Shown here one piece after another: positions 1-64,000 of a DNA stretch of 64,000 bases. Below the pieces are notes generated by a model. That model made no database searches and had not been told where the DNA came from. It saw nothing but the letters and a program-made list of their open reading frames with translations. Position numbers and translations under genes: made by a program. Positions within the stretch are counted from its first letter, which is position 1; every line of letters starts with the position of its first letter. The DNA is from an uncultured Phycisphaerales bacterium (GTDB taxonomy: Bacteria > Planctomycetota > Phycisphaerae > Tepidisphaerales > Tepidisphaeraceae), in assembly GCA_903871935.1 (NCBI GenBank), contig CAIQIQ010000111.1, positions 1 to 64,000 of the forward strand. The letters are read 5' to 3'.

Positions 1-254
1 GGACTCGGAGATCGCGCGTCTGCTCAATGACTGCGGCGCAAAGCTGCTGTACCTGCCGCCATACTCGCCGGACCTGAACCCGATTGAGTTGGCTATCTCT
101 AAGATCAAGACGCTGTTGCGCAAGCTCGCGCGCCGAAGCGTGGACACGCTGTTCACCGCAATCGCAGAAGCACTGGCCTCAATCAGTTCCACAGATGCTA
201 CTCACTACATGCTCCATCGCGGATATCCGCTACACTGATGTGCAAACCGCTCTA
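1..254 (+). mobile_element. Right end of an IS630-type insertion sequence
   Basis: The window opens inside a transposase reading frame and the similarity to a coding transporter starts again on the other strand just past its stop. The junction therefore lies near 240-254. IS630 elements insert at TA, and a TA at 253-254 is the natural candidate for the boundary. The exact terminal inverted repeat cannot be defined because the left end lies outside the window. Confidence 0.55.
2..238 (+). CDS. IS630-family transposase, C-terminal part
   Basis: This is the last 78 codons of a transposase cut by the window edge. The segment YLPPYSPDLNPIE at about residues 22-34 of the fragment is the signature of the DDE_3 (IS630/Tc1-like) catalytic domain, with the final acidic residue of the triad in NPIE. 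The usual tail with an SKIK segment and a final GY near the C terminus follows. The protein would cut and join DNA at the element ends. The visible part has no frameshift, so the copy may be intact, but the catalytic N-terminal half is not in view. Confidence 0.85.
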   Translation, partial: DSEIARLLNDCGAKLLYLPPYSPDLNPIELAISKIKTLLRKLARRSVDTLFTAIAEALASISSTDATHYMLHRGYPLH

Positions 255-625
255 AAGGCCAGTCCAACCATCGCGCTGGCCGCCACCGGCGTTGTGATCA
301 TCAAGATCGGGATTCGCCTCCCCAAACGGGTCCGCAGTCGATCCGATCGGAAGCTGATCACCGGACCCAGAAACAGACCGATCCCCGCCGGCAGTGAGGC
401 CAGCAATAAGGCGACCATCGTCGGCGATACTCCATGCGTATCCAGCAGCAGCGGCATAATCGGCCCGATCGCCCGCTCTTTCATCGACCACGCAAAATCG
501 CCCCAGAGCAGCCAGCAGAAAAGGACCGCCAGCGCGCCGCCTGTGTAGGTCAGCGTGCCAACATGCCACAGCTTCTTGCGCGTGGCTTCGTGCTCCAGCG
601 TCGAGGGCGCGTTCGATTGTTCCAC
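230..625 (-). pseudogene. MFS transporter, truncated by the IS630 element
   Basis: This frame encodes the N-terminal part of a major facilitator superfamily sugar-type transporter: a first membrane segment (GGALAVLFCWLLWGDF), a second (VALLLASLPAGIGLFLGP), then the inter-helix loop with SDRLRTRLGRR, the MFS motif A region. About 120 residues remain of an expected 400 or more; the frame then runs into the insertion sequence and stops. A GTG start at 625 is preferred because AAAAGGA lies six or seven bases upstream; an ATG at 685 would overlap the preceding gene. It is the third gene of a minus-strand operon with two carbohydrate-active proteins, so sugar uptake is the likely lost function. Confidence 0.75.
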
Positions 626-653
626 TTTGCGGTCCTTTTGCAGTCGGCCACCG

Positions 654-2741
654 TCAGGCACGATAGAGCACATTCGGAAACACAACCTGCAACGGCACGC
701 CCGGACCTTCCCATTCCACTTTCAACTCGCGAAGACGCTCAGCATCCGACCACAATCGGAATGCATGCTTCCCGCGCTCCAGGCCAATCTGACCCCAGTC
801 GGTATAGGTCCGCAAGATCAAAGCGGCCTCGGCAACCGTGCTGTCGCCGATGAGCAGGCGGCTGGGAACGCCTTCGAGATAGAACAGATAGACGCCCGAT
901 TGCGGCACGTCGATGTAGCCGCTCAGGCATGCCGTCCATTGCTTCCCGTGCTCGCATAGCGCGGCTTCGTCCGGGCATTCGGTTGTGCCGGTTTTCACTG
1001 CAGTGGCAGAGGCAAACTCATTCTCGTCTCCGCGCGGATTGAAGGCGCCTTCATAGCAGACATAATTCAGTCCGCCGCGAGTCAGGTTCTGCACGGCGTC
1101 CGGCTGGTGGAGCGTGAACACGGAAACGACAGTGTCAATTCGTCCGACGCGGCCAGCTTCGTCGCGGACCCTCAGGATCACAGCATAGTGGCCGCTCCTG
1201 GCGTAGGCGTGCTCGGCCGTGCATCCGTTGGCCGTGCTGCCATCGCCAAAACCCCATTCGTACGATGCGATCTTCGAATCCTGTCCCACCGAGCCAGAGG
1301 CGTCGAACCGGACCGTTTGGCCGACACCCGGCGGCGTCGCGGGCTCGGTCACGAAGGATGCAGCCGGCGAACCGTCCAGCGGCGGCACAAACCGAATGTT
1401 CCGTGCAAAATCGCGAATGAGGATATTAGCCTGTTCCGGCCTGTCGATGTACCGGCCGCCAATGTGAAGATTCTCGATGGTGACATCTTCAACGGCGTGC
1501 TCCGAATCAAAGCCGTAGATGCCCAGCAGGCGTCCGTCGGCATGTGGCGCCCAGCTCGTAACGATGCGCGGCGCCGGGCCGCCCGTCAGGGTGACGTTCT
1601 TAAAATGCACGCCCTGAACGTGGCCGCGCTCGGATTGTTTGCTGTAGTAAGACTTCCCGGTCCAGAGGTCGATCAGCGGCGAGCCGGCGGCGTCTTCGAT
1701 GCGGATGTCTTCGAAACGGATATTGCGGATCATGGCCCGATCCCCGCCGACGATGCTCAGGACGGGATGCGAAAGGTCCAGGTGATGGATGATGTCGATG
1801 TCCTGAAAGACCACATCCTCGATCTTGTCGCTACGGGTTTCGACCCCGTTCTGCAGGGCGCGGCAGCCGTCGGACCAAAGGACACACTTGCTGACGCGGA
1901 CGTTGCGGACGTCGCCGCGCGGGCCTTCGGTGAATGCTTTGGTGACGATGTTGTCGTCGCAGTCGCGGATAAAGCAGTCGTGAACGCGGATGTCCTGGGT
2001 GGAGACAATGTCGATGCCGTCGGTGCCGCCGCGGTGCAGGTTGACGATCTTCAGATTATCGATGAGGACATTGCGGCTGCATGAATGGATGTGACAGACC
2101 CAGGATTGGCAATCGAGCAGGATGAGATCGCGCAACTCGACGTTGGTGCAGCCGATGATGTTGATCAGGTTGGTGCGGACGGCCTTGCTGCCGTCGAGGA
2201 TGCCGCGGCCCATGACCTTGATGTCATGAGCGCCCTCGGCCCGGACCGTGCCGTAAACATACGCACCGGCGGCGAGGTAAACAGTGGTATTGCTCTCCAG
2301 GCGGATGATGCCGGCTTCGTGAACGCCGAGGGCGAAGTATCTCACATTGCCGCTGCCGGCGCGGGGCGGGTCAACCTCCGGCGGATTGGCGAAGAAATGC
2401 ACAGCGCCCTTGCGCCGGCCATTAATCTCTACGACCACCTTTCGCGGCTCATTCAGCTCAAAGCAAACGGTATTGCCGCGGATCGTCACCGGGATGCCGA
2501 ACGATCGCGGGCGGACTTCGGCACTGCCAACCGGGTGCGTAAATGTCACTTCGACGGCGGCGGTTCCGCAAAAGTCAAAGCTGACCATCGGCGCTTTGCC
2601 GTCCTTGACGGAGATCTCATGGACGGGCACCGGCCGGCCATTCACCGCGACCTGGCAGTCCGCCGACCGGGCCACTCCCGGAGCCATTGGCGGCACGATC
2701 AGTATCGGACGGGAAGCAGCGTTCTGGCTTTGATTGCACAT
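654..2741 (-). CDS. GH28-like beta-helix glycosidase with PKD domain
   Basis: A 695-residue protein. Residues about 130-470 form a right-handed beta-helix of the pectinase/dextranase type, with repeated turns such as DIKVMGRGILDG. The segment GGTDGIDIVSTQDIRVHDC followed by DCDDNIVTK matches the GH28 acidic pattern (NTDGID ... DD), consistent with inverting hydrolysis of polygalacturonan-like glycans. A PKD domain (SYEWGFGDGS) lies near residues 470-550 and a PA14-like beta domain follows at the C terminus. No signal peptide is visible at the annotated start, which is odd for this family. The start lies 12 bp after the stop of the upstream gene, so the two are co-transcribed. Substrate is not predictable. 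Confidence 0.75.
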   Translation of the reverse strand: MCNQSQNAASRPILIVPPMAPGVARSADCQVAVNGRPVPVHEISVKDGKAPMVSFDFCGTAAVEVTFTHPVGSAEVRPRSFGIPVTIRGNTVCFELNEPRKVVVEINGRRKGAVHFFANPPEVDPPRAGSGNVRYFALGVHEAGIIRLESNTTVYLAAGAYVYGTVRAEGAHDIKVMGRGILDGSKAVRTNLINIIGCTNVELRDLILLDCQSWVCHIHSCSRNVLIDNLKIVNLHRGGTDGIDIVSTQDIRVHDCFIRDCDDNIVTKAFTEGPRGDVRNVRVSKCVLWSDGCRALQNGVETRSDKIEDVVFQDIDIIHHLDLSHPVLSIVGGDRAMIRNIRFEDIRIEDAAGSPLIDLWTGKSYYSKQSERGHVQGVHFKNVTLTGGPAPRIVTSWAPHADGRLLGIYGFDSEHAVEDVTIENLHIGGRYIDRPEQANILIRDFARNIRFVPPLDGSPAASFVTEPATPPGVGQTVRFDASGSVGQDSKIASYEWGFGDGSTANGCTAEHAYARSGHYAVILRVRDEAGRVGRIDTVVSVFTLHQPDAVQNLTRGGLNYVCYEGAFNPRGDENEFASATAVKTGTTECPDEAALCEHGKQWTACLSGYIDVPQSGVYLFYLEGVPSRLLIGDSTVAEAALILRTYTDWGQIGLERGKHAFRLWSDAERLRELKVEWEGPGVPLQVVFPNVLYRA

Positions 2742-2753
2742 GGTCGGGCTCTA

Positions 2754-5519
2754 TCAAACAAAATTCAGTTTTCCCATGATCTTGGGATTCACCGCATCGT
2801 ATTGCGCGGCCCAGGTGAATTCCCGATTCCTTGTCAGCGATGGGTTCGAGGTGATGTTGAATCCCCAGACGTCGCCGGCGACGGGGGAGCGGCCAAACAG
2901 CGAGAACGGCACGCCCACCGTGATCTGCCAATGCGTCGCGTCGCCGGCAAATTCCGTGAACGCCTCCACGCTGGGCCGGCGGTTGAAGCCGACCACCTCG
3001 CCCTTGGGCCAGACGGTCAGCATGTCGCTGCGATTGCCCTGACCCTCGGCATCCACAAACAGCCGTGTCACAAACGAGAGACTGCCCGTGTCCGATGCGT
3101 TCTTCTCCCAGATTGCCGAGATGTCCTTGTCGCTGATTCCCTCCTGCCGCAGGCAGATCATCAGCTTGTCCTTGTCCCGCCAGGCGCGGAAGCTCAGTTG
3201 CGATTCCGGCCGGCAGGGGATTGGCTCGAAAAAGGCCAGGAAATCCTCCGCGAAGCTCTCGCTGCGGCGGAAACAGTGATTATGAACCAGCTTCTGGAAC
3301 TGCGAAGGTGGAGCCGACGGGCAGTCGATCGCTGGCGGCGTCGTTTCCGCACGCTGCGTCGCCAGGAAATCCAGCCAGCTCCGCACGTTGGCCGCCAGCG
3401 CAGTATGCTCCGCTCCCTGCAGCCGCGCCAAGGCGTGGGCGGCCGGCGCCCCGGCCGCTTCGATCTGCTTATCCGCCTTCTTGATCATCTCGATGTCATA
3501 GACTCGCGCTGGGCGAATCCATCGCCGGATGTCGCTGTATATCCGTCGCGACTCAACATAATCCTTCAGCGCGTCGAAGGGGAATGCATCCTCGTTCAGA
3601 TGCTTGATCGCGCGGTTCAAAAGGTCCAGGTCATACGCAAGGTCAGCCCCGCGGTTCATCCCGCGCCTGTTGCCACCGCGAGCCGCGGCCGAACTGGCGT
3701 CATTCGCGATCGCGATCGCCGCCTTGAATTCATTGATGCCTTCCCCGAGCCCCTGCTGCATCACCTGGAGGCTGGGCGCGAAGTACGCCGAATACGCGCC
3801 AATTGCTCCTAAAATCTGGTGGTGCATAAAGTTCGCCGTCGTCGCATTGCTGGTGACGTTGGGCTCAAGCGGATCGGCCAGCGCCGCCCCCGCCAGCGTT
3901 CGATATTCCTTGAGCGCCTCCAGCGAGCGATCGGCATTGCCCTTTAGCGCCATGGCCACTTCGCGCGGGTTGAACCTGGCCTTGGGCTTGTCCGGATTCA
4001 CGTAGTCGATGATGTACTGATATTCATTGTCCGGCGTGACGTTCGAATCGAGTTGCTTCACCAGCCACGGGAAATCCGATCGACGCACGTTCCACTCGGG
4101 CTTCAGCGCCTGGTGATTCAATTCGGTCGCCGTATAAAAGAAGAACGGATCGGAGATGTGGGAAAATCGGCCGCGGTTGAGATAGCCTTCGGCGGATGAA
4201 CCGGTGCAGAACTGCTGATACGACAGCGGCACCAGCTTGCTGGTCGCTTCGATCGTTTGCAGCAGCGCCATGCCTGCTTCCTTCGGGCAGCCGACCGATT
4301 CCACCAGCACGGCGGCCCGCTCCTCGGGCGTCTTTTTTACGCCATGCACGTAGTCCACCGCCGCCTGCAGGTGCAGGCGATTCCATTTCACCATCTGCTG
4401 TTCACGATCGGGAAACACCTTCAACCCGGCACTGAAGAATTCGTTGACCGTGTGGAACGAGATCGAATCAGCGCCCTTGGCGCGAGCGTCCGCCAGCATC
4501 GTCTGCACGAACTCATAATCGCCCCACAGCAACTGCGAGATATTCGTGGCGCAGTTGTGGCACGGACCAACGAGGAACATCCATTCCACATCGCCCAGCG
4601 CCTGCTTCCATTCGCGCACCCGGCTGTCGGCCACCGGCAGGTAATAGGTATCGTTGGTGTCGGAGATCTTGTGCCCCAGGATCGACCGCCCCTTGTATGC
4701 CCCCAACAACCGCCGCATCCCCTCGATGGTCGTGAAATCCCACAGCCGATAGACGATGATCGGCGGGGTAGGCATCTTGTTGAACTCGACGATCGCTGTG
4801 TCCAGCACATGCTGCCAGGCGCTTGGCGAACTTTCAAAATTGAAATACAGCCCGTCCAGGTCCGGAAGCCGCTGGAAGATCGCCGGGTAACAATAGCGCA
4901 TGTAGCGATCGACTTCAGGATGGTCGACCTTGGCCAGGCGGCCTTCGCTGAGGATGTGGTATTTCTTCGCCAGTTGCGGCGTGAAATGTCCGACATAGTG
5001 TTGCATGAACGTCTTGAGCCCGTGCTTATGCGCAATCGCCAGGCCGCGGTTCAGCCCCTCGCGAACCGCCGTGCGACGGGCTTCCGGCTTGCTGGCCACA
5101 TCCTCGAATCCCTTATAGTCGAGAATGAACTCAAACGGATGCATGTCTGGATAGAGCACCAGCCCGTTGAAATCATGTTCCGCGATTCGCCCGCAAAGTG
5201 TGTCCCATACCTCATCGGTGTAATGCAGTACCGATCGCGGTGAATCATCGAAACGAATCTCGTGCTTGTAATTGCGGGTCGTGAAGTTCAGCTTCCCCTC
5301 CCCGGGCGTTTGGCCGGCGGGCCGCGTTTGCGGTCCGGCGCCAGAAACGCCCGATGTTTGCGTGCCCGGGTCGGCCCCAAGCCCCAGTTGCTCTGCCAGC
5401 ACCATTCCGGCTCCCACCAAGCCCAAGGATATGATCTGTCGCCGCGACACATCCGCCATTAGCGCAGTCGCCGCGGATTGACCAATCGTCTGGGCCACAT
5501 GCGTTGGCTTATCGTTCAT
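2754..5519 (-). CDS. Tat-exported glycosidase-like protein with C-terminal sugar-binding domain
   Basis: A 921-residue protein, first gene of the operon. Near residue 25 the motif SRRQII followed by a hydrophobic stretch (SLGLVGAGMVLAEQLGLGA) is a twin-arginine signal. The central part resembles a TIM-barrel glycosidase (VLHYTDEVWDTLCGRIAEH, later LYFNFESS), perhaps distantly alpha-glucuronidase-like, but I cannot assign a family. The last 170 residues look like a CBM9/DOMON-type beta-sandwich (AWRDKDKLMICLRQEG through WQITVGVPFSLFG). The gene precedes a GH28-like protein and a broken transporter, so breakdown of a plant or algal polysaccharide outside the cytoplasm is a reasonable inference. 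Confidence 0.65.
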   Translation of the reverse strand: MNDKPTHVAQTIGQSAATALMADVSRRQIISLGLVGAGMVLAEQLGLGADPGTQTSGVSGAGPQTRPAGQTPGEGKLNFTTRNYKHEIRFDDSPRSVLHYTDEVWDTLCGRIAEHDFNGLVLYPDMHPFEFILDYKGFEDVASKPEARRTAVREGLNRGLAIAHKHGLKTFMQHYVGHFTPQLAKKYHILSEGRLAKVDHPEVDRYMRYCYPAIFQRLPDLDGLYFNFESSPSAWQHVLDTAIVEFNKMPTPPIIVYRLWDFTTIEGMRRLLGAYKGRSILGHKISDTNDTYYLPVADSRVREWKQALGDVEWMFLVGPCHNCATNISQLLWGDYEFVQTMLADARAKGADSISFHTVNEFFSAGLKVFPDREQQMVKWNRLHLQAAVDYVHGVKKTPEERAAVLVESVGCPKEAGMALLQTIEATSKLVPLSYQQFCTGSSAEGYLNRGRFSHISDPFFFYTATELNHQALKPEWNVRRSDFPWLVKQLDSNVTPDNEYQYIIDYVNPDKPKARFNPREVAMALKGNADRSLEALKEYRTLAGAALADPLEPNVTSNATTANFMHHQILGAIGAYSAYFAPSLQVMQQGLGEGINEFKAAIAIANDASSAAARGGNRRGMNRGADLAYDLDLLNRAIKHLNEDAFPFDALKDYVESRRIYSDIRRWIRPARVYDIEMIKKADKQIEAAGAPAAHALARLQGAEHTALAANVRSWLDFLATQRAETTPPAIDCPSAPPSQFQKLVHNHCFRRSESFAEDFLAFFEPIPCRPESQLSFRAWRDKDKLMICLRQEGISDKDISAIWEKNASDTGSLSFVTRLFVDAEGQGNRSDMLTVWPKGEVVGFNRRPSVEAFTEFAGDATHWQITVGVPFSLFGRSPVAGDVWGFNITSNPSLTRNREFTWAAQYDAVNPKIMGKLNFV

Positions 5520-5574
5520 CAGGCACTTCCATTCAAATCAAGGCTGCCGTCCTGCCGTCCCCGAGCTGTTCAGG

Positions 5575-5685
5575 CGTGCGTGACAATGCTTTCGCTCAGC
5601 ACCAGTGGCACGGCTGACCCCAGCCGTAGCAGGACTGCCGGTGAAGCCGCTTCCTTATCTCTGACCGAAAGTGTTGTCACGTACG
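5575..5685. repeat. Miniature inverted-repeat element, family A, copy 1
   Basis: The left end CGTGCGTGACAATGCTTTCG (5575-5594) pairs with the reverse complement of the right end, CGTACGTGACAACACTTTCG, at 16 of 20 positions. Inside is a second short hairpin, ACGGCT gacccc AGCCGT. A second copy with the same ends and interior occurs at 55715-55820. There is no coding capacity. The right end abuts the stop codon of the XRE gene at 5687, suggesting insertion into or against its 3' end. Confidence 0.75.
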
Positions 5686-5686
5686 T

Positions 5687-5905
5687 TCAGGCGCAATATA
5701 TCACTCGTCCTTGCATGGACAAGGGTCGGAAGGGCAGTGAGCGACGCCTTGCCAACGCCCGCTCCATCGTCGCCCGCTGAGGCCGGTATCTCCCCGACTC
5801 GATCCGGCTGATCGTCTCCGGCCGCACCCCGGCCAGCGCTGCCAACGGCCCCAACCCCGCCGCGGTTCTCCGCCGAATCAGCGACCGGATTACTGCCTGA
5901 ATCAC
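5687..5905 (-). CDS. XRE-type HTH protein, possibly 3'-truncated
   Basis: A 72-residue protein with a helix-turn-helix of the XRE/Cro class: LIRRRTAAGLGPLAALAGV forms the first two helices and RPETISRIESGRYRPQ is the recognition-helix signature. The C-terminal end (LPFRPLSMQGRVIYCA) does not look like a normal family tail and stops two bases from a mobile repeat, so the end may be altered. Start is GTG with AAGG just upstream. It lies upstream of the minus-strand glycosidase operon and could have regulated it, but nothing in the sequence proves this. Confidence 0.55.
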   Translation of the reverse strand: MIQAVIRSLIRRRTAAGLGPLAALAGVRPETISRIESGRYRPQRATMERALARRRSLPFRPLSMQGRVIYCA

Positions 5906-6059
5906 CGCCTTGGCCGGCCGCTCACCGCGCTGATTCCTGGCCGTTGCCTAGTCCTCTCTGGCATATGAGAAAAAACATGTCGCATCACGTCACTCCCGCA
6001 CGTGCAACGTCCGACCACCACTGAAGTATGCCGCCGCCGCGATCCGCTCCAGCGGCAGG

Positions 6060-6464
6060 TTATGTCGCCCGCCGGTACGCCGCCTGATCTGCGTTCACTC
6101 CGTCGATGGCGCCGGCTCCAATGAAGAACCTTTTCGCGAAGTCTGGATACCGGTGCAACACTTGTTGCATCTGCGGGGCGATCTCGTGCAGCGCGGCTGG
6201 GTCATCGAGACGGAGGTCGACGAAGAATTTGATGTTACCCGATGGCTGTTCCAGCACGTCAAGCAGATAGCACGCCGAAACGCGGCTGTCATTGCAGCAG
6301 ATTTTCAGCAGCTCGTCGCGGAGAGACGTCGGCACGTTCTGCGCCGCACGGAACTTCAACCTAAACGACTCGGTGACGACGTATTGCCCCTTCCCCGCGT
6401 CCACCGGCGCAACGACGTTGATAGGCTTCTCACGGCGTCCGAACAGTCGAGAAAGCATTCCCAT
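6060..6464 (-). CDS. SseB C-terminal-domain-like protein
   Basis: About 134 residues. The stretch LRDELLKICCNDSRVSACYLL followed by IKFFVDLRLDDPAALHEIAPQMQ resembles the C-terminal domain found in SseB-like proteins (enhanced serine sensitivity), whose biochemical role is unclear. GGAGG at 6476-6480 lies only two bases before an ATG at 6473 but 11 before the ATG at 6464, so the second is preferred. An upstream in-frame ATG at 6647 exists but its extra residues look non-coding. It is divergent from the gene at 7782. Confidence 0.55.
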   Translation of the reverse strand: MGMLSRLFGRREKPINVVAPVDAGKGQYVVTESFRLKFRAAQNVPTSLRDELLKICCNDSRVSACYLLDVLEQPSGNIKFFVDLRLDDPAALHEIAPQMQQVLHRYPDFAKRFFIGAGAIDGVNADQAAYRRAT

Positions 6465-7781
6465 GGGCGACATAACCTCCTGTTTAGCTGACTGGCGGCG
6501 CAAGATAACGTCCCGGTGGTTCTGGTTACCATAGCTGCACAAGTACCTGATCGCAATGGTGTTGCGGCGGCAGACACGCCCGCCAACGCGGGGCCAAAAC
6601 GGAATCCTGAGCGGCCGGGGGAAATCAAGTCGGTCCGGGGGTGGCACGGATAATGAAAAGGGAAGCGTGACATTCCACTATTTGGCGATCACATCGTCAA
6701 CCGCTCCGGCGAACGAGACGAGTACGCGGTACGCACCGAGACGGGGCAGGCAGTGCCCATCTCCACCGATCCATCAGAACAGCGTTGTTTTCTGTGACTT
6801 CTGTGCTTTCTCGTGGCCAATCTTCTCCGTGCATTGCCCGTTCCTGGCTTGGAACTCCAAGCCGCTGGCGATCACTCTTCTTGGTGTCTTCGCACTTTGC
6901 CGCAGGGCCCGTTCTGTTAGCAATTCGCATGCCAGAGTACCCTAAACAAAATACGAATTTTGTTCGCCGCTCGTAAACCCTTATAAAACCTCAATCTCTT
7001 CTTATCGAATCTTGCAACAACCCCCTTATTATGGGGGGACGTGCTTTTTCGCGCGCCTCCGATCTTTGACAACCGAATACCCGTGCCACCACGACGCCCA
7101 AGGACTCACCGTGGGTCTCCATCCTCGCCCCCACCACAAGGCCAGCGATGTCACACTTTGTCACTCGATGTCATACATTTTGGGCGCCGCTCGCGTGCTC
7201 ACTCTTCACGCATCAGGACGATGTCCCAGATTGTCTCAAAATGTCCCACATTATTTCGCTCGGCCAAGGCGAAACCGAACCTGAGCATCTTCCTTCGCGT
7301 CATCGCGGCGCAGTTTACCCGCTGTGGCGGGCGGCCGCCGCGGCGCTTTTCGCCCGTGCTATCCCGGCTGCGCCGGGACTACACTTTGCTACACTTCCGC
7401 TACTAAAAGCGACACGTTGCTACACCCGTGCTACACGCGAACAGCCACCTGGAGTTGCTGTAACTCCAGCAGCCACCAGCGTTTCCCAACACATGCGCCA
7501 CCGCCGATGCTACACCCCCCCCAATCACGCGCCCCCTCCGCATTGCCTCTCGAATTGTAAGTTACTGTATCCGCACCGCTTACGTTCCCACGCCCCATCA
7601 TCTCCTCCCTGCTACATGTAGCACGCCCGCCTGACATCACAATGCACACACGAACCTGAGCATGTTCCTTCCCCATTTTGCATTTGCGCAGCGAACCTGA
7701 GCACCTTCATCGCTCTGCTCCGTCTTTCTGCTTTTGGCCTTTTAGCTTTTCCCGAAAGGGGCCTGTACTATTGGCTAACCC
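6465..7781. other. Long intergenic stretch without a convincing gene
   Basis: No frame here has the codon pattern of its neighbours; the open frames are short and change phase. Positions 6780-6900 hold a low-complexity tract of reiterated TTCTGTG/TTCTTGG words. From 6940 onward it is occupied by the repeat element described separately. The last 70 bases lead into the gene at 7782 without a clear Shine-Dalgarno sequence. Confidence 0.6.
6940..7707 (+). repeat. Intergenic repeat element L, copy 0
   Basis: Starts with CCTAAACAAAATACGA, then CGCCGCTCGTAAACCC and CTTATCGAATCTTGCA, then a small hairpin CCCCC-TTATTAT-GGGGG at 7021-7037 and TTTGACAACCGAATAC near 7080. The same order occurs at 57128-57285. 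The rest is a mosaic of reiterated short words: TGTCCCA/TGTCACA (7148-7250), TGCTACAC four or five times (7389-7615) and three copies of CGAACCTGAGCAYSTT (7276, 7651, 7692). It points toward the gene starting at 7782. Confidence 0.7.
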
Positions 7782-8870
7782 ATGCGAGCAATCGTTACCG
7801 GACAAGTCGGAGTCGAGAAAGCGCCATTCCTTGAATCAGTGCGGCGGATGGCACAGAACGATGGCATCGATCTGCATGTCTGCCACGTCGGCGACATGAT
7901 GTATGCCGAAGCCCCCGATGTCCCCCCTGGCCGCATCCTCAACCTGCCCATCACCCGCCTGAATACGCTTCGGCGATCGGTGTTCAAAGAGATCCTCCGC
8001 TTCGCCGAGAAGCACGAGCACGTCATCGTCAACACCCATGCCACCTTCCGCTGGCGGCATGGTCTGTTCGCCGCGTTCGATTTCGATCATGTGAAGGCGT
8101 TCAACGCCGATCTCTATGCCACGCTGCTGGACAACGCCGAGAATGTGCACCACCGCATGCTCCGCGACCATGATGTCTCGCACACGCTCAAGGATGTCAT
8201 GGTCTGGCGCGAAGAAGAACTGCTGGCCACCGAGATCCTCGCCAACATCCTTCGCGGCTATGGCCGGTTCTACATGATCGGCCGCGGCCGGGGCCTGGCC
8301 ACCGCTCAAACGCTCTTCCGCCTGATGTTCCGGCCGGAAATGAAGAAGGCCTACCTCTCTTTTCCGATGAGCCACGTGATGAACCTGCCGCAGACGCTCG
8401 CGGAAATCGACGCCTTCAAGCAGCGAATGATGGAGAACTTCACCTGCTTTGACCCGGCCGACGTGGATGAATTCTCGCTGCATACCCGCGCCCTGGACGC
8501 ACTGGCCCAGGGGCATCAGCAACTCAACATCGAGACCACCGAAGGCCCGCTGACAATCAAATCCGCAGATGTGGCGGCCATTGCCGGCGACATCATGGGC
8601 CAGATCTACGCCCGCGATTTTAAGATGATCGATCAGTCGGACATCATCATCAGCTATGTCCCGGAACTGGCCAACGAGAAGCCGGCCGTCTCCTCCGGCG
8701 TCGAGCGCGAGCTTCAGCACGCCTTCGAGGGCGCTAAAGAGGTCTACGTGATCTGGGCCTGCCGCGCCATGCCTTCGCCCTTCGTGACCCAGACGGCAAC
8801 ACGCGTCTTCAACACTGTTGAGCAGGCCCTGACCTTCTTCCGCCAGAAAGGCTATATCCGCCAGCCATGA
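7782..8870 (+). CDS. Archaeal-adenylate-kinase-like plus nucleoside deoxyribosyltransferase-like fusion
   Basis: A 362-residue protein with two parts. Residues 1-180 resemble the archaeal-type adenylate kinase AdkA: N-terminal GQVGVEKA in the P-loop position, then VCHVGDMMYAEA and HVIVNTHATFRW. The Walker A is degenerate, with E and A where G and S/T are expected. Residues about 240-362 resemble nucleoside 2-deoxyribosyltransferase or TIR-like Rossmann folds (SADVAAIAGDIMGQIYARD, then QSDIIISYVP, SSGVERELQHAFEGAKEVYVIW). Its stop overlaps the start of a LOG gene by four bases (ATGA), so the pair is translationally coupled. A role in nucleotide cleavage or salvage is inferred, not shown. Confidence 0.6.
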   Translation: MRAIVTGQVGVEKAPFLESVRRMAQNDGIDLHVCHVGDMMYAEAPDVPPGRILNLPITRLNTLRRSVFKEILRFAEKHEHVIVNTHATFRWRHGLFAAFDFDHVKAFNADLYATLLDNAENVHHRMLRDHDVSHTLKDVMVWREEELLATEILANILRGYGRFYMIGRGRGLATAQTLFRLMFRPEMKKAYLSFPMSHVMNLPQTLAEIDAFKQRMMENFTCFDPADVDEFSLHTRALDALAQGHQQLNIETTEGPLTIKSADVAAIAGDIMGQIYARDFKMIDQSDIIISYVPELANEKPAVSSGVERELQHAFEGAKEVYVIWACRAMPSPFVTQTATRVFNTVEQALTFFRQKGYIRQP

Positions 8871-9430
8871 CCCCGCGCCGTGTCACCGTCTTCTGCTCCT
8901 CCAGCGGCGATATTGATCCGCTCTATCTGCGGGCCGCCGCCGAATTGGGCGCTGCGATCGCGGGCGAGGGCTGGCAGCTTGTCTATGGTGGGAACAACCT
9001 CGGCGCCATGGGAGCACTCGCCGATGGCTGCCGCTCGGCTGGGGGCTGCGTGATCGGCGTCACGCCTCAGCTTTTTGTGGACAAGGGCTTCACCGATCAT
9101 GCCTGCCATGAGCTGATCGTGACTCCCGACATGCGTTCGCGCAAGGCAAAGATGGAAGAACTGGGCGATGCATTCGTCGCTATGCCCGGCGGCTTTGGAA
9201 CTCTGGAGGAACTCTCCGAGATCGTGGTGGGGCGAATCCTCAAATACCACGCCAAACCGGTGATCCTCTACAATGTGGCCGGCTTCTTTTCGCCGCTGGT
9301 CGAGTTCTTCGAGAAGATGATCCAGGGAAACTTTGCCAAGCCCAAGCTCCGGATGGATTACCTGGTGGCGCCGGATGTCCAGTCCGTCATCGCACACCTG
9401 AAGGGACAGTGGGGAACCACCGCGACATAG
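8867..9430 (+). CDS. LOG-family (TIGR00730) nucleoside monophosphate phosphoribohydrolase-like protein
   Basis: A 187-residue Rossmann protein with the family signatures: VYGGNNLGAMGALAD near residues 43-57, MRSRKAKMEELGDAFVAMPGG near 90-110, and PGGFGTLEE. LOG enzymes cleave the N-glycosidic bond of nucleoside 5'-monophosphates (AMP or cytokinin nucleotides). The length fits the family. It overlaps the upstream fusion gene by four bases, linking two predicted base-sugar-bond enzymes in one operon. The actual substrate in this organism is unknown. Confidence 0.85.
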   Translation: MTPRRVTVFCSSSGDIDPLYLRAAAELGAAIAGEGWQLVYGGNNLGAMGALADGCRSAGGCVIGVTPQLFVDKGFTDHACHELIVTPDMRSRKAKMEELGDAFVAMPGGFGTLEELSEIVVGRILKYHAKPVILYNVAGFFSPLVEFFEKMIQGNFAKPKLRMDYLVAPDVQSVIAHLKGQWGTTAT

Positions 9431-9462
9431 CGCGCAGCCCGCATATTATCTATTGAGAGAGT

Positions 9463-10365
9463 ATGAGATCATTGGTTCGTTATATGCGCGATGCGCGCTG
9501 GCCGCGCCAGCACGTCTGGCGTAAAGCCATCTGGCAGGCGATGGGGAATGTCGGCCTCACCGGCATGCATGTGCTTCCCGTCCACAAGAGCTGGGTGGAT
9601 TTCGCGCATTACCCGATGGCGATCCGCGGGCTGCCGGCCGGCCTCGAGGGTCGGCGGATCATCCAGATCTCCGATCTGCATTGCTCGCCGATGGTGCGTG
9701 CCAGCTATCTCTGGCAGTTCATGGACTGGATCAACGAGCTGCAGCCCGCAGTGGTCGTTGTCACCGGCGACCTGTTCATGGGCGGCCGGCGCTATGCGCA
9801 CCAGCTTGCCCATATGCTTGCCCGGCTCAAGACCAGCCATGGCGTGCTGTGCATCCTGGGCAACCACGACTACGGGCTGAATGGCAAGGCCATGGCCGAT
9901 CGCGGCGGCCGGCGCGTGGCGCATCTCCAGTCCGTGCTCGTCGAGCACGACATCCAGCTTCTCCGCAACCAGTCCTGGCGGATGCGCGGCACTGACGGGA
10001 AGGGCCTGAGCTTCGTCGGCCTCGATGATGAATGGTCCGGCCGTATGCGGCCAGATGAGGCGTTTGCCTCGGTCGATGCCCTGGATCCGGTGGTTTGTCT
10101 TGTTCACAATCCCGCCATGTGCCTGCAGCTCCTCCATTACCCATGGCAGTGGATGCTGACAGGTCATACCCATGGCCGGCAGATGGCCCAAGGCCCGGTA
10201 GGCAAGCGGCTCTTCCCCGGCAGCTATCGCCGATTCACGCATGGCTTGTACACGATCAACGGCCGGCACCTGTACGTAAACCGCGGCCTTTCCTACGGCC
10301 AGCGCCACCAGCACTGGTGCCGCCCGGAGATCACGGTGTTCGATCTGCGAGCTGCTGCTAAGTAG
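9463..10365 (+). CDS. Metallophosphoesterase (YkuE/YaeI type)
   Basis: A 300-residue calcineurin-like phosphoesterase. All metal-binding motifs are present in order: SDLHCSP near residue 71, VVVTGDLF near 103, ILGNHDYG near 132, VCLVHNPA near 211 and LTGHTHGRQ near 229. Such enzymes hydrolyse phosphodiesters or phosphomonoesters at the membrane, some acting on lipid A precursors. The N-terminal 50 residues contain no clear membrane segment. It follows the LOG gene by 32 bp and may share its transcript. Confidence 0.85.
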   Translation: MRSLVRYMRDARWPRQHVWRKAIWQAMGNVGLTGMHVLPVHKSWVDFAHYPMAIRGLPAGLEGRRIIQISDLHCSPMVRASYLWQFMDWINELQPAVVVVTGDLFMGGRRYAHQLAHMLARLKTSHGVLCILGNHDYGLNGKAMADRGGRRVAHLQSVLVEHDIQLLRNQSWRMRGTDGKGLSFVGLDDEWSGRMRPDEAFASVDALDPVVCLVHNPAMCLQLLHYPWQWMLTGHTHGRQMAQGPVGKRLFPGSYRRFTHGLYTINGRHLYVNRGLSYGQRHQHWCRPEITVFDLRAAAK

Positions 10366-10487
10366 CCCACGTGTCGCGCGTGGGTGCTTGAACCCCCGCT
10401 CGTGCATGACGGGTCCCCTCTTGGCCAGTGGGTTGCGTAGCTGTGGTTGGTGTGCCGCGGTAAACTGACATGCAGAAGGAGGCACGG

Positions 10488-11162
10488 ATGTCAGATCAGC
10501 AGCCATTGCCACCGCCGGATCCGCAAGCCATTCCTCCGGCTCAGCCACCGGTGCTGTCCTATGCCCAGGCCGGTCCCGAGCGCCCGGGCATCCTGACTGC
10601 GCTGGGCGTGCTGAGCATCGTCTTTGGTTGTCTGAGCACGCTCTTAAACCTCTGCGGCGTGTTTCAGTCGATCGCGTTTGTGGTCATGGCGCTGATGACT
10701 TCGGCCGTCCTAACCGTGCCAACGACAGGACCGGGCAATCCATTGGCCGGTCTTCCGGCCGCGCCGCTCATCCTCAATGCGGTTCTCGGAGTCGCGAGCT
10801 TCACATTAGCCATCTACCTCATCGTGTGCGGCACGATGGTGCTGCGCAACCGTGTAAGCGGCCGAAAGCACCATCTCCGCTATGCCATCCTGAAGTTCGT
10901 CGTGGCCATCCCGGCCGCTCTGGGTGAGGCGTGGTTCACCTACTCCATACAAAGCGGCATCATGGCAAAAATGCCGCCGCCAACTCCGACAGCAATCGGC
11001 CCCGGCGCCTCAGCATGGTTTAGCGGCGCCCAAGCCCTTGTCCTTGTCGTGGCCACGGCCGCCATCTGGCTTGTCGCCGCCCTGATTTACCCTACCGCCG
11101 TGCTGATCGTCATGAATCTCAAGCAGATCAAGGATTACTATGTTCACCTCATCCGTTATTGA
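10488..11162 (+). CDS. Four-helix membrane protein of unknown function
   Basis: About 224 residues: a Pro/Gln-rich cytoplasmic N terminus, then four hydrophobic segments (ILTALGVLSIVFGCLSTLLN; PLILNAVLGVASFTLAIYLI; near 135-155; ALVLVVATAAIWLVAALIY). AAGGAGG at 10476-10482 sits five bases before the ATG at 10488, which decides the start over an ATG at 10470. I do not recognise a family beyond the Pro-rich-head membrane proteins common in Planctomycetota. Confidence 0.75.
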   Translation: MSDQQPLPPPDPQAIPPAQPPVLSYAQAGPERPGILTALGVLSIVFGCLSTLLNLCGVFQSIAFVVMALMTSAVLTVPTTGPGNPLAGLPAAPLILNAVLGVASFTLAIYLIVCGTMVLRNRVSGRKHHLRYAILKFVVAIPAALGEAWFTYSIQSGIMAKMPPPTPTAIGPGASAWFSGAQALVLVVATAAIWLVAALIYPTAVLIVMNLKQIKDYYVHLIRY

Positions 11163-11239
11163 CCACTTACCCGTCCACAAGTAATCTTCGACCCCCATTG
11201 GAGCCGGGTTCTGGCTCCTAAGAATACGGAGAAAACAGC

Positions 11240-12352
11240 GTGGCTAGCAAGATTCCCCTTTCTCGCGTCTACCAGAGCGAGACAATTGATCGTCGCATCC
11301 TCGAAGTCGTCAAGACCGGCAACTACATCCTTGGACCTGAGTGCAAGGCCTTTGCCGATGAACTGGCGAAGTACATGGGCGTGAAGCACATGGTGCTCTC
11401 CAATTCGTGGACGGCCGCCGTACACCTGCTGCACCTGGCGCAGAACCTCAAGGCCGGCGATGAGATCCTCGTGCCTTCCCTGACGGCGTTCCCATCCATC
11501 GAACCGATGATCCATGTCGGCGCCAAGCCCATCTTCTGCGACATCGATGACACCTATACCATCGATCCCGAGGATGCGAAGAAGAAGATCACCAACCGCA
11601 CCGTCGGCATTCTGCCGGTCCATCTCTACGGCCGGCCGGCCAATATGGATGCGATGATGAAACTGGCGGCCGACCACGGCCTCTGGATCATCGAGGACTG
11701 TGCCCAGTGCCATGGCGCCAAGTGGAAGGGCAAGAAGGCCGGCGGCATCGCCCGGATGGCCGCCTTCAGCTTTTATCCCTCCAAGAACCTGACCGTCTAC
11801 GGCGACGGCGGCGCGGTTGCGACCGATGACCCCAAGGCCGTCGAGACGATTCAGATGCTGCAAAACCACGGTCGCCGCGAAGGTGGCAAGTACTTCCATG
11901 AAGAGGTCGGCTACAACCTCCGCTTCAACGAGATTCAGGCGGCCGTCGGCCGCGAACAGCTCAAGATGCTCGATGAACTGAACGTCGGCCGCCGCCGCGC
12001 CGCCGACTGGTATCGCCGTGAACTCGCCGGCGTCAAAGGCATCACGATGCCCCCAGAAGACAAGGGCGACGAGACCTATAGCGTCTACCACATGTTCGTC
12101 ACTCGCCTCGACAGCCACGAGAAGCGCGAGGGCCTGGCCAAGTGCCTGAAGGAGCAGGGGATCCAGACGGGTGTGCACTACCCCGTGCCCAACCATCAAC
12201 AGCCGGCCATCACCAAGCGTTACAACGACATCCCGCGTCTGCCGAAGACCGAAGACTACTGCAAGCGCATCCTGTCATTGCCGATGTTCGCAGCGCTGAC
12301 CGAACAGGAAGTCGTGACCGTCAGCAACGCAATCAAGCAGTACCTGAAATAG
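11240..12352 (+). CDS. DegT/DnrJ/EryC1/StrS sugar aminotransferase
   Basis: A 370-residue PLP enzyme of the DegT family, which transaminates or otherwise modifies nucleotide-activated keto sugars for surface glycans. Visible are the substrate-side segment TGNYILGPECKAFADELA, the DCAQ motif (IIEDCAQCHGA) that contacts the cofactor ring, and the lysine in SFYPSKNL that forms the Schiff base. The length is typical. Start is GTG with GGAGA upstream. No other glycan-synthesis gene is adjacent, so the sugar is unknown. Confidence 0.9.
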   Translation: MASKIPLSRVYQSETIDRRILEVVKTGNYILGPECKAFADELAKYMGVKHMVLSNSWTAAVHLLHLAQNLKAGDEILVPSLTAFPSIEPMIHVGAKPIFCDIDDTYTIDPEDAKKKITNRTVGILPVHLYGRPANMDAMMKLAADHGLWIIEDCAQCHGAKWKGKKAGGIARMAAFSFYPSKNLTVYGDGGAVATDDPKAVETIQMLQNHGRREGGKYFHEEVGYNLRFNEIQAAVGREQLKMLDELNVGRRRAADWYRRELAGVKGITMPPEDKGDETYSVYHMFVTRLDSHEKREGLAKCLKEQGIQTGVHYPVPNHQQPAITKRYNDIPRLPKTEDYCKRILSLPMFAALTEQEVVTVSNAIKQYLK

Positions 12353-12413
12353 CCGCGGTTCGTAGTGGGGGCGCAAGTCCCCGATGATCTCGCCTGATAA
12401 CGCGTGGTAATGC

Positions 12414-13505
12414 CTATGGCGCGGTGTACGGTCCTCCGCCGGGGTGATACCAGGCCTGTACATCCTGCCAGAAGAATGGTCTGGTGGTGAGTTGGATGTT
12501 GTCGGACGGATCGGCGAGCGTTGTGCCTCTGGGGAGCCAGAGGTCGGGGTTCGAGGCTTGTTTGTCGTCCAGGCTTTCAGCGTGGCCATCAAAGAAAACG
12601 GCATTGAGGCGATATGCGCCGGCCCCCCCGCCAGGGGTGCGCGTCCCATGGCGATAGGAGAAGATCCGCGCATCCTGCAGGCTCGTGCCGCCATTGGCGG
12701 CGAAGCGACAATAGCTCTTGGTGTTTCCGAAAAAGGCGCCGTAGTCCGCGAAGTTGTTCATCTGATGGTTGTTGTCGACGTATTGGTATGACACGCTGGG
12801 AACGTTGGGGTCATAACAGGTTGAATACTTGGCGCCGTCGGCACAGAAGATCTTCTCGCTGGTGTTGCCCACGCGGTTGATCTTGGGGAAGTAGCCGAGT
12901 GGAAGCACCCAGTAGCCGGTTGAGTAGTCATTGGCTTTAACCTTGCCTGTGAAGCCGGATCCCTGACGGTTATAGGGCAGCAGCATGAAGGCGGCCGCGG
13001 TGTTGTAGCTGAGCATCTGCCCGGCATCGATGGTGCCTGCGTAAGTGGAGGCAAGAATCCCCTGGGCGTCCGGACATTCGAAGTCAGGGATCTCGCGGTA
13101 GCGGCGCAGCAGGACATTGCCGTCGGTCGTGTCTGGCAGATCAATCCCCAGAGTGCGGGCGGCCGGCCCCATCCAGTCATACAACTCGATCGGGCTGCCT
13201 GGCGGCAGGTTGGTAGGGCTGTACAGGTCGCCGACAAAGTCGCCAGCGGCATCGGTTGACCATAGCCTGCGGCCGGTGGTATTGGCCGACCCGATGATCG
13301 CATCGCGGTTGTCGCTGGCGTAAAGCAGCATTGCCTGGCCGATGTTGCGAAGGTTGGCCAGACACTTCACATTTGATGCCGCAGCGCGAGCTTTGGACAG
13401 CACGGGCAGCAGGATCGACATCAGCATCGAGATGATGCCGATGACAACCAGCACCTCAATCAGCGTGAACGCACAACGCAAACGGCGATGGTGGGGCACG
13501 ATCAC
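12414..13505 (-). CDS. Pseudopilin-like protein with H-x9-DG motif
   Basis: A 363-residue protein with a prepilin N terminus: short basic head, then AFTLIEVLVVIGIISMLMSI, the type IV pilin/type II secretion helix with the conserved Glu five residues after the processing site. The distal part carries RHGTRTPGGGAGA then NAVFFDGHAESL, the H-x9-DG type region abundant in Planctomycetota. Start is GTG (GTGA overlap with the stop of the upstream gene) behind GAGGAGGA. Such proteins are thought to be exported pseudopilins; their individual roles are unknown. Confidence 0.85.
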   Translation of the reverse strand: MIVPHHRRLRCAFTLIEVLVVIGIISMLMSILLPVLSKARAAASNVKCLANLRNIGQAMLLYASDNRDAIIGSANTTGRRLWSTDAAGDFVGDLYSPTNLPPGSPIELYDWMGPAARTLGIDLPDTTDGNVLLRRYREIPDFECPDAQGILASTYAGTIDAGQMLSYNTAAAFMLLPYNRQGSGFTGKVKANDYSTGYWVLPLGYFPKINRVGNTSEKIFCADGAKYSTCYDPNVPSVSYQYVDNNHQMNNFADYGAFFGNTKSYCRFAANGGTSLQDARIFSYRHGTRTPGGGAGAYRLNAVFFDGHAESLDDKQASNPDLWLPRGTTLADPSDNIQLTTRPFFWQDVQAWYHPGGGPYTAP

Positions 13506-13948
13506 TCCTCCTCGAAGTGTTTATACTCCTGACGGGTTGGTGGCGGATGACCAGGTACAGGCTGCGGATTGCGAGCCCGTACAAGCCGGGCACAATCCGG
13601 ACAAAACGTGGGACCGGGTTTGCCGAGATAAGAATTCAGGAGCACGGCAACGGGCTCTTTGCGGATGTTCCCATCGCTGGTCCAGTAACAGAATTCGGCG
13701 GGATAGCCTGTATTCTTTCCGGAATGGGGCGAACGTACGGGAAGCGTCATGCCAGGCGTGATGGTCAGAGTAAACGGCTTGCCTGTCTCTGCGCACATGT
13801 ACTGGCCGCGAGTGGATGCCGCAACGGCCGGGGATGGACCAAGATAGTGAGCAACGGACCAGATGCCCAAGGCCATACCGATGACACTAGAGATCGCAAG
13901 CACCACGCGCCCGCGTGGCTGCGCCGAGGAACCGCGCCCGAAACCCAC
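13502..13948 (-). CDS. Membrane-anchored protein with Cys pairs, operon partner of the pseudopilin
   Basis: A 148-residue protein. An N-terminal membrane segment (VVLAISSVIGMALGIWSVAHYL) is followed by a domain with YMCAETGKPFTLTI and FCPDCARLV, a pattern suggesting a metal-binding ribbon. The stop overlaps the GTG start of the pseudopilin gene, so the two are translationally coupled. I do not recognise a named family, though the same pairing is characteristic of planctomycete genomes. Confidence 0.75.
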   Translation of the reverse strand: MGFGRGSSAQPRGRVVLAISSVIGMALGIWSVAHYLGPSPAVAASTRGQYMCAETGKPFTLTITPGMTLPVRSPHSGKNTGYPAEFCYWTSDGNIRKEPVAVLLNSYLGKPGPTFCPDCARLVRARNPQPVPGHPPPTRQEYKHFEEE

Positions 13949-14048
13949 GATAGATCCTCCTTACCGTTACAGGCTCAAACAAGATGGTATCAACCTGCGA
14001 TGACGATTCAAACAAAAAGCAATCAGAATCTCCAGGATACGGAGTGGA

Positions 14049-14861
14049 TCAATCGTTCCGAACGAGCGGGCAGATATCCTGGCGCGTAATGCCCGCCTGT
14101 TGTGCGTATGGCTCCAGGCAGAAAACATCGCCGATCCGGTCCAGCGAGTGGGCATCGCTGGCGAAATGGAACACGCAGCCAGCCTGCCGCGCCAGCGTGA
14201 GCATGCGCAGGAACGTCTGGTCATGATGCCCCGGCTTCTCGCCCTCGCCACAGCCGGGGAAGAAACCGCAAGTGACTTCGATCGAGACACCCAGTTCCGC
14301 AGCTCGACCAAAGCAGTCCATGAAAGCGGTGTCGCTGATGCAGGAGATGATCTCATCCGCCCGATCGCAATGCCCCACCGGCAGGAAAGGGTGAGCGATG
14401 CCCGTCGCCAGGCCCAGTTCCAGCACCTCCTTGAACCGCTGCACCATAACGGCCGCCAGATCTTCCGAGCGATGCATGCCTTCCGGGATGACGAAGCCTT
14501 TCATGTGCACGTGACTGATCGGCAGCAGCACGAAGTCCAACTGCCGGCCGACCTCCGGCGTGATCCCCGCCCGGCCGCCGCCCACATACTCGCTCTCGCA
14601 CCCAACCAGCACGCGCACGCCATGGGTCTCCTTCGGCAATTGCCGGCGGATCTCGCAGAGATGGGCAAAGTCCTGCGGCCGGTACCATTCGCTGGCCCCG
14701 GGAACGGCGCTATCCCACATATGGTCGGAAAAGCCGATGGTCTTCAATCCCGTCTCGGCCGCCCGAGCCAGAATCTTTTCCGGCACGCTCTCAGGATCAG
14801 CGCAACACGCCGACAGAACCGTATGAACGTGGATATCATGATCAACCAGCCGCTGCGCCAT
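14049..14861 (-). CDS. PHP-domain phosphatase (histidinol-phosphatase-like)
   Basis: A 270-residue metal-dependent phosphoesterase of the PHP family. Motif I is DIHVHTVLSAC near residue 9, GFSDHMWD near 43 supplies a metal-binding His, LVGCESEYVG near 85 the Glu, SHVH near 115, TGIAHPF near 155 and FASDAHSLD near 234. This is the full PHP ligand set, so the enzyme should be active; the substrate may be histidinol phosphate or another phosphomonoester. AAGGAGAG lies four bases before the ATG and a sigma-70-like promoter is visible at 14898-14925. Its promoter and first codons are duplicated at 17157-17339. Confidence 0.85.
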   Translation of the reverse strand: MAQRLVDHDIHVHTVLSACCADPESVPEKILARAAETGLKTIGFSDHMWDSAVPGASEWYRPQDFAHLCEIRRQLPKETHGVRVLVGCESEYVGGGRAGITPEVGRQLDFVLLPISHVHMKGFVIPEGMHRSEDLAAVMVQRFKEVLELGLATGIAHPFLPVGHCDRADEIISCISDTAFMDCFGRAAELGVSIEVTCGFFPGCGEGEKPGHHDQTFLRMLTLARQAGCVFHFASDAHSLDRIGDVFCLEPYAQQAGITRQDICPLVRND

Positions 14862-14932
14862 CGTCTCTCCTTGGGCTTTGCCCCGAACCGAGGATGCACC
14901 TTACGGCAGGCGGGAGCCGCGTCAAGGCTTTG
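14761..14932. repeat. Segmental duplication, copy 1 (PHP promoter and start)
   Basis: A 172-bp segment covering the first 34 codons or so of the PHP gene and its promoter is repeated in the same orientation at 17170-17339. Shared anchors include GAACCGTATGAACGT, CGCTGCGCCATCGTCTCTCC and GAGGATGCACCTTACG. Divergence of the two copies by many substitutions shows the duplication is not recent. Confidence 0.85.
14898..14925 (-). promoter_or_regulatory. Promoter of the PHP gene
   Basis: On the minus strand, TTGACG (14920-14925) is followed after 16 bases by TAAGGT (14898-14903). The same two boxes with the same spacing are kept in the duplicated copy at 17306-17333 although the spacer has changed, which supports a functional role. 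Confidence 0.5.
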
Positions 14933-15045
14933 CCGATTCCAAGAATGGACGCTGGACTACAACGCTCGAGGGCGCCGAGTGCAGATTCAGGGGAGTCAGC
15001 GTGCTCTTCCTTTTCCCCCTCCGCTTGGTTCAAATCCTCTCCAGC

Positions 15046-16329
15046 ATGAGCTTTGGATACCACCAACCGCTGACAGGATGCCGATGGCTCCTGCGCGGAA
15101 CAGCGATTACAGCGATCTTGCTGACGCTGACTGCCGCGGTTTGGGCCATGTGGTGGCACACCTCTCATCGTCGGATGGATGCGCTGATAGCCTCGCTACG
15201 GGCGAAGGGCAAGCCGGCCTCCTGGAGCGATATTCGGATTGAGGATGTGCCTGACGAGGAGAATGCTGCACTGCTCTACAAAGCAGCATGCGCTGCCAAC
15301 TCGCTCGATCCCGTTCGCAAGGCCCGGACACTTTCGCGGTCGCTCAATATCCCTCGTGACCAGATCAATCAGCGTGATGCCTATGGGTTTCCGCCACTGC
15401 CCCAGTTCGTGAACCGCTCGGTCCTTGCCAGGACCATAGCCGCGGCCGCCCTGAAGGAACACGCCGCCGGCAATGAGCGCGAAGCTGTCGAGCTTTGCCG
15501 CGATATCGAGCGCATGGCGCGATCGAGCTCCTCCGAGCCCCGGTGGCTGATCGGATCGCTCGTCGATCTGATCCTGCGGGGAATAGGGCAGAATGCGATC
15601 GAAGCAATTGCCCCGGCCATTCGCCTCAGCGATCAGGGGCTTACCCCACAGGAAGCTCGATTGTTGATCGCGCAACTGGCAGATGATCGCGAGGTTCGCC
15701 AGATCGTGGCTGAAGGCTTCCGGCGCGAGCGGTTGAACATCACCGGCATCTACGTCCACAACGCATCAGCCATCGGCGCTATTGCTCTTGCACCGTTGAT
15801 GATCGACGATCGCTGGCGAGGCGCCGTTATTCTGGAAAGGGCGGCGGACGACATCGAACGATTGCGCGCACCCGCTCCGATCTCCCCTCCTCCGGAATCA
15901 CCATTCAGCATCATCCCGCAGTTCGTCTCCCCCGGGGGTGACGTTGCATGTTTATATCTTCGCCGCCGCATGGCGGCAGCCATGATTGCAGTGCAACTCT
16001 ACCGCCACGAGCACGGCGTCTACCCCGCGCAGCTTTCCGATCTGGTTCCTGGATACCTGGTCGAAATGCCCACAGACCCCCGAGTACCTCAAGCCGCGCT
16101 GATGTATCACCTGGACGCCGATGGTACTCGGCCGATCCTCTGCATGCCCGGTGAACCATCGCCCAATCCTGCCCTCGTGTGGCAACATATTTCCGGCAAC
16201 GCAATGAAACTGCCCAATTCCATCCCCAAGACAGGTCCGGTCCTGATCGACGCCTCTATCTGGCGGGCGCCATCAAGCCAGCCAGTTGACAATGGCAAGC
16301 CAGCTCAGGCCCAGGCACCAGGGCAATAG
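15046..16329 (+). CDS. Membrane-anchored protein of unknown function
   Basis: About 427 residues from the ATG at 15046. One N-terminal membrane helix (WLLRGTAITAILLTLTAAVW) anchors a large helical domain facing outward. The C-terminal part (AAMIAVQLYRHEHGVYPAQLSDLVPGY) resembles the region of pseudopilin-like or DUF-type planctomycete proteins in which a protein repeatedly reads YxxxxGxYPxxLxxLVP. A longer frame begins at 14878 but overlaps the duplicated promoter region, so the later start is preferred. Its 3' end overlaps the convergent gene at 16273 by 57 bp. Function is not recognised. Confidence 0.7.
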   Translation: MSFGYHQPLTGCRWLLRGTAITAILLTLTAAVWAMWWHTSHRRMDALIASLRAKGKPASWSDIRIEDVPDEENAALLYKAACAANSLDPVRKARTLSRSLNIPRDQINQRDAYGFPPLPQFVNRSVLARTIAAAALKEHAAGNEREAVELCRDIERMARSSSSEPRWLIGSLVDLILRGIGQNAIEAIAPAIRLSDQGLTPQEARLLIAQLADDREVRQIVAEGFRRERLNITGIYVHNASAIGAIALAPLMIDDRWRGAVILERAADDIERLRAPAPISPPPESPFSIIPQFVSPGGDVACLYLRRRMAAAMIAVQLYRHEHGVYPAQLSDLVPGYLVEMPTDPRVPQAALMYHLDADGTRPILCMPGEPSPNPALVWQHISGNAMKLPNSIPKTGPVLIDASIWRAPSSQPVDNGKPAQAQAPGQ

Positions 16330-17160
16330 CACCAGCCACGCCGCGGTAACCACTACAAGCGCAAGCGGCCAGGCCGCAAGTGGCAGCCATCCGTCGCGTT
16401 CGGCAGTCGCCCGAGCGTGCAGAAAGAACCGCACGACTGCCCATTGCCACATGAACGCTGCCGTGGCCGGCACGCACACTGCAAAGAGTACCCCTGCGGC
16501 CGACAGCACGTTCACCGATCGAATCGTAATCGCGTACCACAGCAGAAGCACTGCCGCGACAACTATGCCCGCCATCGCGCCGCCAATGATGCTCGCGACG
16601 AGGTACTGCAATGCCCGCAGAAGCGTCATCCGGCGCTCCTGCGAGAAACGAGCGAAGCCCACCATGCGGGCCGGCAGCAGGTCCAGCGACCGCCAGAATC
16701 CCAATAGTACAGGCAACACCAGCCACCAATGCCCCATAGCGACAGACCACGGGTATACCCACTGCGCTACGACCGAGTTACTCGGCATCCTGCCACCAAA
16801 GTACGTCACTGGCCACATCCAGCAACTTGATGGCGTGTCCAGATACCCCAGCGAAGTGATCGCCCAAAGCCCCGCCGTGCAAAGCCACCGAAACGTCGCG
16901 GCCGCGCGATCGTCATCGTTCGCCGTGCAGGCCAAAACATCCGTATGAAACGTGACAAGCCGAATCGTGCCTGTGACCGCACGAACCCGGCCGATATGTT
17001 TCCGTTGAATCCAGGGAACTCGCGTCGCCGACAATTCCGCCGCGTCATACTGTTTCCCGCACTCGGGACAGCGGATTAAAGAAGCCCCCGCCTGCCCGCG
17101 CAGGTCGTAGCTGCAATTCGGGCAGTACACCTCTCGCGCTGGTCCTGCCAATCCGGTCAT
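16273..17160 (-). CDS. Polytopic membrane protein with N-terminal zinc ribbon
   Basis: About 295 residues. It begins with a CxxC...CxxC ribbon (VYCPNCSYDLRGQ ... IRCPECGKQYD) and continues with five or six hydrophobic segments, including WWLVLPVLLGFW, VASIIGGAMAGIVVAAVLLL and ALVVVTAAWLVLLPWCLGLS. The ATG at 17160 overlaps the TGA of a 37-codon fragment of a duplicated PHP gene (ATGA), so this gene now appears to be driven by a captured promoter. Function is unknown. Confidence 0.7.
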   Translation of the reverse strand: MTGLAGPAREVYCPNCSYDLRGQAGASLIRCPECGKQYDAAELSATRVPWIQRKHIGRVRAVTGTIRLVTFHTDVLACTANDDDRAAATFRWLCTAGLWAITSLGYLDTPSSCWMWPVTYFGGRMPSNSVVAQWVYPWSVAMGHWWLVLPVLLGFWRSLDLLPARMVGFARFSQERRMTLLRALQYLVASIIGGAMAGIVVAAVLLLWYAITIRSVNVLSAAGVLFAVCVPATAAFMWQWAVVRFFLHARATAERDGWLPLAAWPLALVVVTAAWLVLLPWCLGLSWLAIVNWLA

Positions 17161-17270
17161 GCGACCCCCGCCCGAGCCACGATCTTCTCCGGCACGCTCT
17201 CGAGATCCGCGCAGCACGCCGCCAGAACCGTATGAACGTAGGTATCGTGATCAACCACCCGCTGCGCCAT
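17157..17270 (-). pseudogene. 5' fragment of a duplicated PHP phosphatase gene
   Basis: Thirty-seven codons beginning MAQRVVDHDTYVHTVL correspond to the start of the PHP protein at 14049-14861 (MAQRLVDHDIHVHTVL). Similarity runs through ESVPEKIVARA and then ends in TGA overlapping the ATG of the next gene. It lacks all but the first metal-binding motif and cannot encode an enzyme. GGAGAG is retained before the ATG, so it is probably still translated as a short leader peptide. Confidence 0.8.
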
Positions 17271-17339
17271 CGTCTCTCCGTGGGCTATGCCCTTAGCGAG
17301 GATGCACCTTACGACCGGCAGGACCCGCGTCAAGGCTTG
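17170..17339. repeat. Segmental duplication, copy 2
   Basis: Direct repeat of 14761-14932, in the same orientation, now lying between the zinc-ribbon membrane gene and the 3' end of the DUF4143 gene. It carries the promoter boxes, the Shine-Dalgarno sequence and the gene start. Confidence 0.85.
17306..17333 (-). promoter_or_regulatory. Duplicated promoter ahead of the zinc-ribbon membrane gene
   Basis: TTGACG (17328-17333) and TAAGGT (17306-17311) on the minus strand are 16 bases apart, exactly as in the parental copy. The first full gene downstream is 16273-17160. Confidence 0.5.
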
Positions 17340-17348
17340 GGGGCAGCT

Positions 17349-18497
17349 TTACAGGCCCAGCCGTTCCAAACCTTGCTGCCACGGGAGGACATCCGTATCG
17401 CCGATCCGTTTGGGATCTTTCCCCAGATGCCAGATCTGCGCGCGGTGACTGTGAGGGTAGTACTCCGCAAATCGCTCCAAACCCTTCAGGTCCGAAACCC
17501 CCACGTTGTCCGAAGCCTTCAGTTCCAGAGCGATCACCTCGCCGTCTAATTCCAGGATAAAGTCGACCTCCGCGCCTTGCTCTGTTCGATATGACCTGAT
17601 CCCGAGATTCCGCCCGGCCGCCAATGCGCTGTAGTAGAGCTGCGATGCGATCATGTGCTCGAAGAGGCGGCCGATGCGATCGGACGAAACAGTGAAATTG
17701 CCCAGCAGACCGTTAAGCACACCGCTATCGAAGAAGTAGAAGCGCGGATGCTGCGTGAGCCTGCGAGTGATGCTCTTCGCAAATGGCTCGACCCGGAACA
17801 CAATCAGACAATCCTCCAGGATCTCGAAGAAGCGCACTGCCGTTTGCCGCGGAACCCGGCTCAACGAGGCCATCTTCGACAGATCGAGGTACATCCCCGA
17901 CCACTGAGCTGCGACGAACAGAAACCGCGCAAAGCCCTCCAGGTTTCGGGTTAGTGCTTCGGCCTGGACCTCCTCCTTAAGGTAGGTGGCCGCATAGGAT
18001 GCGAGCAACTGCTCCCGCATCGAGCGTTCAGGCTCGGTCCATATTCCCGGCAACGTTCCGCTGGACATCGCCTGCATGGCATCCATCTTGTAGCCAAGCT
18101 CGCGAGCAACCAGCGGCCCAAGCTGCAGCGAGATCACTCGTCCGGGAAGCAGATTCGCTCCTCCCCGGCGCAGCTTGCGTGCACTCGACCCGGTCAAGAT
18201 GAACCGAAATCCAGAGTGCTGATCAAGGATCGTTTGCACCGTGTTCAGCAGCGATGGAAGGCGCTGCACTTCATCAAGAAAGATCAGCGTCGGCCCTTCG
18301 GGCAATGCCCTCAGGCGATGCTCAAGCTCCTGCGGCGAAGATGCGAAGGCCAGAAACGTCGGCTCATGCATCAGGTTGATGACCAACGCAGGCGACAGCG
18401 ACAGCGCCAGCGTCGTCTTGCCGGTCTGCCGCGGACCAAGCAAGAGTACGCTTCGGTTGATTTGGCTCAGCCGCTGTGCCAAGAGTCTCGAAAGCAT
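17349..18497 (-). CDS. AAA-family ATPase with DUF4143 domain
   Basis: A 382-residue protein. Walker A GPRQTGKTT near residue 21, Walker B TLIFLDEVQRLP near 70, sensor-like FILTGSSARKLRR near 98, then the DUF4143 C-terminal region with YLKEEVQAE and, near 310, a nuclease-like core (TEQGAEVDFILELDGEVIALELKAS: the E-VDF-E-K arrangement). Proteins of this family are widespread, often near toxin/antitoxin or mobile genes, and their role is not settled. A promoter at 18504-18532 places transcription start almost at the ATG, so the mRNA may be leaderless. Confidence 0.85.
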   Translation of the reverse strand: MLSRLLAQRLSQINRSVLLLGPRQTGKTTLALSLSPALVINLMHEPTFLAFASSPQELEHRLRALPEGPTLIFLDEVQRLPSLLNTVQTILDQHSGFRFILTGSSARKLRRGGANLLPGRVISLQLGPLVARELGYKMDAMQAMSSGTLPGIWTEPERSMREQLLASYAATYLKEEVQAEALTRNLEGFARFLFVAAQWSGMYLDLSKMASLSRVPRQTAVRFFEILEDCLIVFRVEPFAKSITRRLTQHPRFYFFDSGVLNGLLGNFTVSSDRIGRLFEHMIASQLYYSALAAGRNLGIRSYRTEQGAEVDFILELDGEVIALELKASDNVGVSDLKGLERFAEYYPHSHRAQIWHLGKDPKRIGDTDVLPWQQGLERLGL

Positions 18498-18503
18498 GTG
18501 GTT

Positions 18504-18532
18504 ATTTTACGTCGTAATTTAACCGCGTGCAA
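18504..18532 (-). promoter_or_regulatory. Promoter of the DUF4143 ATPase gene, probably leaderless
   Basis: TTGCAC (18527-18532) and TAAAAT (18504-18509) on the minus strand are separated by 17 bases. Only six bases lie between the -10 box and the ATG at 18497, and no Shine-Dalgarno sequence precedes it. Confidence 0.45.
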
Positions 18533-18675
18533 TACAAATATATACCACCTCGTTTGAAGGGCAGTTAAGATCCGCCGGCTGGCGCCGGGCGGTTCGGTGG
18601 ACTTGGCTTCCGCCACGAGGTACGTGGTGGGATTCGCCACACTCCAGATTCCCGACTCCGCAGGAATCGGGTCAC

Positions 18676-21600
18676 TTACTGCGCCGGGGCGGTGGCCGCA
18701 CCCGCGGCGGCGGCTTCGGCTTTGGCTCGCTCGGCGGGACCGGGGGGTGGGACGGCGATGGGCGGCGGGTTCTTGCAGTATTGGGCGACCAGATCCACCA
18801 GTTTGTTCACCGCCGCCGTTGTGCCGGCGTCGTCGGAGCCGCCGACGATTAACCCGTCGCGGCATTGGCTCTGCGGGTCGTAGACGGCCGAGTTGATGCC
18901 TTCGACGATGCCGATCACGCCGCGGCCTTTGCCGGGGTACTCAGCGGTGATCTTCTCGGCCGACTTGTCGTAGCTGAATGTGCCGGGTTTGCCCCAGAGG
19001 TCCACCAGCGAGTTGGTCTGGGCCGAACCGACGGCGATCACATTGCGGTCGCCATCAACAAGATCGTTCTCGAAGGTGTCCAGGAGATACCACTTGGAGG
19101 TGTTCTCATTGGGCTTGCGGTCATCGTACTCAGGATTGATCCGCACCTCGCGACGCTCGTGGCGAACCTTGACGGATGTCACTGGGGTCACCTCGACCTT
19201 GACGCCGACTTTCTCCAGGGCAACGCGGAGGGATTCCGCACCGTTCTTGTCGGCCGGGCTGGTGCCGTAGGCGATCGTCAGGGGTTTGTGCACGAGCCAT
19301 GTCAGCGTCGGTTTGTAGACCGAGACCCAGGTGTTCTCGTTGGCCGGGCGAATCAGGAGAATGCGGGCTTCGCGCGGCGCGACATCGCAGGCGATGCCAT
19401 CTTTGGCAAGCTGCTCGTTGGAGAGAGTCGCCAGCACTTTCATCACGGAGGCCTGCGGATCGGGCTTGATCGTGAGGCCGCCGTCGGCTTTGCGTGAGAG
19501 TTCGGGCTTGAGACCCGTCACATCGGTGATCGTGTACTGGCCGGGCGCGAGCATGCGAAGCTTCAGGGCAGTTTTGAGGCGATTCGTCTCGTTGTCATTG
19601 CAGACGGTCGCCAGTGTATAGCCATCGCCCTGGAGATATCCCGCGTAGGAATCCCACGCATCATCCACACCATCCATGACGACGCGGTCGTCGATGTTCC
19701 ACGAGTCGGTCAGCTTGCGGAAGAATCGTGCGATCGGGTGGATCAGGTCATCGGAGGCCGTCTTGGAGGGCATACGGATAGCGACGATGTTGCGATCCTT
19801 GCTGAGGATGCCGATATCGACTTCCTTGCCTCCCTTTTCCAGCGTCCCCTTAAGGAATACCGTCGAGCCGGGACGAGCTTTGAGATAGTGCTCGGTGTTC
19901 CATGCGCCCAGCGGCTGGTTGTCGGCGAATTCGGGGGCGACATCGGTCTTGAGCCAGCGGACATCCATCTTGCCCATGTCCATGTGCCAGCGGTTGCCGG
20001 CGATCAGGTCGTAGCCACCCGCGTCGGCAAAGGCTTCGAGCGGGAAGACTTCATCCTTGTTTTCGTTGCCGGTGTATCGGCGCGGGTGATCCGAATCAGA
20101 GAAACCGCCACCATTGATGATGATGAGCTTGCCACCGTTGGCGACGAACTGCTTGAGGCGCTCGACCTCGGCCTTCGAGACAGCGGCTGTCGTCTCAGCC
20201 ATGACGATCAGTTTGTAAGGAGACAGATCTTTGACGTACGGCAGATGCAGCACATCGACGGGCAGGTTGGCGGATTTCAGCACGCGCAGGGAGACATCTT
20301 CCAGGTCGGCATACGGCCGATCACCGAAGAAGGAGAGGAAGTTGCTGGTCTCGTTGATAGCCAAGAGAACCTTGGGCTGCGGCGGCTTGGCGGGGAGCCA
20401 GAGTGGGGCAAGCCGCTGGAACATCTGGTTGGCCGCCGAAGCCTGAGTGGCCGCCCGCTCAAGTTGCACCGGCGGGCCGGTGAACGCCTCGGGTTCGTAG
20501 AATGCGAGCTGGCCGGTCCAGTGGATGATCCGGTATTTCGAGGCATCGCGTTGGATCGGTCCGGGCCGATGGAACGCATGGCACATGCCGTTGGTATACC
20601 ACTCGGACCAGAAGCCTTTGGCGCCTTTGAAGGCAGCGCTGACCATGCGGTTGTACATGTCGCGCTCCTCGCGGCCCTGGTACTGACGCGGGCCGGGCTT
20701 GTGATCGACCTGGCGCCGGCCGTCGAGGTAGGCGTGCTCACAGTTGAACATGTACATGCCGCAAACGGGAGTATTGCCGAAGAAGCGTGAAACGCTGGAC
20801 GCGAGATAGGGGCTGTACCAGCCGAACATGTCGAGAAACTCGGCCGGGTACCAGGTCTGCGTCCCGTAATCGCCCTTGGCGCCCAGCGATATATGCTGAG
20901 GTTCGAGCTTATGCACGAGTTCCATTGCCGTCTTGATCATCTGCACCTGCGCCCAGCCGCGGAAGGTGCGGAAGTTCACCCACTGCGGGGTGTACTCGTA
21001 AAACTCCTTTTGGCCCGGCGGCGGGGGAGTGATCTCGTCAAAGCCGGCGTACTTGGTGCCCCAATCGGTGTTGAGAGCCTCAATCGTCTGGTACTTGCGC
21101 TGCAGCCAGCCCCAGTATTGGAGCAGGGATTGATCGTCGTAGCCCGCCTCGTCGGGATGCCAGAGTTCTTCATAGAGGAAGTGGCCGGCCCATCCCGGAT
21201 GCACGCCGATCTGATTGGCCAGCATGGTGAAGGCTTCCTTCTGGATCTCGTGGCCGAGGGCCGAGTTCAGCGGCGGCTGGACGTTGTAGCGATTGATGCG
21301 GCCGCGGCTGTCCATGGTCGGCGTGCCTTCGCCGCTGACCTGGTGCGGGACGAAGGAGAGGATGCTGTTGCCGTGCAGATCGGACAGGAGGTCCCAGCTA
21401 TAGGTGACGTTGAGGCGGTCGATCAGGTCCCACGGGTAGTCATCCGAGTAGGACAGTTTCTCCCAGTCGGGCTTGAAGAAATGCTGGCTGCCGGAGATGG
21501 CCGAGTCGCCCTGGAGCAGCGTGCCCAGCTGATAGTACGGATAATAATCACTGGCGCCGGGGTGAAAGTTCCCCATGATCTTCACGAAGTGGAAGGGCTT

Positions 21601-23202
21601 GCCGTTGAGGCTGATGAAACCGTTCTCATTGTGAAGCTGCGGCGCTTCGCCTTCGACGAAGGTGACCTTGCGGATCTTCTCGCCGCGCTTCTTGATGATC
21701 TTCCACTCCCACTCGTTCATCAGCTCGCGCTCTTCGGCGGGGAGGATGACGATGTAATTGATGTGCCAGCCGACGCCGGTGTCGGCGGTGCGGTAGTTGT
21801 TCATTGTCTTGCGGACGTCGGCGAAGAAACGGATGTCCATCTTGCCGTCGTTCACTTCGACGTTGCGGATCGGCTGCTGTGTGACGCGCCGCCAGTTGCC
21901 GGTCAGGCCTTTCTTGCGCACGCGGCCGTTGATATCGACATTGAAGCCTGCGTATTCGCCGGAGCTCATCCAGTCGCCGCTCCAGCCGACGCCCAGGATC
22001 AGGTTGTACTGGCCGTTGGGCAGGTCAACGCGGAACTCGCCATCGCAATCATCGTCGATGTACTGCGAAGCTCGGCGCTCATCGATATCGCGCCGCGCCA
22101 TGTGGTCGCGGGAAAACTGGTGTGGTTTGGAGAGTCCCACGTAATCGCGTTCCAGCGGTGTCTTGAGGTCGAGCCACTGCTTGAAGAACTCGATCCAGTC
22201 GCCGCCCATGCTCGCCGAGGAAAAAAGACGACGGTCGTTCAGTTCGCACCAGTAAGCCTGGCGCAACCAGCTTATGTACCACCCTTCCACATCTGTGGGC
22301 AGCGGCGCCAGGTGGTTGTCGGCGATCATCTTGTCGGTGGCCTGTGGGACTTCGCCGTCAACGCTCCGCCAGAGCTTGTCGGGGTCGGGGATGACCCAGC
22401 CGTAGCCAGCCTGGGGATCGTACATGGTCAGTTCGCTGATCGGGGTAAAATCATCTTCCAGTTCCTGATTGATCGGGCCGAAGTCGAACAGGAACGTGTG
22501 GTTGGTTTTATCGCGCGGCTTGACCGCCGGGCCGGAGAGCTGGAGCTTGCGGATCAGGACTGTGCCAGCGAAATCATCGTCGCAGCGGATGGTGAAGCCG
22601 ACCTGATAGGCATCGCAGTCTTCCTGGAAGAAAGTCGGCCGGGGGTAACTGGAAACGCCCGCCCAGCCATACTGGTCCTCTTTGACCTTGAAGAGGCAGA
22701 AGATGCGCCGCCCGACCTTGTTCATGCGGATCCACTCGATGTGCTGACGGCGGCCATCGACGCCGTGAATTTGGCTGGCGTCGGTGAGACCGTCGCCCCA
22801 CTTAAGGGTCTGCGGCTTTCCATCTTTGTAGTAGCGGAGGACGCCGCCATCCTGAGCCTGCGGCCCGCGGCTGGCGTAAGAACCGACGGCCTTGCGCTTC
22901 ATTTGTGTGTTTTCGAGGACGGTGTCGATGTAGAAACGGCCACTCTGGCCGCGCTGCGGGACGTCGAACTGCAGGTCGAAGCAGTATTCGCTGGAGTAGA
23001 GGTCCTTGCTCATCAACGTGTAGGTCACGCCTTTCTTCATCTCGAGCTTCAGACCCTCGGGCGTAAATGCGGAGGCGGGGATGTCGGTGGTGTACAAAGC
23101 CGGGTCAGGCTTGGTGACATTGAAGTCGAGCGTCTGATACTGAGCGGACGCCGTCGAGCAGAAGGCCAGCAGAATAAGGACCAGATTCAGGCAGTGCCTC
23201 AT
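18676..23202 (-). CDS. Very large secreted GH42-like glycosidase
   Basis: A 1508-residue protein with a signal peptide (LNLVLILLAFCSTASA). The first 550 residues look like beta-sandwich carbohydrate-binding or galactose-binding modules. From about residue 630 a GH42 beta-galactosidase-like barrel follows: RYNVQPPLNSALGH, LYEELWHPDE near 676 (candidate acid/base Glu), and YWGWLQRKYQTIEALNTDWG, a hallmark of the family. A ThuA/GATase-like module (IVMAETTAAVSKAEVERLKQ, IIINGGG) lies near 1000. The C terminus is an Ala/Pro/Glu-rich tail. It is the last gene of an operon with MoxR and VWA proteins, an unusual setting for a glycosidase. The family call rests on short motifs. Confidence 0.6.
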   Translation of the reverse strand: MRHCLNLVLILLAFCSTASAQYQTLDFNVTKPDPALYTTDIPASAFTPEGLKLEMKKGVTYTLMSKDLYSSEYCFDLQFDVPQRGQSGRFYIDTVLENTQMKRKAVGSYASRGPQAQDGGVLRYYKDGKPQTLKWGDGLTDASQIHGVDGRRQHIEWIRMNKVGRRIFCLFKVKEDQYGWAGVSSYPRPTFFQEDCDAYQVGFTIRCDDDFAGTVLIRKLQLSGPAVKPRDKTNHTFLFDFGPINQELEDDFTPISELTMYDPQAGYGWVIPDPDKLWRSVDGEVPQATDKMIADNHLAPLPTDVEGWYISWLRQAYWCELNDRRLFSSASMGGDWIEFFKQWLDLKTPLERDYVGLSKPHQFSRDHMARRDIDERRASQYIDDDCDGEFRVDLPNGQYNLILGVGWSGDWMSSGEYAGFNVDINGRVRKKGLTGNWRRVTQQPIRNVEVNDGKMDIRFFADVRKTMNNYRTADTGVGWHINYIVILPAEERELMNEWEWKIIKKRGEKIRKVTFVEGEAPQLHNENGFISLNGKPFHFVKIMGNFHPGASDYYPYYQLGTLLQGDSAISGSQHFFKPDWEKLSYSDDYPWDLIDRLNVTYSWDLLSDLHGNSILSFVPHQVSGEGTPTMDSRGRINRYNVQPPLNSALGHEIQKEAFTMLANQIGVHPGWAGHFLYEELWHPDEAGYDDQSLLQYWGWLQRKYQTIEALNTDWGTKYAGFDEITPPPPGQKEFYEYTPQWVNFRTFRGWAQVQMIKTAMELVHKLEPQHISLGAKGDYGTQTWYPAEFLDMFGWYSPYLASSVSRFFGNTPVCGMYMFNCEHAYLDGRRQVDHKPGPRQYQGREERDMYNRMVSAAFKGAKGFWSEWYTNGMCHAFHRPGPIQRDASKYRIIHWTGQLAFYEPEAFTGPPVQLERAATQASAANQMFQRLAPLWLPAKPPQPKVLLAINETSNFLSFFGDRPYADLEDVSLRVLKSANLPVDVLHLPYVKDLSPYKLIVMAETTAAVSKAEVERLKQFVANGGKLIIINGGGFSDSDHPRRYTGNENKDEVFPLEAFADAGGYDLIAGNRWHMDMGKMDVRWLKTDVAPEFADNQPLGAWNTEHYLKARPGSTVFLKGTLEKGGKEVDIGILSKDRNIVAIRMPSKTASDDLIHPIARFFRKLTDSWNIDDRVVMDGVDDAWDSYAGYLQGDGYTLATVCNDNETNRLKTALKLRMLAPGQYTITDVTGLKPELSRKADGGLTIKPDPQASVMKVLATLSNEQLAKDGIACDVAPREARILLIRPANENTWVSVYKPTLTWLVHKPLTIAYGTSPADKNGAESLRVALEKVGVKVEVTPVTSVKVRHERREVRINPEYDDRKPNENTSKWYLLDTFENDLVDGDRNVIAVGSAQTNSLVDLWGKPGTFSYDKSAEKITAEYPGKGRGVIGIVEGINSAVYDPQSQCRDGLIVGGSDDAGTTAAVNKLVDLVAQYCKNPPPIAVPPPGPAERAKAEAAAAGAATAPAQ

Positions 23203-25286
23203 TTCCGGGACTCCTTTGCGAACGTCACATCGAATGTCTTGACCTGCCAGGCGTTTAACGGGCCGGTGTCGAAGGCGTTGCCGTTCATGGTTGCGCTGCT
23301 GACAGTTGCTCCCGGCCGGATAAATGAGATCGTGGCGCTACCTGGTTTCTCGGCGGCCAACAGCAGAGCTGCGGTGCCGTCCGGGCGCTCAAAGAGCGTC
23401 CCGTGGATATCGGCGTTGCTGGTCGTGAACGCTTTTTCGCCAGGGAGCAGGTCACCGCCGGCCGTTACATCCTTGCCAAGCTTGGCGAAGATCTGCCACA
23501 GCGGCTTGTGGCCCGCATCTTTCGCTGGCCAGAGGACGATCGGGGTGTCGCCGAATTCGGCCGCCATGGCGGCCAGGTTCTCCGACACGTTGGGCGTTAT
23601 CAGGCCAAAACCAGCCGCGCTGCGAATGCGTCGGCTCATGCGGTTGGCGGGGCTGTCGTAGATGAATGACTGGGTATCGTCGGTGATCTGGAGGTCGCAC
23701 TCGGCGAGGCTCAGCAGATTGGCCGCACCCTTGGGAGCGACGCCGATCATAAAGCCGCCTGCACCGATCGTCTGGCGAATCGCCCGCATGCAGAGCGCGA
23801 AGGAGGCAGCGTTGACGCGATACTCGCCATCGCGCTTGAACGAGACCTTCTCGCCCATGACATCCGCGTCGCCCTGCGGCAAGGCATCGGCGAGGAAGTC
23901 GGCATTGGTCAGCACGACGCCATCGCGGTCTTTCTGGAATACGTCCGTGAACCACTTGCCATCGGCGGCCAGTTCCGTGATCTGTGCGATGTCCACTGTT
24001 CCGCCGACACGGAGGCCCGCATCATGAGCGGCTTTGACCACTGCTGCGGTCGCAGCGCGATCCGTCCGCCAGGCCGGGCCAAGGAGAAGCGTGTCGCACC
24101 CATCGGCGGCCATGGTTTTCACATCGGATTCATCCGGCAGCGCATCCTTCGCATAGTAAACCCGTGCGCCCAGCAGGACATTTCGCTGATCGGTTGGCGA
24201 TGCGAGGCTGTTGGTCCGCTTGCGCATGCCAAATGCCATCGCCAGGCGGTTGCGGTAAACCATGGGCTCATTCAGCCCGACCGTCTTCCCGTCAAACAGG
24301 TTCCATCCGACCTCAAAGCACGGGTTCGGACGCAGCGAACCCTCTTCGGTCGGGGTCGGCGAGAGGTTGGACTGCTTGCGACTGAGCACGCGCGAGCCAA
24401 AGTCCTCTTTCGTGCCGGTCAGGCTGCGGGCTTCTTCCAGGGCCGCTTCGGCACAGGCGTTCATCGCCCCGCCCTTGACGTGCATCATGTCGTAGGCCGC
24501 CCAGCCGTAGAGCATGGGTTTCTTGGTGATGATGGGTTTGTCCTTCTCCACATCAATGTCGACGTCCAGCGGCAGGTGCTCCTGACCGTCGATCATCGGC
24601 ATGTAGCTGTTCGTGTACGGCTTCTCCTCGCCAGGGATGCGCGTGCCGTAGACGATTTGCGATTGACGATCGGGATGGGGCTCTTTGAGCAGTGAGTCGT
24701 CGAGGAACATGCCCATCTGGGCCCAGTCGAGCTCGTACACCTCGCCTTGGGGCAGTGAAATCTCCAGATCAGTCAAGATCACGCCGGAGTCGAATACGTG
24801 AACCGTTTGACGTACTTTCCAGGGTATGGGCTCGCGGCGGTTCTCGAGGATGCGCGGATTGGAGTTGGTTTCAAAGACGACTTCATCGTTCGTCTTGCGC
24901 ACAATCTTGAATGTCGCATCGCGGTCGGCATTCGCATAGGCGATCTTCCAGTCGCCGCTGAAGTAGGCGCCGCGCAGCGTGGAAAAGGACAATGCGGGGA
25001 TCGTATCGAGGCTCTTGAATGCGAATGTCCCGTTGACGCGCTGCCACGGCGGCAGCGGGCGCGGGTTCGTCCCGGCCAGCCACCAGCCGTTGGGGCTGAA
25101 GGCCTTTTGTTCGACGACCGATAATTCGCCGCCGCGCCGCGAATCCCAGGTATAGCGGAATGCTCCGCCTGTCACGATTAGCTTCGTCCCCTGTTGGGTC
25201 ACATCCATCGCCTGAGCCGACGCAGCCAAAGCGAGAACCGCGAGCACTCGCGTGAACCATCCGAGATTCTTTCCAGCCGTTCTCAC
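23199..25286 (-). CDS. Secreted protein, possibly glycosidase-related
   Basis: A 695-residue protein with a signal peptide ending near AASAQA. The N-terminal third is beta-rich (GGAFRYTWDSRRGGELSVV), as in aldose-epimerase-like or GH supersandwich domains; the middle (VYYAKDALPDESDVKTMAADG through AAHDAGLRVGGTVDIAQ) reads like a TIM barrel. The end (GTAALLLAAEKPGSATISF) is another beta domain. I cannot name a family. Its stop overlaps the ATG of the 1508-residue gene by four bases and its start overlaps the stop of the VWA gene, so it is tightly embedded in the operon. Confidence 0.6.
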   Translation of the reverse strand: MRTAGKNLGWFTRVLAVLALAASAQAMDVTQQGTKLIVTGGAFRYTWDSRRGGELSVVEQKAFSPNGWWLAGTNPRPLPPWQRVNGTFAFKSLDTIPALSFSTLRGAYFSGDWKIAYANADRDATFKIVRKTNDEVVFETNSNPRILENRREPIPWKVRQTVHVFDSGVILTDLEISLPQGEVYELDWAQMGMFLDDSLLKEPHPDRQSQIVYGTRIPGEEKPYTNSYMPMIDGQEHLPLDVDIDVEKDKPIITKKPMLYGWAAYDMMHVKGGAMNACAEAALEEARSLTGTKEDFGSRVLSRKQSNLSPTPTEEGSLRPNPCFEVGWNLFDGKTVGLNEPMVYRNRLAMAFGMRKRTNSLASPTDQRNVLLGARVYYAKDALPDESDVKTMAADGCDTLLLGPAWRTDRAATAAVVKAAHDAGLRVGGTVDIAQITELAADGKWFTDVFQKDRDGVVLTNADFLADALPQGDADVMGEKVSFKRDGEYRVNAASFALCMRAIRQTIGAGGFMIGVAPKGAANLLSLAECDLQITDDTQSFIYDSPANRMSRRIRSAAGFGLITPNVSENLAAMAAEFGDTPIVLWPAKDAGHKPLWQIFAKLGKDVTAGGDLLPGEKAFTTSNADIHGTLFERPDGTAALLLAAEKPGSATISFIRPGATVSSATMNGNAFDTGPLNAWQVKTFDVTFAKESRK

Positions 25287-27742
25287 CTGGCTCCTCCTCC
25301 TTTAAGCAATCCCCCCAACACCGGATACCGCCGCAGCACGAGTTCAATCGCCAGCAACACGGCCGCCATGATCAAGAACATCGGTGGCGCGAGTGTCAGC
25401 GCACCGCCGGATTGCGCTGGGGCTACGATCTGATCCTCCTGCGGGCGGAACACTCCGCCGGTGGCGCGGCAGAGTTCCTCCATCGCCGCCAGACCTTTAG
25501 CCGGATCATCGAACTCCCTGCCATAGGTTCGGCTCCATCCAAAAGCGCTGATGTTCTTGCCGCTCTGGGTGGCCAATACCGCGCGGCTGTCGCCGACGGG
25601 CAGAGCACCATTGATCTCAAGGGGAGGCGCTACTGTGTCGCCAGCCACGACCGCTTTGAGCGGCCCATCGGCCGCATCCGTTAGAAAACTGAAGGTTGGC
25701 CGGCCGTCATGGAAGGTCACCTGCGGCTTGAGCTGCTGGTGCGGCGGGGGAAGGACCGAGAGCACCGCCTGTCGCCAGAACGCGGCATACTGTGCTGGCT
25801 GCTGCGCGATCCACGGTCCCGCCCAGCGCGGCCCGGCGGATGACAGGAACGCCAGGGATTGCCCGCGGCCGTATCGCATCCGCGCCAGCAGCGGCTCGTT
25901 GCGCGGCGAGATCACCAGCGGCGTCCATGCATGCGTGCGAGCCCGCGCCCGGTTGTAGCCCAGCAGCGGCGGGAGCTTGTCCACCTCGACACCAACCAGA
26001 GCCGGGTCATCCTGCACCTTGCGCGCTTGCTGCGGGATCTGCCCCAACAGGTCATCCTCCATTCCCTGTGCCTCGCGCAAAACGGCACTGGGAATCTCAT
26101 CCAGCGTCTTGGCGTGATGGAAGCGGCCCTTGCCGGCATGCGCTAGTGTGTTCATCAGCTTGGCATTGGGGTTGGGGCCGACCGCGATCGCGGATAGCGT
26201 CACCTTTTGAGTCTCAAGCTGCGTGAGCACGCGGCTATAGTCGGTGCCGGTCTCGGTTTCCTTGCCATCGCTGATCAGGACGACGTGCTTATAGGCAGCA
26301 TCGATACGCGGCATGAAACGCATCGTTTCCTGCAGGCCACCCAGGATGTTGGTCATGCCGAATGCGCCGATGCGCGAGATCTCGTACTTGGCCGGCTCAA
26401 GGTCTTCCACCTTGGTGGGATTGATGATGTTGTGATAGTCCGAATCGAACGAGACCAGGGCCAGCCAGTCTCCTTTGCTCAAGCCTTCCACGGCCGCGAT
26501 GGCGATCTCCTTGGCGAGGTCGATCTTGCCGACGTTTGAGGTCACGCCCTCGTTCATCGACCAGGAGTTGTCCAGCACGACGATCAGCGCGTAAGGAATG
26601 TGCTCCTTCTTGGGCTCCAGCAGGACAGGGAAAGCCGCTTCCAGCGAACTGCCGTGATAACCGCCGGCTGCGTAGGCGCTCGGGCCGCCGGTGAATACGA
26701 TGCCGCCGCCACTGGCGACAAACTTCTCGATGGCGTCCAGTTTTGGTTTGCCCAGTGACTCCGCCGCGATGTTATCCAGCACCAGGCAGTCGCAGTCGAG
26801 GCGATCCGGCAACCCCTTGGCGTCATACGTTCGCACCTGGAGGCCGTGGCCGCGCAGTACGTTCTCGAGGCCGGCGGCCGCAGCTGCGTTGCCGCTTAGC
26901 AGCGCCACGCGCGGCGCCAGGGGCACATAGACCAGCGCGGCGGCGGAGTTGTCCCAATCGTAAATGTCGGTACCGAAGGTCGCCTGTACGTCCACCAGAT
27001 GCGTACCCTCGGTCGCGAATGTGGCGGGTATTTCGATGATGTTTTGCCCGCGTTGCAGCGTTACATCCCGGCGCTCGGCGACCTTGCCGTCAATACTCAT
27101 GGTGATCGTGCTCGGCCCGCCCGTTGCGCTGCGCAACGTGATCTCAACCGGCGCGGGCACGGTCCGCCACGCCGCCGCGGGAACAGACAGATCGGCGATC
27201 AGGGACTCGCCGGCCAGCGTGTCGATGGGCTGAGCCATCAGGCGAACCTTCCGCTCGCGGAGGCCCGCCCCAGCGGCGGAAAGATCGGCCGTCGTCGCCA
27301 GACCATCGGACAGCATGACAAGTCGGCGTTCACCATTGGTCCGAAACGTCGCGGTCGCCTCCGACAATGCCTCTGCCAGGGGGGTGGAACCGCGATGCTG
27401 CCGCCCGGTCTCGATCACCGTGACGCGGCCCTCTCCCAGGCTCGAACGGGCATGAGCGATCCACTGGTCCGCCATCGCTTGGCCTTGGGCGGAAATCGAA
27501 GTGGATCGATCCACGAGAACGACTACTTCTGCGGAACGTCCAAAACCGGGCAGTCCCACCGTCACGTCCAGAGCCCAGGCCGCCAGCGCCCCCAGAAGCA
27601 GCACGCGCACGATCGCCATAGCCGCCAGGCGCCACCGCCGCCAAGGCAGGTGCGTGCGGAACACCATCCACATGGAGTAGATGCCGCAGGCCAGGATCAG
27701 GCCCGCCAGCGTCAGGTTGGTTGGTGTCGCCGAAAACGCCAT
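25283..27742 (-). CDS. Membrane protein with two von Willebrand A regions and a GATase-like domain
   Basis: An 819-residue protein. Two N-terminal membrane helices are followed by a first VWA-like segment with VLVDRSTSIS near residue 76, a GATase1-like region (CDCLVLDNIAAESLG, FVASGGGIVFTGGPSAY near 340-360), then a second VWA domain with the complete MIDAS VVLDNSWSMNEG near 390 and VLISDGKETETG. A C-terminal helix (LAPPMFLIMAAVLLAIELVL) closes it. The pattern matches the large VWA proteins of planctomycete MoxR operons, thought to help assemble or activate exported protein complexes. It overlaps its downstream neighbour by four bases. Confidence 0.8.
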   Translation of the reverse strand: MAFSATPTNLTLAGLILACGIYSMWMVFRTHLPWRRWRLAAMAIVRVLLLGALAAWALDVTVGLPGFGRSAEVVVLVDRSTSISAQGQAMADQWIAHARSSLGEGRVTVIETGRQHRGSTPLAEALSEATATFRTNGERRLVMLSDGLATTADLSAAGAGLRERKVRLMAQPIDTLAGESLIADLSVPAAAWRTVPAPVEITLRSATGGPSTITMSIDGKVAERRDVTLQRGQNIIEIPATFATEGTHLVDVQATFGTDIYDWDNSAAALVYVPLAPRVALLSGNAAAAAGLENVLRGHGLQVRTYDAKGLPDRLDCDCLVLDNIAAESLGKPKLDAIEKFVASGGGIVFTGGPSAYAAGGYHGSSLEAAFPVLLEPKKEHIPYALIVVLDNSWSMNEGVTSNVGKIDLAKEIAIAAVEGLSKGDWLALVSFDSDYHNIINPTKVEDLEPAKYEISRIGAFGMTNILGGLQETMRFMPRIDAAYKHVVLISDGKETETGTDYSRVLTQLETQKVTLSAIAVGPNPNAKLMNTLAHAGKGRFHHAKTLDEIPSAVLREAQGMEDDLLGQIPQQARKVQDDPALVGVEVDKLPPLLGYNRARARTHAWTPLVISPRNEPLLARMRYGRGQSLAFLSSAGPRWAGPWIAQQPAQYAAFWRQAVLSVLPPPHQQLKPQVTFHDGRPTFSFLTDAADGPLKAVVAGDTVAPPLEINGALPVGDSRAVLATQSGKNISAFGWSRTYGREFDDPAKGLAAMEELCRATGGVFRPQEDQIVAPAQSGGALTLAPPMFLIMAAVLLAIELVLRRYPVLGGLLKGGGAR

Positions 27743-27748
27743 TCCGCA

Positions 27749-29485
27749 TCACTCCGTCAATCGCTTGTGAAACAGTCCCCACTCCACGCACAACAGCGCC
27801 AGCGAGATCATAACCAGCGTCCCGGCCAGCGATCGGCGCGACCGCGAAGGCGCGCTTTCGATACCGTCAGGACGGCGAAGATCCGATTCGGCGGCCGAGA
27901 GCGTGCTGAACGCGCGGGCGGGTTTCCCGCTCACCATGCCGGCCCGTCGCGATGTCAGGCCATCGACTTGCTCCCCGGGCCGCGCGATCTGCGGCATCGG
28001 CAGCATGGACGCAAGGGCGTTATGCATCAGGACAGGAAACCCCGTCACCAGCGGCAGGCGCGATCCCGCGGGTAACACCGGCAGGCCAACAAACAGCACG
28101 TTTGCTTTGGACTGCGGTGGCGTACCTGCCCAGATCACTGGCATCGCTTCAGCCCATGCCAGCGGCCGCGCCCAGGCCGGCATCTCCGCCAGCACGATGC
28201 CCTGTGCCTGCAGTCCGCGCAGATCCACATCCGCCAGCAGCGGATCGGCTGCCTGCTGATCCACGGTCACTGCCTCCGGATGTAGACCTTTTACGCTCAG
28301 GGCGCCGCTGCGCAGCGGGTGCAGAATGATCACGCCGCCCGAAGCCGGCCACGCCGTCGGCGAATGGTTCACATAGATCCGCGCGGCCGCGTTTTCACTG
28401 CCATTCTCGCCTTCGATGATCTCGCCGATCAGGCCCTCTTGTTTGAGCGCGGACAAAACCGCCCAGACATAGTCATTGCGCCGAGCCACCGGCGTCGATG
28501 GCGTCGTCGGTCTTGTGGCCGCCGCTTCCGGCCAGATCACCGCCACGCGCAGCAGGTCGAGGGCCGGCACCACGACCCACGCCGAATCGTCGGTTGGCAG
28601 TGCATCTTTCAGATCCTCCAGGCGAATCTCGACCTCGGCATAGGCTGGCTCGTTGACCTGCACAGCCTGTCGAACCGAGGCGCCGGCTGGAATCGTCAGC
28701 GGCCCAATCGCTTTGCGCCATGCACCGTTTACGAAGAGGGCCCCTGAAACCTGCCGAGAAGCAGTTCCATAGTTGGCAATCGTTGCATTGAGCTCGATGT
28801 CGGCGCCCCGTCGCCGCGAAGTCAACTCCGTAATGCCCACGTTGTCCCCCGCACGCGGGGCGACCCAGGCATGGGCGCGACCACCCCATGGGCTTGCCGG
28901 CAGGGGAGCATCGCAGAACGCGTACAGCTCAACCTGATCGTCGCTACCCCATAGCTCGAACGCTCGCTGCAGCGCAAGTGCCATGTCGGCGGGGCCGTCG
29001 AAACGCGCCAGTCCGCGCAGCAGTCGCGCGCCCTCGCGGCCGCCGGAGGACATCCCCGATAGCACCTTGAGCCCCTGGGCCGATTCCGCGACCGCCACCT
29101 GGGTCCCGCCACCCAATCCCGCGGCCAGCGTGGCGGCGGCATCGTTTGCGCGCTGGAAGTTACTCGTGCCGTTCACCACCGCGTTCATGCTGGCAGAGCT
29201 ATCCAGCAGCACCACTACCTTTGGCGCTCGCACCTCGCTCGAGCCCACGGTGAGCTCCGCCGCCGCCAGTGTCAGGCAAAGCAGGATGGCTGCCAAAAGT
29301 GCAAACCCCAGCGCCCGCCGCAATCGCTCGCTGGTGCGGCCAAATCGCTCCGACGCCAGGAATCGCTCCCACAGGTAGAGCGCGCTGGCGACGATACGCC
29401 GGCGCGGCATCGGCAGCAGATACAGCACCAGCGGCACGATCAATAGCAGCAGGAACCACAACAGTGACGGATCTTGGAACGTCAT
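27749..29485 (-). CDS. BatA-like VWA membrane protein
   Basis: A 578-residue protein. The N-terminal BatA domain has two membrane helices around PRRRIVASALYLWERF, a family hallmark, followed by a VWA domain with MIDAS residues in VVVLLDSSASMNA near residue 90. The C-terminal helix TLVMISLALLCVEWGLF anchors the end. Bat proteins were first described in aerotolerance loci with MoxR ATPases. It begins four bases inside the upstream gene and ends six bases before the next one. Confidence 0.85.
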   Translation of the reverse strand: MTFQDPSLLWFLLLLIVPLVLYLLPMPRRRIVASALYLWERFLASERFGRTSERLRRALGFALLAAILLCLTLAAAELTVGSSEVRAPKVVVLLDSSASMNAVVNGTSNFQRANDAAATLAAGLGGGTQVAVAESAQGLKVLSGMSSGGREGARLLRGLARFDGPADMALALQRAFELWGSDDQVELYAFCDAPLPASPWGGRAHAWVAPRAGDNVGITELTSRRRGADIELNATIANYGTASRQVSGALFVNGAWRKAIGPLTIPAGASVRQAVQVNEPAYAEVEIRLEDLKDALPTDDSAWVVVPALDLLRVAVIWPEAAATRPTTPSTPVARRNDYVWAVLSALKQEGLIGEIIEGENGSENAAARIYVNHSPTAWPASGGVIILHPLRSGALSVKGLHPEAVTVDQQAADPLLADVDLRGLQAQGIVLAEMPAWARPLAWAEAMPVIWAGTPPQSKANVLFVGLPVLPAGSRLPLVTGFPVLMHNALASMLPMPQIARPGEQVDGLTSRRAGMVSGKPARAFSTLSAAESDLRRPDGIESAPSRSRRSLAGTLVMISLALLCVEWGLFHKRLTE

Positions 29486-30759
29486 CGATCCGCCTTTCGA
29501 AGCTGGCTGAAATACGATTCTGCCAGCGTTGCCGCATCCGCAGGCACCGATTCCTGCCGGACAACCACATCCTCGGCTTTGGCCGACACCGCCGGCAAGG
29601 CGACCTCAGCCCCGGCCGGCTTCTTGCGCAGGCCGTCGAGGGCCGCCAGGAATTCCAAGGTCGACATCGGCCGCTCTTCTCCGCGCTGCCGTGATGGCCA
29701 TTTCGCCCAGGAGAGGATCTGAAGCCCCTTGCGCGGCGGCTTGATCCCCATCCGTGTGGGCTGGCCGCGCGGGTCCTTCGATGCCGCATCCGCCAGCGAG
29801 CCCTCTTTGTTCTTGCCGCCATCGGCCTTTGTCTTCAGGCCGCCCGCCTCTCCCATCACCGCGATATCCACGCCACCCTTCTCGCCTTCGCCGCCTTCTT
29901 TCTTGCTCTTCTTCGCTGCCTGCAGGTCTTTCAGAAGCGCTGCATCCAGCTTGACTGGATCAACCTTCTCATCATCCGAGTTTTTCAGGTTCTGTTTGTT
30001 CCCGGCAACTTCATCGGCATCCCAGCGGATCGGGGTCACACCCGTCAGATCAACATCCTCCGGGTTATTCATGGGAGCCATGAATTGTTGCATCATTTCG
30101 TTGGTGATCTGCACCGCCTGGGCATCCTGCGTCGTCGGCGCGGCGACGGGGATTTCCTCCATCGTTGATGGCGCCGCCGGAGTTGGAGTTGTCTGCTCGT
30201 TTGCACGCGTGCTGGCGGGGGGAGCCTCCGTGTTTACCGCGATCCGGGGGCGAGGTGGCGGGGCGGCCGACCTGGCCCCGTTTATCGCCATGACCGCGAT
30301 ATTGCCTGCCACCAGCAGGCCGGCCACTGCGCCAAGTTTCGCCCACTGTCGCACCGGCCCAACCGAAAGCCGCAGACGCAGCGCAATCGACTGGGCATCC
30401 GCAATCGCCTTCTGACAGGTCAGTTCGCCCAGCCACCCAAAGCGCTGCGGCTGGGCTGCGAACTCGAGCGCCGATGCAAACAGGTCGCGCGATCCGGCCC
30501 GCTGGTCCATCAGCCGTGCAAGTTCCTCTCGCCCCGGCGCGCGCATCGCCGTGGCAACCGCCAGTACGATCATCGCCAGGGCCGCCAATACAACGACAAC
30601 CAGAACACTTCCCACGGGAAGGAGACCCATCCGGCCCAAGAGCAGGACAAGCAGCACGCCCAACACGCCCATGGCGGCAATGAGCAGGCCCGCACGCGCG
30701 CTGCGCTCAAGCACCCATAACCGTCGCATCTTATTGAGGGCTCTATCGATCCTGGTCAT
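29482..30759 (-). CDS. Bitopic membrane protein of the MoxR/Bat operon
   Basis: A 425-residue protein with three N-terminal membrane helices (AGLLIAAMGVLGVLLVLLLG; VLVVVVLAALAMIVLAVA; LGAVAGLLVAGNIAVMAI), then a low-complexity Pro/Thr/Ala linker and a charged region rich in Lys and Gly. The segment between helices (REELARLMDQRAGSRDLFASALEFA) resembles DUF4175-type proteins often coded beside MoxR genes. No enzymatic motif is visible. The gene is coupled to BatA by a four-base overlap, so a structural role in the same complex is likely. Confidence 0.65.
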   Translation of the reverse strand: MTRIDRALNKMRRLWVLERSARAGLLIAAMGVLGVLLVLLLGRMGLLPVGSVLVVVVLAALAMIVLAVATAMRAPGREELARLMDQRAGSRDLFASALEFAAQPQRFGWLGELTCQKAIADAQSIALRLRLSVGPVRQWAKLGAVAGLLVAGNIAVMAINGARSAAPPPRPRIAVNTEAPPASTRANEQTTPTPAAPSTMEEIPVAAPTTQDAQAVQITNEMMQQFMAPMNNPEDVDLTGVTPIRWDADEVAGNKQNLKNSDDEKVDPVKLDAALLKDLQAAKKSKKEGGEGEKGGVDIAVMGEAGGLKTKADGGKNKEGSLADAASKDPRGQPTRMGIKPPRKGLQILSWAKWPSRQRGEERPMSTLEFLAALDGLRKKPAGAEVALPAVSAKAEDVVVRQESVPADAATLAESYFSQLRKADR

Positions 30760-30780
30760 GGCTCACTACTCGTTCTACGC

Positions 30781-31749
30781 TTACGCCGCTACCTCTTTGA
30801 GTATCCCGCGAACGATCTGGTCGGTTTCGATCCGGTCCGCCTGGCCCTCGAAATTGAGCAGCATACGGTGTCCCAGCGCCGGCACGGCCACGGAGCGAAT
30901 GTCATCGATGCGAATCTCCGATCGTCCATCGCACAGCGCCCGCACCTTGGCGCCCAGAATCAAAGCCTGGATGCCACGCGGACTGCACCCCAACCGTACA
31001 TACTTCCGCACCGCCTCCAGCGTCGCCTGTCCATTGACGTGTGTCGCCGACACTAATTGTGATGCATATGCGCACACCGGCCTGGGCACACCCACCTGAC
31101 GAACGGCCCTTTGCATCTCCACGACATCCGTGCGCGACAGCACCGGCTTGATTTGAATCGATGTCGTTCCCGTCCGCCGGCGCACCACCTCGATCCAGTC
31201 GGCATCATCCAGGTTCGAGAGCCGCAGGCGAAAGCCAAATCGGTCTACCTGGGCCTCTGGCAGCCGATACGTTCCTTCCAGGTCCTCGGGGTTCTGCGTC
31301 GCCACGACCAGGAACGGCTCTTCCAGCGTGTAGGTCTTGCCGGCCACGGTCACGTGATGTTCCTGCATCGCCTCCAGCAGGGCCGACTGCGTCTTGGGCG
31401 TGGCGCGGTTGATCTCATCGGCAAGCAGAACGTGCGTAAAAACGGGACCGGGCTGAAAGACGAGCTCTTTCTTTCCGCTTTCATCCTCAACGATGATGTT
31501 GGTGCCGACAATGTCGGCCGGCATCAGGTCGGGCGTAAACTGGATGCGCGTCTGTTTCATCCCCAGGGCGGCTGCCAGCGCTTTGCCGATCAGCGTCTTG
31601 CCCAGCCCCGGCGGGGCTTCCAGCAGGATGTTGCCGCCGGCGAAGACGCCCATGAGCAGATCGGCCAGCACCTGCTGATAGCCGACGACCACGCGCGACA
31701 TCTCGGTGGTCAAGGCATCGAAATTGGCTCGGAATTCCTGTGGTGTCAT
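30781..31749 (-). CDS. MoxR-family AAA+ ATPase (second of two)
   Basis: A 322-residue AAA+ ATPase. Walker A is LEAPPGLGKT near residue 45, Walker B VLLADEINRATPKTQ near 105, sensor 1 FLVVATQNPEDLEG near 143; the lid domain follows. MoxR ATPases act as chaperones that assemble or insert metal into partner proteins, usually those with VWA domains, which are coded immediately downstream. The ATG overlaps the stop of the first MoxR gene by four bases. Confidence 0.92.
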   Translation of the reverse strand: MTPQEFRANFDALTTEMSRVVVGYQQVLADLLMGVFAGGNILLEAPPGLGKTLIGKALAAALGMKQTRIQFTPDLMPADIVGTNIIVEDESGKKELVFQPGPVFTHVLLADEINRATPKTQSALLEAMQEHHVTVAGKTYTLEEPFLVVATQNPEDLEGTYRLPEAQVDRFGFRLRLSNLDDADWIEVVRRRTGTTSIQIKPVLSRTDVVEMQRAVRQVGVPRPVCAYASQLVSATHVNGQATLEAVRKYVRLGCSPRGIQALILGAKVRALCDGRSEIRIDDIRSVAVPALGHRMLLNFEGQADRIETDQIVRGILKEVAA

Positions 31750-32759
31750 TTCGTGGTCTCTTTCACTTCCTCGAGAATCTGCCGGAGAATCTCATCCGCC
31801 TTGATGCCCTCGGCTTCCGCCTGGAGGTTGGGTTGGATGCGATGCCGAAGGGCCTGCAGGGCAACCGCGCGAACATCCTCGGCCGCCACGTAAAAGTTCC
31901 CGCGGGTCAGCGCCCGCGCCTTGGCGGAATGCAGAATGGCCAGCAAACCACGCGGACCTGTCCCCGCCTCGATGTATTTGCGGGTCGTCGCGGTCGCATG
32001 CTCGCTTTGCGGCTGTGTCGCACGCGCCAGCCGCATGGCCAGATCCTCCACATGAGAAGCCACGGGCACCTGACGCACCAATTCCCGCATCTTGATGATG
32101 TCCGCCCCGGTCACGATCGGCTGCACGTCCGGATATTTCTCAAACGTCGTCCGCATCGCCACCTCGACCAGGCCTTCGGGCGAGGGATATCCCACCAGCA
32201 GCTTAAAGAGGAATTTGTCGAGCTGGGCCTTGGGCAGCGGATAGGTGCCATCCTGCTCGATGGGATTCTGCGTCGCCAGGATGAAGAACGGCTCCTCCAG
32301 CCGATTGGTCGTGCCGCCAATGGTGACGCTGTGCTCTTCCATCGCCTCCAGCAGGGCCGACTGCGTCTTGGGCGTAGCGCGGTTGATCTCATCCGCCAGC
32401 AGCAGATTCGTAAACAGCGGTCCCTTCTGAAACGTCAGCCGTTTGCCGTGGGCATCCTGCACGAGCAGGCTCATTCCGATGATGTCCGATGGCATCAGGT
32501 CGGCGGTGAATTGAACGCGGCGGAACTGCAGGTCCAGCACCTGGCCCAACGTCTTGATCAGGTAGGTCTTGCCGATTCCCGGCACACCTTCCAGCAGCAC
32601 GTTGCCCTCGGCCAGCATGGCAATCAAGACATCCTCGATCACCGGCCGAAGCTCGACCATCACCTTTTCGACTTCGCCACAGATCACGTCGAAGCGCTGG
32701 GCAAAGGCCTCGACGATGGCAGAGCCTGTTGGTGTCGATGTTGTAGTTGTTGTTGTCAT
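31746..32759 (-). CDS. MoxR-family AAA+ ATPase (first of two)
   Basis: A 337-residue paralogue of its downstream neighbour. Walker A is LEGVPGIGKT near residue 60, Walker B LLLADEINRATPKTQ near 118, sensor 1 FFILATQNPIEQDGTYP near 152. A Thr-rich N terminus (MTTTTTTSTPTG) precedes the AAA domain and is not typical. Two consecutive MoxR genes of different subfamilies suggest two client sets or a hetero-oligomer. It lies 36 bp after the DUF58 gene. Confidence 0.92.
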   Translation of the reverse strand: MTTTTTTSTPTGSAIVEAFAQRFDVICGEVEKVMVELRPVIEDVLIAMLAEGNVLLEGVPGIGKTYLIKTLGQVLDLQFRRVQFTADLMPSDIIGMSLLVQDAHGKRLTFQKGPLFTNLLLADEINRATPKTQSALLEAMEEHSVTIGGTTNRLEEPFFILATQNPIEQDGTYPLPKAQLDKFLFKLLVGYPSPEGLVEVAMRTTFEKYPDVQPIVTGADIIKMRELVRQVPVASHVEDLAMRLARATQPQSEHATATTRKYIEAGTGPRGLLAILHSAKARALTRGNFYVAAEDVRAVALQALRHRIQPNLQAEAEGIKADEILRQILEEVKETTK

Positions 32760-32795
32760 CGTCTGCTGTACACCTCGGTGGCCTTCAATAGCCCC

Positions 32796-33671
32796 TTATC
32801 GCAAGACACCTTCTTTAGGGAATCGGGCAAAGAGTATTTCATCCAGATCCAGCGATGTCGGAATCCGCAGGTAGCGGATGCCGTAGCGGGATAGCTCATC
32901 GCGCAACGCCGTGCAGTGATCCTCGAAGAATGCCGCAAATCGCTCCAGCGTATCTCGTCGCAGCGGAAGTTGGATCCGCTTTCCGGTCTCCACATCCTGG
33001 ATCTCCACATCGCCGGAGATGGCCGGATGCTGCTCGCTCGGATCGACCATATGCAGGGCGTGCACCGCAAACCGCCGTCCCGCCAGCAGGCGCGCCCCGG
33101 CCAGCACTCCCTCTGGATCCAGAAAGTCGGAGAGGATCAGCGCCACGCCCGGCAGGTGGGTCTCTGCCGAGAACGTTTCAAGCGCCGCCGACAGGCTGGT
33201 CGTCCCTTCCGCCTTGGCATCCAGTAGTTGCAGAATGTCGTAGATTCTCGCTTTGCCGCGCAGAACCTTCGTCGAACGCACCACTCCATCGGCAAACAGG
33301 ATCACACGCGCGGCATCCTGATTGGCCAGCGCCACATAAGACAACGCCGCCGCGAGTTTGGCTGCCAGTTCGAGCTTGCTGGGCGAGCCAACCGACATGG
33401 ATGCCGAGACATCCAGCAGCACGTACACCGGCAGCGTCTCTTCCTGCTCAAACACCTTGACGAACAGTTCCTCAAGGTGGGCGTAGACGTTCCAGTCGAT
33501 ATAGCGGATATCATCCCCAGGCGAGTATTCCTTGTGATCGGCAAACTCAAGGCCGGTCCCGCGGCTGGGCGAGCGCCTGGGTCCAATCTGCCCGCCGCGA
33601 TGTACCCCGTGCGGCACGACCTCAAAGCGGTCGAGCTTGCGGAAGAACTGTTCGTCGAGTTCGATCGGCAT
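32796..33671 (-). CDS. DUF58 protein with VWA-like domain
   Basis: A 291-residue protein, first gene of the operon. The DUF58 signature is LEFADHKEYSPGDDIRYIDW near residues 41-60, followed by a VWA-like fold with VLLDVSASMSVG near 84 and ALILSDFLDPEG near 178. DUF58 proteins are standard partners of MoxR ATPases. No membrane segment is seen, so it should be cytoplasmic. Length fits the family. Confidence 0.9.
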   Translation of the reverse strand: MPIELDEQFFRKLDRFEVVPHGVHRGGQIGPRRSPSRGTGLEFADHKEYSPGDDIRYIDWNVYAHLEELFVKVFEQEETLPVYVLLDVSASMSVGSPSKLELAAKLAAALSYVALANQDAARVILFADGVVRSTKVLRGKARIYDILQLLDAKAEGTTSLSAALETFSAETHLPGVALILSDFLDPEGVLAGARLLAGRRFAVHALHMVDPSEQHPAISGDVEIQDVETGKRIQLPLRRDTLERFAAFFEDHCTALRDELSRYGIRYLRIPTSLDLDEILFARFPKEGVLR

Positions 33672-33784
33672 TACATCTCTACTACCGCCGCCGTCGCGTC
33701 CAGTTGACGACCACTATCCGCGATTCATCACGAGTGAGGATTGGACCACAAAAGCGCGCAAGTCTTTGCCGATGCAGAACTAAA

Positions 33785-33814
33785 CAAGGCCCCGCGTCAT
33801 CACGCGAGGCCTTG
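33785..33814 (-). terminator. Rho-independent terminator of the tRNA gene
   Basis: The stem CAAGGC-C-GCGT pairs with ACGC-G-GGCCTTG around a CATC loop, and on the minus strand the hairpin is followed by TTTAG. It lies eight bases past the tRNA 3' end. Confidence 0.7.
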
Positions 33815-33821
33815 CAATAAG

Positions 33822-33895
33822 CGAGGGCGACGGGGATCGAACCCGCAACCTCCGGATCGACAGTCCGGTGCTCTAACCAATTGAGCTACACCCCC
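33822..33895 (-). tRNA. tRNA-Asp (GTC)
   Basis: On the minus strand the acceptor GGGGGTG pairs with CGCCCTC (two G-T pairs), the D arm is GCTCAATTGGTTAGAGC, the anticodon stem-loop is CCGGA-CTGTCGA-TCCGG with anticodon GTC, and the T arm is GCGGGTTCGATCCCCGT. The discriminator base is G, as expected for tRNA-Asp. CCA is not encoded. It has its own promoter and terminator. Confidence 0.95.
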
Positions 33896-33915
33896 GTAAA
33901 TCGGGAGCGGGGCAG

Positions 33916-33943
33916 AGTCTAGTCGAACTTATTGACCTGTCAA
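33916..33943 (-). promoter_or_regulatory. Promoter of the tRNA-Asp gene
   Basis: TTGACA (33938-33943) and TAGACT (33916-33921) on the minus strand are 16 bases apart; the -10 box is about 20 bases from the mature tRNA 5' end, followed by a G/C-rich discriminator TCTGCCCCG. Confidence 0.65.
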
Positions 33944-34196
33944 GCGGTATCATTAGGCACTGGCAGGGCGGTTTCGACTGCGAGATTTCGCTTGCAACAC
34001 TTGCGCTGATCTGGTGTTGTATGAGCTGAGGAAGGGGCACCGAGTCGGTCCTTCGGGGTTCGGCATGGCCATCGCGAGGCAGGCTGTGCAGATAGGTGTT
34101 TGACCACGGAGCGACTGCGGAGTAGCGTTGCTATACTCACCAAGCGGTGTGGAAGCCGCCAGTGTTTTGACCACCTGGGAGTGATTGGACTTGCAC

Positions 34197-36515
34197 ATGC
34201 ATCGACTAAAGCGGGGTTTGTTGTACTGTGTTTCCGGCTTCTCCATCGCCGCATTGGCAGTGACCGCGATTCTGCCGGTTCGAGCTGAAGCGCCGGCCGA
34301 TGGCCTGGCCCAAGCGGCGGCGCTGCCTCTGGCGGATGCCCGTCCTGTTGCCATCGCTGCGCCGCCGGATCGGCTCAAGAGCGATGCCCTGGCGGCCCTG
34401 CGCAAAGGTGACTATTCACGCAGCACTGAGTTGCTCAAGCGAGCGGCCGCCTCCGGTGACGATCCGGTGCTGGGGATGATGGCGTCATGGGTGTCCTCCT
34501 TCAATACGCAATATGAACAGACGCTTGCCGGCCGCAAAGCGGAGCACGACAAGGCGGTTGCCCGTGCCCAACTGTTGCTGTCGAAGGGAAAGCCCGAGTA
34601 CGCCCTGGATGTGGCGGCCAGAGCCTATAGCCTGGCGATCGACAAGCAGGCGTTCCGTCATGAGGTATGGGTGGATGACCTGATCCGCACACGGACCGCG
34701 GCCGCCGCGGACGCCGAGCAGAGCGGTCAGTGGGACAAAGCCACACGCATCTATGTTGGCCTGAGCGTGCTTGAGCCTGCTGTTCCGACATGGAAGAGCA
34801 AACTCAAGCGTGCCTCGCGGCATCTGCAGATCATGGCGCTCTATACGCCAAGCCAGTTCAAGGCTTTGCAGAAGTCCAGGCAGAAGGATGATGAAGAAGT
34901 CGATCGGTTGCTTCGTGCCGCCGGGCTTATTCCCTCGCCAACCACGCAGGTAGCCGCCGCCACAACGCAACCGGCAGGTCAGGGCGCCGCGGATGGCTCT
35001 GGCACCAAGCCCATGGACCTTGATTCGCCCGATCTCGTGATCGACTGGCGCGATATGCTTAAAGGCATCGACTTCGACATGATGCCCCGCGCCATGCACG
35101 ATGCCGTGGCGAACTATTACCGGGACGTGAACTACCGCACGCTCTCGCTTGGCGGGCTGCAGGCGTTGCGGCTGCTGGCAACAACGCCGGGCATTGATGC
35201 CGCCTTCCCACGGCTGGGCGACAAAGCGAGTTGTGACAAGTTTCTGGCTGCAGTGGATGAAGCGGTCATTCAGGTGAATCGAAGTAATCCCGACAGCGAC
35301 TCCGATTTCAAGTCGATGATCAGCCGCATTCGCGATGGCAATCATGATTCGGTGGATCTGCCCGAAACCGTGCTTGTGCACGAGTTCATGGACGGGGCCT
35401 TGGAGGAGCTGGACCCGTTTTCCACCATGATCTGGCCGCAGCAGCTCGATGAGTTCCGCACCGCGACCGAAGGTGAGTTCAGCGGCGTTGGCATACAGAT
35501 CGAACGCAGCGACTCCGGCGACCTGAAGGTGATCAGCCCGATTGAGGACACCCCGGCCTATCATGCTGGAATCAAGGCCGGCGACCTCATCACCCACATC
35601 AATGGCAAGCTTGCCAAAGAAATGATGCTGGATCAGGCGGTGAAGCGCATCAAGGGCCCGAACGGCACCACGGTGACGCTTACCGTGCGCTCGCCCGATG
35701 GCAACGTCAAAGATTGCACCTTGCGTCGGGAGAACGTGAAGGTGGCGAGCATCAAGGGATGGAAATGCCTGCCGGGCGGCGCCTGGGACTGGGTGATCGA
35801 TCCGGTGCAGCGCATCGGTTACCTGCGCTTGACCAATTTCTCCAAGACCTCTACGGACGACCTTGATCGTGCCGTAAAGCAGATGCAGACCCAGGGCATC
35901 AAAGGAATGGTGCTGGATCTCCGCTCTGATCCGGGCGGCCTTCTGACCACAGCCGTGGATGTGGCCGATCGCTTCATCAAGGATGGGGCGATTGTCTCGA
36001 CCAAGGCTGATCGAGAAACCCCGCAGTCGCCGTCGAAGAGCGAAGCTGATCCCGACACGAAGAAGATCACCATGCCCACGGTGGTGCTGGTGAACCAGTT
36101 CTCTGCCTCTGCCAGCGAGATCCTCGCCGGCGCCTTGAAAGATCACCATCGGGCTCTGATCGTCGGCGAGCGCACCTATGGCAAAGGCTCCGTGCAGATG
36201 CTCTTCCGGGTTACCGGGCGCAATGCCGTGCTGAAGCTGACCACCAGCCATTATTATCTGCCCAGTGGCCGCTGCCTGCATCGCGAAGAAAACAGCACCG
36301 AATGGGGTGTTGATCCTGATTTCGCGATAGAGATGAGTCCGGACCAGATGCGCGCTGTCGCTGAGGCGCGGCAGCAGATGGACATCGTCTACCAGCCCAG
36401 CGAGCAGCCTCGGCCGGAGCCGACAACCAAGCCGGCCGACCTGCTGGAACTGGATCCGCAGCTCGGCGCCGCCGTGATGCTGATGCGCCTGCAGGTTGCC
36501 GGCGTGCAACTCTAA
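34197..36515 (+). CDS. S41-family carboxyl-terminal processing protease with PDZ domain
   Basis: A 772-residue protein with a signal peptide or anchor (GFSIAALAVTAILPVRAEA). The first 400 residues are helical and partly TPR-like. A PDZ domain starts at FSGVGIQIE near 427 and includes GIKAGDLITHINGK. The protease domain has GYLRLTNFS, DLRSDPGGLL, the catalytic Ser in QFSASASEILAGAL near 636 and the Lys in TYGKGSVQ near 661. Such periplasmic enzymes trim protein C termini. The N-terminal extension is much longer than in Prc or CtpA. Its stop is 11 bp before the next gene. Confidence 0.85.
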   Translation: MHRLKRGLLYCVSGFSIAALAVTAILPVRAEAPADGLAQAAALPLADARPVAIAAPPDRLKSDALAALRKGDYSRSTELLKRAAASGDDPVLGMMASWVSSFNTQYEQTLAGRKAEHDKAVARAQLLLSKGKPEYALDVAARAYSLAIDKQAFRHEVWVDDLIRTRTAAAADAEQSGQWDKATRIYVGLSVLEPAVPTWKSKLKRASRHLQIMALYTPSQFKALQKSRQKDDEEVDRLLRAAGLIPSPTTQVAAATTQPAGQGAADGSGTKPMDLDSPDLVIDWRDMLKGIDFDMMPRAMHDAVANYYRDVNYRTLSLGGLQALRLLATTPGIDAAFPRLGDKASCDKFLAAVDEAVIQVNRSNPDSDSDFKSMISRIRDGNHDSVDLPETVLVHEFMDGALEELDPFSTMIWPQQLDEFRTATEGEFSGVGIQIERSDSGDLKVISPIEDTPAYHAGIKAGDLITHINGKLAKEMMLDQAVKRIKGPNGTTVTLTVRSPDGNVKDCTLRRENVKVASIKGWKCLPGGAWDWVIDPVQRIGYLRLTNFSKTSTDDLDRAVKQMQTQGIKGMVLDLRSDPGGLLTTAVDVADRFIKDGAIVSTKADRETPQSPSKSEADPDTKKITMPTVVLVNQFSASASEILAGALKDHHRALIVGERTYGKGSVQMLFRVTGRNAVLKLTTSHYYLPSGRCLHREENSTEWGVDPDFAIEMSPDQMRAVAEARQQMDIVYQPSEQPRPEPTTKPADLLELDPQLGAAVMLMRLQVAGVQL

Positions 36516-36526
36516 CGAAATTCACG

Positions 36527-37270
36527 ATGGCCAGCATCAAATTCTTCGACGCGCATTACCACGTGTGGGAACAGACCAAGCCGGAGTTTACCACCAGGCT
36601 GCTGGACTCAGGTGGCATCGACGGCTTGAACCTGATCCTCGCTCGGCCGGGAACTGCGGATCCGGAAGCCGCCAACGCTGAAGCGTACGCGCTCAAGGAA
36701 AAACACCAGAAGCGCGTGCAACTGGCCTGCTGGGTCGATCCCCGGGAGCAGGATTACCTCGCCGGGCTGACACACTTCCTGGACACGCATCCGCAGGTCA
36801 CCGGGATCAAGATTCATCCCGTCGCCCAGAAACTGCCAATCACCGAAGAAAACTTCGGACCGACCATGGACGTGGCGCTGCAGCGCGACCTGTACGTCAT
36901 CACCCACACCGAGCCGCGCCCGGGATTTAACGCCATGAGCTTTTTCGACTTGATGAAGCAACGGTCGAAGCTACGGTTCATCGTTGGCCACGGCTCGCCC
37001 ATCGAAGAAGCGATGTACATGGCGATGGCATTCGAGAATTGCTACGTGGAACCTTCGTGGCTGGGATTCTTCTCGCTGACGTTCGAGATGGCCGAACGCC
37101 TGGGGGGATATCACAAGATCATGGCCGGCACCGACGGTCCGGGATGGTTTCACGGGTTTGCCGGCGACCCGTTCGAGGACATCGTTCAGCGCGCTCGCGG
37201 CTACCTGCCAACGATGCGCCAAGTGCAGATGTTCTGCCACGAAAACGCAGCAAATTTCTTCCGGTTGTGA
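36527..37270 (+). CDS. Amidohydrolase-family TIM-barrel protein
   Basis: A 247-residue protein. DAHYHVWEQ near residue 8 gives the HxH metal site of the amidohydrolase-2 type (here H-Y-H), GIKIHPVA near 91, VITHTEPRP near 125, IVGHGSPIEE near 148, and MAGTDGPGW near 199 the distal Asp. This fits a small metal-dependent hydrolase or decarboxylase; substrate unknown. Start follows the S41 stop by 11 bp. Confidence 0.75.
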   Translation: MASIKFFDAHYHVWEQTKPEFTTRLLDSGGIDGLNLILARPGTADPEAANAEAYALKEKHQKRVQLACWVDPREQDYLAGLTHFLDTHPQVTGIKIHPVAQKLPITEENFGPTMDVALQRDLYVITHTEPRPGFNAMSFFDLMKQRSKLRFIVGHGSPIEEAMYMAMAFENCYVEPSWLGFFSLTFEMAERLGGYHKIMAGTDGPGWFHGFAGDPFEDIVQRARGYLPTMRQVQMFCHENAANFFRL

Positions 37271-37282
37271 GCAAAGACGATA

Positions 37283-37600
37283 GGTAGAGGAACGTGTTTC
37301 TTCTCAGTCGAATACCCATACTCCTGCCAGATAAGTAGGAAATGCCACCCGAACTGCGCACACGATCTTGAGCGCCTTTGTCGCAATCGGTCGCGCGGAT
37401 TACCGAATGCCGCCAACTATGCACACGAACCTGAGCACCTTTCCCACTTCCTCCGTGCCTACATTCCGGACTTATCCACAATCCCATCGAACTTGATCAT
37501 TTCTTCCTGCGATTCCGTTCTAACTCCTCGTTAACACAAAACATAGCACCATGGTGGTATCCCCTCGAACAACCTGCGCACCTGCTACTTATCCACAGCC
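37283..37600 (+). repeat. Intergenic repeat element L, copy 1
   Basis: Contains a short form of the conserved core (GGAACGTGTTTCTTCTC then TCGAATACCCAT at 37296-37322), copies of the word at 37355-37379 (TGCGCACACGATCTTGAGC) and 37420-37442 (CACACGAACCTGAGCACCTT), and two TTATCCACA sites at 37472 and 37589. The second site is preceded by GGTATCCCCTCGAACAACC and GCGCACCTG, as in copy 2 at 57668-57708. The rest of 37601-37885 holds nothing recognisable besides the gdhA leader. Confidence 0.7.
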
Positions 37601-37885
37601 GCTTTCTCGTCCTTTGCCGTCAATCCAGAATCCAGAATGCATGGATTCCACCCTCCGCTCTTCGCCTGGCCACGCCCCGCGCCAGCGCGGATCCGAGGCA
37701 CCCGCCCGCCAGGAGTCTCGCCAGCCGGGTTTGTCTTGCCTAACATGGAGTAGGAGCCTCTCGCCCGCCCGTGGCTGCTCGAGACCCCTGGAGCAAATGT
37801 GGCTATTCAACCATTACCTGGCCTCGCTTGGGAGCGTCTGCCAAGGAATGGCACCAAATCGATCTCAGTCTGAGGAGAACACAGC

Positions 37886-39295
37886 ATGAGTACGATCACA
37901 GTGCCCGAACAGAAAACCGATGCCAGTTCAGAGGCAGCCGTCGCCGCCTTCATGGAGCGCGTTGAGGCTCAGTCAGCGGGTGAGAAAGTCTTTCACCAGG
38001 CCGTCCGTGAGGCGGTGCGCTCGGTCATGCCGCTGGTGCTGACAACTCCGGCCTACCGACAGGCCAGGATTCTGGAGCGCATGGTCGTACCCGATCGCGT
38101 GATCATCTTTCGCGTGACATGGGTCGATGACAAAGGGCAGGTCCAGGTGAACCGCGGCTATCGCGTGCAGATGAACGGCGCGATCGGACCTTACAAGGGT
38201 GGGCTGCGCTTCCACCCCTCGGTGAACATTGGCATCTTGAAATTCCTGGCGTTCGAGCAAACGCTCAAGAACAGCCTCACAACGCTCCCCATGGGCGGTG
38301 CCAAGGGCGGCTCCGATTTCGATCCGCATAGCAGGACCGATGGCGAGATCATGCGCTTCTGCCATGCGTTTATGAATGAGTTGTACAGCTACATCGGTCC
38401 CGATATCGATGTCCCGGCCGGCGATATGGGCGTTGGCGGCCGCGAGATCGGCTTCCTCTTCGGCCAGTATCGTAAGCTCACCCACCGCTTCAACGGTGTT
38501 CTGACCGGCAAGGGCTTCAACTGGGGCGGATCCAACCTGCGGCCGGAGGCCACCGGCTACGGGGCCGTCTACTTTGCCCAGGAAATGCTCGCATCTCGTG
38601 AGCAGGAGATCGCCGGGAAGGTGGCAACTGTCTCCGGCTCCGGCAATGTAGCCCAATACACCGTCGAAAAGCTCAACGCGCTGGGTGCAAAGTCCGTCAC
38701 GCTCTCAGACTCCGAGGGCACGATCGTCGATATGGACGGCATCAATTCCGACAAGCTGGCGTGGGTGATGCAGCTCAAGAACGTCCGCCGTGGCCGCATT
38801 CGCGAATACGCTGAACACTTCAAGGGTGCAAAGTTCCTCCCCGGCAAACGCCCCTGGGATGTGCCTTGCGACCTGGCATTCCCCAGCGCCACGCAAAACG
38901 AACTCGATGCTGTGGATGCCAGCAACCTGGTGAAGAATGGTTGCACGTGTGTCAGCGAGGGCGCCAATATGCCTTCGACTCCCGAAGCCGTTGAAGTCTT
39001 CCTCGAGCACCACATCCTTTACGGGCCAGGCAAGGCCGCCAACGCCGGCGGCGTGGCAGTCTCGGGTCTGGAGATGAGCCAGAACGCCACCTGCCTGCAG
39101 CGCACGCGCGAGGATGTCGATGCGCAACTTCGCCGCATCATGAAGTCGATCCATGCCAACTGCGTCCGCTACGGCAGCATTGAGGGCGAAACCGGGAACG
39201 GCAAGCCCGGCCGGTTTGTCAACTACCTCCGGGGGGCGAACATCGCCGGCTTCATCAAAGTTGCCGATGCAATGGTTCAACAGGGTGTGCTGTAG
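37886..39295 (+). CDS. gdhA: Glutamate dehydrogenase, NADP-type
   Basis: A 469-residue enzyme that interconverts 2-oxoglutarate plus ammonia and glutamate. Signatures: YKGGLRFHPSVN near residue 93, TLPMGGAKGGSDFDP near 132-146 with the catalytic Lys, the substrate Asp in VPAGDMGVGGREIG near 174, and the nucleotide fold GKVATVSGSGNVAQYTVEKL near 245 with a GSGNVA motif. Length is typical of the hexameric bacterial NADP enzymes. GAGGAG lies eight bases before the ATG. A strong hairpin at 39318-39347 ends the unit. A long repeat-rich region precedes it. Confidence 0.95.
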   Translation: MSTITVPEQKTDASSEAAVAAFMERVEAQSAGEKVFHQAVREAVRSVMPLVLTTPAYRQARILERMVVPDRVIIFRVTWVDDKGQVQVNRGYRVQMNGAIGPYKGGLRFHPSVNIGILKFLAFEQTLKNSLTTLPMGGAKGGSDFDPHSRTDGEIMRFCHAFMNELYSYIGPDIDVPAGDMGVGGREIGFLFGQYRKLTHRFNGVLTGKGFNWGGSNLRPEATGYGAVYFAQEMLASREQEIAGKVATVSGSGNVAQYTVEKLNALGAKSVTLSDSEGTIVDMDGINSDKLAWVMQLKNVRRGRIREYAEHFKGAKFLPGKRPWDVPCDLAFPSATQNELDAVDASNLVKNGCTCVSEGANMPSTPEAVEVFLEHHILYGPGKAANAGGVAVSGLEMSQNATCLQRTREDVDAQLRRIMKSIHANCVRYGSIEGETGNGKPGRFVNYLRGANIAGFIKVADAMVQQGVL

Positions 39296-39317
39296 CTAAG
39301 AATATGGAAAGTAACCT

Positions 39318-39347
39318 GAGGGTGAGCGGAAGTTTCCGCTCACCCTC
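39318..39347 (+). terminator. Hairpin terminator after gdhA
   Basis: GAGGGTGAGCGGAA and TTCCGCTCACCCTC form a perfect 14-bp stem with a two-base spacer, 23 bases after the gdhA stop. A T-run is lacking, and the hairpin could serve the convergent pseudopilin gene too. Confidence 0.65.
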
Positions 39348-39403
39348 TGTTCGTATCTGATGCCATCGGTCGAGGCCCACGGCATTACGTTGCGGTTCAG
39401 GGC

Positions 39404-40261
39404 TCAGTTCCACTTGAACAGGCTGTTGTCCTTGGGGCCGAACCACCCCAGGAGGTACTGATCGTACCGGACGCCCATGGGATTGTTGATCGAGTCCGCA
39501 GCATCCCATGTCCAATCCATGACTTCCGATGTCACGTGCATGTCCAGCCAGCACACGTTGGCATGCCTGCTATGACGGAAGTGGATAGAGGGCGCGGCCG
39601 CCCAATCGCCGGGGAAATACGGAGCCTCGCAGAACGAATACTCGATCAGGGTCTGTGAATCGTATACGTCGAAGTATGCGGTATCGGTCAGCAGCACCTT
39701 GTTGCTGGCATCCCGGATCTGGGTGCCTTTCATCGGTGTGCGGTATTCCTGTTCGGTGAAACTGTTCCGATAGGCGATCGTCGAACCCATGTGCATCATG
39801 TTGTAGCCATAGCCGCCGCAGCCTGCCTCGAAGCCGCCGGGTTGTATGTCGTACGTGGCCAGCGCCGGGCACTGCTTGATGCGATCGGTCTGCAGGTACT
39901 TCAGCAGCGGCGAGGGTTCGCGGTTGAAATCAAACGGCTGATCGAGAGCCGGGCGCGAACCGTGCCAGCGGTAGAGATCGGTACCGCCCCAGTACTGCTC
40001 CGGCGCCGCCTGCGGCAGGTAACCTTGATTGTCGTTGCTGTACATAAGAATCCCGGTGGCAAGCTGACGCAGATTACTCATGCACTGGACTGACGCCGCT
40101 GCCCGCCGGGCGGCGGAGAGTGCCGGAAGGAGCAGCCCAATCAGAACCGCGATGATGCCGATAACGACGAGCAGCTCCACCAGGGTAAACGCGGACGCTG
40201 GTTTGCGTGATGCCCGGGAACTCTCGTGCAAGGGAAGCGCAGACGAAGCGCGCAACAACAT
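39404..40261 (-). CDS. Pseudopilin-like protein under a cobalamin riboswitch
   Basis: About 285 residues from the ATG at 40261, six bases after AAGGAG. The prepilin signature [19 protein letters not shown] follows a 29-residue basic head. The distal part has [15 protein letters not shown], a variant of the H-x-DG motif (D-M rather than D-G). A longer frame begins at 40462 but runs through the leader hairpins. Upstream on the same strand lie a terminator-like hairpin and a cobalamin riboswitch, so expression should respond to B12. It is the only gene in its unit, converging on gdhA. Confidence 0.8.
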
Positions 40262-40295
40262 GAAGGACTCCTTCGGCCAAGTCGCGTGGCCGAAC

Positions 40296-40358
40296 AAAAA
40301 GCCCCGGCTTCGCGAGCGCCCGCAACGCAGCTTGTACGGGCACAGGTGGAACCGGGGC
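40296..40358 (-). terminator. Terminator-like hairpin between riboswitch and pseudopilin gene
   Basis: On the minus strand GCCCCGGTT and AAGCCGGGGC enclose a smaller stem (GCCCG/CGGGC) and are followed directly by TTTTTG. The hairpin ends about 35 bases before the start codon, the usual site of a riboswitch-controlled terminator. Confidence 0.55.
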
Positions 40359-40493
40359 AACTTCAGTTTCGTGTTGCGCAATCCGCATGCCGTGGTGATG
40401 CAATGCAGATCGTATGGCCCGGCCGTCCTGAGTATCGCGAAGACGGTACCGAAATACGGCACAGGCGAACAGTTTCGCCCGCACCATCGCTTG

Positions 40494-40757
40494 AAGGCAG
40501 GTCTTCTGGCTCGGGATTGAGCTTTATCGAGCCGGCGATCCCTGATCTGGCCGATTCGACTCTCCGGGGCCTTCCCATCCTGATCACAGGACAGTGGCGA
40601 CCGGACTTCTGCGGGGTTGCCATCGCTGGCAGACCCGTATCCCTTACAGCGGCGCGTCCGCGGCGGGTTTTCACCGCACTTCCCATTGCCTTGCCCGTGA
40701 ACACATCACCGGCTAAGGCAGGCGTACTGCCACCTTCAGCGTCAGGGAGAGAAGGTT
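40494..40757 (-). ncRNA. Cobalamin (B12) riboswitch
   Basis: Read on the minus strand, the conserved 3' B12 box AGCCAGAAGACCTGCC is at 40496-40511. Upstream in the right order are GGGAAGTGCGGTGAAAACC near 40684-40666, a GCCGCTGTAA segment, and CGCCACTGT near 40600-40591. These are the core elements of the adenosylcobalamin-binding aptamer. The length, about 260 bases, is within the normal range for aptamers with enlarged peripheral arms. It sits divergently from rex and upstream of the pseudopilin gene at 39404-40261. Confidence 0.9.
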
Positions 40758-40852
40758 ACCATATGGTCGGCCCGATGCAATTGTGCCTCATTCCGATTTG
40801 TTTCTTGACCCGCGGCATCCACTCACAATAATCGGTAGACTGCAAATCAAAG

Positions 40853-41506
40853 ATGGCAGTGGAAACACCCAGACCAGCGTTCGTTCCAAATCCCGCGGTG
40901 CGGCGGCTGAGCTATTACCTGCGCCAGTTGGAGAGCTACCAGAAGAAGGGTCGGCGCACGGTTTCTTCAAAGCAGTTGGGCGTGGCCCTTGGTTATACCG
41001 ATGCCCAGGTGCGCAAGGACCTCGCGTATTTCGGGCAGTTTGGCCATCCGGGCATCGGCTATAAGGTGGATGAACTCTCATCGCATATCCGCCAGATTAT
41101 CGGTACGGATAAGACATGGGGTACGATCCTGGTGGGCGCGGGCAACCTCGGCCGGGCACTGCTGGCGTATGCCGGCTTCGAGTCCAAGGGGTTCCGGATT
41201 GTCGCGGTGTTCGACAGTGATGAGCGGAAGATTGGCCAGAGCTACGGGTCGCACCATATCCGGCCGACCAGCGATATTCGCCTGTATGTGCAGGAGCATC
41301 GGGCGCGCCTGGCGATCCTGGCAGTGCCGGCCGACGTCGCCCAGGATGTCGCTGATGATCTGGTGAATGCCGGCATCCAGGGGATTCTGAATTTTGCACC
41401 GGTGGCGTTGGTGGTGCCGCCCTATGTCGCTTTGAGTTCCGTGGATGTCGCCATCCAGCTTGAGCAGTTGGCCTTCCACCTGCACAGCGCTCGCAAGAAA
41501 GCGTAG
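40853..41506 (+). CDS. rex: Redox-sensing transcriptional repressor Rex
   Basis: A 217-residue repressor that binds DNA when NADH/NAD+ is low and lets go when NADH rises. Winged-helix segment: AVRRLSYYLRQLESYQKKG through SSKQLGVALGYTDAQVRKDLAYFGQFG, the family hallmark. The NADH-binding Rossmann domain has LVGAGNLGRALLAYAGF near residue 92 and VAVFDSDERKIG. Length is standard. It is followed after 9 bp by a CYTH protein. No Rex operator was identified in the window. Confidence 0.95.
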   Translation: MAVETPRPAFVPNPAVRRLSYYLRQLESYQKKGRRTVSSKQLGVALGYTDAQVRKDLAYFGQFGHPGIGYKVDELSSHIRQIIGTDKTWGTILVGAGNLGRALLAYAGFESKGFRIVAVFDSDERKIGQSYGSHHIRPTSDIRLYVQEHRARLAILAVPADVAQDVADDLVNAGIQGILNFAPVALVVPPYVALSSVDVAIQLEQLAFHLHSARKKA

Positions 41507-41515
41507 GGTCGACGG

Positions 41516-42079
41516 ATGCCGCTGGAGACCGAGATCAAGCTGCGCATCAGCGATCATGCCATGATGGTCCAGCGGCTCAGGGGAGCCGGGGCGAAGTTCA
41601 TCCGCCGGGAACTGGAGATCAACACCTTTCTGGATACACCCGATGCCGCGCTGCGGCGTGGCGGGGCGGGCTTGCGCGTGCGCCTGGCCCGCGATCTGGA
41701 CGCCGGGACCCAGCGCATCATCATCACCCACAAGGGGCCAAGACAGGCCGGGGCAATGAAGATCCGGCCGGAGACCGAAGCGGCGGTCAGCTCATACGAG
41801 GATGCCGTGGCGCTGCTTGGGGCGCTGGGCTATGAGGTCACGCTGTCGTTCGAGAAGCGCCGCGAGACTTGGGAACTGGGCGCCTGCGAAGTTGTCCTGG
41901 ACGAGTTGCCGGAGACCCTGGGCAGGTACGTCGAGATCGAAGGGGAGGATGAGCGCGCCGTGCAGGCCGTGCGGGGGCAGTTGCAGCTCAACGATGCGAT
42001 CGTGGAGAGCGAGGGCTACGCGGTGCTGGTGGCTGAGTATCTGCAGCAGAGCGGCCGGACGAAACTGGTCTTCGTGTAA
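41516..42079 (+). CDS. CYTH-domain protein (class IV adenylate cyclase/ThTPase type)
   Basis: A 187-residue protein starting with the ExExK motif (LETEIKLRI), which binds metal and the triphosphate tail in CYTH enzymes. Basic and acidic strand residues (RVRLARD, IIITHKGPRQ, KIRPETEAAV, SFEKRRETWEL, VVLDELPETLGRYVEIEGED) complete the tunnel. The family includes CyaB-type adenylate cyclases, thiamine triphosphatases and inorganic triphosphatases; I cannot tell which. Likely co-transcribed with rex. Confidence 0.85.
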   Translation: MPLETEIKLRISDHAMMVQRLRGAGAKFIRRELEINTFLDTPDAALRRGGAGLRVRLARDLDAGTQRIIITHKGPRQAGAMKIRPETEAAVSSYEDAVALLGALGYEVTLSFEKRRETWELGACEVVLDELPETLGRYVEIEGEDERAVQAVRGQLQLNDAIVESEGYAVLVAEYLQQSGRTKLVFV

Positions 42080-42099
42080 GACGGCTTCGGCAATCCGCT

Positions 42100-42963
42100 C
42101 TACTTCGTCTCCGCTTTCACTTCCGCGACAAATGCCTCATGCAGCGCCCGCGTGATGGGTCCGCATTTGCCCGAGTCGACCGTCGTTCCATCCCACTCGC
42201 GTACCCAGTTCAGCTCACGTGTGGTGGAAGAGATGAACACCTCATCGCAGGCGATCGCCTCATCGCGGCCGACGGCTTTCTCTTCCACCGGGATTCCCAG
42301 CTTCTTCGCCAGTTTCAGAATGACCAGGCGGGTGATTCCCGGCAGAACCTTTGGCCCCGCCGGGCTGGTGAGCACCTTGCCGCCGCGAACACAGAAGATG
42401 TTCGATGCCGAACACTCGGTCACCTTCCCCTCGTGGATGAAGACGGCCTCATCGTGGCCGGTCGAGAGGGCATGGTTCTTCGCCAGCACGTTGGGCAGCA
42501 GCGCCAGGCTCTTGATCCAGCACTTGTGCCAGCGGTCATCGACGGCCGAGAGCAGGCGGCATCCCTCACCCCTTCCGGGCTTCCAGGGCTCGGGCAGCGG
42601 CCGGGCATAGAAGAAAAGCGTCGGCCGCGATTTCTCCGGGAATGCATGCGCCCGCGGCGCTTCGCCGCGGGTGAGCTGCAGGTAGACCATTCCTTCCTTG
42701 ATGCCCGTATCGGTGATGAGCTGGCGCACATCGCGAGCCAGGTCCTCGATGTCGGCCGGCACGATGAGCTGGATCGCCTGTGCCGAGCGAACCAGTCGCT
42801 GCAGATGCTCGGCCAGAGTGAACGTCTTTCCGCGATAGAAGCGCACGACCTCATAGATGCCATCGGCGAAGTTGAAGCCGCGGTCTTCCAGCCCCACTTT
42901 AGCTTGTGAGAGCGGCATCACCTTGCCATTGAACCATACCAACTCATCCGTGACAGGTTTCAT
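42100..42963 (-). CDS. Class IV aminotransferase, D-amino-acid transaminase-like
   Basis: A 287-residue PLP enzyme of fold type IV. GLEDRGFNFADGIYEVVR near residue 24 is the N-terminal signature, the catalytic Lys is in KCWIKSLALLPNVLAK near 150, and ECSASNIFCVRGGKVLTSP near 185 holds the conserved E and SN. The IKSLALLPNVLAK sequence resembles D-alanine transaminase more than branched-chain transaminase. The enzyme would supply D-amino acids such as D-Glu. Its upstream region contains repeat element L, copy 3. Confidence 0.85.
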   Translation of the reverse strand: MKPVTDELVWFNGKVMPLSQAKVGLEDRGFNFADGIYEVVRFYRGKTFTLAEHLQRLVRSAQAIQLIVPADIEDLARDVRQLITDTGIKEGMVYLQLTRGEAPRAHAFPEKSRPTLFFYARPLPEPWKPGRGEGCRLLSAVDDRWHKCWIKSLALLPNVLAKNHALSTGHDEAVFIHEGKVTECSASNIFCVRGGKVLTSPAGPKVLPGITRLVILKLAKKLGIPVEEKAVGRDEAIACDEVFISSTTRELNWVREWDGTTVDSGKCGPITRALHEAFVAEVKAETK

Positions 42964-42997
42964 CCCAGCATTGAACCACTTTCAGCCGCCAGAACAA

Positions 42998-43098
42998 GAG
43001 GGGAGGGTGTGAGGGGGAGAGTGGGAGAGGGCGGGAGAGCGAGAGGAGGGGAGGGGGAGATGCGGGGACGCGGCGACACGGGGACGCGGAGATCGAAA
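42998..43098. repeat. Purine-rich low-complexity tract
   Basis: About 100 bases of GGGAG/GAGGGG/GGGGACGCGG words, nearly pure G and A on the plus strand for the first 60 bases. The runs of three to five G could form G-quadruplexes. It lies just upstream of the aminotransferase gene start at 42963. Confidence 0.6.
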
Positions 43099-43257
43099 AG
43101 CGCAGGGGCGCGAATGATCTTTTCCGGTGTAAGGTGTTGTGGGGCAAGTGGTTAGCGATTTGGCTGGGGAGGAGGTGCGCATGGTTCCTTTTGGTCATTG
43201 GTCCTTCGTTGCCGGTCATTCGTCCTGAACCTGTACTGAGGGCGAGCGACCCATTTG

Positions 43258-43455
43258 AAAAGATGCTCAGGTTCGCGTACGCAGTCGGCGGCGGTGTGTT
43301 ACGCTGCTTACCGTCTTTGGCAAAGATGCTCAGGTTGGTGTGCGCATCTCGGCGATCATTGCCTACTCGTCCGGTAGGAAAAGTCGTATTCGGTTGTGAA
43401 ATAGCGTGGCCGGGGTACGGCCGGGAGAGTGAAAAACATCCCTCCATAAGGGTCG
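43258..43455 (-). repeat. Intergenic repeat element L, copy 3 (minus orientation)
   Basis: Two copies of AAAGATGCTCAGGTT start at 43258 and 43322, 64 bp apart; their complement is the AACCTGAGCATCTT word of the other L loci. At 43386-43454 the minus strand reads ACCCTTATGGAGGG, then GTTTTTCACTCTCCCGGCCG, then TATTTCACAACCGAATAC, matching the core at 57210-57283. The element points toward the aminotransferase gene. The remainder, 43456-43735, shows no gene. Confidence 0.7.
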
Positions 43456-43735
43456 ATTTGGAGGGGGCGATTTTGGAAGATGAGGATTGGCAATGGTTTG
43501 CGCGCGTCAGGAATTCCGACCCGATTTTGGAGAGGATGGGGAATCTGGGTAAGAGTGATCGAGATAAATGTGCGGTGGCCCTGATACCTATTAGGGCGAG
43601 GGCGAGCGTTATTTAACGGACGCGGATCGCGCGCATCTCGGCCGGCGGGCTGAGAAGCGCTCCCTGCGAGGGTGGAACTGGCGTGGCGTGGGGTGGGTGG
43701 GGAGGTGATGATAGACCGCCATGGTTGTCTGACCG

Positions 43736-44311
43736 ATGAAACGCCACATCTCCAATATCCTCTCACTGCTTTCGCTGCTGTTGTGCCTCAGCATCATCGT
43801 CCTCTGGTATCGAAGCTATGGCGGGTATGACACGCCTGTTCATTGGAACCTTGGTGGGAGCCCGCCGAACAGAGGGACCGATCACCAGTTGGTCTCCTCT
43901 GATGGCCGAATGATCTATCGTGTGTCGTGGAACTCGCCGAGGTTTACGCGTGCATCGCTTGCGGCGCCGCCGACGATCCTTACTCGTCTGGGATTCGCCT
44001 CCCAACTCACCCAATCTTCAAACCTCGGCAACCAGTTTCCTGGCGAGCCGGTGACGGTGTATGTGCACAAGTCATACCTGTCCCCGCATTGGTTCTGGTC
44101 TGCCTGCTTCGCGATTGCACCCGCCTGCTGGCTGGTCGCTGTCTCGCGCAGAGGGAGGCAGCGGGGCTTGGGTATGTGCGGCAAGTGTGGCTACGACCTG
44201 CGGGCCAGCAAGGAACGTTGCCCGGAATGTGGGACACCCATTCCCGTTCAACCGGCAGGCGAGCCAAGGCAGGCATATCGGAAAACGATCGGAAAACAGG
44301 CGATCGGATAA
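43736..44311 (+). CDS. Membrane protein with C-terminal zinc ribbon
   Basis: A 191-residue protein: N-terminal membrane helix (ILSLLSLLLCLSIIVLWY), a soluble middle part, a second helix (WFWSACFAIAPACWLVAV) and a C-terminal ribbon MCGKCGYDLRASKERCPECGTPIP with four Cys in CxxC...CxxC. This architecture is typical of Planctomycetota; its role is unknown. A related fragment occurs at 45158-45421 and the ribbon also begins the gene at 16273-17160. Confidence 0.75.
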   Translation: MKRHISNILSLLSLLLCLSIIVLWYRSYGGYDTPVHWNLGGSPPNRGTDHQLVSSDGRMIYRVSWNSPRFTRASLAAPPTILTRLGFASQLTQSSNLGNQFPGEPVTVYVHKSYLSPHWFWSACFAIAPACWLVAVSRRGRQRGLGMCGKCGYDLRASKERCPECGTPIPVQPAGEPRQAYRKTIGKQAIG

Positions 44312-44630
44312 CAGGACGGAGTTCGAACGCTGCTTCGCCGGGAGTGACGGTCTTCGTCTGGGGGCTGACCCCGCAGTTGATAGCGTGGTAGATCAACCCA
44401 CCGGGCGCCTTCCTTGCCGCAGGGCACATGGCGATCAAGTTACATCGCGCATGTGCCGATCAATCATTACCAGTGATCGAATCGCGTCCTGTTCTCCGGT
44501 CCGCGCCCAGAGGCCGGTGCATCTGTATGCGACGTATCGTGGCTGAGGTCGGTACAGCGGGTGCTCGCCGTTCTGTCTGGTCCGCGAACATCGCGAACCA
44601 GCGAATTCATTGACACGTAGTAACGCGATC
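44312..44630. other. Intergenic stretch with a short repeat
   Basis: No gene is visible. It holds the first copy of a 26-bp sequence (44476-44501, beginning ATCGAATCGCGTCCTG) that recurs at 45493-45518 with one mismatch. Confidence 0.6.
44476..44501. repeat. 26-bp dispersed repeat, copy 1
   Basis: ATCGAATCGCGTCCTG followed by TTCTCCGGTC. Differs from 45493-45518 at one position. Each copy lies downstream of a zinc-ribbon reading frame. Confidence 0.7.
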
Positions 44631-44843
44631 ATGTCTCAGTGCAAACCAATTCAACTCAGCACGTCTGGCGACAAGGCTGCCGAAGTTAAGGTGTGTCCGA
44701 AATGCGGCAAGACCCACATTGTTGTATGGTCAGCATTCAACGGGGAGTTCTACGCGGTCTGCCAGGGATGTCATATAGAGACGCCCACCGCCCCGAGCAA
44801 AGAGGAAGCACTCAAGCTTTGGGATCAGGGCGTATTTGAGTAA
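44631..44843 (+). CDS. Lar-like small zinc-finger protein
   Basis: A 70-residue protein with VKVCPKCGKTHIVVW and FYAVCQGCHIETPTAPS followed by KEEALKLWDQG. The CPxCG ... VxCxxC ... EA...LW layout matches the restriction-alleviation protein Lar family, usually found on phages, where it modulates type I restriction. No phage genes are adjacent. The ATG at 44631 is preferred over an upstream TTG. The domain is short, so the family call is tentative. Confidence 0.6.
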   Translation: MSQCKPIQLSTSGDKAAEVKVCPKCGKTHIVVWSAFNGEFYAVCQGCHIETPTAPSKEEALKLWDQGVFE

Positions 44844-45014
44844 GGCTACATCTATTTCGTGCCTTCAGTCGTGGTTATGGCATGCCGCCTGTCGGTGAGT
44901 CCATACGTTCCCGTCCGTGGCATGGTCTGTGACCGACGTATCGCCTGACGTTTCTGACGCGCCATGGGATCACGCTAACGCCTTCCGCTTCCGGCATCCA
45001 GCCAGGAACGAAGC
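44844..45014. other. Short intergenic stretch
   Basis: No gene or clear signal is visible between the Lar-like gene and the small ribbon-helix-helix frame. Confidence 0.5.
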
Positions 45015-45134
45015 GTGCAGGTGAATATCCGTCTCTCGCCCGCGGAGAAAAGAGCCATAGAGGATGCAGCGCAGGCAGGCGGGTTTCGCGGCGTATCTGG
45101 TTTCCTTCGCATTCGCGGCCTGGCGGCGGCCTAA
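45015..45134 (+). CDS. Very small ribbon-helix-helix-like protein
   Basis: Thirty-nine codons from a GTG at 45015, seven bases after AGGA. The product VNIRLSPAEKRAIEDAA followed by GFRGVSGFLRIRGLA matches the beta-strand, helix, helix pattern of Arc/MobC-type DNA-binding proteins, as in antitoxins and relaxosome accessory proteins. An in-frame TAA lies just upstream, so there is no longer form. It may be the intact core or a remnant of a longer gene. Confidence 0.5.
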   Translation: MQVNIRLSPAEKRAIEDAAQAGGFRGVSGFLRIRGLAAA

Positions 45135-45157
45135 AGTGGGGATCTGGTTCCGCGAAG

Positions 45158-45421
45158 GTGTCAATAGCCTGGAAACATGCGTTGACCCTCTTTCCGGCCC
45201 ACAAAGCCTGGTGGTTCCCCTACTGGCTTCCCACGGCCCTGACGGCTCTTCCGCTACTCTGGTGCATGCACTGGGGTCTCCGGGAAAATCGACACTGGCG
45301 GCGGCAGCAACTGGGGCTGTGCTTCATGTGCGGCTACGACCTGCGGGCCAGCAACGACCGTTGCCCGGAATGTGGAACACCTTGTCCCAATCAAAAGGCG
45401 GACGAGCCAAAGCTGTCATAG
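45158..45421 (+). pseudogene. 3' fragment of a zinc-ribbon membrane protein gene
   Basis: Eighty-seven codons: a hydrophobic segment (WFPYWLPTALTALPLLWCMHW) followed by LCFMCGYDLRASNDRCPECGTPCP. It corresponds to the last 80 residues of proteins like 43736-44311 (second helix plus ribbon), but the first membrane helix and the soluble middle part are missing. The upstream sequence encodes the unrelated small frame in another phase, so it is most likely a truncated copy. Confidence 0.55.
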
Positions 45422-45492
45422 GCGGGCTTTCCCAAAGTGTGCAGAATAGAGATCACTTCCTCAACGGCGGTATGTGTTTTCCGGTGCCAGGA

Positions 45493-45518
45493 ATCGAATC
45501 GCGTCCTGTTTTCCGGTC
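45493..45518. repeat. 26-bp dispersed repeat, copy 2
   Basis: ATCGAATCGCGTCCTG followed by TTTTCCGGTC, 72 bp after the stop of the zinc-ribbon fragment and 24 bp before the 3' end of the PIN toxin gene. Confidence 0.7.
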
Positions 45519-45541
45519 TAAACAAGAGGGTCAGGTCTCGG

Positions 45542-45928
45542 CTACCAAAGCGTTTTGGCATCGTAGTGTCTGATGTTTTCGTCACGCGTAACGATGGTCA
45601 TATCCTCTAACCTGGCCTGAGAGATGATGATACGGTCGAATGGATCGTTGTGATGGTCCGGTAATTCGGTGATGTGCAGCACGTGGTGCATGCGGATGTC
45701 CAGCGGCGCTACATCGCCTTTGGCCAGTTGCGTCGGGAGATAGCGCGATGGGTGATCGGGAAGAGGAAGCTTGCCGAGCCGCCATTTGATGCAGGCTTCC
45801 CAGATACTGGCGGTACTGAGAAAGACCTCGGCGCTGGGGGCCTCGATGGCGGCGCGGGCGGGCTTGGACAAACGTTCGTCCTCGCTGGCCCACCAGAGAA
45901 AGGCGTGTGTGTCCAGAAGAAGTCTCAT
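45542..45928 (-). CDS. PIN-domain ribonuclease toxin (VapC-like)
   Basis: A 128-residue PIN protein. LLLDTHAFLWW gives the first acidic residue near 6, SIWEACIKWRLGKL near 42 the Glu, DPFDRIIISQARLE near 95 the central Asp, and IVTRDENIRHYDAK the last. This is the PIN_Sll0205-like type with LDTHxFLWW. It would cut RNA when released from its antitoxin, coded immediately upstream with a four-base overlap. Confidence 0.9.
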   Translation of the reverse strand: MRLLLDTHAFLWWASEDERLSKPARAAIEAPSAEVFLSTASIWEACIKWRLGKLPLPDHPSRYLPTQLAKGDVAPLDIRMHHVLHITELPDHHNDPFDRIIISQARLEDMTIVTRDENIRHYDAKTLW

Positions 45929-46155
45929 TGGGTAAAGCCCTTAAGCACTTCATCCGGCAGCGGTTCAAAGAAGGAGTCAGGGACCTTGAATTCACCCTTG
46001 GCGAAGCCACCTTTGCGGGCGCGGGGCTTGGGTGCGGCCGCGGTTAGGTAAGCCACCGGCTTGCCATTGCGGGCGATCAGGATTGTCTGGCCATGCTCTA
46101 CCTTCTGCAGCAAGGCCGAGAGATGGGTTTTGGCGTGATGGATGTTCACCGTCAT
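45925..46155 (-). CDS. Phd/YefM-type antitoxin
   Basis: A 76-residue protein. VNIHHAKTHLSALLQKVEHG then ILIARNGKPVAYLTA is the Phd/YefM DNA-binding domain; the Lys-rich linker and the acidic tail (FFEPLPDEVLKGF) would bind the toxin. The ATG at 46155 is preferred to a GTG one codon earlier. The stop overlaps the toxin start. Two TTGACT direct repeats overlap the putative promoter, suggesting autoregulation. Confidence 0.85.
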   Translation of the reverse strand: MTVNIHHAKTHLSALLQKVEHGQTILIARNGKPVAYLTAAAPKPRARKGGFAKGEFKVPDSFFEPLPDEVLKGFTQ

Positions 46156-46164
46156 CACACTACA

Positions 46165-46192
46165 TGATTAGTCAACCCATTAGCTAAGTCAA
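46165..46192 (-). promoter_or_regulatory. Putative promoter and operator of the antitoxin/toxin operon
   Basis: TTGACT (46187-46192) and TAATCA (46165-46170) on the minus strand are 16 bases apart. A second TTGACT overlaps the -10 region (46170-46175), giving a direct repeat 17 bases apart that could be an antitoxin-binding operator. Confidence 0.4.
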
Positions 46193-46294
46193 TGAGCATG
46201 GGTGGAGTTTGCAGGGCAGATGCGTCGCTTGAAGGGCGAAGTGGCTCGGGGCCCTGCATTGCGTGAACGGTGCTTCAGGATAGGCTAAGCTGAC

Positions 46295-47152
46295 ATGACG
46301 AGGCTGATTGTACTTACTCTGGCGCTGGCCGGACTGCTGCTGGGGGTTGTGCTCATCGTGAGGTATGCGAGGGCCAAGGCGCTGCCCGACACGCCGGATG
46401 GCCCGGTGGTCATCCTGGATCTGGGCAAAGGTGTAACCCTTGAACTGGTGCGGATCGAGCCCGGCGAATATGAGATGGGATCGGATGAGAGTGAGGTCGG
46501 GCACGATCCCTCGGAGTCGCCCCGGCACACAGTGAAGATCGCGAAGGCGTTTTATCTCGGCCGGTATGAGGTCAACCAGGGCCAGTGGGAAGCGGTGATG
46601 AACTTCAACCAGGCGCAGAAGAAGGGTGACGCGAAGCAGGCGGTGGATTCGATCTCATGGACTGATGCCCGGAAGTTCTGCGCGTATGGTGGCCAGAAGG
46701 CGGGGCGAACTCTGCGGCTGCCGACGGAGGCCGAGTGGGAATACGCTTGCCGGGCAGGAACCAAAACGCCCTGGTCGTCGGGCCAGAAGTTGTCGGCCGA
46801 TGATGCGGTGTTCAACTGGAGCAAGCTCGAAGGTGGGCCGGCGAAGCCAGAACATCCCGCGATCGTCGGATCAAAGAAGCCCAATGCCTGGGGCCTTTAC
46901 GATATGCATGGAAACGTATGGGAATGGTGCGAAGATGCTTTTACGCAGGACTATGCGAAGCACCCCGGAACGCAAGCGGCCGTCACGGCCGAAGGTGAGC
47001 CAAGCTATGTGTACCGGGGTGGCTGCTGGCGCAGCGGGCCTGAAGAGTGCCGGTCGGCGGTTCGGTTTGCCGGGCCGGGTGAACTGCGGTCGGATGTGAT
47101 GGGATTCCGGGTCGCGGTGGATGCCCAGGCGAAAACAGAAAGCAGAGAATAG
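46295..47152 (+). CDS. SUMF1/formylglycine-generating-enzyme-like protein
   Basis: A 285-residue protein with an N-terminal anchor (LIVLTLALAGLLLGVVLIV) and a complete FGE-sulfatase domain: FYLGRYEVNQGQWEAVM, LPTEAEWEYACRAGT near residue 150, LYDMHGNVWEWCED near 205, YRGGCWRSGPEECRSAVR near 245 and GFRVA at the end. True formylglycine generators need a Cys pair; the Cys in GGCW and a second in PEECR could serve, but many homologues are non-catalytic binding proteins. No sulfatase lies nearby. Confidence 0.85.
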   Translation: MTRLIVLTLALAGLLLGVVLIVRYARAKALPDTPDGPVVILDLGKGVTLELVRIEPGEYEMGSDESEVGHDPSESPRHTVKIAKAFYLGRYEVNQGQWEAVMNFNQAQKKGDAKQAVDSISWTDARKFCAYGGQKAGRTLRLPTEAEWEYACRAGTKTPWSSGQKLSADDAVFNWSKLEGGPAKPEHPAIVGSKKPNAWGLYDMHGNVWEWCEDAFTQDYAKHPGTQAAVTAEGEPSYVYRGGCWRSGPEECRSAVRFAGPGELRSDVMGFRVAVDAQAKTESRE

Positions 47153-47173
47153 AAAGCAGAAAGAAGTGCGCGC

Positions 47174-47653
47174 ATGCGGATATTGGGGATTGATCCCGGG
47201 TTGCAGTTGACCGGCTATGGAGTGGTCGATTACCAGTTTCTGCGCCCGAAACTAATTGATGGGGGCGTGATTCGCCTGCAGCAGCGGACGCCGATGGCCG
47301 AACGATTGTTGGAGTTGGAGAAGGAGTTGGAGTCGATCTTTGTCGAGTACAGCCCAGAGGTGTGCGCGGTGGAGCAGCTCTATGCCCACTACAAGCATCC
47401 ACGGACGGCGATCCTGATGGGCCATGCGCGGGGAGTGATTCTGCTGGTGGCACAACGGCATGGGGCGAGGATCAAGGAGTTTTCCGCGAACCGGGTGAAA
47501 CAGGCGGTTTCGGGCCATGGGCACGCGTCGAAGCTGCAGATGCAGCGCTCGATCCAGGCGATCTGGAACCTGAAAGAGCCGCCATCCCCTCCGGATGTGG
47601 CCGATGCCCTGGCGATTGCGCTGTGCTGCGGGCGGTTTCTGGGGGATCGATAG
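47174..47653 (+). CDS. ruvC: Holliday junction resolvase RuvC
   Basis: A 159-residue endonuclease that cuts four-way DNA junctions. ILGIDPGLQLTGYGVV holds the first catalytic Asp at residue 7, VCAVEQLYAHYKHPRTA the Glu near 66, VSGHGHASKLQMQ the loop before the last acidic residues, and PPDVADALAIAL the final Asp pair. Length is typical. Start codon ATG 21 bp after the SUMF1-like gene. ruvA and ruvB are not in the window. Confidence 0.95.
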   Translation: MRILGIDPGLQLTGYGVVDYQFLRPKLIDGGVIRLQQRTPMAERLLELEKELESIFVEYSPEVCAVEQLYAHYKHPRTAILMGHARGVILLVAQRHGARIKEFSANRVKQAVSGHGHASKLQMQRSIQAIWNLKEPPSPPDVADALAIALCCGRFLGDR

Positions 47654-47783
47654 GATAAGCCGCTTCCTGCCGAGCTCGCTATCCGGGACAGCACACTGGG
47701 CGCTTGAACTGCCGCCGGGGGATAGTAGGCTAGTGTGCCGTTCACATTGGCCATAAGCCCCCGGATCTGGAAGGAGCACAAGC

Positions 47784-48731
47784 ATGCCTGCTCGGACGAT
47801 TACGGTGATCGGAAGCACGAATGTGGACATGATTTCCCGGCTCGATCACCTGCCGGCGGTGGGGGAGAGCGTGACGGGCGGCACATTCCTGCAGACCTAT
47901 GGGGGCAAGGGCGCGAACCAGGCGGTGGCCGCAGCGCGGGCCGGGGGGGAAGTGTCGTTCATTACCTGTCTTGGTGATGACCAGTATGCACCGCAGATCA
48001 TCCAGAACTTCCGCAATGATGGGATAGATACCTCCGGTGTCATCAAGCGCAAGGAGGTGCATACCGGGGTGGCGCTGGTGCTGGTCGATCAGCACGGACG
48101 CAACAGCATTGCCATCGCCTCCGGGGCGAATTTCGCCATTACGGCGGCGGATATTGTGCATGAGACCGATTGCATCCGCGAGGCGGCCCTTATCGTGATG
48201 CAGAATGAGATCAGTCCGGAGGCGGCCATTCGGGCAATTGATATCGCCCACAGCGCTCGCATCCCGGTGATGTTCAATTATGCCCCGGTGTCGGGTGTGC
48301 CGGTTCCGGTGAGCGCCAAAATGAACATGCTGGTCGTGAATGAGACGGAGGCGTCGCAGCTTGCAGGGATGGATGTGATCGGCGTTGATGGTGCGCGGGA
48401 TGCGGCGTATCAGTTGCATGAGATGGGGCCCGCCGTGGTCATCGTGACCCTGGGGCCGGATGGATCATACGTCGTGCACCAGAACCATGGGTATCATGTG
48501 CCGGCGTACAAGGTCAAGGTGCTCGACACCACGGCGGCGGGCGATACGTTCTGCGGGGCGCTGGCGGCGGCGATCCTCGAGGAGATGAGCCTGGAACACG
48601 CCGTGCGGTTTGCCACGGCCGCCAGCGCCATCAGCGTGACGCGAGTGGGAGCCTGGCCGTCGATTCCCAAGCGGCAGGAGATCGATGCCTTTGCGGAGAA
48701 GATGCAAGAAGCGGGCCCAACTCCCGCGTGA
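47784..48731 (+). CDS. rbsK: Ribokinase
   Basis: A 315-residue PfkB-family kinase. Signature 1: TYGGKGANQAVAAARAGG near residue 39. Signature 2: LDTTAAGDTFCGALAAAI near 250, with catalytic Asp in AGDTFCG. The N-terminal GSTNVDMISR and MFNYAP fit ribokinase more than other members. It phosphorylates D-ribose or a similar sugar at O5. AAGGAG precedes the ATG. A hairpin at 48750 follows. Confidence 0.85.
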   Translation: MPARTITVIGSTNVDMISRLDHLPAVGESVTGGTFLQTYGGKGANQAVAAARAGGEVSFITCLGDDQYAPQIIQNFRNDGIDTSGVIKRKEVHTGVALVLVDQHGRNSIAIASGANFAITAADIVHETDCIREAALIVMQNEISPEAAIRAIDIAHSARIPVMFNYAPVSGVPVPVSAKMNMLVVNETEASQLAGMDVIGVDGARDAAYQLHEMGPAVVIVTLGPDGSYVVHQNHGYHVPAYKVKVLDTTAAGDTFCGALAAAILEEMSLEHAVRFATAASAISVTRVGAWPSIPKRQEIDAFAEKMQEAGPTPA

Positions 48732-48749
48732 GGGCGAGTGCAATAAAAA

Positions 48750-48772
48750 GGGGACACCGTTTCCGGTGCCCC
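48750..48772 (-). terminator. Terminator of the 28-residue peptide gene
   Basis: On the minus strand GGGGCACCG-GAAA-CGGTGTCCCC is followed by TTTTTATTG, a strong intrinsic terminator. It lies 33 bases past the stop of the small gene. In the plus direction the hairpin follows the ribokinase gene by 18 bases and may also act there. Confidence 0.8.
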
Positions 48773-48804
48773 GTGCATTCGTGAGCCAAAGAACGAAAAA
48801 GGGC

Positions 48805-48891
48805 TTACTTCGCCTTTTTCGCCGCGGGCTTCTTGGCAGCCTTGGCAGGCTTGTCGGACTTGCAGGACATCTTCGATTTGCAGCAGGCCAT
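48805..48891 (-). CDS. 28-residue Cys- and Lys-rich peptide
   Basis: A complete small gene: AAGGAG six bases before the ATG, 28 codons, TAA, and a strong intrinsic terminator. The product starts MACCKSKMSCKSDK and ends in a basic PAKAAKKPAAKKAK tail like that of histone H1-type proteins. Three Cys in the first ten residues could bind a metal, and the Lys/Ala tail could bind nucleic acid. The clean signals make it likely to be expressed. It is too short for most gene finders. No family is recognised. Confidence 0.7.
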   Translation of the reverse strand: MACCKSKMSCKSDKPAKAAKKPAAKKAK

Positions 48892-49000
48892 GCGATGCTC
48901 CTTCTAAAGCGATAGGACAGACAATCCCGTCAGACACCTGACGTATGGGCAACATTATGCAGTGCATGCCCCCTCGATGCAATGGGATCCGCGGGCGATA

Positions 49001-50029
49001 TCACTTCAATTTCAGGCTCATGCCTTCCTGTTCCCACTGCTCCACGAGTCGCTTCAGATCCGCGAGCGTGAGATTGAGCTGCCGGGCCGAGTCCACGAGG
49101 GCATCGTAGAGCTTGGGATCATTCACCAGCATGCCGGCGGTGCCCTTCCCCTGGTCCAGTTTTTTCGTCACGGAGTTCAGCGTGTCGAGCATCAGTCCCA
49201 CCTGCACCAGCCGGTCGCCGACCTGCCGCGTGAGCTGGTCGATATTGCCCTGCGTGTCTCGGACCAGGCCCCGTGCGTCGCGCGTGACTTCAGTGGCTTC
49301 GGTGGTCAGGCGATCGAGATTGGCGCCGGAGTTCTCGAGGCTGGCACTGAACTTGTCGAGCTTGGCGGTGATGCTCCTGGCGGTGAGCGTCACCTCATTG
49401 ATGTTCTGCATCGAGTCCTGGATGTTGCTCCGCATCTTCTCATCGCCCACGACCTTTTGCACCGAATCCAGGATCGTGCCCACTTTCGTGGCCTGGGTCG
49501 TGATGCTGAGGATGGCCTGATCGAGGTGCTCGACCACGCCGGACTCGCGGAACTGTTGGCTGGTTTTGCGCAGGTCGGTGGCCAGTTGCGTGATCTCCTT
49601 GGGAAGCATATCCATTCCCGATACGTGCCCGTGCAGTTCTGCGCCGGCGGTGAGTCGGCCGTTCGCGGTTGTGTCGGTGAGCTCAAGGAAGACCGCGGAA
49701 CTGCCGCCGATCAGCCCTTGCGGCCGGATGATGCCCTCCACGTTCGCCGGCACGCGGACATCCGGATTGAGCTGCAGCGTCAGGACGACATAGGTCATGT
49801 CGTCGGCCATGCGGACGGAGCGGACCTGGCCCACGCCGATGCCGCGGTAGAGCACGGCCGAGCCTTCGCCGATGCCGTCGGCCCGGTCTGTAAGAACGGT
49901 CACGGTGGGTCGGCCGGCAGTGAACGGTGAGATGGCGACCCCGCCGAACTGCAGGACCATCCAGCCCAGCAACACCAGGCCGCTCAGCACGGTCAGGCCG
50001 ACGAGAAGGTTCTTGGTGCGATCTGTCAT
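49001..50029 (-). CDS. MCE/MlaD-family lipid-transport protein
   Basis: A 342-residue protein with an N-terminal anchor (LLVGLTVLSGLVLLGWMVLQF), an MCE domain (TVLTDRADGIGEGSAVLYRGIGVGQVRSV ... RVPANVEGIIRPQGLIGG, split here by position) spanning about residues 40-120, and a long helical C-terminal part with heptad character (ITAKLDKFSASLENSGANL). MlaD proteins form hexameric rings that carry phospholipids between membranes with an ABC transporter. The permease and ATPase partners are not in the window on this side. Confidence 0.85.
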   Translation of the reverse strand: MTDRTKNLLVGLTVLSGLVLLGWMVLQFGGVAISPFTAGRPTVTVLTDRADGIGEGSAVLYRGIGVGQVRSVRMADDMTYVVLTLQLNPDVRVPANVEGIIRPQGLIGGSSAVFLELTDTTANGRLTAGAELHGHVSGMDMLPKEITQLATDLRKTSQQFRESGVVEHLDQAILSITTQATKVGTILDSVQKVVGDEKMRSNIQDSMQNINEVTLTARSITAKLDKFSASLENSGANLDRLTTEATEVTRDARGLVRDTQGNIDQLTRQVGDRLVQVGLMLDTLNSVTKKLDQGKGTAGMLVNDPKLYDALVDSARQLNLTLADLKRLVEQWEQEGMSLKLK

Positions 50030-50195
50030 GAGTTATGTACTACCGGTTATTCAGATGCGACAGTCTACCAGCACTTTGGTCCTCCCCCAAGGGGAGGGCG
50101 CAGACCAAACAGATGGGTCCACTCTCCGAGCACCAGAAACGAATGATCGGCGCATTGGGCTTGCAAGCGGGCCGATTGTGTCGAACAATCATGCC

Positions 50196-51407
50196 ATGAT
50201 ACGCATTGCGGCTACGCTGTGCAGCCTCGTCGTACTGATGTTTCTGGCGCCGGTGGTGCTTGCCGCCCAGCGCATCCAGGGGCGCATGCCCGATGGGAGC
50301 GACATACCGGCGGGGATGGCGGCGATTGATACGACTGATTACACCCTCTTCAGCGATCTTCCCAAACCGATGCTCAATGAGGTGATCCATCGCCTGGAGA
50401 AAATGGTCATCGAGTACCGCGATCGCACCGAATCGCTCTCCAGCAAGCGCGATGACCGCAAACTTCCCCTGTACCTTTTCTCGAATCGCGACGATTACAT
50501 CGATCAGGGCGGACGGGAAGACTCGACCGGGCTGTTCGATGGTGAGCATCTGCTGGCCTACGTCGGGACCCGGCCGGACGCCCGGGCGTGGCATGTGATC
50601 CAGCATGAGGCTTTCCACCAGTATCTCACCGGCAAGCTGGGATACGAGATACCGGTGTGGCTGAATGAGGGCCTTGCCGAGTATTTCAGCGAGAGCATGT
50701 ATACCGGTGACACCTTTGTTTCGGGGGTGGTTCCGCCCTGGCGGCTCAAACGGTTGCAGGATTCGCTCAAGGATGGCAGCTTGCCTTCGGTTGCCGAACT
50801 TGTCGAGATGTCGCACGTGCGCTGGAACGCCCAGTTGCGCCAGGAAAACTACGACATGGCATGGTCGCTGGTACAGTTCCTGGCTCACGGCGATGGGGGC
50901 AAATACCAGGATGGCATGATCCGCTACGTGCAGGAAGCACGCAGCGATCGGCTGGCGGCACGGGCGTTTGGCGAGATCTTCGGTGATGCCAAGGACGTAC
51001 AGGAGCGCTGGAGATCATACTGGCTGGATTACCCGGCGGAGGAAAGCAAGCGCACCTTCGCCGTGGCGGCCATGGAGGCCGTCTGCAGCTATGTAGCCCG
51101 CGCTGGCTTGGCACATCAGGCGGTGAAGGACATGCCGCAGTTGGAGTCGCTGTCCAGCAAAGATGAACTTCGCCAGCCGAAGAACGATACCTTACCAATC
51201 TCCCTGCTGTCGGAGTATCTGCAGTGGGCCCCGAAACTGGGCGTATGGGATTTCAATCCCAAGGTCGGTCCGGGTATCGAACTGGTGATGGACGGCGGGG
51301 TTAAGGTAAAGGGGCGATACACGCTTCGGAATGGGCGAGTGGATCAGGTGGACGGGTGGATCGACGATGGCAAGCCACAGCCAGGACACCGCAGAAAGCG
51401 ACGATAG
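50196..51407 (+). CDS. Secreted DUF1570 protein with HExxH zinc motif
   Basis: About 403 residues from the ATG at 50196, which opens a good signal peptide (MIRIAATLCSLVVLMFLAPVVLA). A metallopeptidase-like core contains VIQHEAFHQYLTG (HEAFH) near residue 135 and LNEGLAEYFSE with the third ligand, followed by a helical domain. This is the DUF1570 pattern, common in Planctomycetota and presumed to be a zinc peptidase. The frame is open upstream to 49872 but that part overlaps the divergent MCE gene. Confidence 0.75.
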   Translation: MIRIAATLCSLVVLMFLAPVVLAAQRIQGRMPDGSDIPAGMAAIDTTDYTLFSDLPKPMLNEVIHRLEKMVIEYRDRTESLSSKRDDRKLPLYLFSNRDDYIDQGGREDSTGLFDGEHLLAYVGTRPDARAWHVIQHEAFHQYLTGKLGYEIPVWLNEGLAEYFSESMYTGDTFVSGVVPPWRLKRLQDSLKDGSLPSVAELVEMSHVRWNAQLRQENYDMAWSLVQFLAHGDGGKYQDGMIRYVQEARSDRLAARAFGEIFGDAKDVQERWRSYWLDYPAEESKRTFAVAAMEAVCSYVARAGLAHQAVKDMPQLESLSSKDELRQPKNDTLPISLLSEYLQWAPKLGVWDFNPKVGPGIELVMDGGVKVKGRYTLRNGRVDQVDGWIDDGKPQPGHRRKRR

Positions 51408-51432
51408 GCCCTGTCTGGAGTGCCGGTTCACT

Positions 51433-52149
51433 TTAGACCAGCTTGCTCATATCAACGTCAAGGCCGCCGGACCGCATCCTGTGGGCGAGTTGCATTTGCC
51501 AGTTTCCGGTCGAGTCAAGGTGAGCTACCATGATGCGATCGAACCCTGGCAGAGGAGGCGATTTCACGGAGCCCAGAACAAAGACCCGGCCGCGCCCGAA
51601 TCGGCCCAGGGCAAATCCCAATGCGAAACCGACATAACGTTCTGGATGGGCAAAACCGGGGGGTTCCCGGCCGTTGGGCTCACCCCAATAGATGATGGCG
51701 AACTGAGCGTCGCGATGGTTGAAAAGCTGATCGGCGATGCTGTTGGGCTGATCGGGGTTGTAGTCGATGATCTCCAGCGCGAGGTTCATCTGATTCCCGA
51801 AGCGGCTGATCGCCTGGCGTGCCGTTCCGTTGCGCGAGCAGAGAATCAGCAGCACTTTCTTGCGGGAAAATGCGATGGGCGGTTCGGGGGGGGCTGTTGC
51901 GGGACTCTGGTGCAATGCAGCCCGATCGGGAATGGCCGCGACGCCGACGCCGCCAGCGGCAGAGGCAACGACTTCACTGCCGGAGGAGACGACCGGGTCT
52001 TTATCGGTGTCCGACAGGCTCAGCTCGATGGGGGGCGTGCCCGCCGTTTCATTCTGCGCGGCCAGTTCAGTGACGGCGGAGTGCGGCTGTGGTTGTTGCG
52101 GAGGGAGCGTCGCTCGCTTGGCATCACCGTTCCGTGAGTGCGTTGGCAT
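51433..52149 (-). CDS. TIR-like nucleotide-binding-domain protein, catalytic Glu absent
   Basis: A 238-residue protein. Residues 1-90 are a disordered Pro/Ala/Gln-rich region. Residues 95-235 resemble the TIR-like domain of PF10137 (found in Cap12/PycTIR effectors): KVLLILCSRNGTARQAISRF, then AQFAIIYWGEP, RYVGFALGFALGRFGRGRVFVL and MQLAHRMRSGGL. In active members the segment reads FELG with a catalytic Glu; here it reads FALG, so NAD hydrolysis is unlikely. No cyclase is adjacent. It converges with the DUF1570 gene. Confidence 0.5.
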   Translation of the reverse strand: MPTHSRNGDAKRATLPPQQPQPHSAVTELAAQNETAGTPPIELSLSDTDKDPVVSSGSEVVASAAGGVGVAAIPDRAALHQSPATAPPEPPIAFSRKKVLLILCSRNGTARQAISRFGNQMNLALEIIDYNPDQPNSIADQLFNHRDAQFAIIYWGEPNGREPPGFAHPERYVGFALGFALGRFGRGRVFVLGSVKSPPLPGFDRIMVAHLDSTGNWQMQLAHRMRSGGLDVDMSKLV

Positions 52150-52348
52150 GACTTTGATCCGTTTGCGAATGGCCCGCAGCCGCTCGATCCGCTCGCTTAC
52201 GCCTTACTGTATGAAGCTCAAGTATATCGACCCTCTGCCGTTGCTGCCAGCCCCAACCGTATGCGAGCGGTCGCGATGCACACCATAACAGCCTGTCGGA
52301 CGGGCACTTATAATCAGAGGAGAGCCGCTTTGTCTGCGATGGAGCAAG

Positions 52349-53956
52349 GTGGTACGATTACACATCGTGAGTGTTGAACTGCAGATATTGCTCGGGGCGT
52401 GTGGCCTCTGCGGCGTCGCCGCGGGAGTTTGGACGCTCGCCCGCAACTATCGCCGGCGCTGGGTCCTTGTATCGATCAAAGGAGATTTCACTTCCGAGCA
52501 CCACCTTCCCGAGATCATCCCTGTGCCGCGCGAGCATGCAGCCCGCGTGCGCGAGGAAGACTTCACCTTTGACGAGGCGGTAGGCTGGATCGGGCAATTC
52601 GTCCGCGAGCGCAGGCGGCATCGCCTGCGTGATGAGTATGGGACGGTGCTCAGGAAGTATGAGGTGTATCGGCAACTGGCCGAGAAGATGGGCAGGGGGC
52701 TCTGGAAAGACGTTCTGGCCCTCGGGCAGCGTCTGGCCGAGTTGGACCCGCTGGATCCCAGCGCTGGCGTCGCCCGCGGCCGGGCCATGCGCGAACTGGG
52801 GAACTATCCTGGCGCGATCCGCTATTACCAGCAGGCGCTGGACCTGGCGCCGTTTCACTCAACCGCATTTCCTGAGATGGCATCCACCTGCCGCATCATC
52901 GGCCAGCCGGGGCGCTTCCGCGCAGCGCTCGAGAAAGCCAAGCAGGAATTGGGCACCACCCATCCCTTGACCATCGAGGGACGGATCCAGCTTGGCGAGT
53001 TGGTGCGCGTCTACGCCGATCCCACCGATCCGGCCACGGTTGCCCATATCCCACGCGAACAGTATGTCCACAACCTGTGGGCGCGAATTGAGGAGAATGC
53101 CCTGGACCCGGCCAACGCCCTGAACATCGGCCGGTCCATGCTCAGCGATGATATGCCCGAACTGGCCGATGCCGTGATCGAGCGCAGTGAGCGCGACTAT
53201 GGCCAGAGCGCTGAGTCGCTGCTCTTGCAGGGGCTGGTGGATCACTATCGTCTGAACCTGGAAGCCGCCGAGAAGCATCTGCGCCGGTCGCTAGATCTGG
53301 AGGATACCGGAGCAGCACGCTTTGGGCTGGGTCGGTTGCTGGCGGAGAAGGCGGGGCGAGCTGACGATGCCAAAGGCCGGACGGAGCTTGAGCAGGCATC
53401 ACGGCAGCAACTGCGGCTGGCGATCGATCGCGATCCGGATCTGGTCGATGCGGTGGGCATGCTGGTGGAGCCTGCATGGAGCAAGGGGCTGCGAGGTGTG
53501 CTCGAAGCGGTCGAGCCGCTCAAGAAAGCGTACCCACACAACTGGACGATCTGGCGCGTTGTGGGCGATGCCTACATGACCGAGAACCAGCTCGATAAGG
53601 CGATTGAAAGTTATCAGCAGGGCTTGAACCTGCAGCGCACCGATGATCTGCTGCTGCCGTGTCTGGCGGCCATGGAACAGGGCAATCGCAAGAAAGATAT
53701 GCTCAAGCTGGTGCGCAGCATTGACCATCTGGAGCAACACGACGCCCACCTGCGCTGGCGCGTGGCACAAGTGTTCTGCGAACATCAGTGTCTGAAGGAA
53801 GCCCGCAAGGCCCTGCAGGACATCGTGGATGATGACCATGTGGCGCCGCAGTTGCGACAGCGGGCCAATGAGGTGCTCGACCAGTTGGATGACATTGAGC
53901 GGCAGCAGTATCGCCAGCAGGCGAAGCGGCGAAAGAGGAAGCCCGATCGCCAGTAG
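52349..53956 (+). CDS. Membrane-anchored TPR protein
   Basis: A 535-residue protein from a GTG start behind GGAG. One N-terminal helix (LQILLGACGLCGVAAGVWTL) anchors it. TPR units follow, for example ARGRAMRELGNYPGAIRYYQQALDLAP near 145-170, LLLQGLVDHYRLNLEAAEKHL near 300 and VVGDAYMTENQLDKAIESYQQGL near 415. The tail (QQYRQQAKRRKRKPDRQ) is strongly basic. Such proteins are scaffolds; partners are unknown. Right after the stop the sequence CAGTAGCGTCCCT occurs twice, 17 bases apart. Confidence 0.75.
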   Translation: MVRLHIVSVELQILLGACGLCGVAAGVWTLARNYRRRWVLVSIKGDFTSEHHLPEIIPVPREHAARVREEDFTFDEAVGWIGQFVRERRRHRLRDEYGTVLRKYEVYRQLAEKMGRGLWKDVLALGQRLAELDPLDPSAGVARGRAMRELGNYPGAIRYYQQALDLAPFHSTAFPEMASTCRIIGQPGRFRAALEKAKQELGTTHPLTIEGRIQLGELVRVYADPTDPATVAHIPREQYVHNLWARIEENALDPANALNIGRSMLSDDMPELADAVIERSERDYGQSAESLLLQGLVDHYRLNLEAAEKHLRRSLDLEDTGAARFGLGRLLAEKAGRADDAKGRTELEQASRQQLRLAIDRDPDLVDAVGMLVEPAWSKGLRGVLEAVEPLKKAYPHNWTIWRVVGDAYMTENQLDKAIESYQQGLNLQRTDDLLLPCLAAMEQGNRKKDMLKLVRSIDHLEQHDAHLRWRVAQVFCEHQCLKEARKALQDIVDDDHVAPQLRQRANEVLDQLDDIERQQYRQQAKRRKRKPDRQ

Positions 53957-53978
53957 CGTCCCTGCGGCAGTAGCGTCC

Positions 53979-54320
53979 CTATCTGGCTGCCATCACTTGC
54001 ACCACATCATCCTCAGGGCGCCACCATGCGGCCACCGGACCGGGCGCAGCGACGGTTTGGAAACCCAGCCACGCAGCGCAGGTGGCGATGGCGTGATGGG
54101 CCTGTTCGGGGGAATCGAAGACATCCTCGATCTTCTTCTGCACCTTCGGGTAGCGCCACGCGCGCAGAAGACTGCCCACCGTATAGAGGCGCAAGACGTG
54201 CTGCAGGGGCAGCGCATATTCGCTCTTGATGACACAGGAGAGTGGCAGTTCCAGAATAACGCTGCGCTTGTCGTCTGAGGTTGTATCCAGCCCGTCGTGT
54301 GTGACTTGTTGTGCTCGCAT
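53979..54320 (-). CDS. Small protein of unknown function
   Basis: About 113 residues starting at the ATG at 54320, five bases after GGAAGG. The sequence SVILELPLSCVIKSEYALPLQ through FQTVAAPGPVAAWWRPEDD has normal codon and residue composition and no membrane segment. An ORF of similar length in another phase is less convincing. No family is recognised. It converges with the TPR gene. Confidence 0.5.
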   Translation of the reverse strand: MRAQQVTHDGLDTTSDDKRSVILELPLSCVIKSEYALPLQHVLRLYTVGSLLRAWRYPKVQKKIEDVFDSPEQAHHAIATCAAWLGFQTVAAPGPVAAWWRPEDDVVQVMAAR

Positions 54321-54537
54321 TTTCGCCTTCCGTGGCTCCAGACAGTTGCGTTCGCCGTCTCGGTCCGTCGAGACGGCCGCGTCACTGTTATGCTCCACAC
54401 TACATCCTGTGGACATAAAGTCAATCAAATACTAGATATGCGACAGGGCGGAGGGCGGGCATGGACGTCTTCTCTGGCAACGACAGGACGCCACAGCCGT
54501 TGATGCAACATAGTTGCCCGCGCCTGCCGGTTGTTAT

Positions 54538-55659
54538 ATGTTCGCAGGTGAGTGTTTCGCCCGTGTTTTTGAGAAACTGCCATCCATGGAAGAGATCACC
54601 GTCCCAACTGTTGTTGAATTTGCATCCGCGGGCCTGAACCACAAGCACCTGCGGGCATTCGTTTTCCCGGTCGACTTGCCGGCCCAGCCGCTGCGGTTCA
54701 GCGTCGAGTCGCGCGCACAGTTGGCCGAGGGCGATGGGCCGGATTACCAGTACTCGGCGTACGTGGATATCTACTATGCCGACGGCTCCGTGCTGTCCGA
54801 GACCTACCTCTGTTTTGCGCCGGGCCGGCACGACTGGCAGCGGCTGGAAATGTACCTGCGTCCGCGCCTGTCCATCAAGCGGCTGGTCATCTATTATTTC
54901 TTCGAGCACAAGGACGGCCTTGTGGCGTATCGCAACGCGAGAATTGCGCCCTGCGGATTGGCTCCGGAGCCCGATTGCCGGATTGTCCTGGTTGGCGATT
55001 CCAACACGATCACCTCGTACCTGCACCCATCCCAGCGCGTGGACGGTGTGCTCCAGCAGCGCCTGGCCGCAAGCTTTCCCGGCAAGCGCATCGAGGTTGA
55101 GAACGCCGGGTTGGGCGGAGAGAGCATCAAAGGACTGCTCACGCGCAAACGGTACGAACGCGATCTGCAGACGCTGCGCTGCGCGAATGTGTTTGTCATC
55201 TGCTACGCCGGCAACGATGCCAATGCCTACGGCCCCGACGAGTTTGGGCGTCAGCAGCGCGAACTGGTCCGCCGCCTGCGCAGCGATTTCCCCGCGGCGA
55301 AGATCATCCTCCAGACGACCGGCTACTTTGACTATCCCGCGCACTACAGCATCGACTACAACGCCCGCATGCAGCCGTACACACAGGCGACGCGACAAAT
55401 TGCCGCCGACGGTCCGGCCGCTGGCGGCGCCGATGCGCTTCTGGACATCTACCAGATCATGCAAGAGCGCACCGCGGCCGGCGACTGGGATTTCCGCTAC
55501 CGCGTCCATCCGCAGTGGAAACTGACGCTCGACGCCCGCCATGACGCCGAACTTGGCCAGTCTCCGGCCTACTACACCAATCCCCACTACAATCCCCACG
55601 GCACGCGCCTGATCGCCGATGCGATCCACGATCTGGTTCTGCAGTGTGGATGGATCTGA
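54538..55659 (+). CDS. SGNH/GDSL-type hydrolase with N-terminal beta domain
   Basis: About 373 residues. After a jelly-roll-like N-terminal domain (residues 30-140) comes the SGNH hydrolase: block I IVLVGDSNTITSYLH near 152 with the nucleophile Ser, block II ENAGLGGES (Gly), block III VICYAGNDAN near 220 (Asn), and block V HYNPHGTRLIADAIH near the C terminus with the catalytic His. This is the fold of carbohydrate esterases and lipases acting on acetylated glycans. No signal peptide is evident. ATG at 54538 is chosen; 54586 is an alternative. Confidence 0.75.
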   Translation: MFAGECFARVFEKLPSMEEITVPTVVEFASAGLNHKHLRAFVFPVDLPAQPLRFSVESRAQLAEGDGPDYQYSAYVDIYYADGSVLSETYLCFAPGRHDWQRLEMYLRPRLSIKRLVIYYFFEHKDGLVAYRNARIAPCGLAPEPDCRIVLVGDSNTITSYLHPSQRVDGVLQQRLAASFPGKRIEVENAGLGGESIKGLLTRKRYERDLQTLRCANVFVICYAGNDANAYGPDEFGRQQRELVRRLRSDFPAAKIILQTTGYFDYPAHYSIDYNARMQPYTQATRQIAADGPAAGGADALLDIYQIMQERTAAGDWDFRYRVHPQWKLTLDARHDAELGQSPAYYTNPHYNPHGTRLIADAIHDLVLQCGWI

Positions 55660-55714
55660 TCGCCCACTGCCAGCAAAGGTGCAAGCGGTCGAGCCATGGC
55701 AGTGCAATGGACGA

Positions 55715-55820
55715 GCGTGACAGTACTTTCGCTCAGCATCAGTAGCACGGCTAACCCCAGCCGTAGCAATCCTGCCGGCAAAGCCGCTTTCTTATCCTCT
55801 GCCCGAAAGTATTGTCACGC
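55715..55820. repeat. Miniature inverted-repeat element, family A, copy 2
   Basis: Left end GCGTGACAGTACTTTCG and right end CGAAAGTATTGTCACGC are near-perfect inverted repeats (one mismatch in 17). The interior repeats that of 5575-5685: GCTCAGCATCAG, ACGGCT aacccc AGCCGT, CCTGCCGGCAAAGCCGC. Length is 106 bp and there is no coding capacity. It lies 55 bp after the SGNH hydrolase gene. Confidence 0.8.
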
Positions 55821-55873
55821 ACGAGCAATGGACCATGCGCGCAAAGCGACTTTGCGGTTTGGGGCTCCGCGCA

Positions 55874-56144
55874 AGGCCCTGTCTGAAAAGCCCATGGCCC
55901 CACGATGGGCCGGAAAGGGCCTGGATGCGAGGCACTGCGACGAAGCAGTATTTGAATACTACGGCGAGGAGCAGTAACGAAGCAGACGGGCCTTTTCCGG
56001 CCCACCCTTCGGGCGGCTTGGAATCGACTCATCTGCGGCGGCGCATCGGCTCAAAGGTTCCACCGACCCGGCTTTCGCCGATGCTTCTTGCATCTGAGGC
56101 GATTCCAAGCCGTCGTGGGGCCATGGGTTTTTCAGACAGGGCCT
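55874..56144. mobile_element. MITE of 271 bp, family B
   Basis: The ends AGGCCCTGTCTGAAAA and TTTTCAGACAGGGCCT begin inverted repeats of about 32 bp that extend through CCCATGGCCCCACGA with one mismatch. Inside lie two nested palindromes: GGGCCGGAAAGGGCC with GGGCCTTTTCCGGCCC, and GGCTTGGAATCG with CGATTCCAAGCC, plus CAGTATT-tg-AATACT. No transposase is encoded, so mobility would need enzyme from an autonomous element elsewhere. Confidence 0.85.
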
Positions 56145-56175
56145 GGGTGCTATACTGCATCGACAAGGCCTAGAT

Positions 56176-56343
56176 ATGGGAAAACATCAGATCAGAACGT
56201 TTGTGCCACCGAGTCGTGTCAAGCCCAAAGAGCAGAGCGATTCTGACGATCCCATACGCAAGTGGCTCACTGTGCTGGTGTGGGTCGTTATCGGCTGTGT
56301 AGCGATCAATCTCCTGCTTTGGCTGCTTTCTCGGGGATTCTAA
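56176..56343 (+). CDS. 55-residue tail-anchored membrane protein
   Basis: A complete small frame from ATG at 56176 to TAA at 56341. The N-terminal half is charged and Pro-rich (VPPSRVKPKEQSDSDD) and the C-terminal half is one hydrophobic helix (WLTVLVWVVIGCVAINLLLW), ending SRGF. It starts 31 bases after the MITE. A TATACT box at 56151-56156, next to the MITE end, may provide its promoter. Function unknown. Confidence 0.55.
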   Translation: MGKHQIRTFVPPSRVKPKEQSDSDDPIRKWLTVLVWVVIGCVAINLLLWLLSRGF

Positions 56344-56418
56344 ACCAGGCTGGGGCCATCCCCTTGCTCACGCTTCACGCGGCATAGCCGGTTGCGTACT
56401 ATGCGAATGGAGCAACAC

Positions 56419-56652
56419 ATGGACCGATCAGTAATACTTAACGCCGCACTGTCCCTTTCGGCCGAGCAGCGCACCAGCCTGGTCAAGGAGATCTGGGACT
56501 CTCTGGTCCAACATCCCGATCAGGTGACGCTTTCACCTGCTCAGGAGCGTGAACTGGAGCGATGCTGGCAGGAATACCAGTCTCAGCCGACAGCCGGCAC
56601 GCCATGGTCAGCGCTCCGGCACAAGCTTGAAGCCTTCCACTTCGGGTCCTGA
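56419..56652 (+). CDS. Addiction-module antitoxin-like protein, no toxin partner
   Basis: A 77-residue protein resembling the putative addiction module component family (TIGR02574): ILNAALSLSAEQRTSLVKEIWDSL near residues 6-29 and LSPAQERELERCWQEYQSQP. GGAG lies six bases before the ATG at 56419, deciding that start over three upstream Met codons. Normally a ParE/RelE-like toxin follows; here the next gene is on the other strand, so it is an orphan. Confidence 0.7.
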   Translation: MDRSVILNAALSLSAEQRTSLVKEIWDSLVQHPDQVTLSPAQERELERCWQEYQSQPTAGTPWSALRHKLEAFHFGS

Positions 56653-56673
56653 CCCCTCGTCCGGCCTCAAATG

Positions 56674-56988
56674 TCACTTGCGTTGTAGTCCATCGCGCCA
56701 GGCAATCGTTTCCAGTTCGACCCGCACAGCGTCTTGCACGGGAATCACGGGTCGCGCCTCGAACACAAACGCAGGCCAGGTCGAGCATACCTTGTGAACC
56801 GTCACCGGATTATCGCATTCCACCAGCATGTGTCCGCCCCACTCGCCCACTCGCACCACGAACAGTTCGATCTTGAAATCCGCGGGCGCCTTCCATTGCG
56901 TGAAGACCTCCAGGATCCGCTTCTGGGCATTCTCGTACTCCATCGGCGATCCTTGCGGCCGTTCGAACCAACTGATCATGTACTTCAT
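56674..56988 (-). CDS. DUF3303-like protein
   Basis: A 104-residue protein starting MKYMISWFERPQGSPMEYENA, followed by KIELFVVRVGEWGGHMLVECDN. The opening MKYMISW and the GGHMLVE core are typical of DUF3303, a small alpha/beta family of unknown function. GGGGAGG six bases before the ATG at 56988 decides the start; a longer frame to 57129 has a non-coding-like Arg/Ser-rich head. Confidence 0.75.
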   Translation of the reverse strand: MKYMISWFERPQGSPMEYENAQKRILEVFTQWKAPADFKIELFVVRVGEWGGHMLVECDNPVTVHKVCSTWPAFVFEARPVIPVQDAVRVELETIAWRDGLQRK

Positions 56989-57127
56989 CCGATTCCTCCC
57001 CTTTTTGAGTTGCTGTTTCCGCAATGATAGTCGCCTCGACGGGCTACTGTTTGATCGCCAACTCGACGATGATGCCGTAGGACGCTGGCGGCGACCATTT
57101 TCGCCAGCAATCCGCATGCCCCGTCTC

Positions 57128-57711
57128 ACCTAAAAAAAATGCGAGTTTTTCCCGCCGCTCATAACCCCTTGTCAAACCTCAATCTCCTCTTATCGAATCT
57201 TGCAGACGCACCCTTATTATGGGGGAACGTTCTTCCCCTTCCTCTCGGCCGTCCCAGGTCGACGTTATTTGACAACCGAATAACTGCGCCCCAAAAGCCC
57301 ACCGACTGCGTCGGTGGGTATCGAAGAGAATGCAGCGCGCGACACTTTCACATGTTTTCTGCACTAACTTGCACCCAAGTTCCTGTCCCACCGAGACTTA
57401 ACCCCGCGCGACATCGCTGCACGTATGCGCGCGACACTTTTGCCCCCTTCCCAACTCCTGCTCCCTCCATTGCTTACAGCACTCCCCGCCGCGGCCAAAT
57501 CGCCCGTATCGGCCCAATGTCGCGCGCTGCCAGCTCGTGTATGGTCGCTCATCCCTCCTCACCTATTGAGTGGATGACCGACTTATCCACAATCGATCAC
57601 AACTTGCGCACCTCCTCCCCACATCTCGACCTAACACCTTATCCCTGCAGCACATAGCTTCATGGGGGTATCCCGCCGAGAACTTGCGCACCTGTTCACT
57701 TATCCACAACC
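57128..57711 (+). repeat. Intergenic repeat element L, copy 2
   Basis: Carries the whole conserved block: CCTAAAAAAAATGCGAG, CGCCGCTCATAACCCC, CTTATCGAATCTTGCA, the hairpin CCC-TTATTAT-GGG at 57211-57223, CTCTCGGCCGTCCC and TTATTTGACAACCGAATA near 57283. Then come reiterated words GCGCGCGACACTTT (57337 and 57426) and AACTTGCGCACCT (57601 and 57681), and two TTATCCACA sites at 57583 and 57700. It is divergent from the DUF3303 gene and points toward the gene at 57767. Confidence 0.75.
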
Positions 57712-57766
57712 TTCGCCACGCCCCCTTCGCATTCCGTTCTCCGGTGCCTCGTATATGATGCCGGCC

Positions 57767-59869
57767 ATGAAACAGCACCCTTGCACCCTTGTCCCCCGCG
57801 CTCTCTGGCCCCGCTGGGACCGGAAAGAGCGACTCGCCAGTACCCTCGACTTCTGCCAGGCCATCGGGGCCGATGAAATCATGCTCTTCCCCACCGGCCA
57901 ACTCGTCTCGCCCGGCCACCTCGAAGGCAAGATGCACGTCCAACGCATGCAGGCGCTCAAGCGTGCCATGGTCGAGGCCAAGCGCCGGGGAATCGCGGTC
58001 ATGGTCAATGACTGGGCGATGCTGGACGACTTCGGACATGCACAAGGGACCCACCAGGAGAAGATGTGGCCTTGGGCTGTTGATATCACGCTCACGCCCG
58101 CCATCGGGTATTGCTGCATGCTTTCTCCCAAGGTGCAGCAGAAGGCAATCGACGCCTTGCTCTCCCTGGCGAAAGTCGGCGTGCGCAAGGTTTTCCTCGA
58201 TGATGAAATCCGCCACGACTGGCACCCCGCGGCCAACCGCAAGGAAGGGGCTCATTACTGCTTCTGCGATCTCCACATGCGTGAGTTCGCCAGGTGGCAA
58301 GGCAGTAAAAGCGGGAAGGGCATTGCGGCCGCGGAAATGGCGAAGCGTCTCCAATCAGACAAGCCCGAGGATGCGGCATTGCGGCGGCAGTGGATCGCCT
58401 TCAAGCGAGACATGCTGCTGAACTTCATCCACAAGGTCCGCAGCGTCGTCCATGCGAAGGTTCCGGATTTCCGGATCGGCCAGATGGCAACCTTCATCCA
58501 CTTCCAAACGCTCGGCGGCGTCGGCTTTGGTGAGCAGATAAAGGGCTGGGCAGGGGAGTTGCGGCCGTTATGCCGGCCGCCCCAGGGCTGGTACGGCGAC
58601 CATATCCGCCCCGGCTTGGTGCTGGGCGTTGCCCAGACGCTCTTCACCATCTCCCAGCTTCCACCTGAGACCGAACTCTACAGCGAGGTGGACTCCGGCG
58701 GCCCTTGGACGCAACTCGACAGTTCCGCCCGAATGAGCGGCGATTTTCAGATCAAAGTGAATCTGATACTGAACATCAAGAAGCATAGCCTGCTGTACCT
58801 GGGCGAAGGGCCGGACGATCCGTTCCTGCGGAATCGTTACATTCGCCAGATCAGTAAGAGCCGATCGGTGTTCGATGCGCTGGCCGCGCAAATCCCGGCC
58901 AATGCCAGACGGTCGGGCATCCAGTTCCTGATGAGCCCGAACCTGGGCGCCGCCCACCCACTCCAGTGTCGCGGCCCGGCCGGTGACTCAGCCGATCCGC
59001 AGGGCATTACCGGCGCTGGGCTTGGCCAGCCGGCCTGGCCCAAGGCCTTCTCCAATCTGGCCCGCAGCGGCATCCCGATGGTCTTTGAGGACAGTGACAT
59101 CGCCATCCTCACTGGCGGCATGGCCGATGCAATGGATGCTCAGCTACCGGCCATCATGGCGAGTAAGAGCCTCATCATCGACGGTCCGGCCGCCGCCGAT
59201 CTGGAGAAACGCGGGTTGCTCAAACAGTTCGGCTTGAAGATCAGCCGATATGGCAACCTGATGAATGAACGGCTTGAGAAACATCCGTTCAACGGCGATG
59301 CCTCCGGTGAGGTGCTGGCCGAGGCATTGCCAATCAGTCCGCGGAAGATGTTCCCGTATCAGTCGCTCAAGACCAAGGGGATGCGCGGGGTGGACCAGAT
59401 CGTCTTAAGCCGCATGATCGATTCAGATCACCGTGATCGCGGCATAGGTCTGGTGATGGTGGAGAAGCCCGATGGCCGGCGGGCATGTGTCCTGCCGTAT
59501 GACTTGGGCGACCAGGGAGCATGGGGATATACCGTTCGCAAAGGCCAGTGGGAGCGAATGCTCACATTCCTGGCGGGCCGGCCGCCGGAAGTCTGGATTG
59601 AGAATGCGATGGACATCTGGCCGGTCAGTTACAGCGTGCCTGGCGATGTACGCTGCTGGGTTGGCCTGATCAACTTTGGCCACGACGTGGCGGACGACTG
59701 CATGCTCTGGGTCACGGGCAAAGGGCCGGTGAAGTTTGTGGATGACAAAGGCAAGCTCCGGCCGGTCCCCCCTGCGTGTGTGGTTCGAAAAGGCGCCCGC
59801 ACGGGTATTCGCCTGACTCGCGACCACCGGCTGAATGGGCTGGATGTCCGGCTGTTTGTCGTTGCATGA
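57767..59869 (+). CDS. Glycosidase-like TIM-barrel protein
   Basis: About 700 residues from the ATG at 57767; in-frame ATGs at 57755 and 57758 are equally possible. The N-terminal 350 residues alternate helix and strand as in a TIM barrel, with candidate catalytic acids in VRKVFLDDEIRHDWHP near 145 and PPETELYSEVDSGGPW near 305. The middle (SLIIDGPAAADLEKRGL) resembles a GATase-like module, and the end is a beta domain. No signal peptide is visible. I cannot name a family. It lies 33 bp before a UroD-like gene and probably shares its transcript. Confidence 0.55.
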   Translation: MKQHPCTLVPRALWPRWDRKERLASTLDFCQAIGADEIMLFPTGQLVSPGHLEGKMHVQRMQALKRAMVEAKRRGIAVMVNDWAMLDDFGHAQGTHQEKMWPWAVDITLTPAIGYCCMLSPKVQQKAIDALLSLAKVGVRKVFLDDEIRHDWHPAANRKEGAHYCFCDLHMREFARWQGSKSGKGIAAAEMAKRLQSDKPEDAALRRQWIAFKRDMLLNFIHKVRSVVHAKVPDFRIGQMATFIHFQTLGGVGFGEQIKGWAGELRPLCRPPQGWYGDHIRPGLVLGVAQTLFTISQLPPETELYSEVDSGGPWTQLDSSARMSGDFQIKVNLILNIKKHSLLYLGEGPDDPFLRNRYIRQISKSRSVFDALAAQIPANARRSGIQFLMSPNLGAAHPLQCRGPAGDSADPQGITGAGLGQPAWPKAFSNLARSGIPMVFEDSDIAILTGGMADAMDAQLPAIMASKSLIIDGPAAADLEKRGLLKQFGLKISRYGNLMNERLEKHPFNGDASGEVLAEALPISPRKMFPYQSLKTKGMRGVDQIVLSRMIDSDHRDRGIGLVMVEKPDGRRACVLPYDLGDQGAWGYTVRKGQWERMLTFLAGRPPEVWIENAMDIWPVSYSVPGDVRCWVGLINFGHDVADDCMLWVTGKGPVKFVDDKGKLRPVPPACVVRKGARTGIRLTRDHRLNGLDVRLFVVA

Positions 59870-59902
59870 GGTCATTCATAGAAGACATGGGAGTTTCCAA
59901 AC

Positions 59903-60958
59903 ATGACGCCTCGTGAGCGGACTTTGGCAACGGCGAACCGCAAAACGCCGCCTGTCCTGGCAAGCGATCTGAAGGCCACGCCTGAAGTCGAGGCGCAGCT
60001 TGTATCGCATCTGAAGCTCAAGTCGGCCGATGATCTGGTCGATGCCTTGGGCATCTGCTGCCTTCACTGGCCATGGCGTCATGTTTTGCCGCGCGGGCTG
60101 GACCGCGTCAGCAGGCGAGATGGCATCGAGTTTGATATCTGCGGCGTTGGCCGAAAGGAAATATCGTACGGCCCGGGTACATACATGGAGATCGCGCACA
60201 GCCCGCTGGCAGATGCATCGAGTGTGGCGGATGTTGAGCGCTTCGCCTGGCCGAAGGTTGAGGATCTGGACTTCTCGCACATTGTGGAGGATGTCAAAGC
60301 CAACCAGCGCTTTGCGCTCTCAATCTCGCAGCTCCATCTCTTTGAACCAGCCTGGCACATGCGCGGCCTGGAGAACTTCCTGATGGACATCGCCAGCGAC
60401 GATCCGATCGCATTTGCGATCATGGACAGGATCGAGCAGTTCCATCTTGCGTGCGTCAAGAGGATCCTGGAACTTGTGCCTCGGCAGATTCACTTCATCG
60501 GCTGGGGCGATGACTTCGGCACGCAGAGCTCGATGTTCTTCAGCCTTGATTGCTGGAAGCGCGTCTTTGGCACGCGGTATCGGAGATTCTACGAGATGGC
60601 TCATGCCGCCGGCCTGAAGACATGGCTGCACAGCGACGGCGCCCTGCGGCCGCTCCTGCCCACACTGATCGACACAGGGTTGGACATTCTGCATCCAGTG
60701 ATGGCCACGATCCCGGAAATGAACCCCTATTCCATCGTCGCCGAGTTCGGTAAGGACCTGTGCTTCGACGGCACGATCGACATTCAACGCCTGCTGCCGT
60801 TTGGCACGGAGCAGGAAGTGCGCGACGAGGTACGTCGCCAACTGGACCAGCTCTGGTCCCGCGGCGGTGTCTTTATGGGTCCCAGTCACTGCATCCAGCC
60901 GGGAACGCCGATGCGTAACATTCTGGCGGTATACGAAGAGCTTGGAACCGCCAGGTAG
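59903..60958 (+). CDS. Uroporphyrinogen-decarboxylase-fold protein
   Basis: A 351-residue protein with the UroD/MtaA barrel pattern: MTPRERTLATANRKTPPV at the start, then ADVERFAWPKVEDLDF, WGDDFGTQSSMFFS near 195, TWLHSDGALRPLLPTLIDTG near 245-265 and GTIDIQRLLPFGT near 290. GGVFMGPSHCIQPGTP near the end holds the HCIQP type metal-binding His/Cys of methyltransferase-like members. Such proteins are often cobalamin-dependent methyltransferase components rather than haem enzymes. Neighbouring glycosidase-like gene suggests demethylation of sugars or glycosides, which is inference only. Confidence 0.75.
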   Translation: MTPRERTLATANRKTPPVLASDLKATPEVEAQLVSHLKLKSADDLVDALGICCLHWPWRHVLPRGLDRVSRRDGIEFDICGVGRKEISYGPGTYMEIAHSPLADASSVADVERFAWPKVEDLDFSHIVEDVKANQRFALSISQLHLFEPAWHMRGLENFLMDIASDDPIAFAIMDRIEQFHLACVKRILELVPRQIHFIGWGDDFGTQSSMFFSLDCWKRVFGTRYRRFYEMAHAAGLKTWLHSDGALRPLLPTLIDTGLDILHPVMATIPEMNPYSIVAEFGKDLCFDGTIDIQRLLPFGTEQEVRDEVRRQLDQLWSRGGVFMGPSHCIQPGTPMRNILAVYEELGTAR

Positions 60959-60960
60959 AG

Positions 60961-62004
60961 GTGTGCACTGTGACCACAATCCCAGACCCAACACGAGCAG
61001 CGCCGGCGCCGGGAGTAAGCCCGCTTCGCATCGGTTCCGTGCAACTGGCGACGAACCTGCTGGTAGCGCCGATCGCTGGCTATACCGATCTGGCGTATCG
61101 CCTGATCGCCCGGCGGCTGGGCGGTGTGGGGCTGGCGTGTACCGATCTGCTCTGTCCGCAAGGTGTGCTGCGGCAGACTGCACACACGCGTATCTTGATG
61201 CAGACGTGCGAGGAGGATTCGCCACTGTGCTACCAACTCTTCGGCGCTGAGAATGATCCGTTGGTCGAGGCAGCCAGGTGGTGCGTTGATCACGGCGCGC
61301 GGATCATCGATATCAACATGGGTTGCCCGGCCGACAAGGTCACGCAGCGACGCGGGGGATCAGCGCTCTTGTGCGACCCGGATGGCACGGTGCGAATGGT
61401 GGAGAAGATCGTCGCCGCCATCCCCAATACGCCGGTGACGGCCAAGCTTCGCCTGGGTTGGGATGACCAGCACATCGTCGCCCCGTATCTCGCCCGGCGG
61501 CTGGAAGAGGTGGGGGTGCAGCTTATCACCATTCATGGCCGGACGACCGAAATGGGTTTCAGCGGATCGGCGCGGCTGGATGGGATTGCGGAGGTGGTGT
61601 CGGCCGTTGGGCGCATTCCTGTGGTCGGCAACGGCGACATCCGAACTCCGCAGGATGCCGCCCGCATGATGCAGGTTACCCGGTGTGCCGGCGTGATGAT
61701 CGGGCGCGGGGCCCTCTCAGCGCCGTGGCTCTATCGCGATACATGGGAACATCTCAGTGGCCGATCAATTCCGACGCCCCCGACGCTGGAGGAGAAGTGC
61801 CAGATCCTGCGGAACCACTTTGATCTGCACGTGCAGCTCCGCGGCGAGCACTCGGCCGCCTGCGAATTCCGCACGCGGATCAGTTGGTATGCGAAAGAAA
61901 TGCACCCATGCCGGCCGCTGAAGGATGCCCTGCGACAATTGGATTCCGCCGTCCGCTTCCATTGCGCTGTCGACGATTTCCTTCGCTGGCGGGCGAGCAT
62001 GTAG
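60961..62004 (+). CDS. tRNA-dihydrouridine synthase
   Basis: A 347-residue flavoenzyme of the Dus family that reduces uridines in the tRNA D loop. LLVAPIAGYTDLAYRLIAR near residue 35, INMGCPADKVTQRRGGSALL near 118 with the catalytic Cys in MGCP, KLRLGWDD near 160, IHGRTTEMGFSG near 190, VVGNGDIRTP near 222 and MIGRGALSAPW near 244 are all in place. Start is a GTG at 60961, or a second GTG at 60970. It lies two bases after the UroD-like stop. Confidence 0.9.
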   Translation: MCTVTTIPDPTRAAPAPGVSPLRIGSVQLATNLLVAPIAGYTDLAYRLIARRLGGVGLACTDLLCPQGVLRQTAHTRILMQTCEEDSPLCYQLFGAENDPLVEAARWCVDHGARIIDINMGCPADKVTQRRGGSALLCDPDGTVRMVEKIVAAIPNTPVTAKLRLGWDDQHIVAPYLARRLEEVGVQLITIHGRTTEMGFSGSARLDGIAEVVSAVGRIPVVGNGDIRTPQDAARMMQVTRCAGVMIGRGALSAPWLYRDTWEHLSGRSIPTPPTLEEKCQILRNHFDLHVQLRGEHSAACEFRTRISWYAKEMHPCRPLKDALRQLDSAVRFHCAVDDFLRWRASM

Positions 62005-62045
62005 CGGGGGCGAAATGTGGCTAGACTCTCATGCAGGAGATGTTG

Positions 62046-63299
62046 ATGACAACTAAGGAACGAGACTATGTGCGCGACCTGGCCAAACAGCTTCATGAGA
62101 AGGCGGCGAATCTCGCCATGCCCGAGCGGCGAAAGAAGTGGTATGCGCTCAACAACGGCCAGACGAGAGAGCCCCTGGTGGTCATGAAGTTCCACGGGGT
62201 CTATGAGGATGTCTATCCTCGTCCGCGCTGCGAGGATCCTCTGGCGCGTTCGATCGAGCAGACACTGACATACCACCTTACCGAGGCGGACTTCGAGGAT
62301 GACCGTGTCATCGAAGACATCTACGTTGTCCATCCCGACAACTGGTTCCGGGCATACGGCCTGGACACCAGCGCGAGAACAACCGCCAAAGACAGCCAGG
62401 GTAAGGCCACGATGGGTTATGCCGCCCAGCACCCCATCGGCGACTTGGAAAGAGACTTCCATCTGTTCAAGAAGTCCAACTGGCATGTCGATGAGCAGCT
62501 TGCCAACGCCAAGAAGCGCAAAGCTGAGGTGGAAGAGGCAATCGGCGACATCCTGCGAATCACGATCCAGTTCCCCAGCCCGGGGACTTCACTGGTCTAT
62601 CCGCTGTGCGAGCTCATGGGCATGGAGAACATGCTCTATGCCGTCTGTGACCATCCCGAACGTTTCCGGCAGGCCATGGAAATGCAGACCAATGATCTGA
62701 TGGAGTATCTCGACGAGATTGAGCAGAAGCAGGCGATCCTGTGCAATGGCGATTCCAGTCGAGTCAGTCAGGACTCCTATGGCTATACCGATGACCTGCC
62801 CAAGGACGGCGCCCTCCAGCGTCCCGTGACCTGTCGCGATGTATGGGGCTACGCCAACTCGCAGGAAACGGTGGGCATGTCGCCGGAGATGTTCGGGGAG
62901 TTCATCTTCCCGTTCATCCGCAGATACGCGCAACGGTTCGGACTGTTCGCCTTTGGATGCTGTGAACCGGTTGATGTGATCTGGGAAAACTGCCTCGCGA
63001 CGTTGCCGAACCTGCGAAAGCTCTCCATTTCGCCATGGTGCAACGAGTCTGCCTTTGCCGAGAAAATCCGCGGCCGAAAGATCGTCTATCACCGCAAGCC
63101 CTCCCCCAACCTGTTTGCCATGCCAGACTTCGACGAAGAGGCGCTCGCCAGACAGTTGAAGCAAACGGTGCTAGCCGCCTCCGGTTGTCCGCTGGAGATC
63201 ACCTTCCGCGACATCACCAGCGTCCACGGCGAGCCGGGGCGGCTCAAGCGGGGCGTGAATATCGCCAAAGAGCAGATCCAGCGATACTGGAAACCCTGA
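62046..63299 (+). CDS. UroD-like protein, large form
   Basis: A 417-residue protein. AGGAG six bases before the ATG at 62046 decides that start. Distant UroD/methyltransferase similarity: ERRKKWYALNNGQTREPLVV near 30, MENMLYAVCDHPERFRQAMEM near 195, FGLFAFGCCEPVDVIWENCLATL near 295 and NLRKLSISPWCN. Planctomycetes and Verrucomicrobia often carry such enlarged UroD-like genes beside glycoside hydrolases. Function unknown; a corrinoid or metal-dependent role is possible. Confidence 0.6.
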   Translation: MTTKERDYVRDLAKQLHEKAANLAMPERRKKWYALNNGQTREPLVVMKFHGVYEDVYPRPRCEDPLARSIEQTLTYHLTEADFEDDRVIEDIYVVHPDNWFRAYGLDTSARTTAKDSQGKATMGYAAQHPIGDLERDFHLFKKSNWHVDEQLANAKKRKAEVEEAIGDILRITIQFPSPGTSLVYPLCELMGMENMLYAVCDHPERFRQAMEMQTNDLMEYLDEIEQKQAILCNGDSSRVSQDSYGYTDDLPKDGALQRPVTCRDVWGYANSQETVGMSPEMFGEFIFPFIRRYAQRFGLFAFGCCEPVDVIWENCLATLPNLRKLSISPWCNESAFAEKIRGRKIVYHRKPSPNLFAMPDFDEEALARQLKQTVLAASGCPLEITFRDITSVHGEPGRLKRGVNIAKEQIQRYWKP

Positions 63300-63330
63300 T
63301 GGTCTTATCATTGCACCCAACGCAAGGAGC

Positions 63331-63999
63331 TCATGTCATCAGCGACTCCAGCTCATCGACCATGGTGCCAAACTTCTTCATTGCGGCATCCACCGGCGCG
63401 GGCTTGCTCATGTCCACGCCGGCATCCTTTAGAAGATCCAGGGGGAACTTCGAGCAGCCGCCCTTGAGGAAGGAAAGATACCCGTTGAGTTCTTTCGCGC
63501 CGCCGTTGAGCACCCGCTGCGAGAGGGCAATGGCCGCGGAAAGGCCGGTGGCGTATTTGTAAACATAGAATGCCCGGTAGAAATGCGGGATGCGCAGGCA
63601 TTCCAGTTCTACCTGCGGGTCGATCACAAAATCGGGGCCGAAGTAGGTATCGAGCAGCTTGCGGTACTCGCCGCGCAGGCAGTCCACGGTTAGCGGCTCG
63701 CCCTTCTCCACCAGCTCATGCGTCCTCCGCTCAAACTCCGCGAACATGGTCTGCCGGATCAGCGTGGTGCGAATCTCGTCAATGGCGTGGTTCAGCAAGT
63801 AGGCACGCTCCATCTTGTCGGTCGTCTTCGCAAGCAGGTGCTCCAGCAGAAGCTGCTCGTTGAAGGTGCTGGCCACCTCGGCGACGAAGATCACGTAATC
63901 GTGGTACTGATAGGGCTGGCTGCGAGCCGAGAAGAAGCTGTGCATCGAGTGTCCAGACTCATGCGTCAGCGTGAACACATGATCCAGCACGCGTTCCTG
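63331..63999 (-). CDS. pepF: Oligoendopeptidase F, C-terminal part
   Basis: The 3' portion (223 codons) of an M3-family metallopeptidase, cut by the window edge. The active site FTLTHESGHSMHSFFS (HESGH) is near the visible start and the downstream Glu ligand is in YVIFVAEVASTFNEQLL. The tail CLRIPHFYRAFYVYKYATGLSAAIAL is characteristic of PepF, which degrades short peptides in the cytoplasm. It converges with the UroD-like gene. Confidence 0.9.
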   Translation of the reverse strand, partial: QERVLDHVFTLTHESGHSMHSFFSARSQPYQYHDYVIFVAEVASTFNEQLLLEHLLAKTTDKMERAYLLNHAIDEIRTTLIRQTMFAEFERRTHELVEKGEPLTVDCLRGEYRKLLDTYFGPDFVIDPQVELECLRIPHFYRAFYVYKYATGLSAAIALSQRVLNGGAKELNGYLSFLKGGCSKFPLDLLKDAGVDMSKPAPVDAAMKKFGTMVDELESLMT

Positions 64000-64000
64000 A

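Follow-up and report, generated by a model that had tools for sequence, protein, structure and literature searches.

The intergenic block that we call L, which recurs four times in the window (the whole 64,000-nucleotide stretch of DNA analysed here), is the front of a composite element made up of a structured leader, a boxA, a hairpin, short direct-repeat arrays and a terminal module. The unit is ~0.5 to 0.9 kb long, and its own genome carries ~100 copies of it. We read L, with roughly even confidence, as the core of a dispersed, non-coding composite repeat that is associated with RAYT genes and carries an rRNA-type boxA for read-through. The repeat is most likely a large and unusual relative of the REP/RAYT class of transposase-associated repeats.

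Results

Copies and layout of the element

An earlier, sequence-only reading had matched a block at 57128-57285 to three other loci in the window, and for two of these the recurrence was confirmed outright. The blocks at 57128-57285 and 6940-7082 share 83% identity across 106 bp (blastn and alignment) and hold two words in exact form, TTTGACAACCGAATA and CTTATCGAATCTTGCA (15 and 16 bases), and 43386-43454 on the minus strand is a third good copy, whose core has one mismatch. The fourth locus, 37283-37322, is also a copy but a decayed one: the boxA core is gone, reading TTCTCAGTCGAATAC, while the usual R and D modules are still present up to 37597. These four are far from the only copies. Across the 6.3-Mb genome, TTTGACAACCGAATA at up to 2 mismatches has 106 sites, compared to 4 for the reversed control; the L block finds 44 places by blastn; and a covariance model, for which 33 copies were aligned, recovers 98 copies at E ≤ 0.01 and, with the threshold relaxed to E ≤ 1, 111; both are lower bounds, with 140 to 150 candidates scored. 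To place the copies among genes, we fetched 1.09 Mb around them and called genes with a simple codon-usage caller (~80% coding). Within that sequence 66 of 67 core matches are intergenic, giving the many intergenic copies that mark REPIN/REP repeats.

The block as first delimited was too short. Shared sequence begins ~160 bp upstream of boxA (GCAATCCGCATGCC in type 1, CCCAAAATCG...GATTTTGG in type 2), alignments of full-length copy pairs extend from about -155/-160 through the whole of module D, and copy 1 runs on through an array and the terminal module to ~57709. Its limits, GCAATCCGC at the 5' end and TTATCCACAA at the 3' end, are also found in other copies. The features in the window are as follows.

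57107-57709, plus: complete composite element, copy 1 (leader, boxA, hairpin, array, D), with limits common to other copies
57107-57285, plus: L block of copy 1 (leader and boxA), from the blastn places, an alignment of 30 copies and a covariance-model match at 57205-57322
57268-57282, plus: boxA core TTTGACAACCGAATA, a word also found in the rRNA leader
57298-57318, plus: H3 hairpin after boxA, CCCACCGACTGCGTCGGTGGG, from sequence and the arm-swap test (42/2000)
57332-57530, plus: T4 array, direct repeats of GCGCGCGACAC with an inverted TGTCGCGCGC at the close, from sequence
57583-57709, plus: terminal module D, TTATCCACA ... GCGCACCTCCTCCCC ... GAACTTGCGCACCTG ... TTATCCACAA, from the D alignment
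6920-7082, plus: L block of copy 2, boxA at 7065-7079, from sequence words, alignment and covariance model
7148-7181, plus: T2 array ATGTCACACTTTGTCACTCGATGTCATACATTTT, 10-bp-phased, after copy 2, from sequence and the 10-bp period test
7221-7258, plus: T3 array ATGTCCCAGATTGTCTCAAAATGTCCCAC, the second 10-bp-phased array after copy 2, on the same basis
43345-43463, minus: L block of copy 3, boxA at 43387-43401 with 1 mismatch, covariance-model E=4.4e-20 at 43345-43458
43260-43338, minus: two R repeats (CCAACCTGAGCATCTT, CGAACCTGAGCATCTT) after copy 3
37283-37597, plus: copy 4, decayed, core lost, R repeats at 37363-37378 and 37426-37441 and the D module kept, with TTATCCACA of D at 37472 and 37589

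The leader follows one order: CTTGTCA..CCTCA, CACCCC-TATTAT, a GGAGGG/CCCTCC hairpin (H1), a GGCC hairpin (H2) and then boxA. On the 3' side of boxA come the H3 hairpin, the arrays and, usually, the terminal module D, bounded by TTATCCACA. The arrays are of several types that combine variously (GAACCTGAGCACCTT/GAACCTGCGCACCT, TGTCACACTT, TGTCCCA, TGCCCCA, GCGCGCGACAC, TGCTACAC and GTGGAACAAAACGGAACG), and several of these types repeat every 10 bp; 34% of the copies in this genome show a 10-bp period. Array words occur only with L, the exception being R (14 of 16 regions), and none lies inside any gene; the T2 word is confined to L regions, and the T4 word was found in 7 intergenic regions, every one with L, and in 0 genes. 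This near-exclusive association with L regions implies that the arrays belong to the element. Of the 50 intergenic regions that contain the D word, 49 also hold L (p about 3e-56). Intergenic regions with L are ~0.9 kb longer than those without it in each gene-orientation class, and some copies are mosaic: L107 resembles L072 at 93% from -12 to +408, and L068 at 84% from -309 to +55.

Several smaller observations concern the same regions. In the D modules (57583-57709 and 37472-37597), as in most copies, a perfect DnaA-box word, TTATCCACA, occurs twice in one orientation at a spacing of ~115 to 130 bp; a DnaA-box interpretation was set aside, the pair being real in the copies of this genome and not seen in the elements of relatives. 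The end word TTATCCACAA has 78 sites in the 1.09 Mb, compared to 1 for its reversed control. Between modules, the L-holding regions contain many short low-complexity phrases with 7- to 10-bp periods (TTGGTCA, CTTCTGA, TCATCCT and CGTGTCTC). The window also contains another intergenic repeat pair, 5575-5659 and 55712-55796, with 86% identity over 85 bp and the start CG[TA]GCGTGACA.

The boxA core

The resemblance of the last part of the block to a boxA antitermination site, noted from the window alone, was borne out. In the same genome, the rRNA leader has GCTCTTTGACAAGTGAATAG / GAAATTGCTCTTTGACAAGTGAATAGTCGG, and TCTTTGACAAGTGAATA precedes rRNA-leader-like sequence in many family members, as it does here. 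The L cores read TCTTTGACAA or TATTTGACAA, then CC, CT, TC or GT, then GAATA, and the resulting pattern, T[CA]TTTGACAA..GAATA, has both the core of an rRNA-type boxA and the downstream extension of this lineage. Mean column identity in the alignment is 56%, yet the columns of boxA hardly vary. Judged by these words, the L core is the same boxA as in the rRNA leaders of this bacterial family.

In rRNA, boxA is a known cis signal that protects the untranslated transcript (PMC4807359). The rRNA-type boxA/Nus-factor leaders (PMC4807359, PMC5725501) are like L in their identical boxA core and extension and in their untranslated, structured context (here predicted from sequence). They are unlike it in number and setting: the ~100 copies described here are dispersed and unattached to rRNA, suhB or any gene class, whereas the non-ribosomal boxA of Escherichia coli suhB is a single gene-specific site (PMC4807359, PMC5725501). 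The sole NusB-domain match in the genome belongs to a 459-aa frame, an arrangement like that of RsmB, and a stand-alone NusB was not found there, perhaps because the assembly is incomplete (91.7%). An extra NusB paralogue in high-copy genomes was also considered, and none was found.

CRISPR leaders can carry boxA. CRISPR constructs with a boxA are described in PMC7862264. The elements resemble such leaders in having boxA ahead of an untranslated repeat array, but their ~10-bp units have no spacers, which led us to reject a CRISPR-like array, and they occupy ~100 loci, beside which cas genes were not noticed. In two relatives, G018 (L144/L182) and G008 (L145/L183), the boxA word GCTCTTTGACAACCGAATA followed by the palindrome CCCCTTATGGGG stands just before a cas1-like frame, between apparent cas6e and cas1 genes of type I-E CRISPR operons.

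The element in related genomes

Copy number is patchy among 25 genomes of the family: about 70 in the genome of the window, 55 in G022, 14 in G005, 12 in G021 and 0 in G001, which belongs to the same genus (~70% protein identity, short contigs). Among genera the range is 0 to about 100. G022, G005 and G021 share with the genome of the window only boxA and the overall plan; flanks and array words differ. Their arrays of 10-bp direct repeats mostly start 20 to 160 bp after boxA and use a different word per genome: ATGGTGCACA in G022, where the 10-bp period of 95% of copies exceeds the 97.5th percentile of shuffles, ATGCAACACC in G021, where that of 100% of copies does, and AGGGGGAGCAA, of period 11, in G005. 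Sequences clearly related to the leader (E=1.8e-5 and weaker) but without a recognisable boxA occur in the genome G004, and one of them (L277, about 2600-2700) is followed by a run of ~eight 10-bp direct repeats, GGGACAGGTT. Plasmids, phages and viral contigs gave no match to the element, and named GTDB contigs gave only sporadic single matches.

Linkage to RAYT genes and REP palindromes

A whole-genome search for Y1 transposases, through which alone the RAYT link surfaced, gave 14 places matching Y1 (IS200-like) transposase in the genome of the window, which has no rve transposase. Four RAYT genes form one clade (52 to 92% identical; C81 twice, C13 and C17), and each of the four lies directly upstream of an L in the same direction, with a gap of 0 to 0.35 kb, which is the RAYT linkage known from REPIN/REP repeats; four other, more distant RAYTs (41 to 47% identical) have no L behind them. 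Given that ~0.9% of genes are expected before a co-oriented L, the linkage has p=6e-6, or 2e-4 with the C81 pair counted once. The clade proteins match Pfam Y1_Tnp above its cut-off, and they match the NCBIfam REP-associated tyrosine transposase at E=7e-15, below the curated cut-off. At C13 a GGGGTCAG motif, TIRtron-like (PMC3733652), separates RAYT from L, and RAYT may therefore insert beside L instead of owning it. The elements fetched from G022, G021 and G005 have no neighboring RAYT gene, and clustering of flanking genes found no protein family enriched beside the elements as an autonomous partner would be. An apparent RAYT remnant precedes L at L115.

A second link comes from palindromes. 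In G022, 19 of 20 L regions contain GTAG-type palindromes (G[TA][AG]GGACAGGCATTCYTGCCTGTC, at most 4 mismatches), compared to 2 of 111 others (p about 1e-19), and all the palindromes point inwards, the upstream ones one way and the downstream ones the other. Such a bounding inverted pair, as in a REPIN, is present in G022 alone; the genome of the window has 0 GTAG-type REPs in its L regions, 17 of 66 of which hold CCCGGC..GCCGGG palindromes, compared to 2 of 537 other regions. The G022 REP palindromes (L147-L166) are nested and recur at about -160/-207/-270 and +200/+245/+285 around the boxA core and form a giant imperfect palindrome.

Like REPIN/REP repeats with their RAYTs (PMC3116915, PMC2817692, PMC3733652), the elements are dispersed, almost always intergenic and patchy in their high copy number, and they combine palindromic parts, which in G022 include flanking inverted GTAG-type palindromes, with linkage to a Y1 (RAYT) gene. 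However, REPs are 20 to 40 bp long (PMC3733652), whereas the present unit spans 0.5 to 0.9 kb with a leader, boxA and direct-repeat arrays. Because the copies in the genome of the window are without bounding GTAG palindromes, we place the element among the dispersed REP/RAYT-associated repeats, as a variant of its own, and do not call it a REPIN proper. Classical non-autonomous repeats such as MITEs, ERIC and NEMIS are likewise dispersed, intergenic and non-coding, but the 66 copies examined in this genome begin with GCAATCC... and finish with ...TTATCCACAA, and no terminal inverted repeats or target duplications were obvious by eye at these ends. IS21-like ends were rejected as the source of the arrays because the genome is without any rve transposase.

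The suggestion that L could be a non-autonomous mobile element is thus the half of the sequence-only reading that we favor, given a defined composite unit, patchy copy number, mosaic copies and links to a RAYT clade and to REPs. Its remark that no described family has this layout also agrees with our searches, which gave no Rfam, plasmid or phage match and no paper linking REPINs and boxA.

These same links could be taken further, to a repeat that works purely at the DNA level, with the hairpins and 10-bp arrays serving as transposase or recombinase sites and the boxA-like word as a passenger or a DNA site. Linkage to the RAYT clade and the inverted REP symmetry of G022 would fit, as would the 10-bp helical phasing, which suits protein sites on DNA, and the action of RAYT on single-stranded DNA hairpins described in the literature. 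We nevertheless consider this unlikely: the core matches the family's rRNA boxA from end to end, and it is the one part common to genomes with wholly different flanks, which is not expected of a passenger.

Covarying hairpins in the leader

The elements are non-coding, and their hairpins covary as in RNA. In our arm-swap test, the best helix between the two arms of each copy was compared to that obtained with arms exchanged among copies (2000 permutations), which preserves composition and leaves kinship of copies uncontrolled. H1 scored 13.82 with its own arms compared to 12.72 when swapped (0/2000), and H2 scored 13.34 compared to 11.45 (0/2000). The arms of H3 are weakly better matched within copies (12.74 compared to 12.08, 42/2000), and control windows gave 385 and 411 of 2000. 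H1 was also predicted independently by RNAalifold, and one of its pairs reads GC 9 times, AU 9 times and GU 7 times. The CCC-TTATTAT-GGG hairpin pointed out from the window, by contrast, showed no covariation among the copies of this genome (10.43 compared to 10.34, 669/2000), and the partner of its purine arm is instead a downstream arm of CCCTCC type. In G022 and G021 the corresponding arms vary too little for a covariation test. An Rfam search of the window returned only a tRNA and a cobalamin riboswitch (RF00174, 40479-40728, minus strand, 61.4 bits), and L had no match above the gathering score.

Covarying leader hairpins are also what stand-alone genes for non-coding RNAs would show, each with its own promoter, structured leader, boxA and array RNA, much like a CRISPR leader plus array, and with a product that binds a protein or RNA. 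The protection that boxA is known to give untranslated RNAs such as rRNA, the homogeneity of the arrays within one genome and the presence of elements in convergent and divergent gaps alike are in keeping with this idea, which ranks next among the alternatives and which we also regard as improbable. No conserved promoter could be assigned, and TATTAT was not taken to be a -10 box, since the covarying H1 arm begins immediately after it and would not be transcribed. Moreover, a range of 0 to 100 copies between genera would be odd if the RNA were needed, and the linkage to RAYT and REP is left unexplained.

Placement relative to genes

The weakest alternative, which we think very improbable, is that L is a leader RNA regulating the gene downstream, as first proposed from the four window copies, all of which precede a co-oriented gene. 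In the 1.09 Mb of this genome the downstream gene is co-oriented in 42 of 62 copies and opposed in 20, and the apparent rule that the element always lies just upstream of a gene and in its direction proved to be a sampling effect. The copies are divided among divergent, tandem and convergent gaps as 23/26/8, compared to 21.7/29.7/5.6 expected from intergenic length (p=0.46), so that no excess before gene starts is left once length is allowed for, and within tandem gaps orientation is 16:10 (p=0.33), without the consistent direction of a cis-regulatory leader. In G022 the tandem/divergent/convergent counts are 6/0/14, placing 14 of 20 copies between convergent genes. The neighboring genes, among them those for glutamate dehydrogenase, D-amino-acid transaminase and acetolactate synthase, are a mixed set without a common function. 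Given that placement tracks intergenic length and that the G022 version is strongly convergent, we concluded that the element is not the leader of the gene it faces, and a gene-specific leader was rejected on these placement statistics.

Discussion

Our best reading is that L belongs to a large repeat that resembles REPINs and has an rRNA-type antitermination site built in, its mobility and function being inferred from sequence patterns. Given the patchiness, the mosaicism and the RAYT/REP link, copies would spread non-autonomously, through a RAYT transposase and/or recombination. When RNA polymerase crosses an element, boxA would load NusB-S10, and the untranslated, hairpin-rich stretch behind it, which in the genome of the window is C-rich and G-poor, would be read through instead of terminated. 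An intergenic insertion would thereby be made transcriptionally transparent, which would explain why boxA is kept while its surroundings change between genomes.

RNA that is C-rich, G-poor, untranslated and hairpin-bearing is the kind that Rho terminates. In the genome of the window the elements are C-rich and G-poor over at least 450 nt on the 3' side of boxA, with C minus G at about +0.2 compared to +0.01 in other tandem gaps. This bias is absent in G022 and G021, and protection from Rho may therefore not be the whole story. In G022 boxA sits in the loop just before the second inverted arm, the position at which read-through would count for most.

A lineage-specific protein probably binds the 10-bp arrays. 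If their words turn over quickly between genera, the arrays may be in an arms race with a dedicated partner that binds DNA or RNA, or may co-evolve with it. More broadly, and only tentatively, we speculate that repeats of the REP/RAYT type have built in the rRNA antitermination signal of their host so that their insertions do not block transcription, while their 10-bp arrays turn over between genera.

Discussion of boxA has mostly centered on rRNA, phage, CRISPR arrays and a few genes, and here ~100 copies are dispersed in one chromosome. If our reading is true, intergenic repeats can themselves supply the means to counter transcriptional polarity, and array words that vary between genomes within a constant frame would offer a direct handle on the binding partner.

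Follow-up and report, generated by a model that had tools for sequence, protein, structure and literature searches.

The paired TTATCCACA sites found in the 64-kb window (the whole stretch of DNA analysed, 64,000 nucleotides) are copies of one intergenic module, which forms one end of a larger non-coding element. This module is repeated about 150 times in the genome that holds the window (6.32 Mb, 172 contigs), its sites are arranged in a constant order with a prevailing distance of 117 bp between the two 9-mers, and the sequence upstream carries a boxA of the type present in the ribosomal RNA leader of the same genome. The module was found in none of the other genomes searched. Judging from its gene content, the host is probably a planctomycete. 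The whole composite is about 0.5-0.8 kb long, with the module at its right end and a left end that is not sharply defined. The explanation that we prefer, with a confidence evenly balanced between its being right and wrong, is a composite, dispersed, non-autonomous and lineage-specific non-coding element that has the pair as its right-hand module.

Paired sites in the window and genome-wide family

The earlier note had reported four TTATCCACA sites (37472, 37589, 57583 and 57700), forming two pairs with the same 117-bp spacing and matching flanks. All four positions, which are on the forward strand, and both spacings were confirmed, and the flanks of the two copies, C and D, were aligned by blastn with 72% identity over 134 positions (E 1e-11). 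The expected number of sites was 0.17 per shuffle of the window, and none of 100 shuffles reached four. The opinion that this is a duplicated module and not a chance occurrence is strongly supported. The earlier note was too modest in this respect: the pair constitutes one module of a family of about 150 copies, located within a longer composite element.

The genome-wide listing of TTATCCACA with its spacings, which had been proposed as a check, revealed 268 sites (130 + 138), compared to 15 (11 + 4) for the reversed word. Exact pairs with a gap of 98-118 bp were found 89 times, 72 of them at exactly 117 bp, and the reversed-word control gave none. A sequence-only model of the 137-bp module (R1) was built from these 89 exact-pair copies and produced 150 matches in the genome, some of them lacking one box (left or right) or both. 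Flanks were studied for 148 matches, C92:49711 and C76:2922 being left out. When up to two mismatches were allowed, both boxes were present in 114 copies, only the right one in 21, only the left one in 2 and neither in 11. The pair spacing was kept in the family, with 117 bp in 85 of the 114 two-box copies, 116 bp in 15, 118 bp in 5, 115 bp in 2 and other values once each.

Selection for two exact boxes makes the boxes of the 89 copies in alignment A1 invariant by construction, so that a fair test of box conservation is given by the 59 other copies found with the model. The right box was present with at most one mismatch in 45 of these 59 copies, versus about 1.3% of random stretches, and the left box in 20.

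Table 1. Position of the module copies, boxA sites and associated repeats in the window.
Feature	Position	Strand	Remarks
Right module, copy D	57578..57710	+	Model R1 match, 96 bits, E 6.8e-27
TTATCCACA box 1, copy D	57583..57591	+	Sequence search
13-bp repeat 1 (AACTTGCGCACCT), copy D	57601..57613	+	
13-bp repeat 2 (AACTTGCGCACCT), copy D	57681..57693	+	80 bp after repeat 1
TTATCCACA box 2, copy D	57700..57708	+	Sequence search
CCCTTATTATGGGGG, promoter-like or hairpin-like block	57211..57225	+	Upstream part of copy D
boxA, copy D	57264..57282	+	Compare rRNA leader boxA
Hairpin after boxA, copy D	57297..57319	+	
Right module, copy C	37467..37599	+	Model R1 match, 88.5 bits, E 1.5e-24
TTATCCACA box 1, copy C	37472..37480	+	Sequence search
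13-bp repeat 1, degenerate (AACTTGATCATTT), copy C	37490..37502	+	Read from sequence; position from family spacing
13-bp repeat 2 (AACCTGCGCACCT), copy C	37571..37583	+	
TTATCCACA box 2, copy C	37589..37597	+	Sequence search
Degenerate boxA-like site, copy C	37296..37314	+	Weak, 7 mismatches to anchor
boxA, composite A	7061..7079	+	Composite without right module
10-bp-period triple repeat TGTCACA / TGTCACT / TGTCATA, composite A	7149..7175	+	Read from sequence
10-bp-period triple repeat TGTCCCA / TGTCTCA / TGTCCCA, composite A	7222..7248	+	Read from sequence
boxA, composite B	43387..43405	-	
Partial right module, composite B	43128..43186	-	Without TTATCCACA; limits approximate; read from sequence

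Anatomy of the right module

The conserved sites of the module follow the order TTATCCACA, AACYTGCGCAYCT, AACYTGCGCAYCT, TTATCCACA, and the two 13-bp repeats are direct and located 80-81 bp apart. In the conservation profile of 72 copies of equal length, the limits of the module are abrupt, at the step from GGAG into TTATCCACA on one side and at the end of ACTTATCCACA on the other, with background level outside. The 13-mers are conserved in this profile to a degree comparable to the 9-mer boxes, and the interior also contains a CCTAAC block and a AGGGGGTACCCCC-like palindrome with variable stretches between them. Mean pairwise identity between the boxes was 68%, and a single pair of copies out of 2556 exceeded 90%. 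Among the 108 columns between the boxes, 25 were at least 95% conserved, clustered in islands, and 18 were below 60%, all these figures being computed from 72 copies that had been selected beforehand for exact boxes 117 bp apart. The sequences located directly upstream of the most alike module copies are unrelated.

The distances from box to 13-mer, between 13-mers and from 13-mer to box were (18,81,18) in 65 copies, (18,80,19) in 16 and (18,80,18) in 6. A shift of -1 in the second 13-mer was accompanied by +1 before the second box, which restores the 117 bp (Fisher 2e-10 for the main classes, in a table that omits (17,80,18), (39,80,16) and (18,82,18), found once each, and (18,79,19), found three times). 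Subfamily descent could be an alternative cause of these compensating shifts.

The possibility of a conserved RNA structure was set aside after RNAalifold analysis of 89 right-module copies, in which pairing was confined to the self-complementary TGCGCA shared by the two 13-mers and no covariation was detected, and the right module has therefore been treated as DNA.

Upstream part of the element

The composition of the upstream part was determined in the 131 of 148 copies with at least 700 bp of upstream sequence. A boxA-like site was present in 113 of them and additional 13-mers in 84, with no occurrence of either on the other strand. CRP-like palindromes were found on both strands, as expected of palindromes, and the upstream part also includes hairpins and 7-bp low-complexity repeats. 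No consensus sigma-70 promoter was found in copy D.

The boxA of the elements is GCTATTTGACAACCGAATACC or a close variant, for example GCTATTTGACAAGTGAATACC. In the rRNA leader of this genome (GCTCTTTGACAAGTGAATA), the boxA GCTCTTTGACAAGTGAATAGTCGG precedes the only 16S gene found by about 0.4 kb, and the GCTCTTTGACAA-type 19-nt boxA of the elements is nearly identical to it. The same boxA was located 394-444 nt before the 16S gene in five out of eight loci examined in relatives of the same family. The rRNA boxA is bound by Nus factors according to PMC4807359, and PMC7862264 describes boxA as frequent before long non-coding RNAs and CRISPR arrays. On these grounds, the upstream part resembles the beginning of a transcript that would be antiterminated and remain untranslated. 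The elements differ from a ribosomal leader in that no rRNA follows the boxA, which occurs in more than 80 places and precedes direct-repeat arrays. They share with boxA-led CRISPR leaders and non-coding RNAs a boxA before long untranslated sequence, but no CRISPR repeats or cas genes were seen in them; identical 24-40-nt repeats with unique spacers define a CRISPR array, whereas the 13-bp repeats described here are 80 bp apart and their spacers are related. For the elements, Rfam covariance models gave no match in the window or in 10 element loci.

After boxA, some copies display three units with a 10-bp period, in which the inner bases are the same within an element and different between elements (TGTCACA, TGCCCCA, TGTCCCA and TGCTACA in this genome). 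Such triples were found 23 times in 131 copies, versus 0.2 in shuffles, and three identical inner triplets were present in 24 out of 50 triple matches (0 out of 3 in shuffles). Two of these arrays are present in composite A of the window (Table 1). The hairpin that follows boxA is strong in some copies, with a mean z of only -0.7, and the region before boxA showed a mean folding z of -1.7 (118 copies and mononucleotide shuffles in both cases).

Low-complexity repeats of 7 bp with several units (among them GGTCATT, TCCGCAA, TCATCCT and CTGACTT) are often located just before the TTATCCACA module, as in loci L004, L023 and L031, and lag 7 was prominent in 24 of the 113 elements of this genome. 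A cobalamin riboswitch (61.4 bits) was also located in the window, at 40479-40728 on the reverse strand.

Elements in related genomes

Searches for the TTATCCACA module in 25 members of the family gave only three matches at chance level (E 0.03-0.05), and 396 other genomes of the class gave none. An exact-pattern search did not find the module in genome_contigs (84,980 species, own records possibly excluded) or in viral contigs. The boxA with at most one mismatch was present 83 times in this genome, 65 times in the relative G022, 18 in G021, 14 in G005 and 0-4 in the other relatives. The boxA loci read were 20 out of 65 in G022, 16 out of 18 in G021 and all 14 in G005, and they revealed that boxA-led elements with 10-bp repeats of their own are dispersed in G022 and G021 and, less clearly, in G005. 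In the G022 elements (20 of the 65 places), boxA is preceded by the inverted repeat GTTGCGC...GCGCAGC and followed by period-10 repeats of the ATGGTGCA type, with the unit TGGTGCA. Elements of G021 contain TGCAAC or TTCAGAAATC-type repeats, and those of G005 are heterogeneous. In a lag test that included 15 elements of G021 and 11 of G005, period 10 was detected in 18/20 elements of G022, 12/15 of G021, 17/113 of this genome and 2/11 of G005, with shuffles near zero; at lag 11, G005 gave 4/11 elements. Copies within a genome are akin, so the independent evidence is this recurrence across genomes with different repeat units.

An RNA structure of the G022 elements was also considered and found not convincing, as covariation in RNAalifold was almost nil and only 1 of 26 pairs had a two-sided change. 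Rfam models gave only sub-threshold matches in 20 G022 loci, all of them outside the element core.

Genomic setting and possible mobility

Gene positions were obtained with a simple codon-usage ORF caller and are uncurated. In the 107 of 148 copies with genes on both sides, the median gap was 633 bp to the upstream gene and 124 bp to the downstream gene, and the upstream gap was the larger one in 101 of the 107. The downstream gene was in sense orientation in 101 copies, convergent in 42 and of unknown orientation in 5, a sense bias (101/143) with p 9e-7; among co-directional neighbours the bias was 33 to 16 (p 0.02). Neutral insertion need not produce such a preference, which stands against the reading as a dispersed element. 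Short downstream gaps and sense orientation would be expected if the elements were cis-regulatory leaders of downstream genes, with a promoter region of multiple inputs multiplied across a large regulon, and the period-10 direct repeats and CRP-like palindromes resemble regulator sites. This explanation is nevertheless unlikely. The 42 convergent copies point into the 3' end of a gene, 16 of 20 sampled G022 elements lie between convergent genes, and no function is common to the 101 sense downstream genes, which comprise 164 Pfam families of at most four members each; a regulon defined by common function was rejected on account of this scatter. In addition, neither boxA nor TTATCCACA was found near the orthologues of two genes that adjoin window composites (0 of 10 stretches in relatives). 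Three of the relatives represented in these ten stretches, G005, G021 and G022, do possess elements at other places; the ten also comprise the dus locus of G001 and, for one G021 locus, a second piece.

The element positions are not conserved between relatives. Only 1 of 39 proteins flanking sampled G022 elements matched an element-flanking protein of this genome, which is about chance by estimate. Comparison of the window with 25 relatives gave no clean empty site, as the flanking genes were not suitably adjacent. G001 has its counterparts of the genes at 53979-54398 and 61039-62004 about 180 bp apart; it thus lacks all of the 6.6 kb around copy D, a gap too wide to single out the element. 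For the element, we identified no target-site duplication, no terminal inverted repeat and no mobilising enzyme, and it is from copy number and non-conserved positions only that its mobility is argued.

DnaA boxes

Binding of DnaA to the 9-mers is plausible, and DnaA would be the natural candidate. Two proteins with a DnaA domain (L179 and L180, G000:C108 and G000:C104) are encoded in the genome, one with GRDHTTV and the other with KRNHSTV in the DNA-binding region, and we take the GRDHTTV motif to mark canonical DnaA. The open frame of the NHSTV-type gene is preceded by three DnaA boxes with one mismatch each.

Two interpretations of the pairs had been offered in the earlier note, ancestry of an element and titration of DnaA in the manner of datA; the former fits a dispersed element and the latter did not gain support, the boxes being 117 bp apart. 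As a minority reading, which we consider rather improbable, the elements would be DnaA reservoirs that titrate or inactivate DnaA and time replication. Most copies do contain two perfect DnaA boxes in a fixed geometry, one of the two DnaA-domain proteins has the GRDHTTV motif, and the genome contains more than 200 consensus boxes, versus 32 in E. coli (PMC11317965). The same paper indicates that E. coli DnaA prefers box pairs 2-3 bp apart, at almost all its sites, and that only 13 of the 32 single consensus boxes are in bound regions, and PMC4585315 describes datA as five boxes and an IHF site. The elements resemble datA and DARS in being non-coding, with several TTATCCACA-type boxes at fixed spacing, but they number about 150, against one or two copies of those loci, each with two single boxes 117 bp apart and no cluster, and other conserved sites are present. 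The comparable conservation of the 13-mers makes the boxes one component among several, 21 copies have no left box and 11 have neither, and no box with up to one mismatch was found in a 3.5-kb stretch around the GRDHTTV dnaA gene.

Comparison with other dispersed repeats

The elements could also be regarded as an ordinary dispersed repeat (MITE, REP/BIME, attC or CRISPR-like) without special features. This would agree with their copy number, with their being non-coding and with their location between genes, and short, dispersed, non-coding units are also characteristic of putative mobile promoters. We judge it improbable, because no terminal inverted repeats or palindromic unit were recognised, the element is a modular mosaic that includes a boxA, there is no attC-like dyad, and Rfam gave no match. 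At the edges of the right module no inverted repeats were found, a result that does not extend to the termini or to a possible target-site duplication of the whole composite, which has no defined left end. Integron attC sites have inverted core sites that form one hairpin, whereas the boxes of the module are direct repeats and TGCGCA is the only segment paired by RNAalifold. None of these families is known to include an rRNA-type boxA or 10-bp repeats that vary in concert. The least probable explanation, an origin-like remnant of an iteron-type replicon scattered by integration, would agree with the anatomy of iteron origins, in which repeated 13-mers in one orientation lie next to DnaA boxes, but the repeats are 80 bp apart in chromosomal, multicopy modules instead of tandem with about 20-bp spacing, and a query with one module copy matched none of the 72,556 plasmid and 50,697 phage records.

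The window also contains a repeat of about 270 bp (55874-56144) with terminal inverted repeats of about 35 bp, present in eight other places of the genome at 81-96% identity, at about 71% in G024 and G020, and as shorter pieces in G011. It is an ordinary MITE-like element, clearly distinct from the boxA/TTATCCACA composite.

Proposed explanation

According to the preferred explanation, a composite and dispersed element, the element would be non-autonomous and would have spread inside this lineage. The left part may be a transcription unit led by the rRNA-type boxA and continued by hairpins and direct-repeat arrays; transcription would proceed rightwards, and a Nus complex at boxA would prevent Rho termination. 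The right part would be a DNA platform with four putative binding sites in fixed order, on which a nucleoprotein complex may be assembled, with DnaA or another protein on the 9-mers and a different protein on the 13-mers. Contacts between these proteins would be established, and the geometry of the complex would fix the 117-bp spacing. Such a complex could have a part in mobility, in the arrest of transcription or in chromosome organisation.

A broader proposal, which is only tentative, is that boxA-led dispersed non-coding transcription units may be an undescribed class in this bacterial family. Each carrier species would have amplified its own version, with private direct-repeat sites after boxA, and in this genome a platform of DnaA boxes and 13-mers with rigid 117-bp geometry would have been added at the right end. 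The repeat units would change in concert, as if they tracked cognate DNA- or RNA-binding proteins.

Bacterial repeats of the dispersed kind are in most cases MITEs or short palindromes. In the present genome, some 150 copies combine an apparent ribosomal-type antitermination signal with a rigid multi-site DNA platform that carries consensus DnaA boxes, and relatives have counterparts with other recognition repeats. A search of the open-licence literature retrieved no description of such a dispersed element with DnaA boxes or boxA. If the boxA works, a large amount of Nus-dependent transcription in this genome goes to RNAs of no assigned role, and if the 9-mers bind DnaA, replication control faces more than 200 extra high-affinity boxes.

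Occurrence of the boxA 19-mer in other bacteria

The same boxA 19-mer precedes repeat arrays in 5 of 80 loci scanned in genome_contigs. Loci L267 (Nitrospirales) and L315 (Deltaproteobacteria), as read from the sequence, have it directly before a cas4-like open frame and a CRISPR-like repeat, as in known CRISPR leaders. In the Deltaproteobacteria MAG CROMO_BS_46_3, a multi-copy sequence contains two tandem boxA-like sites before an open stretch (L242, L276, L279, L282, L297, L298, L301 and L308); it is identical in many contigs, often near contig ends, and is perhaps an insertion element with boxA at its start. The pemK RNA (RF02913) was located about 200 nt after the 19-mer in 4 of 10 loci scanned (L300, L309, L268 and L294, which are Clostridia, Paenibacillus, Enterococcus and Lachnospiraceae records), an arrangement that suggests that pemK RNA is also boxA-led.
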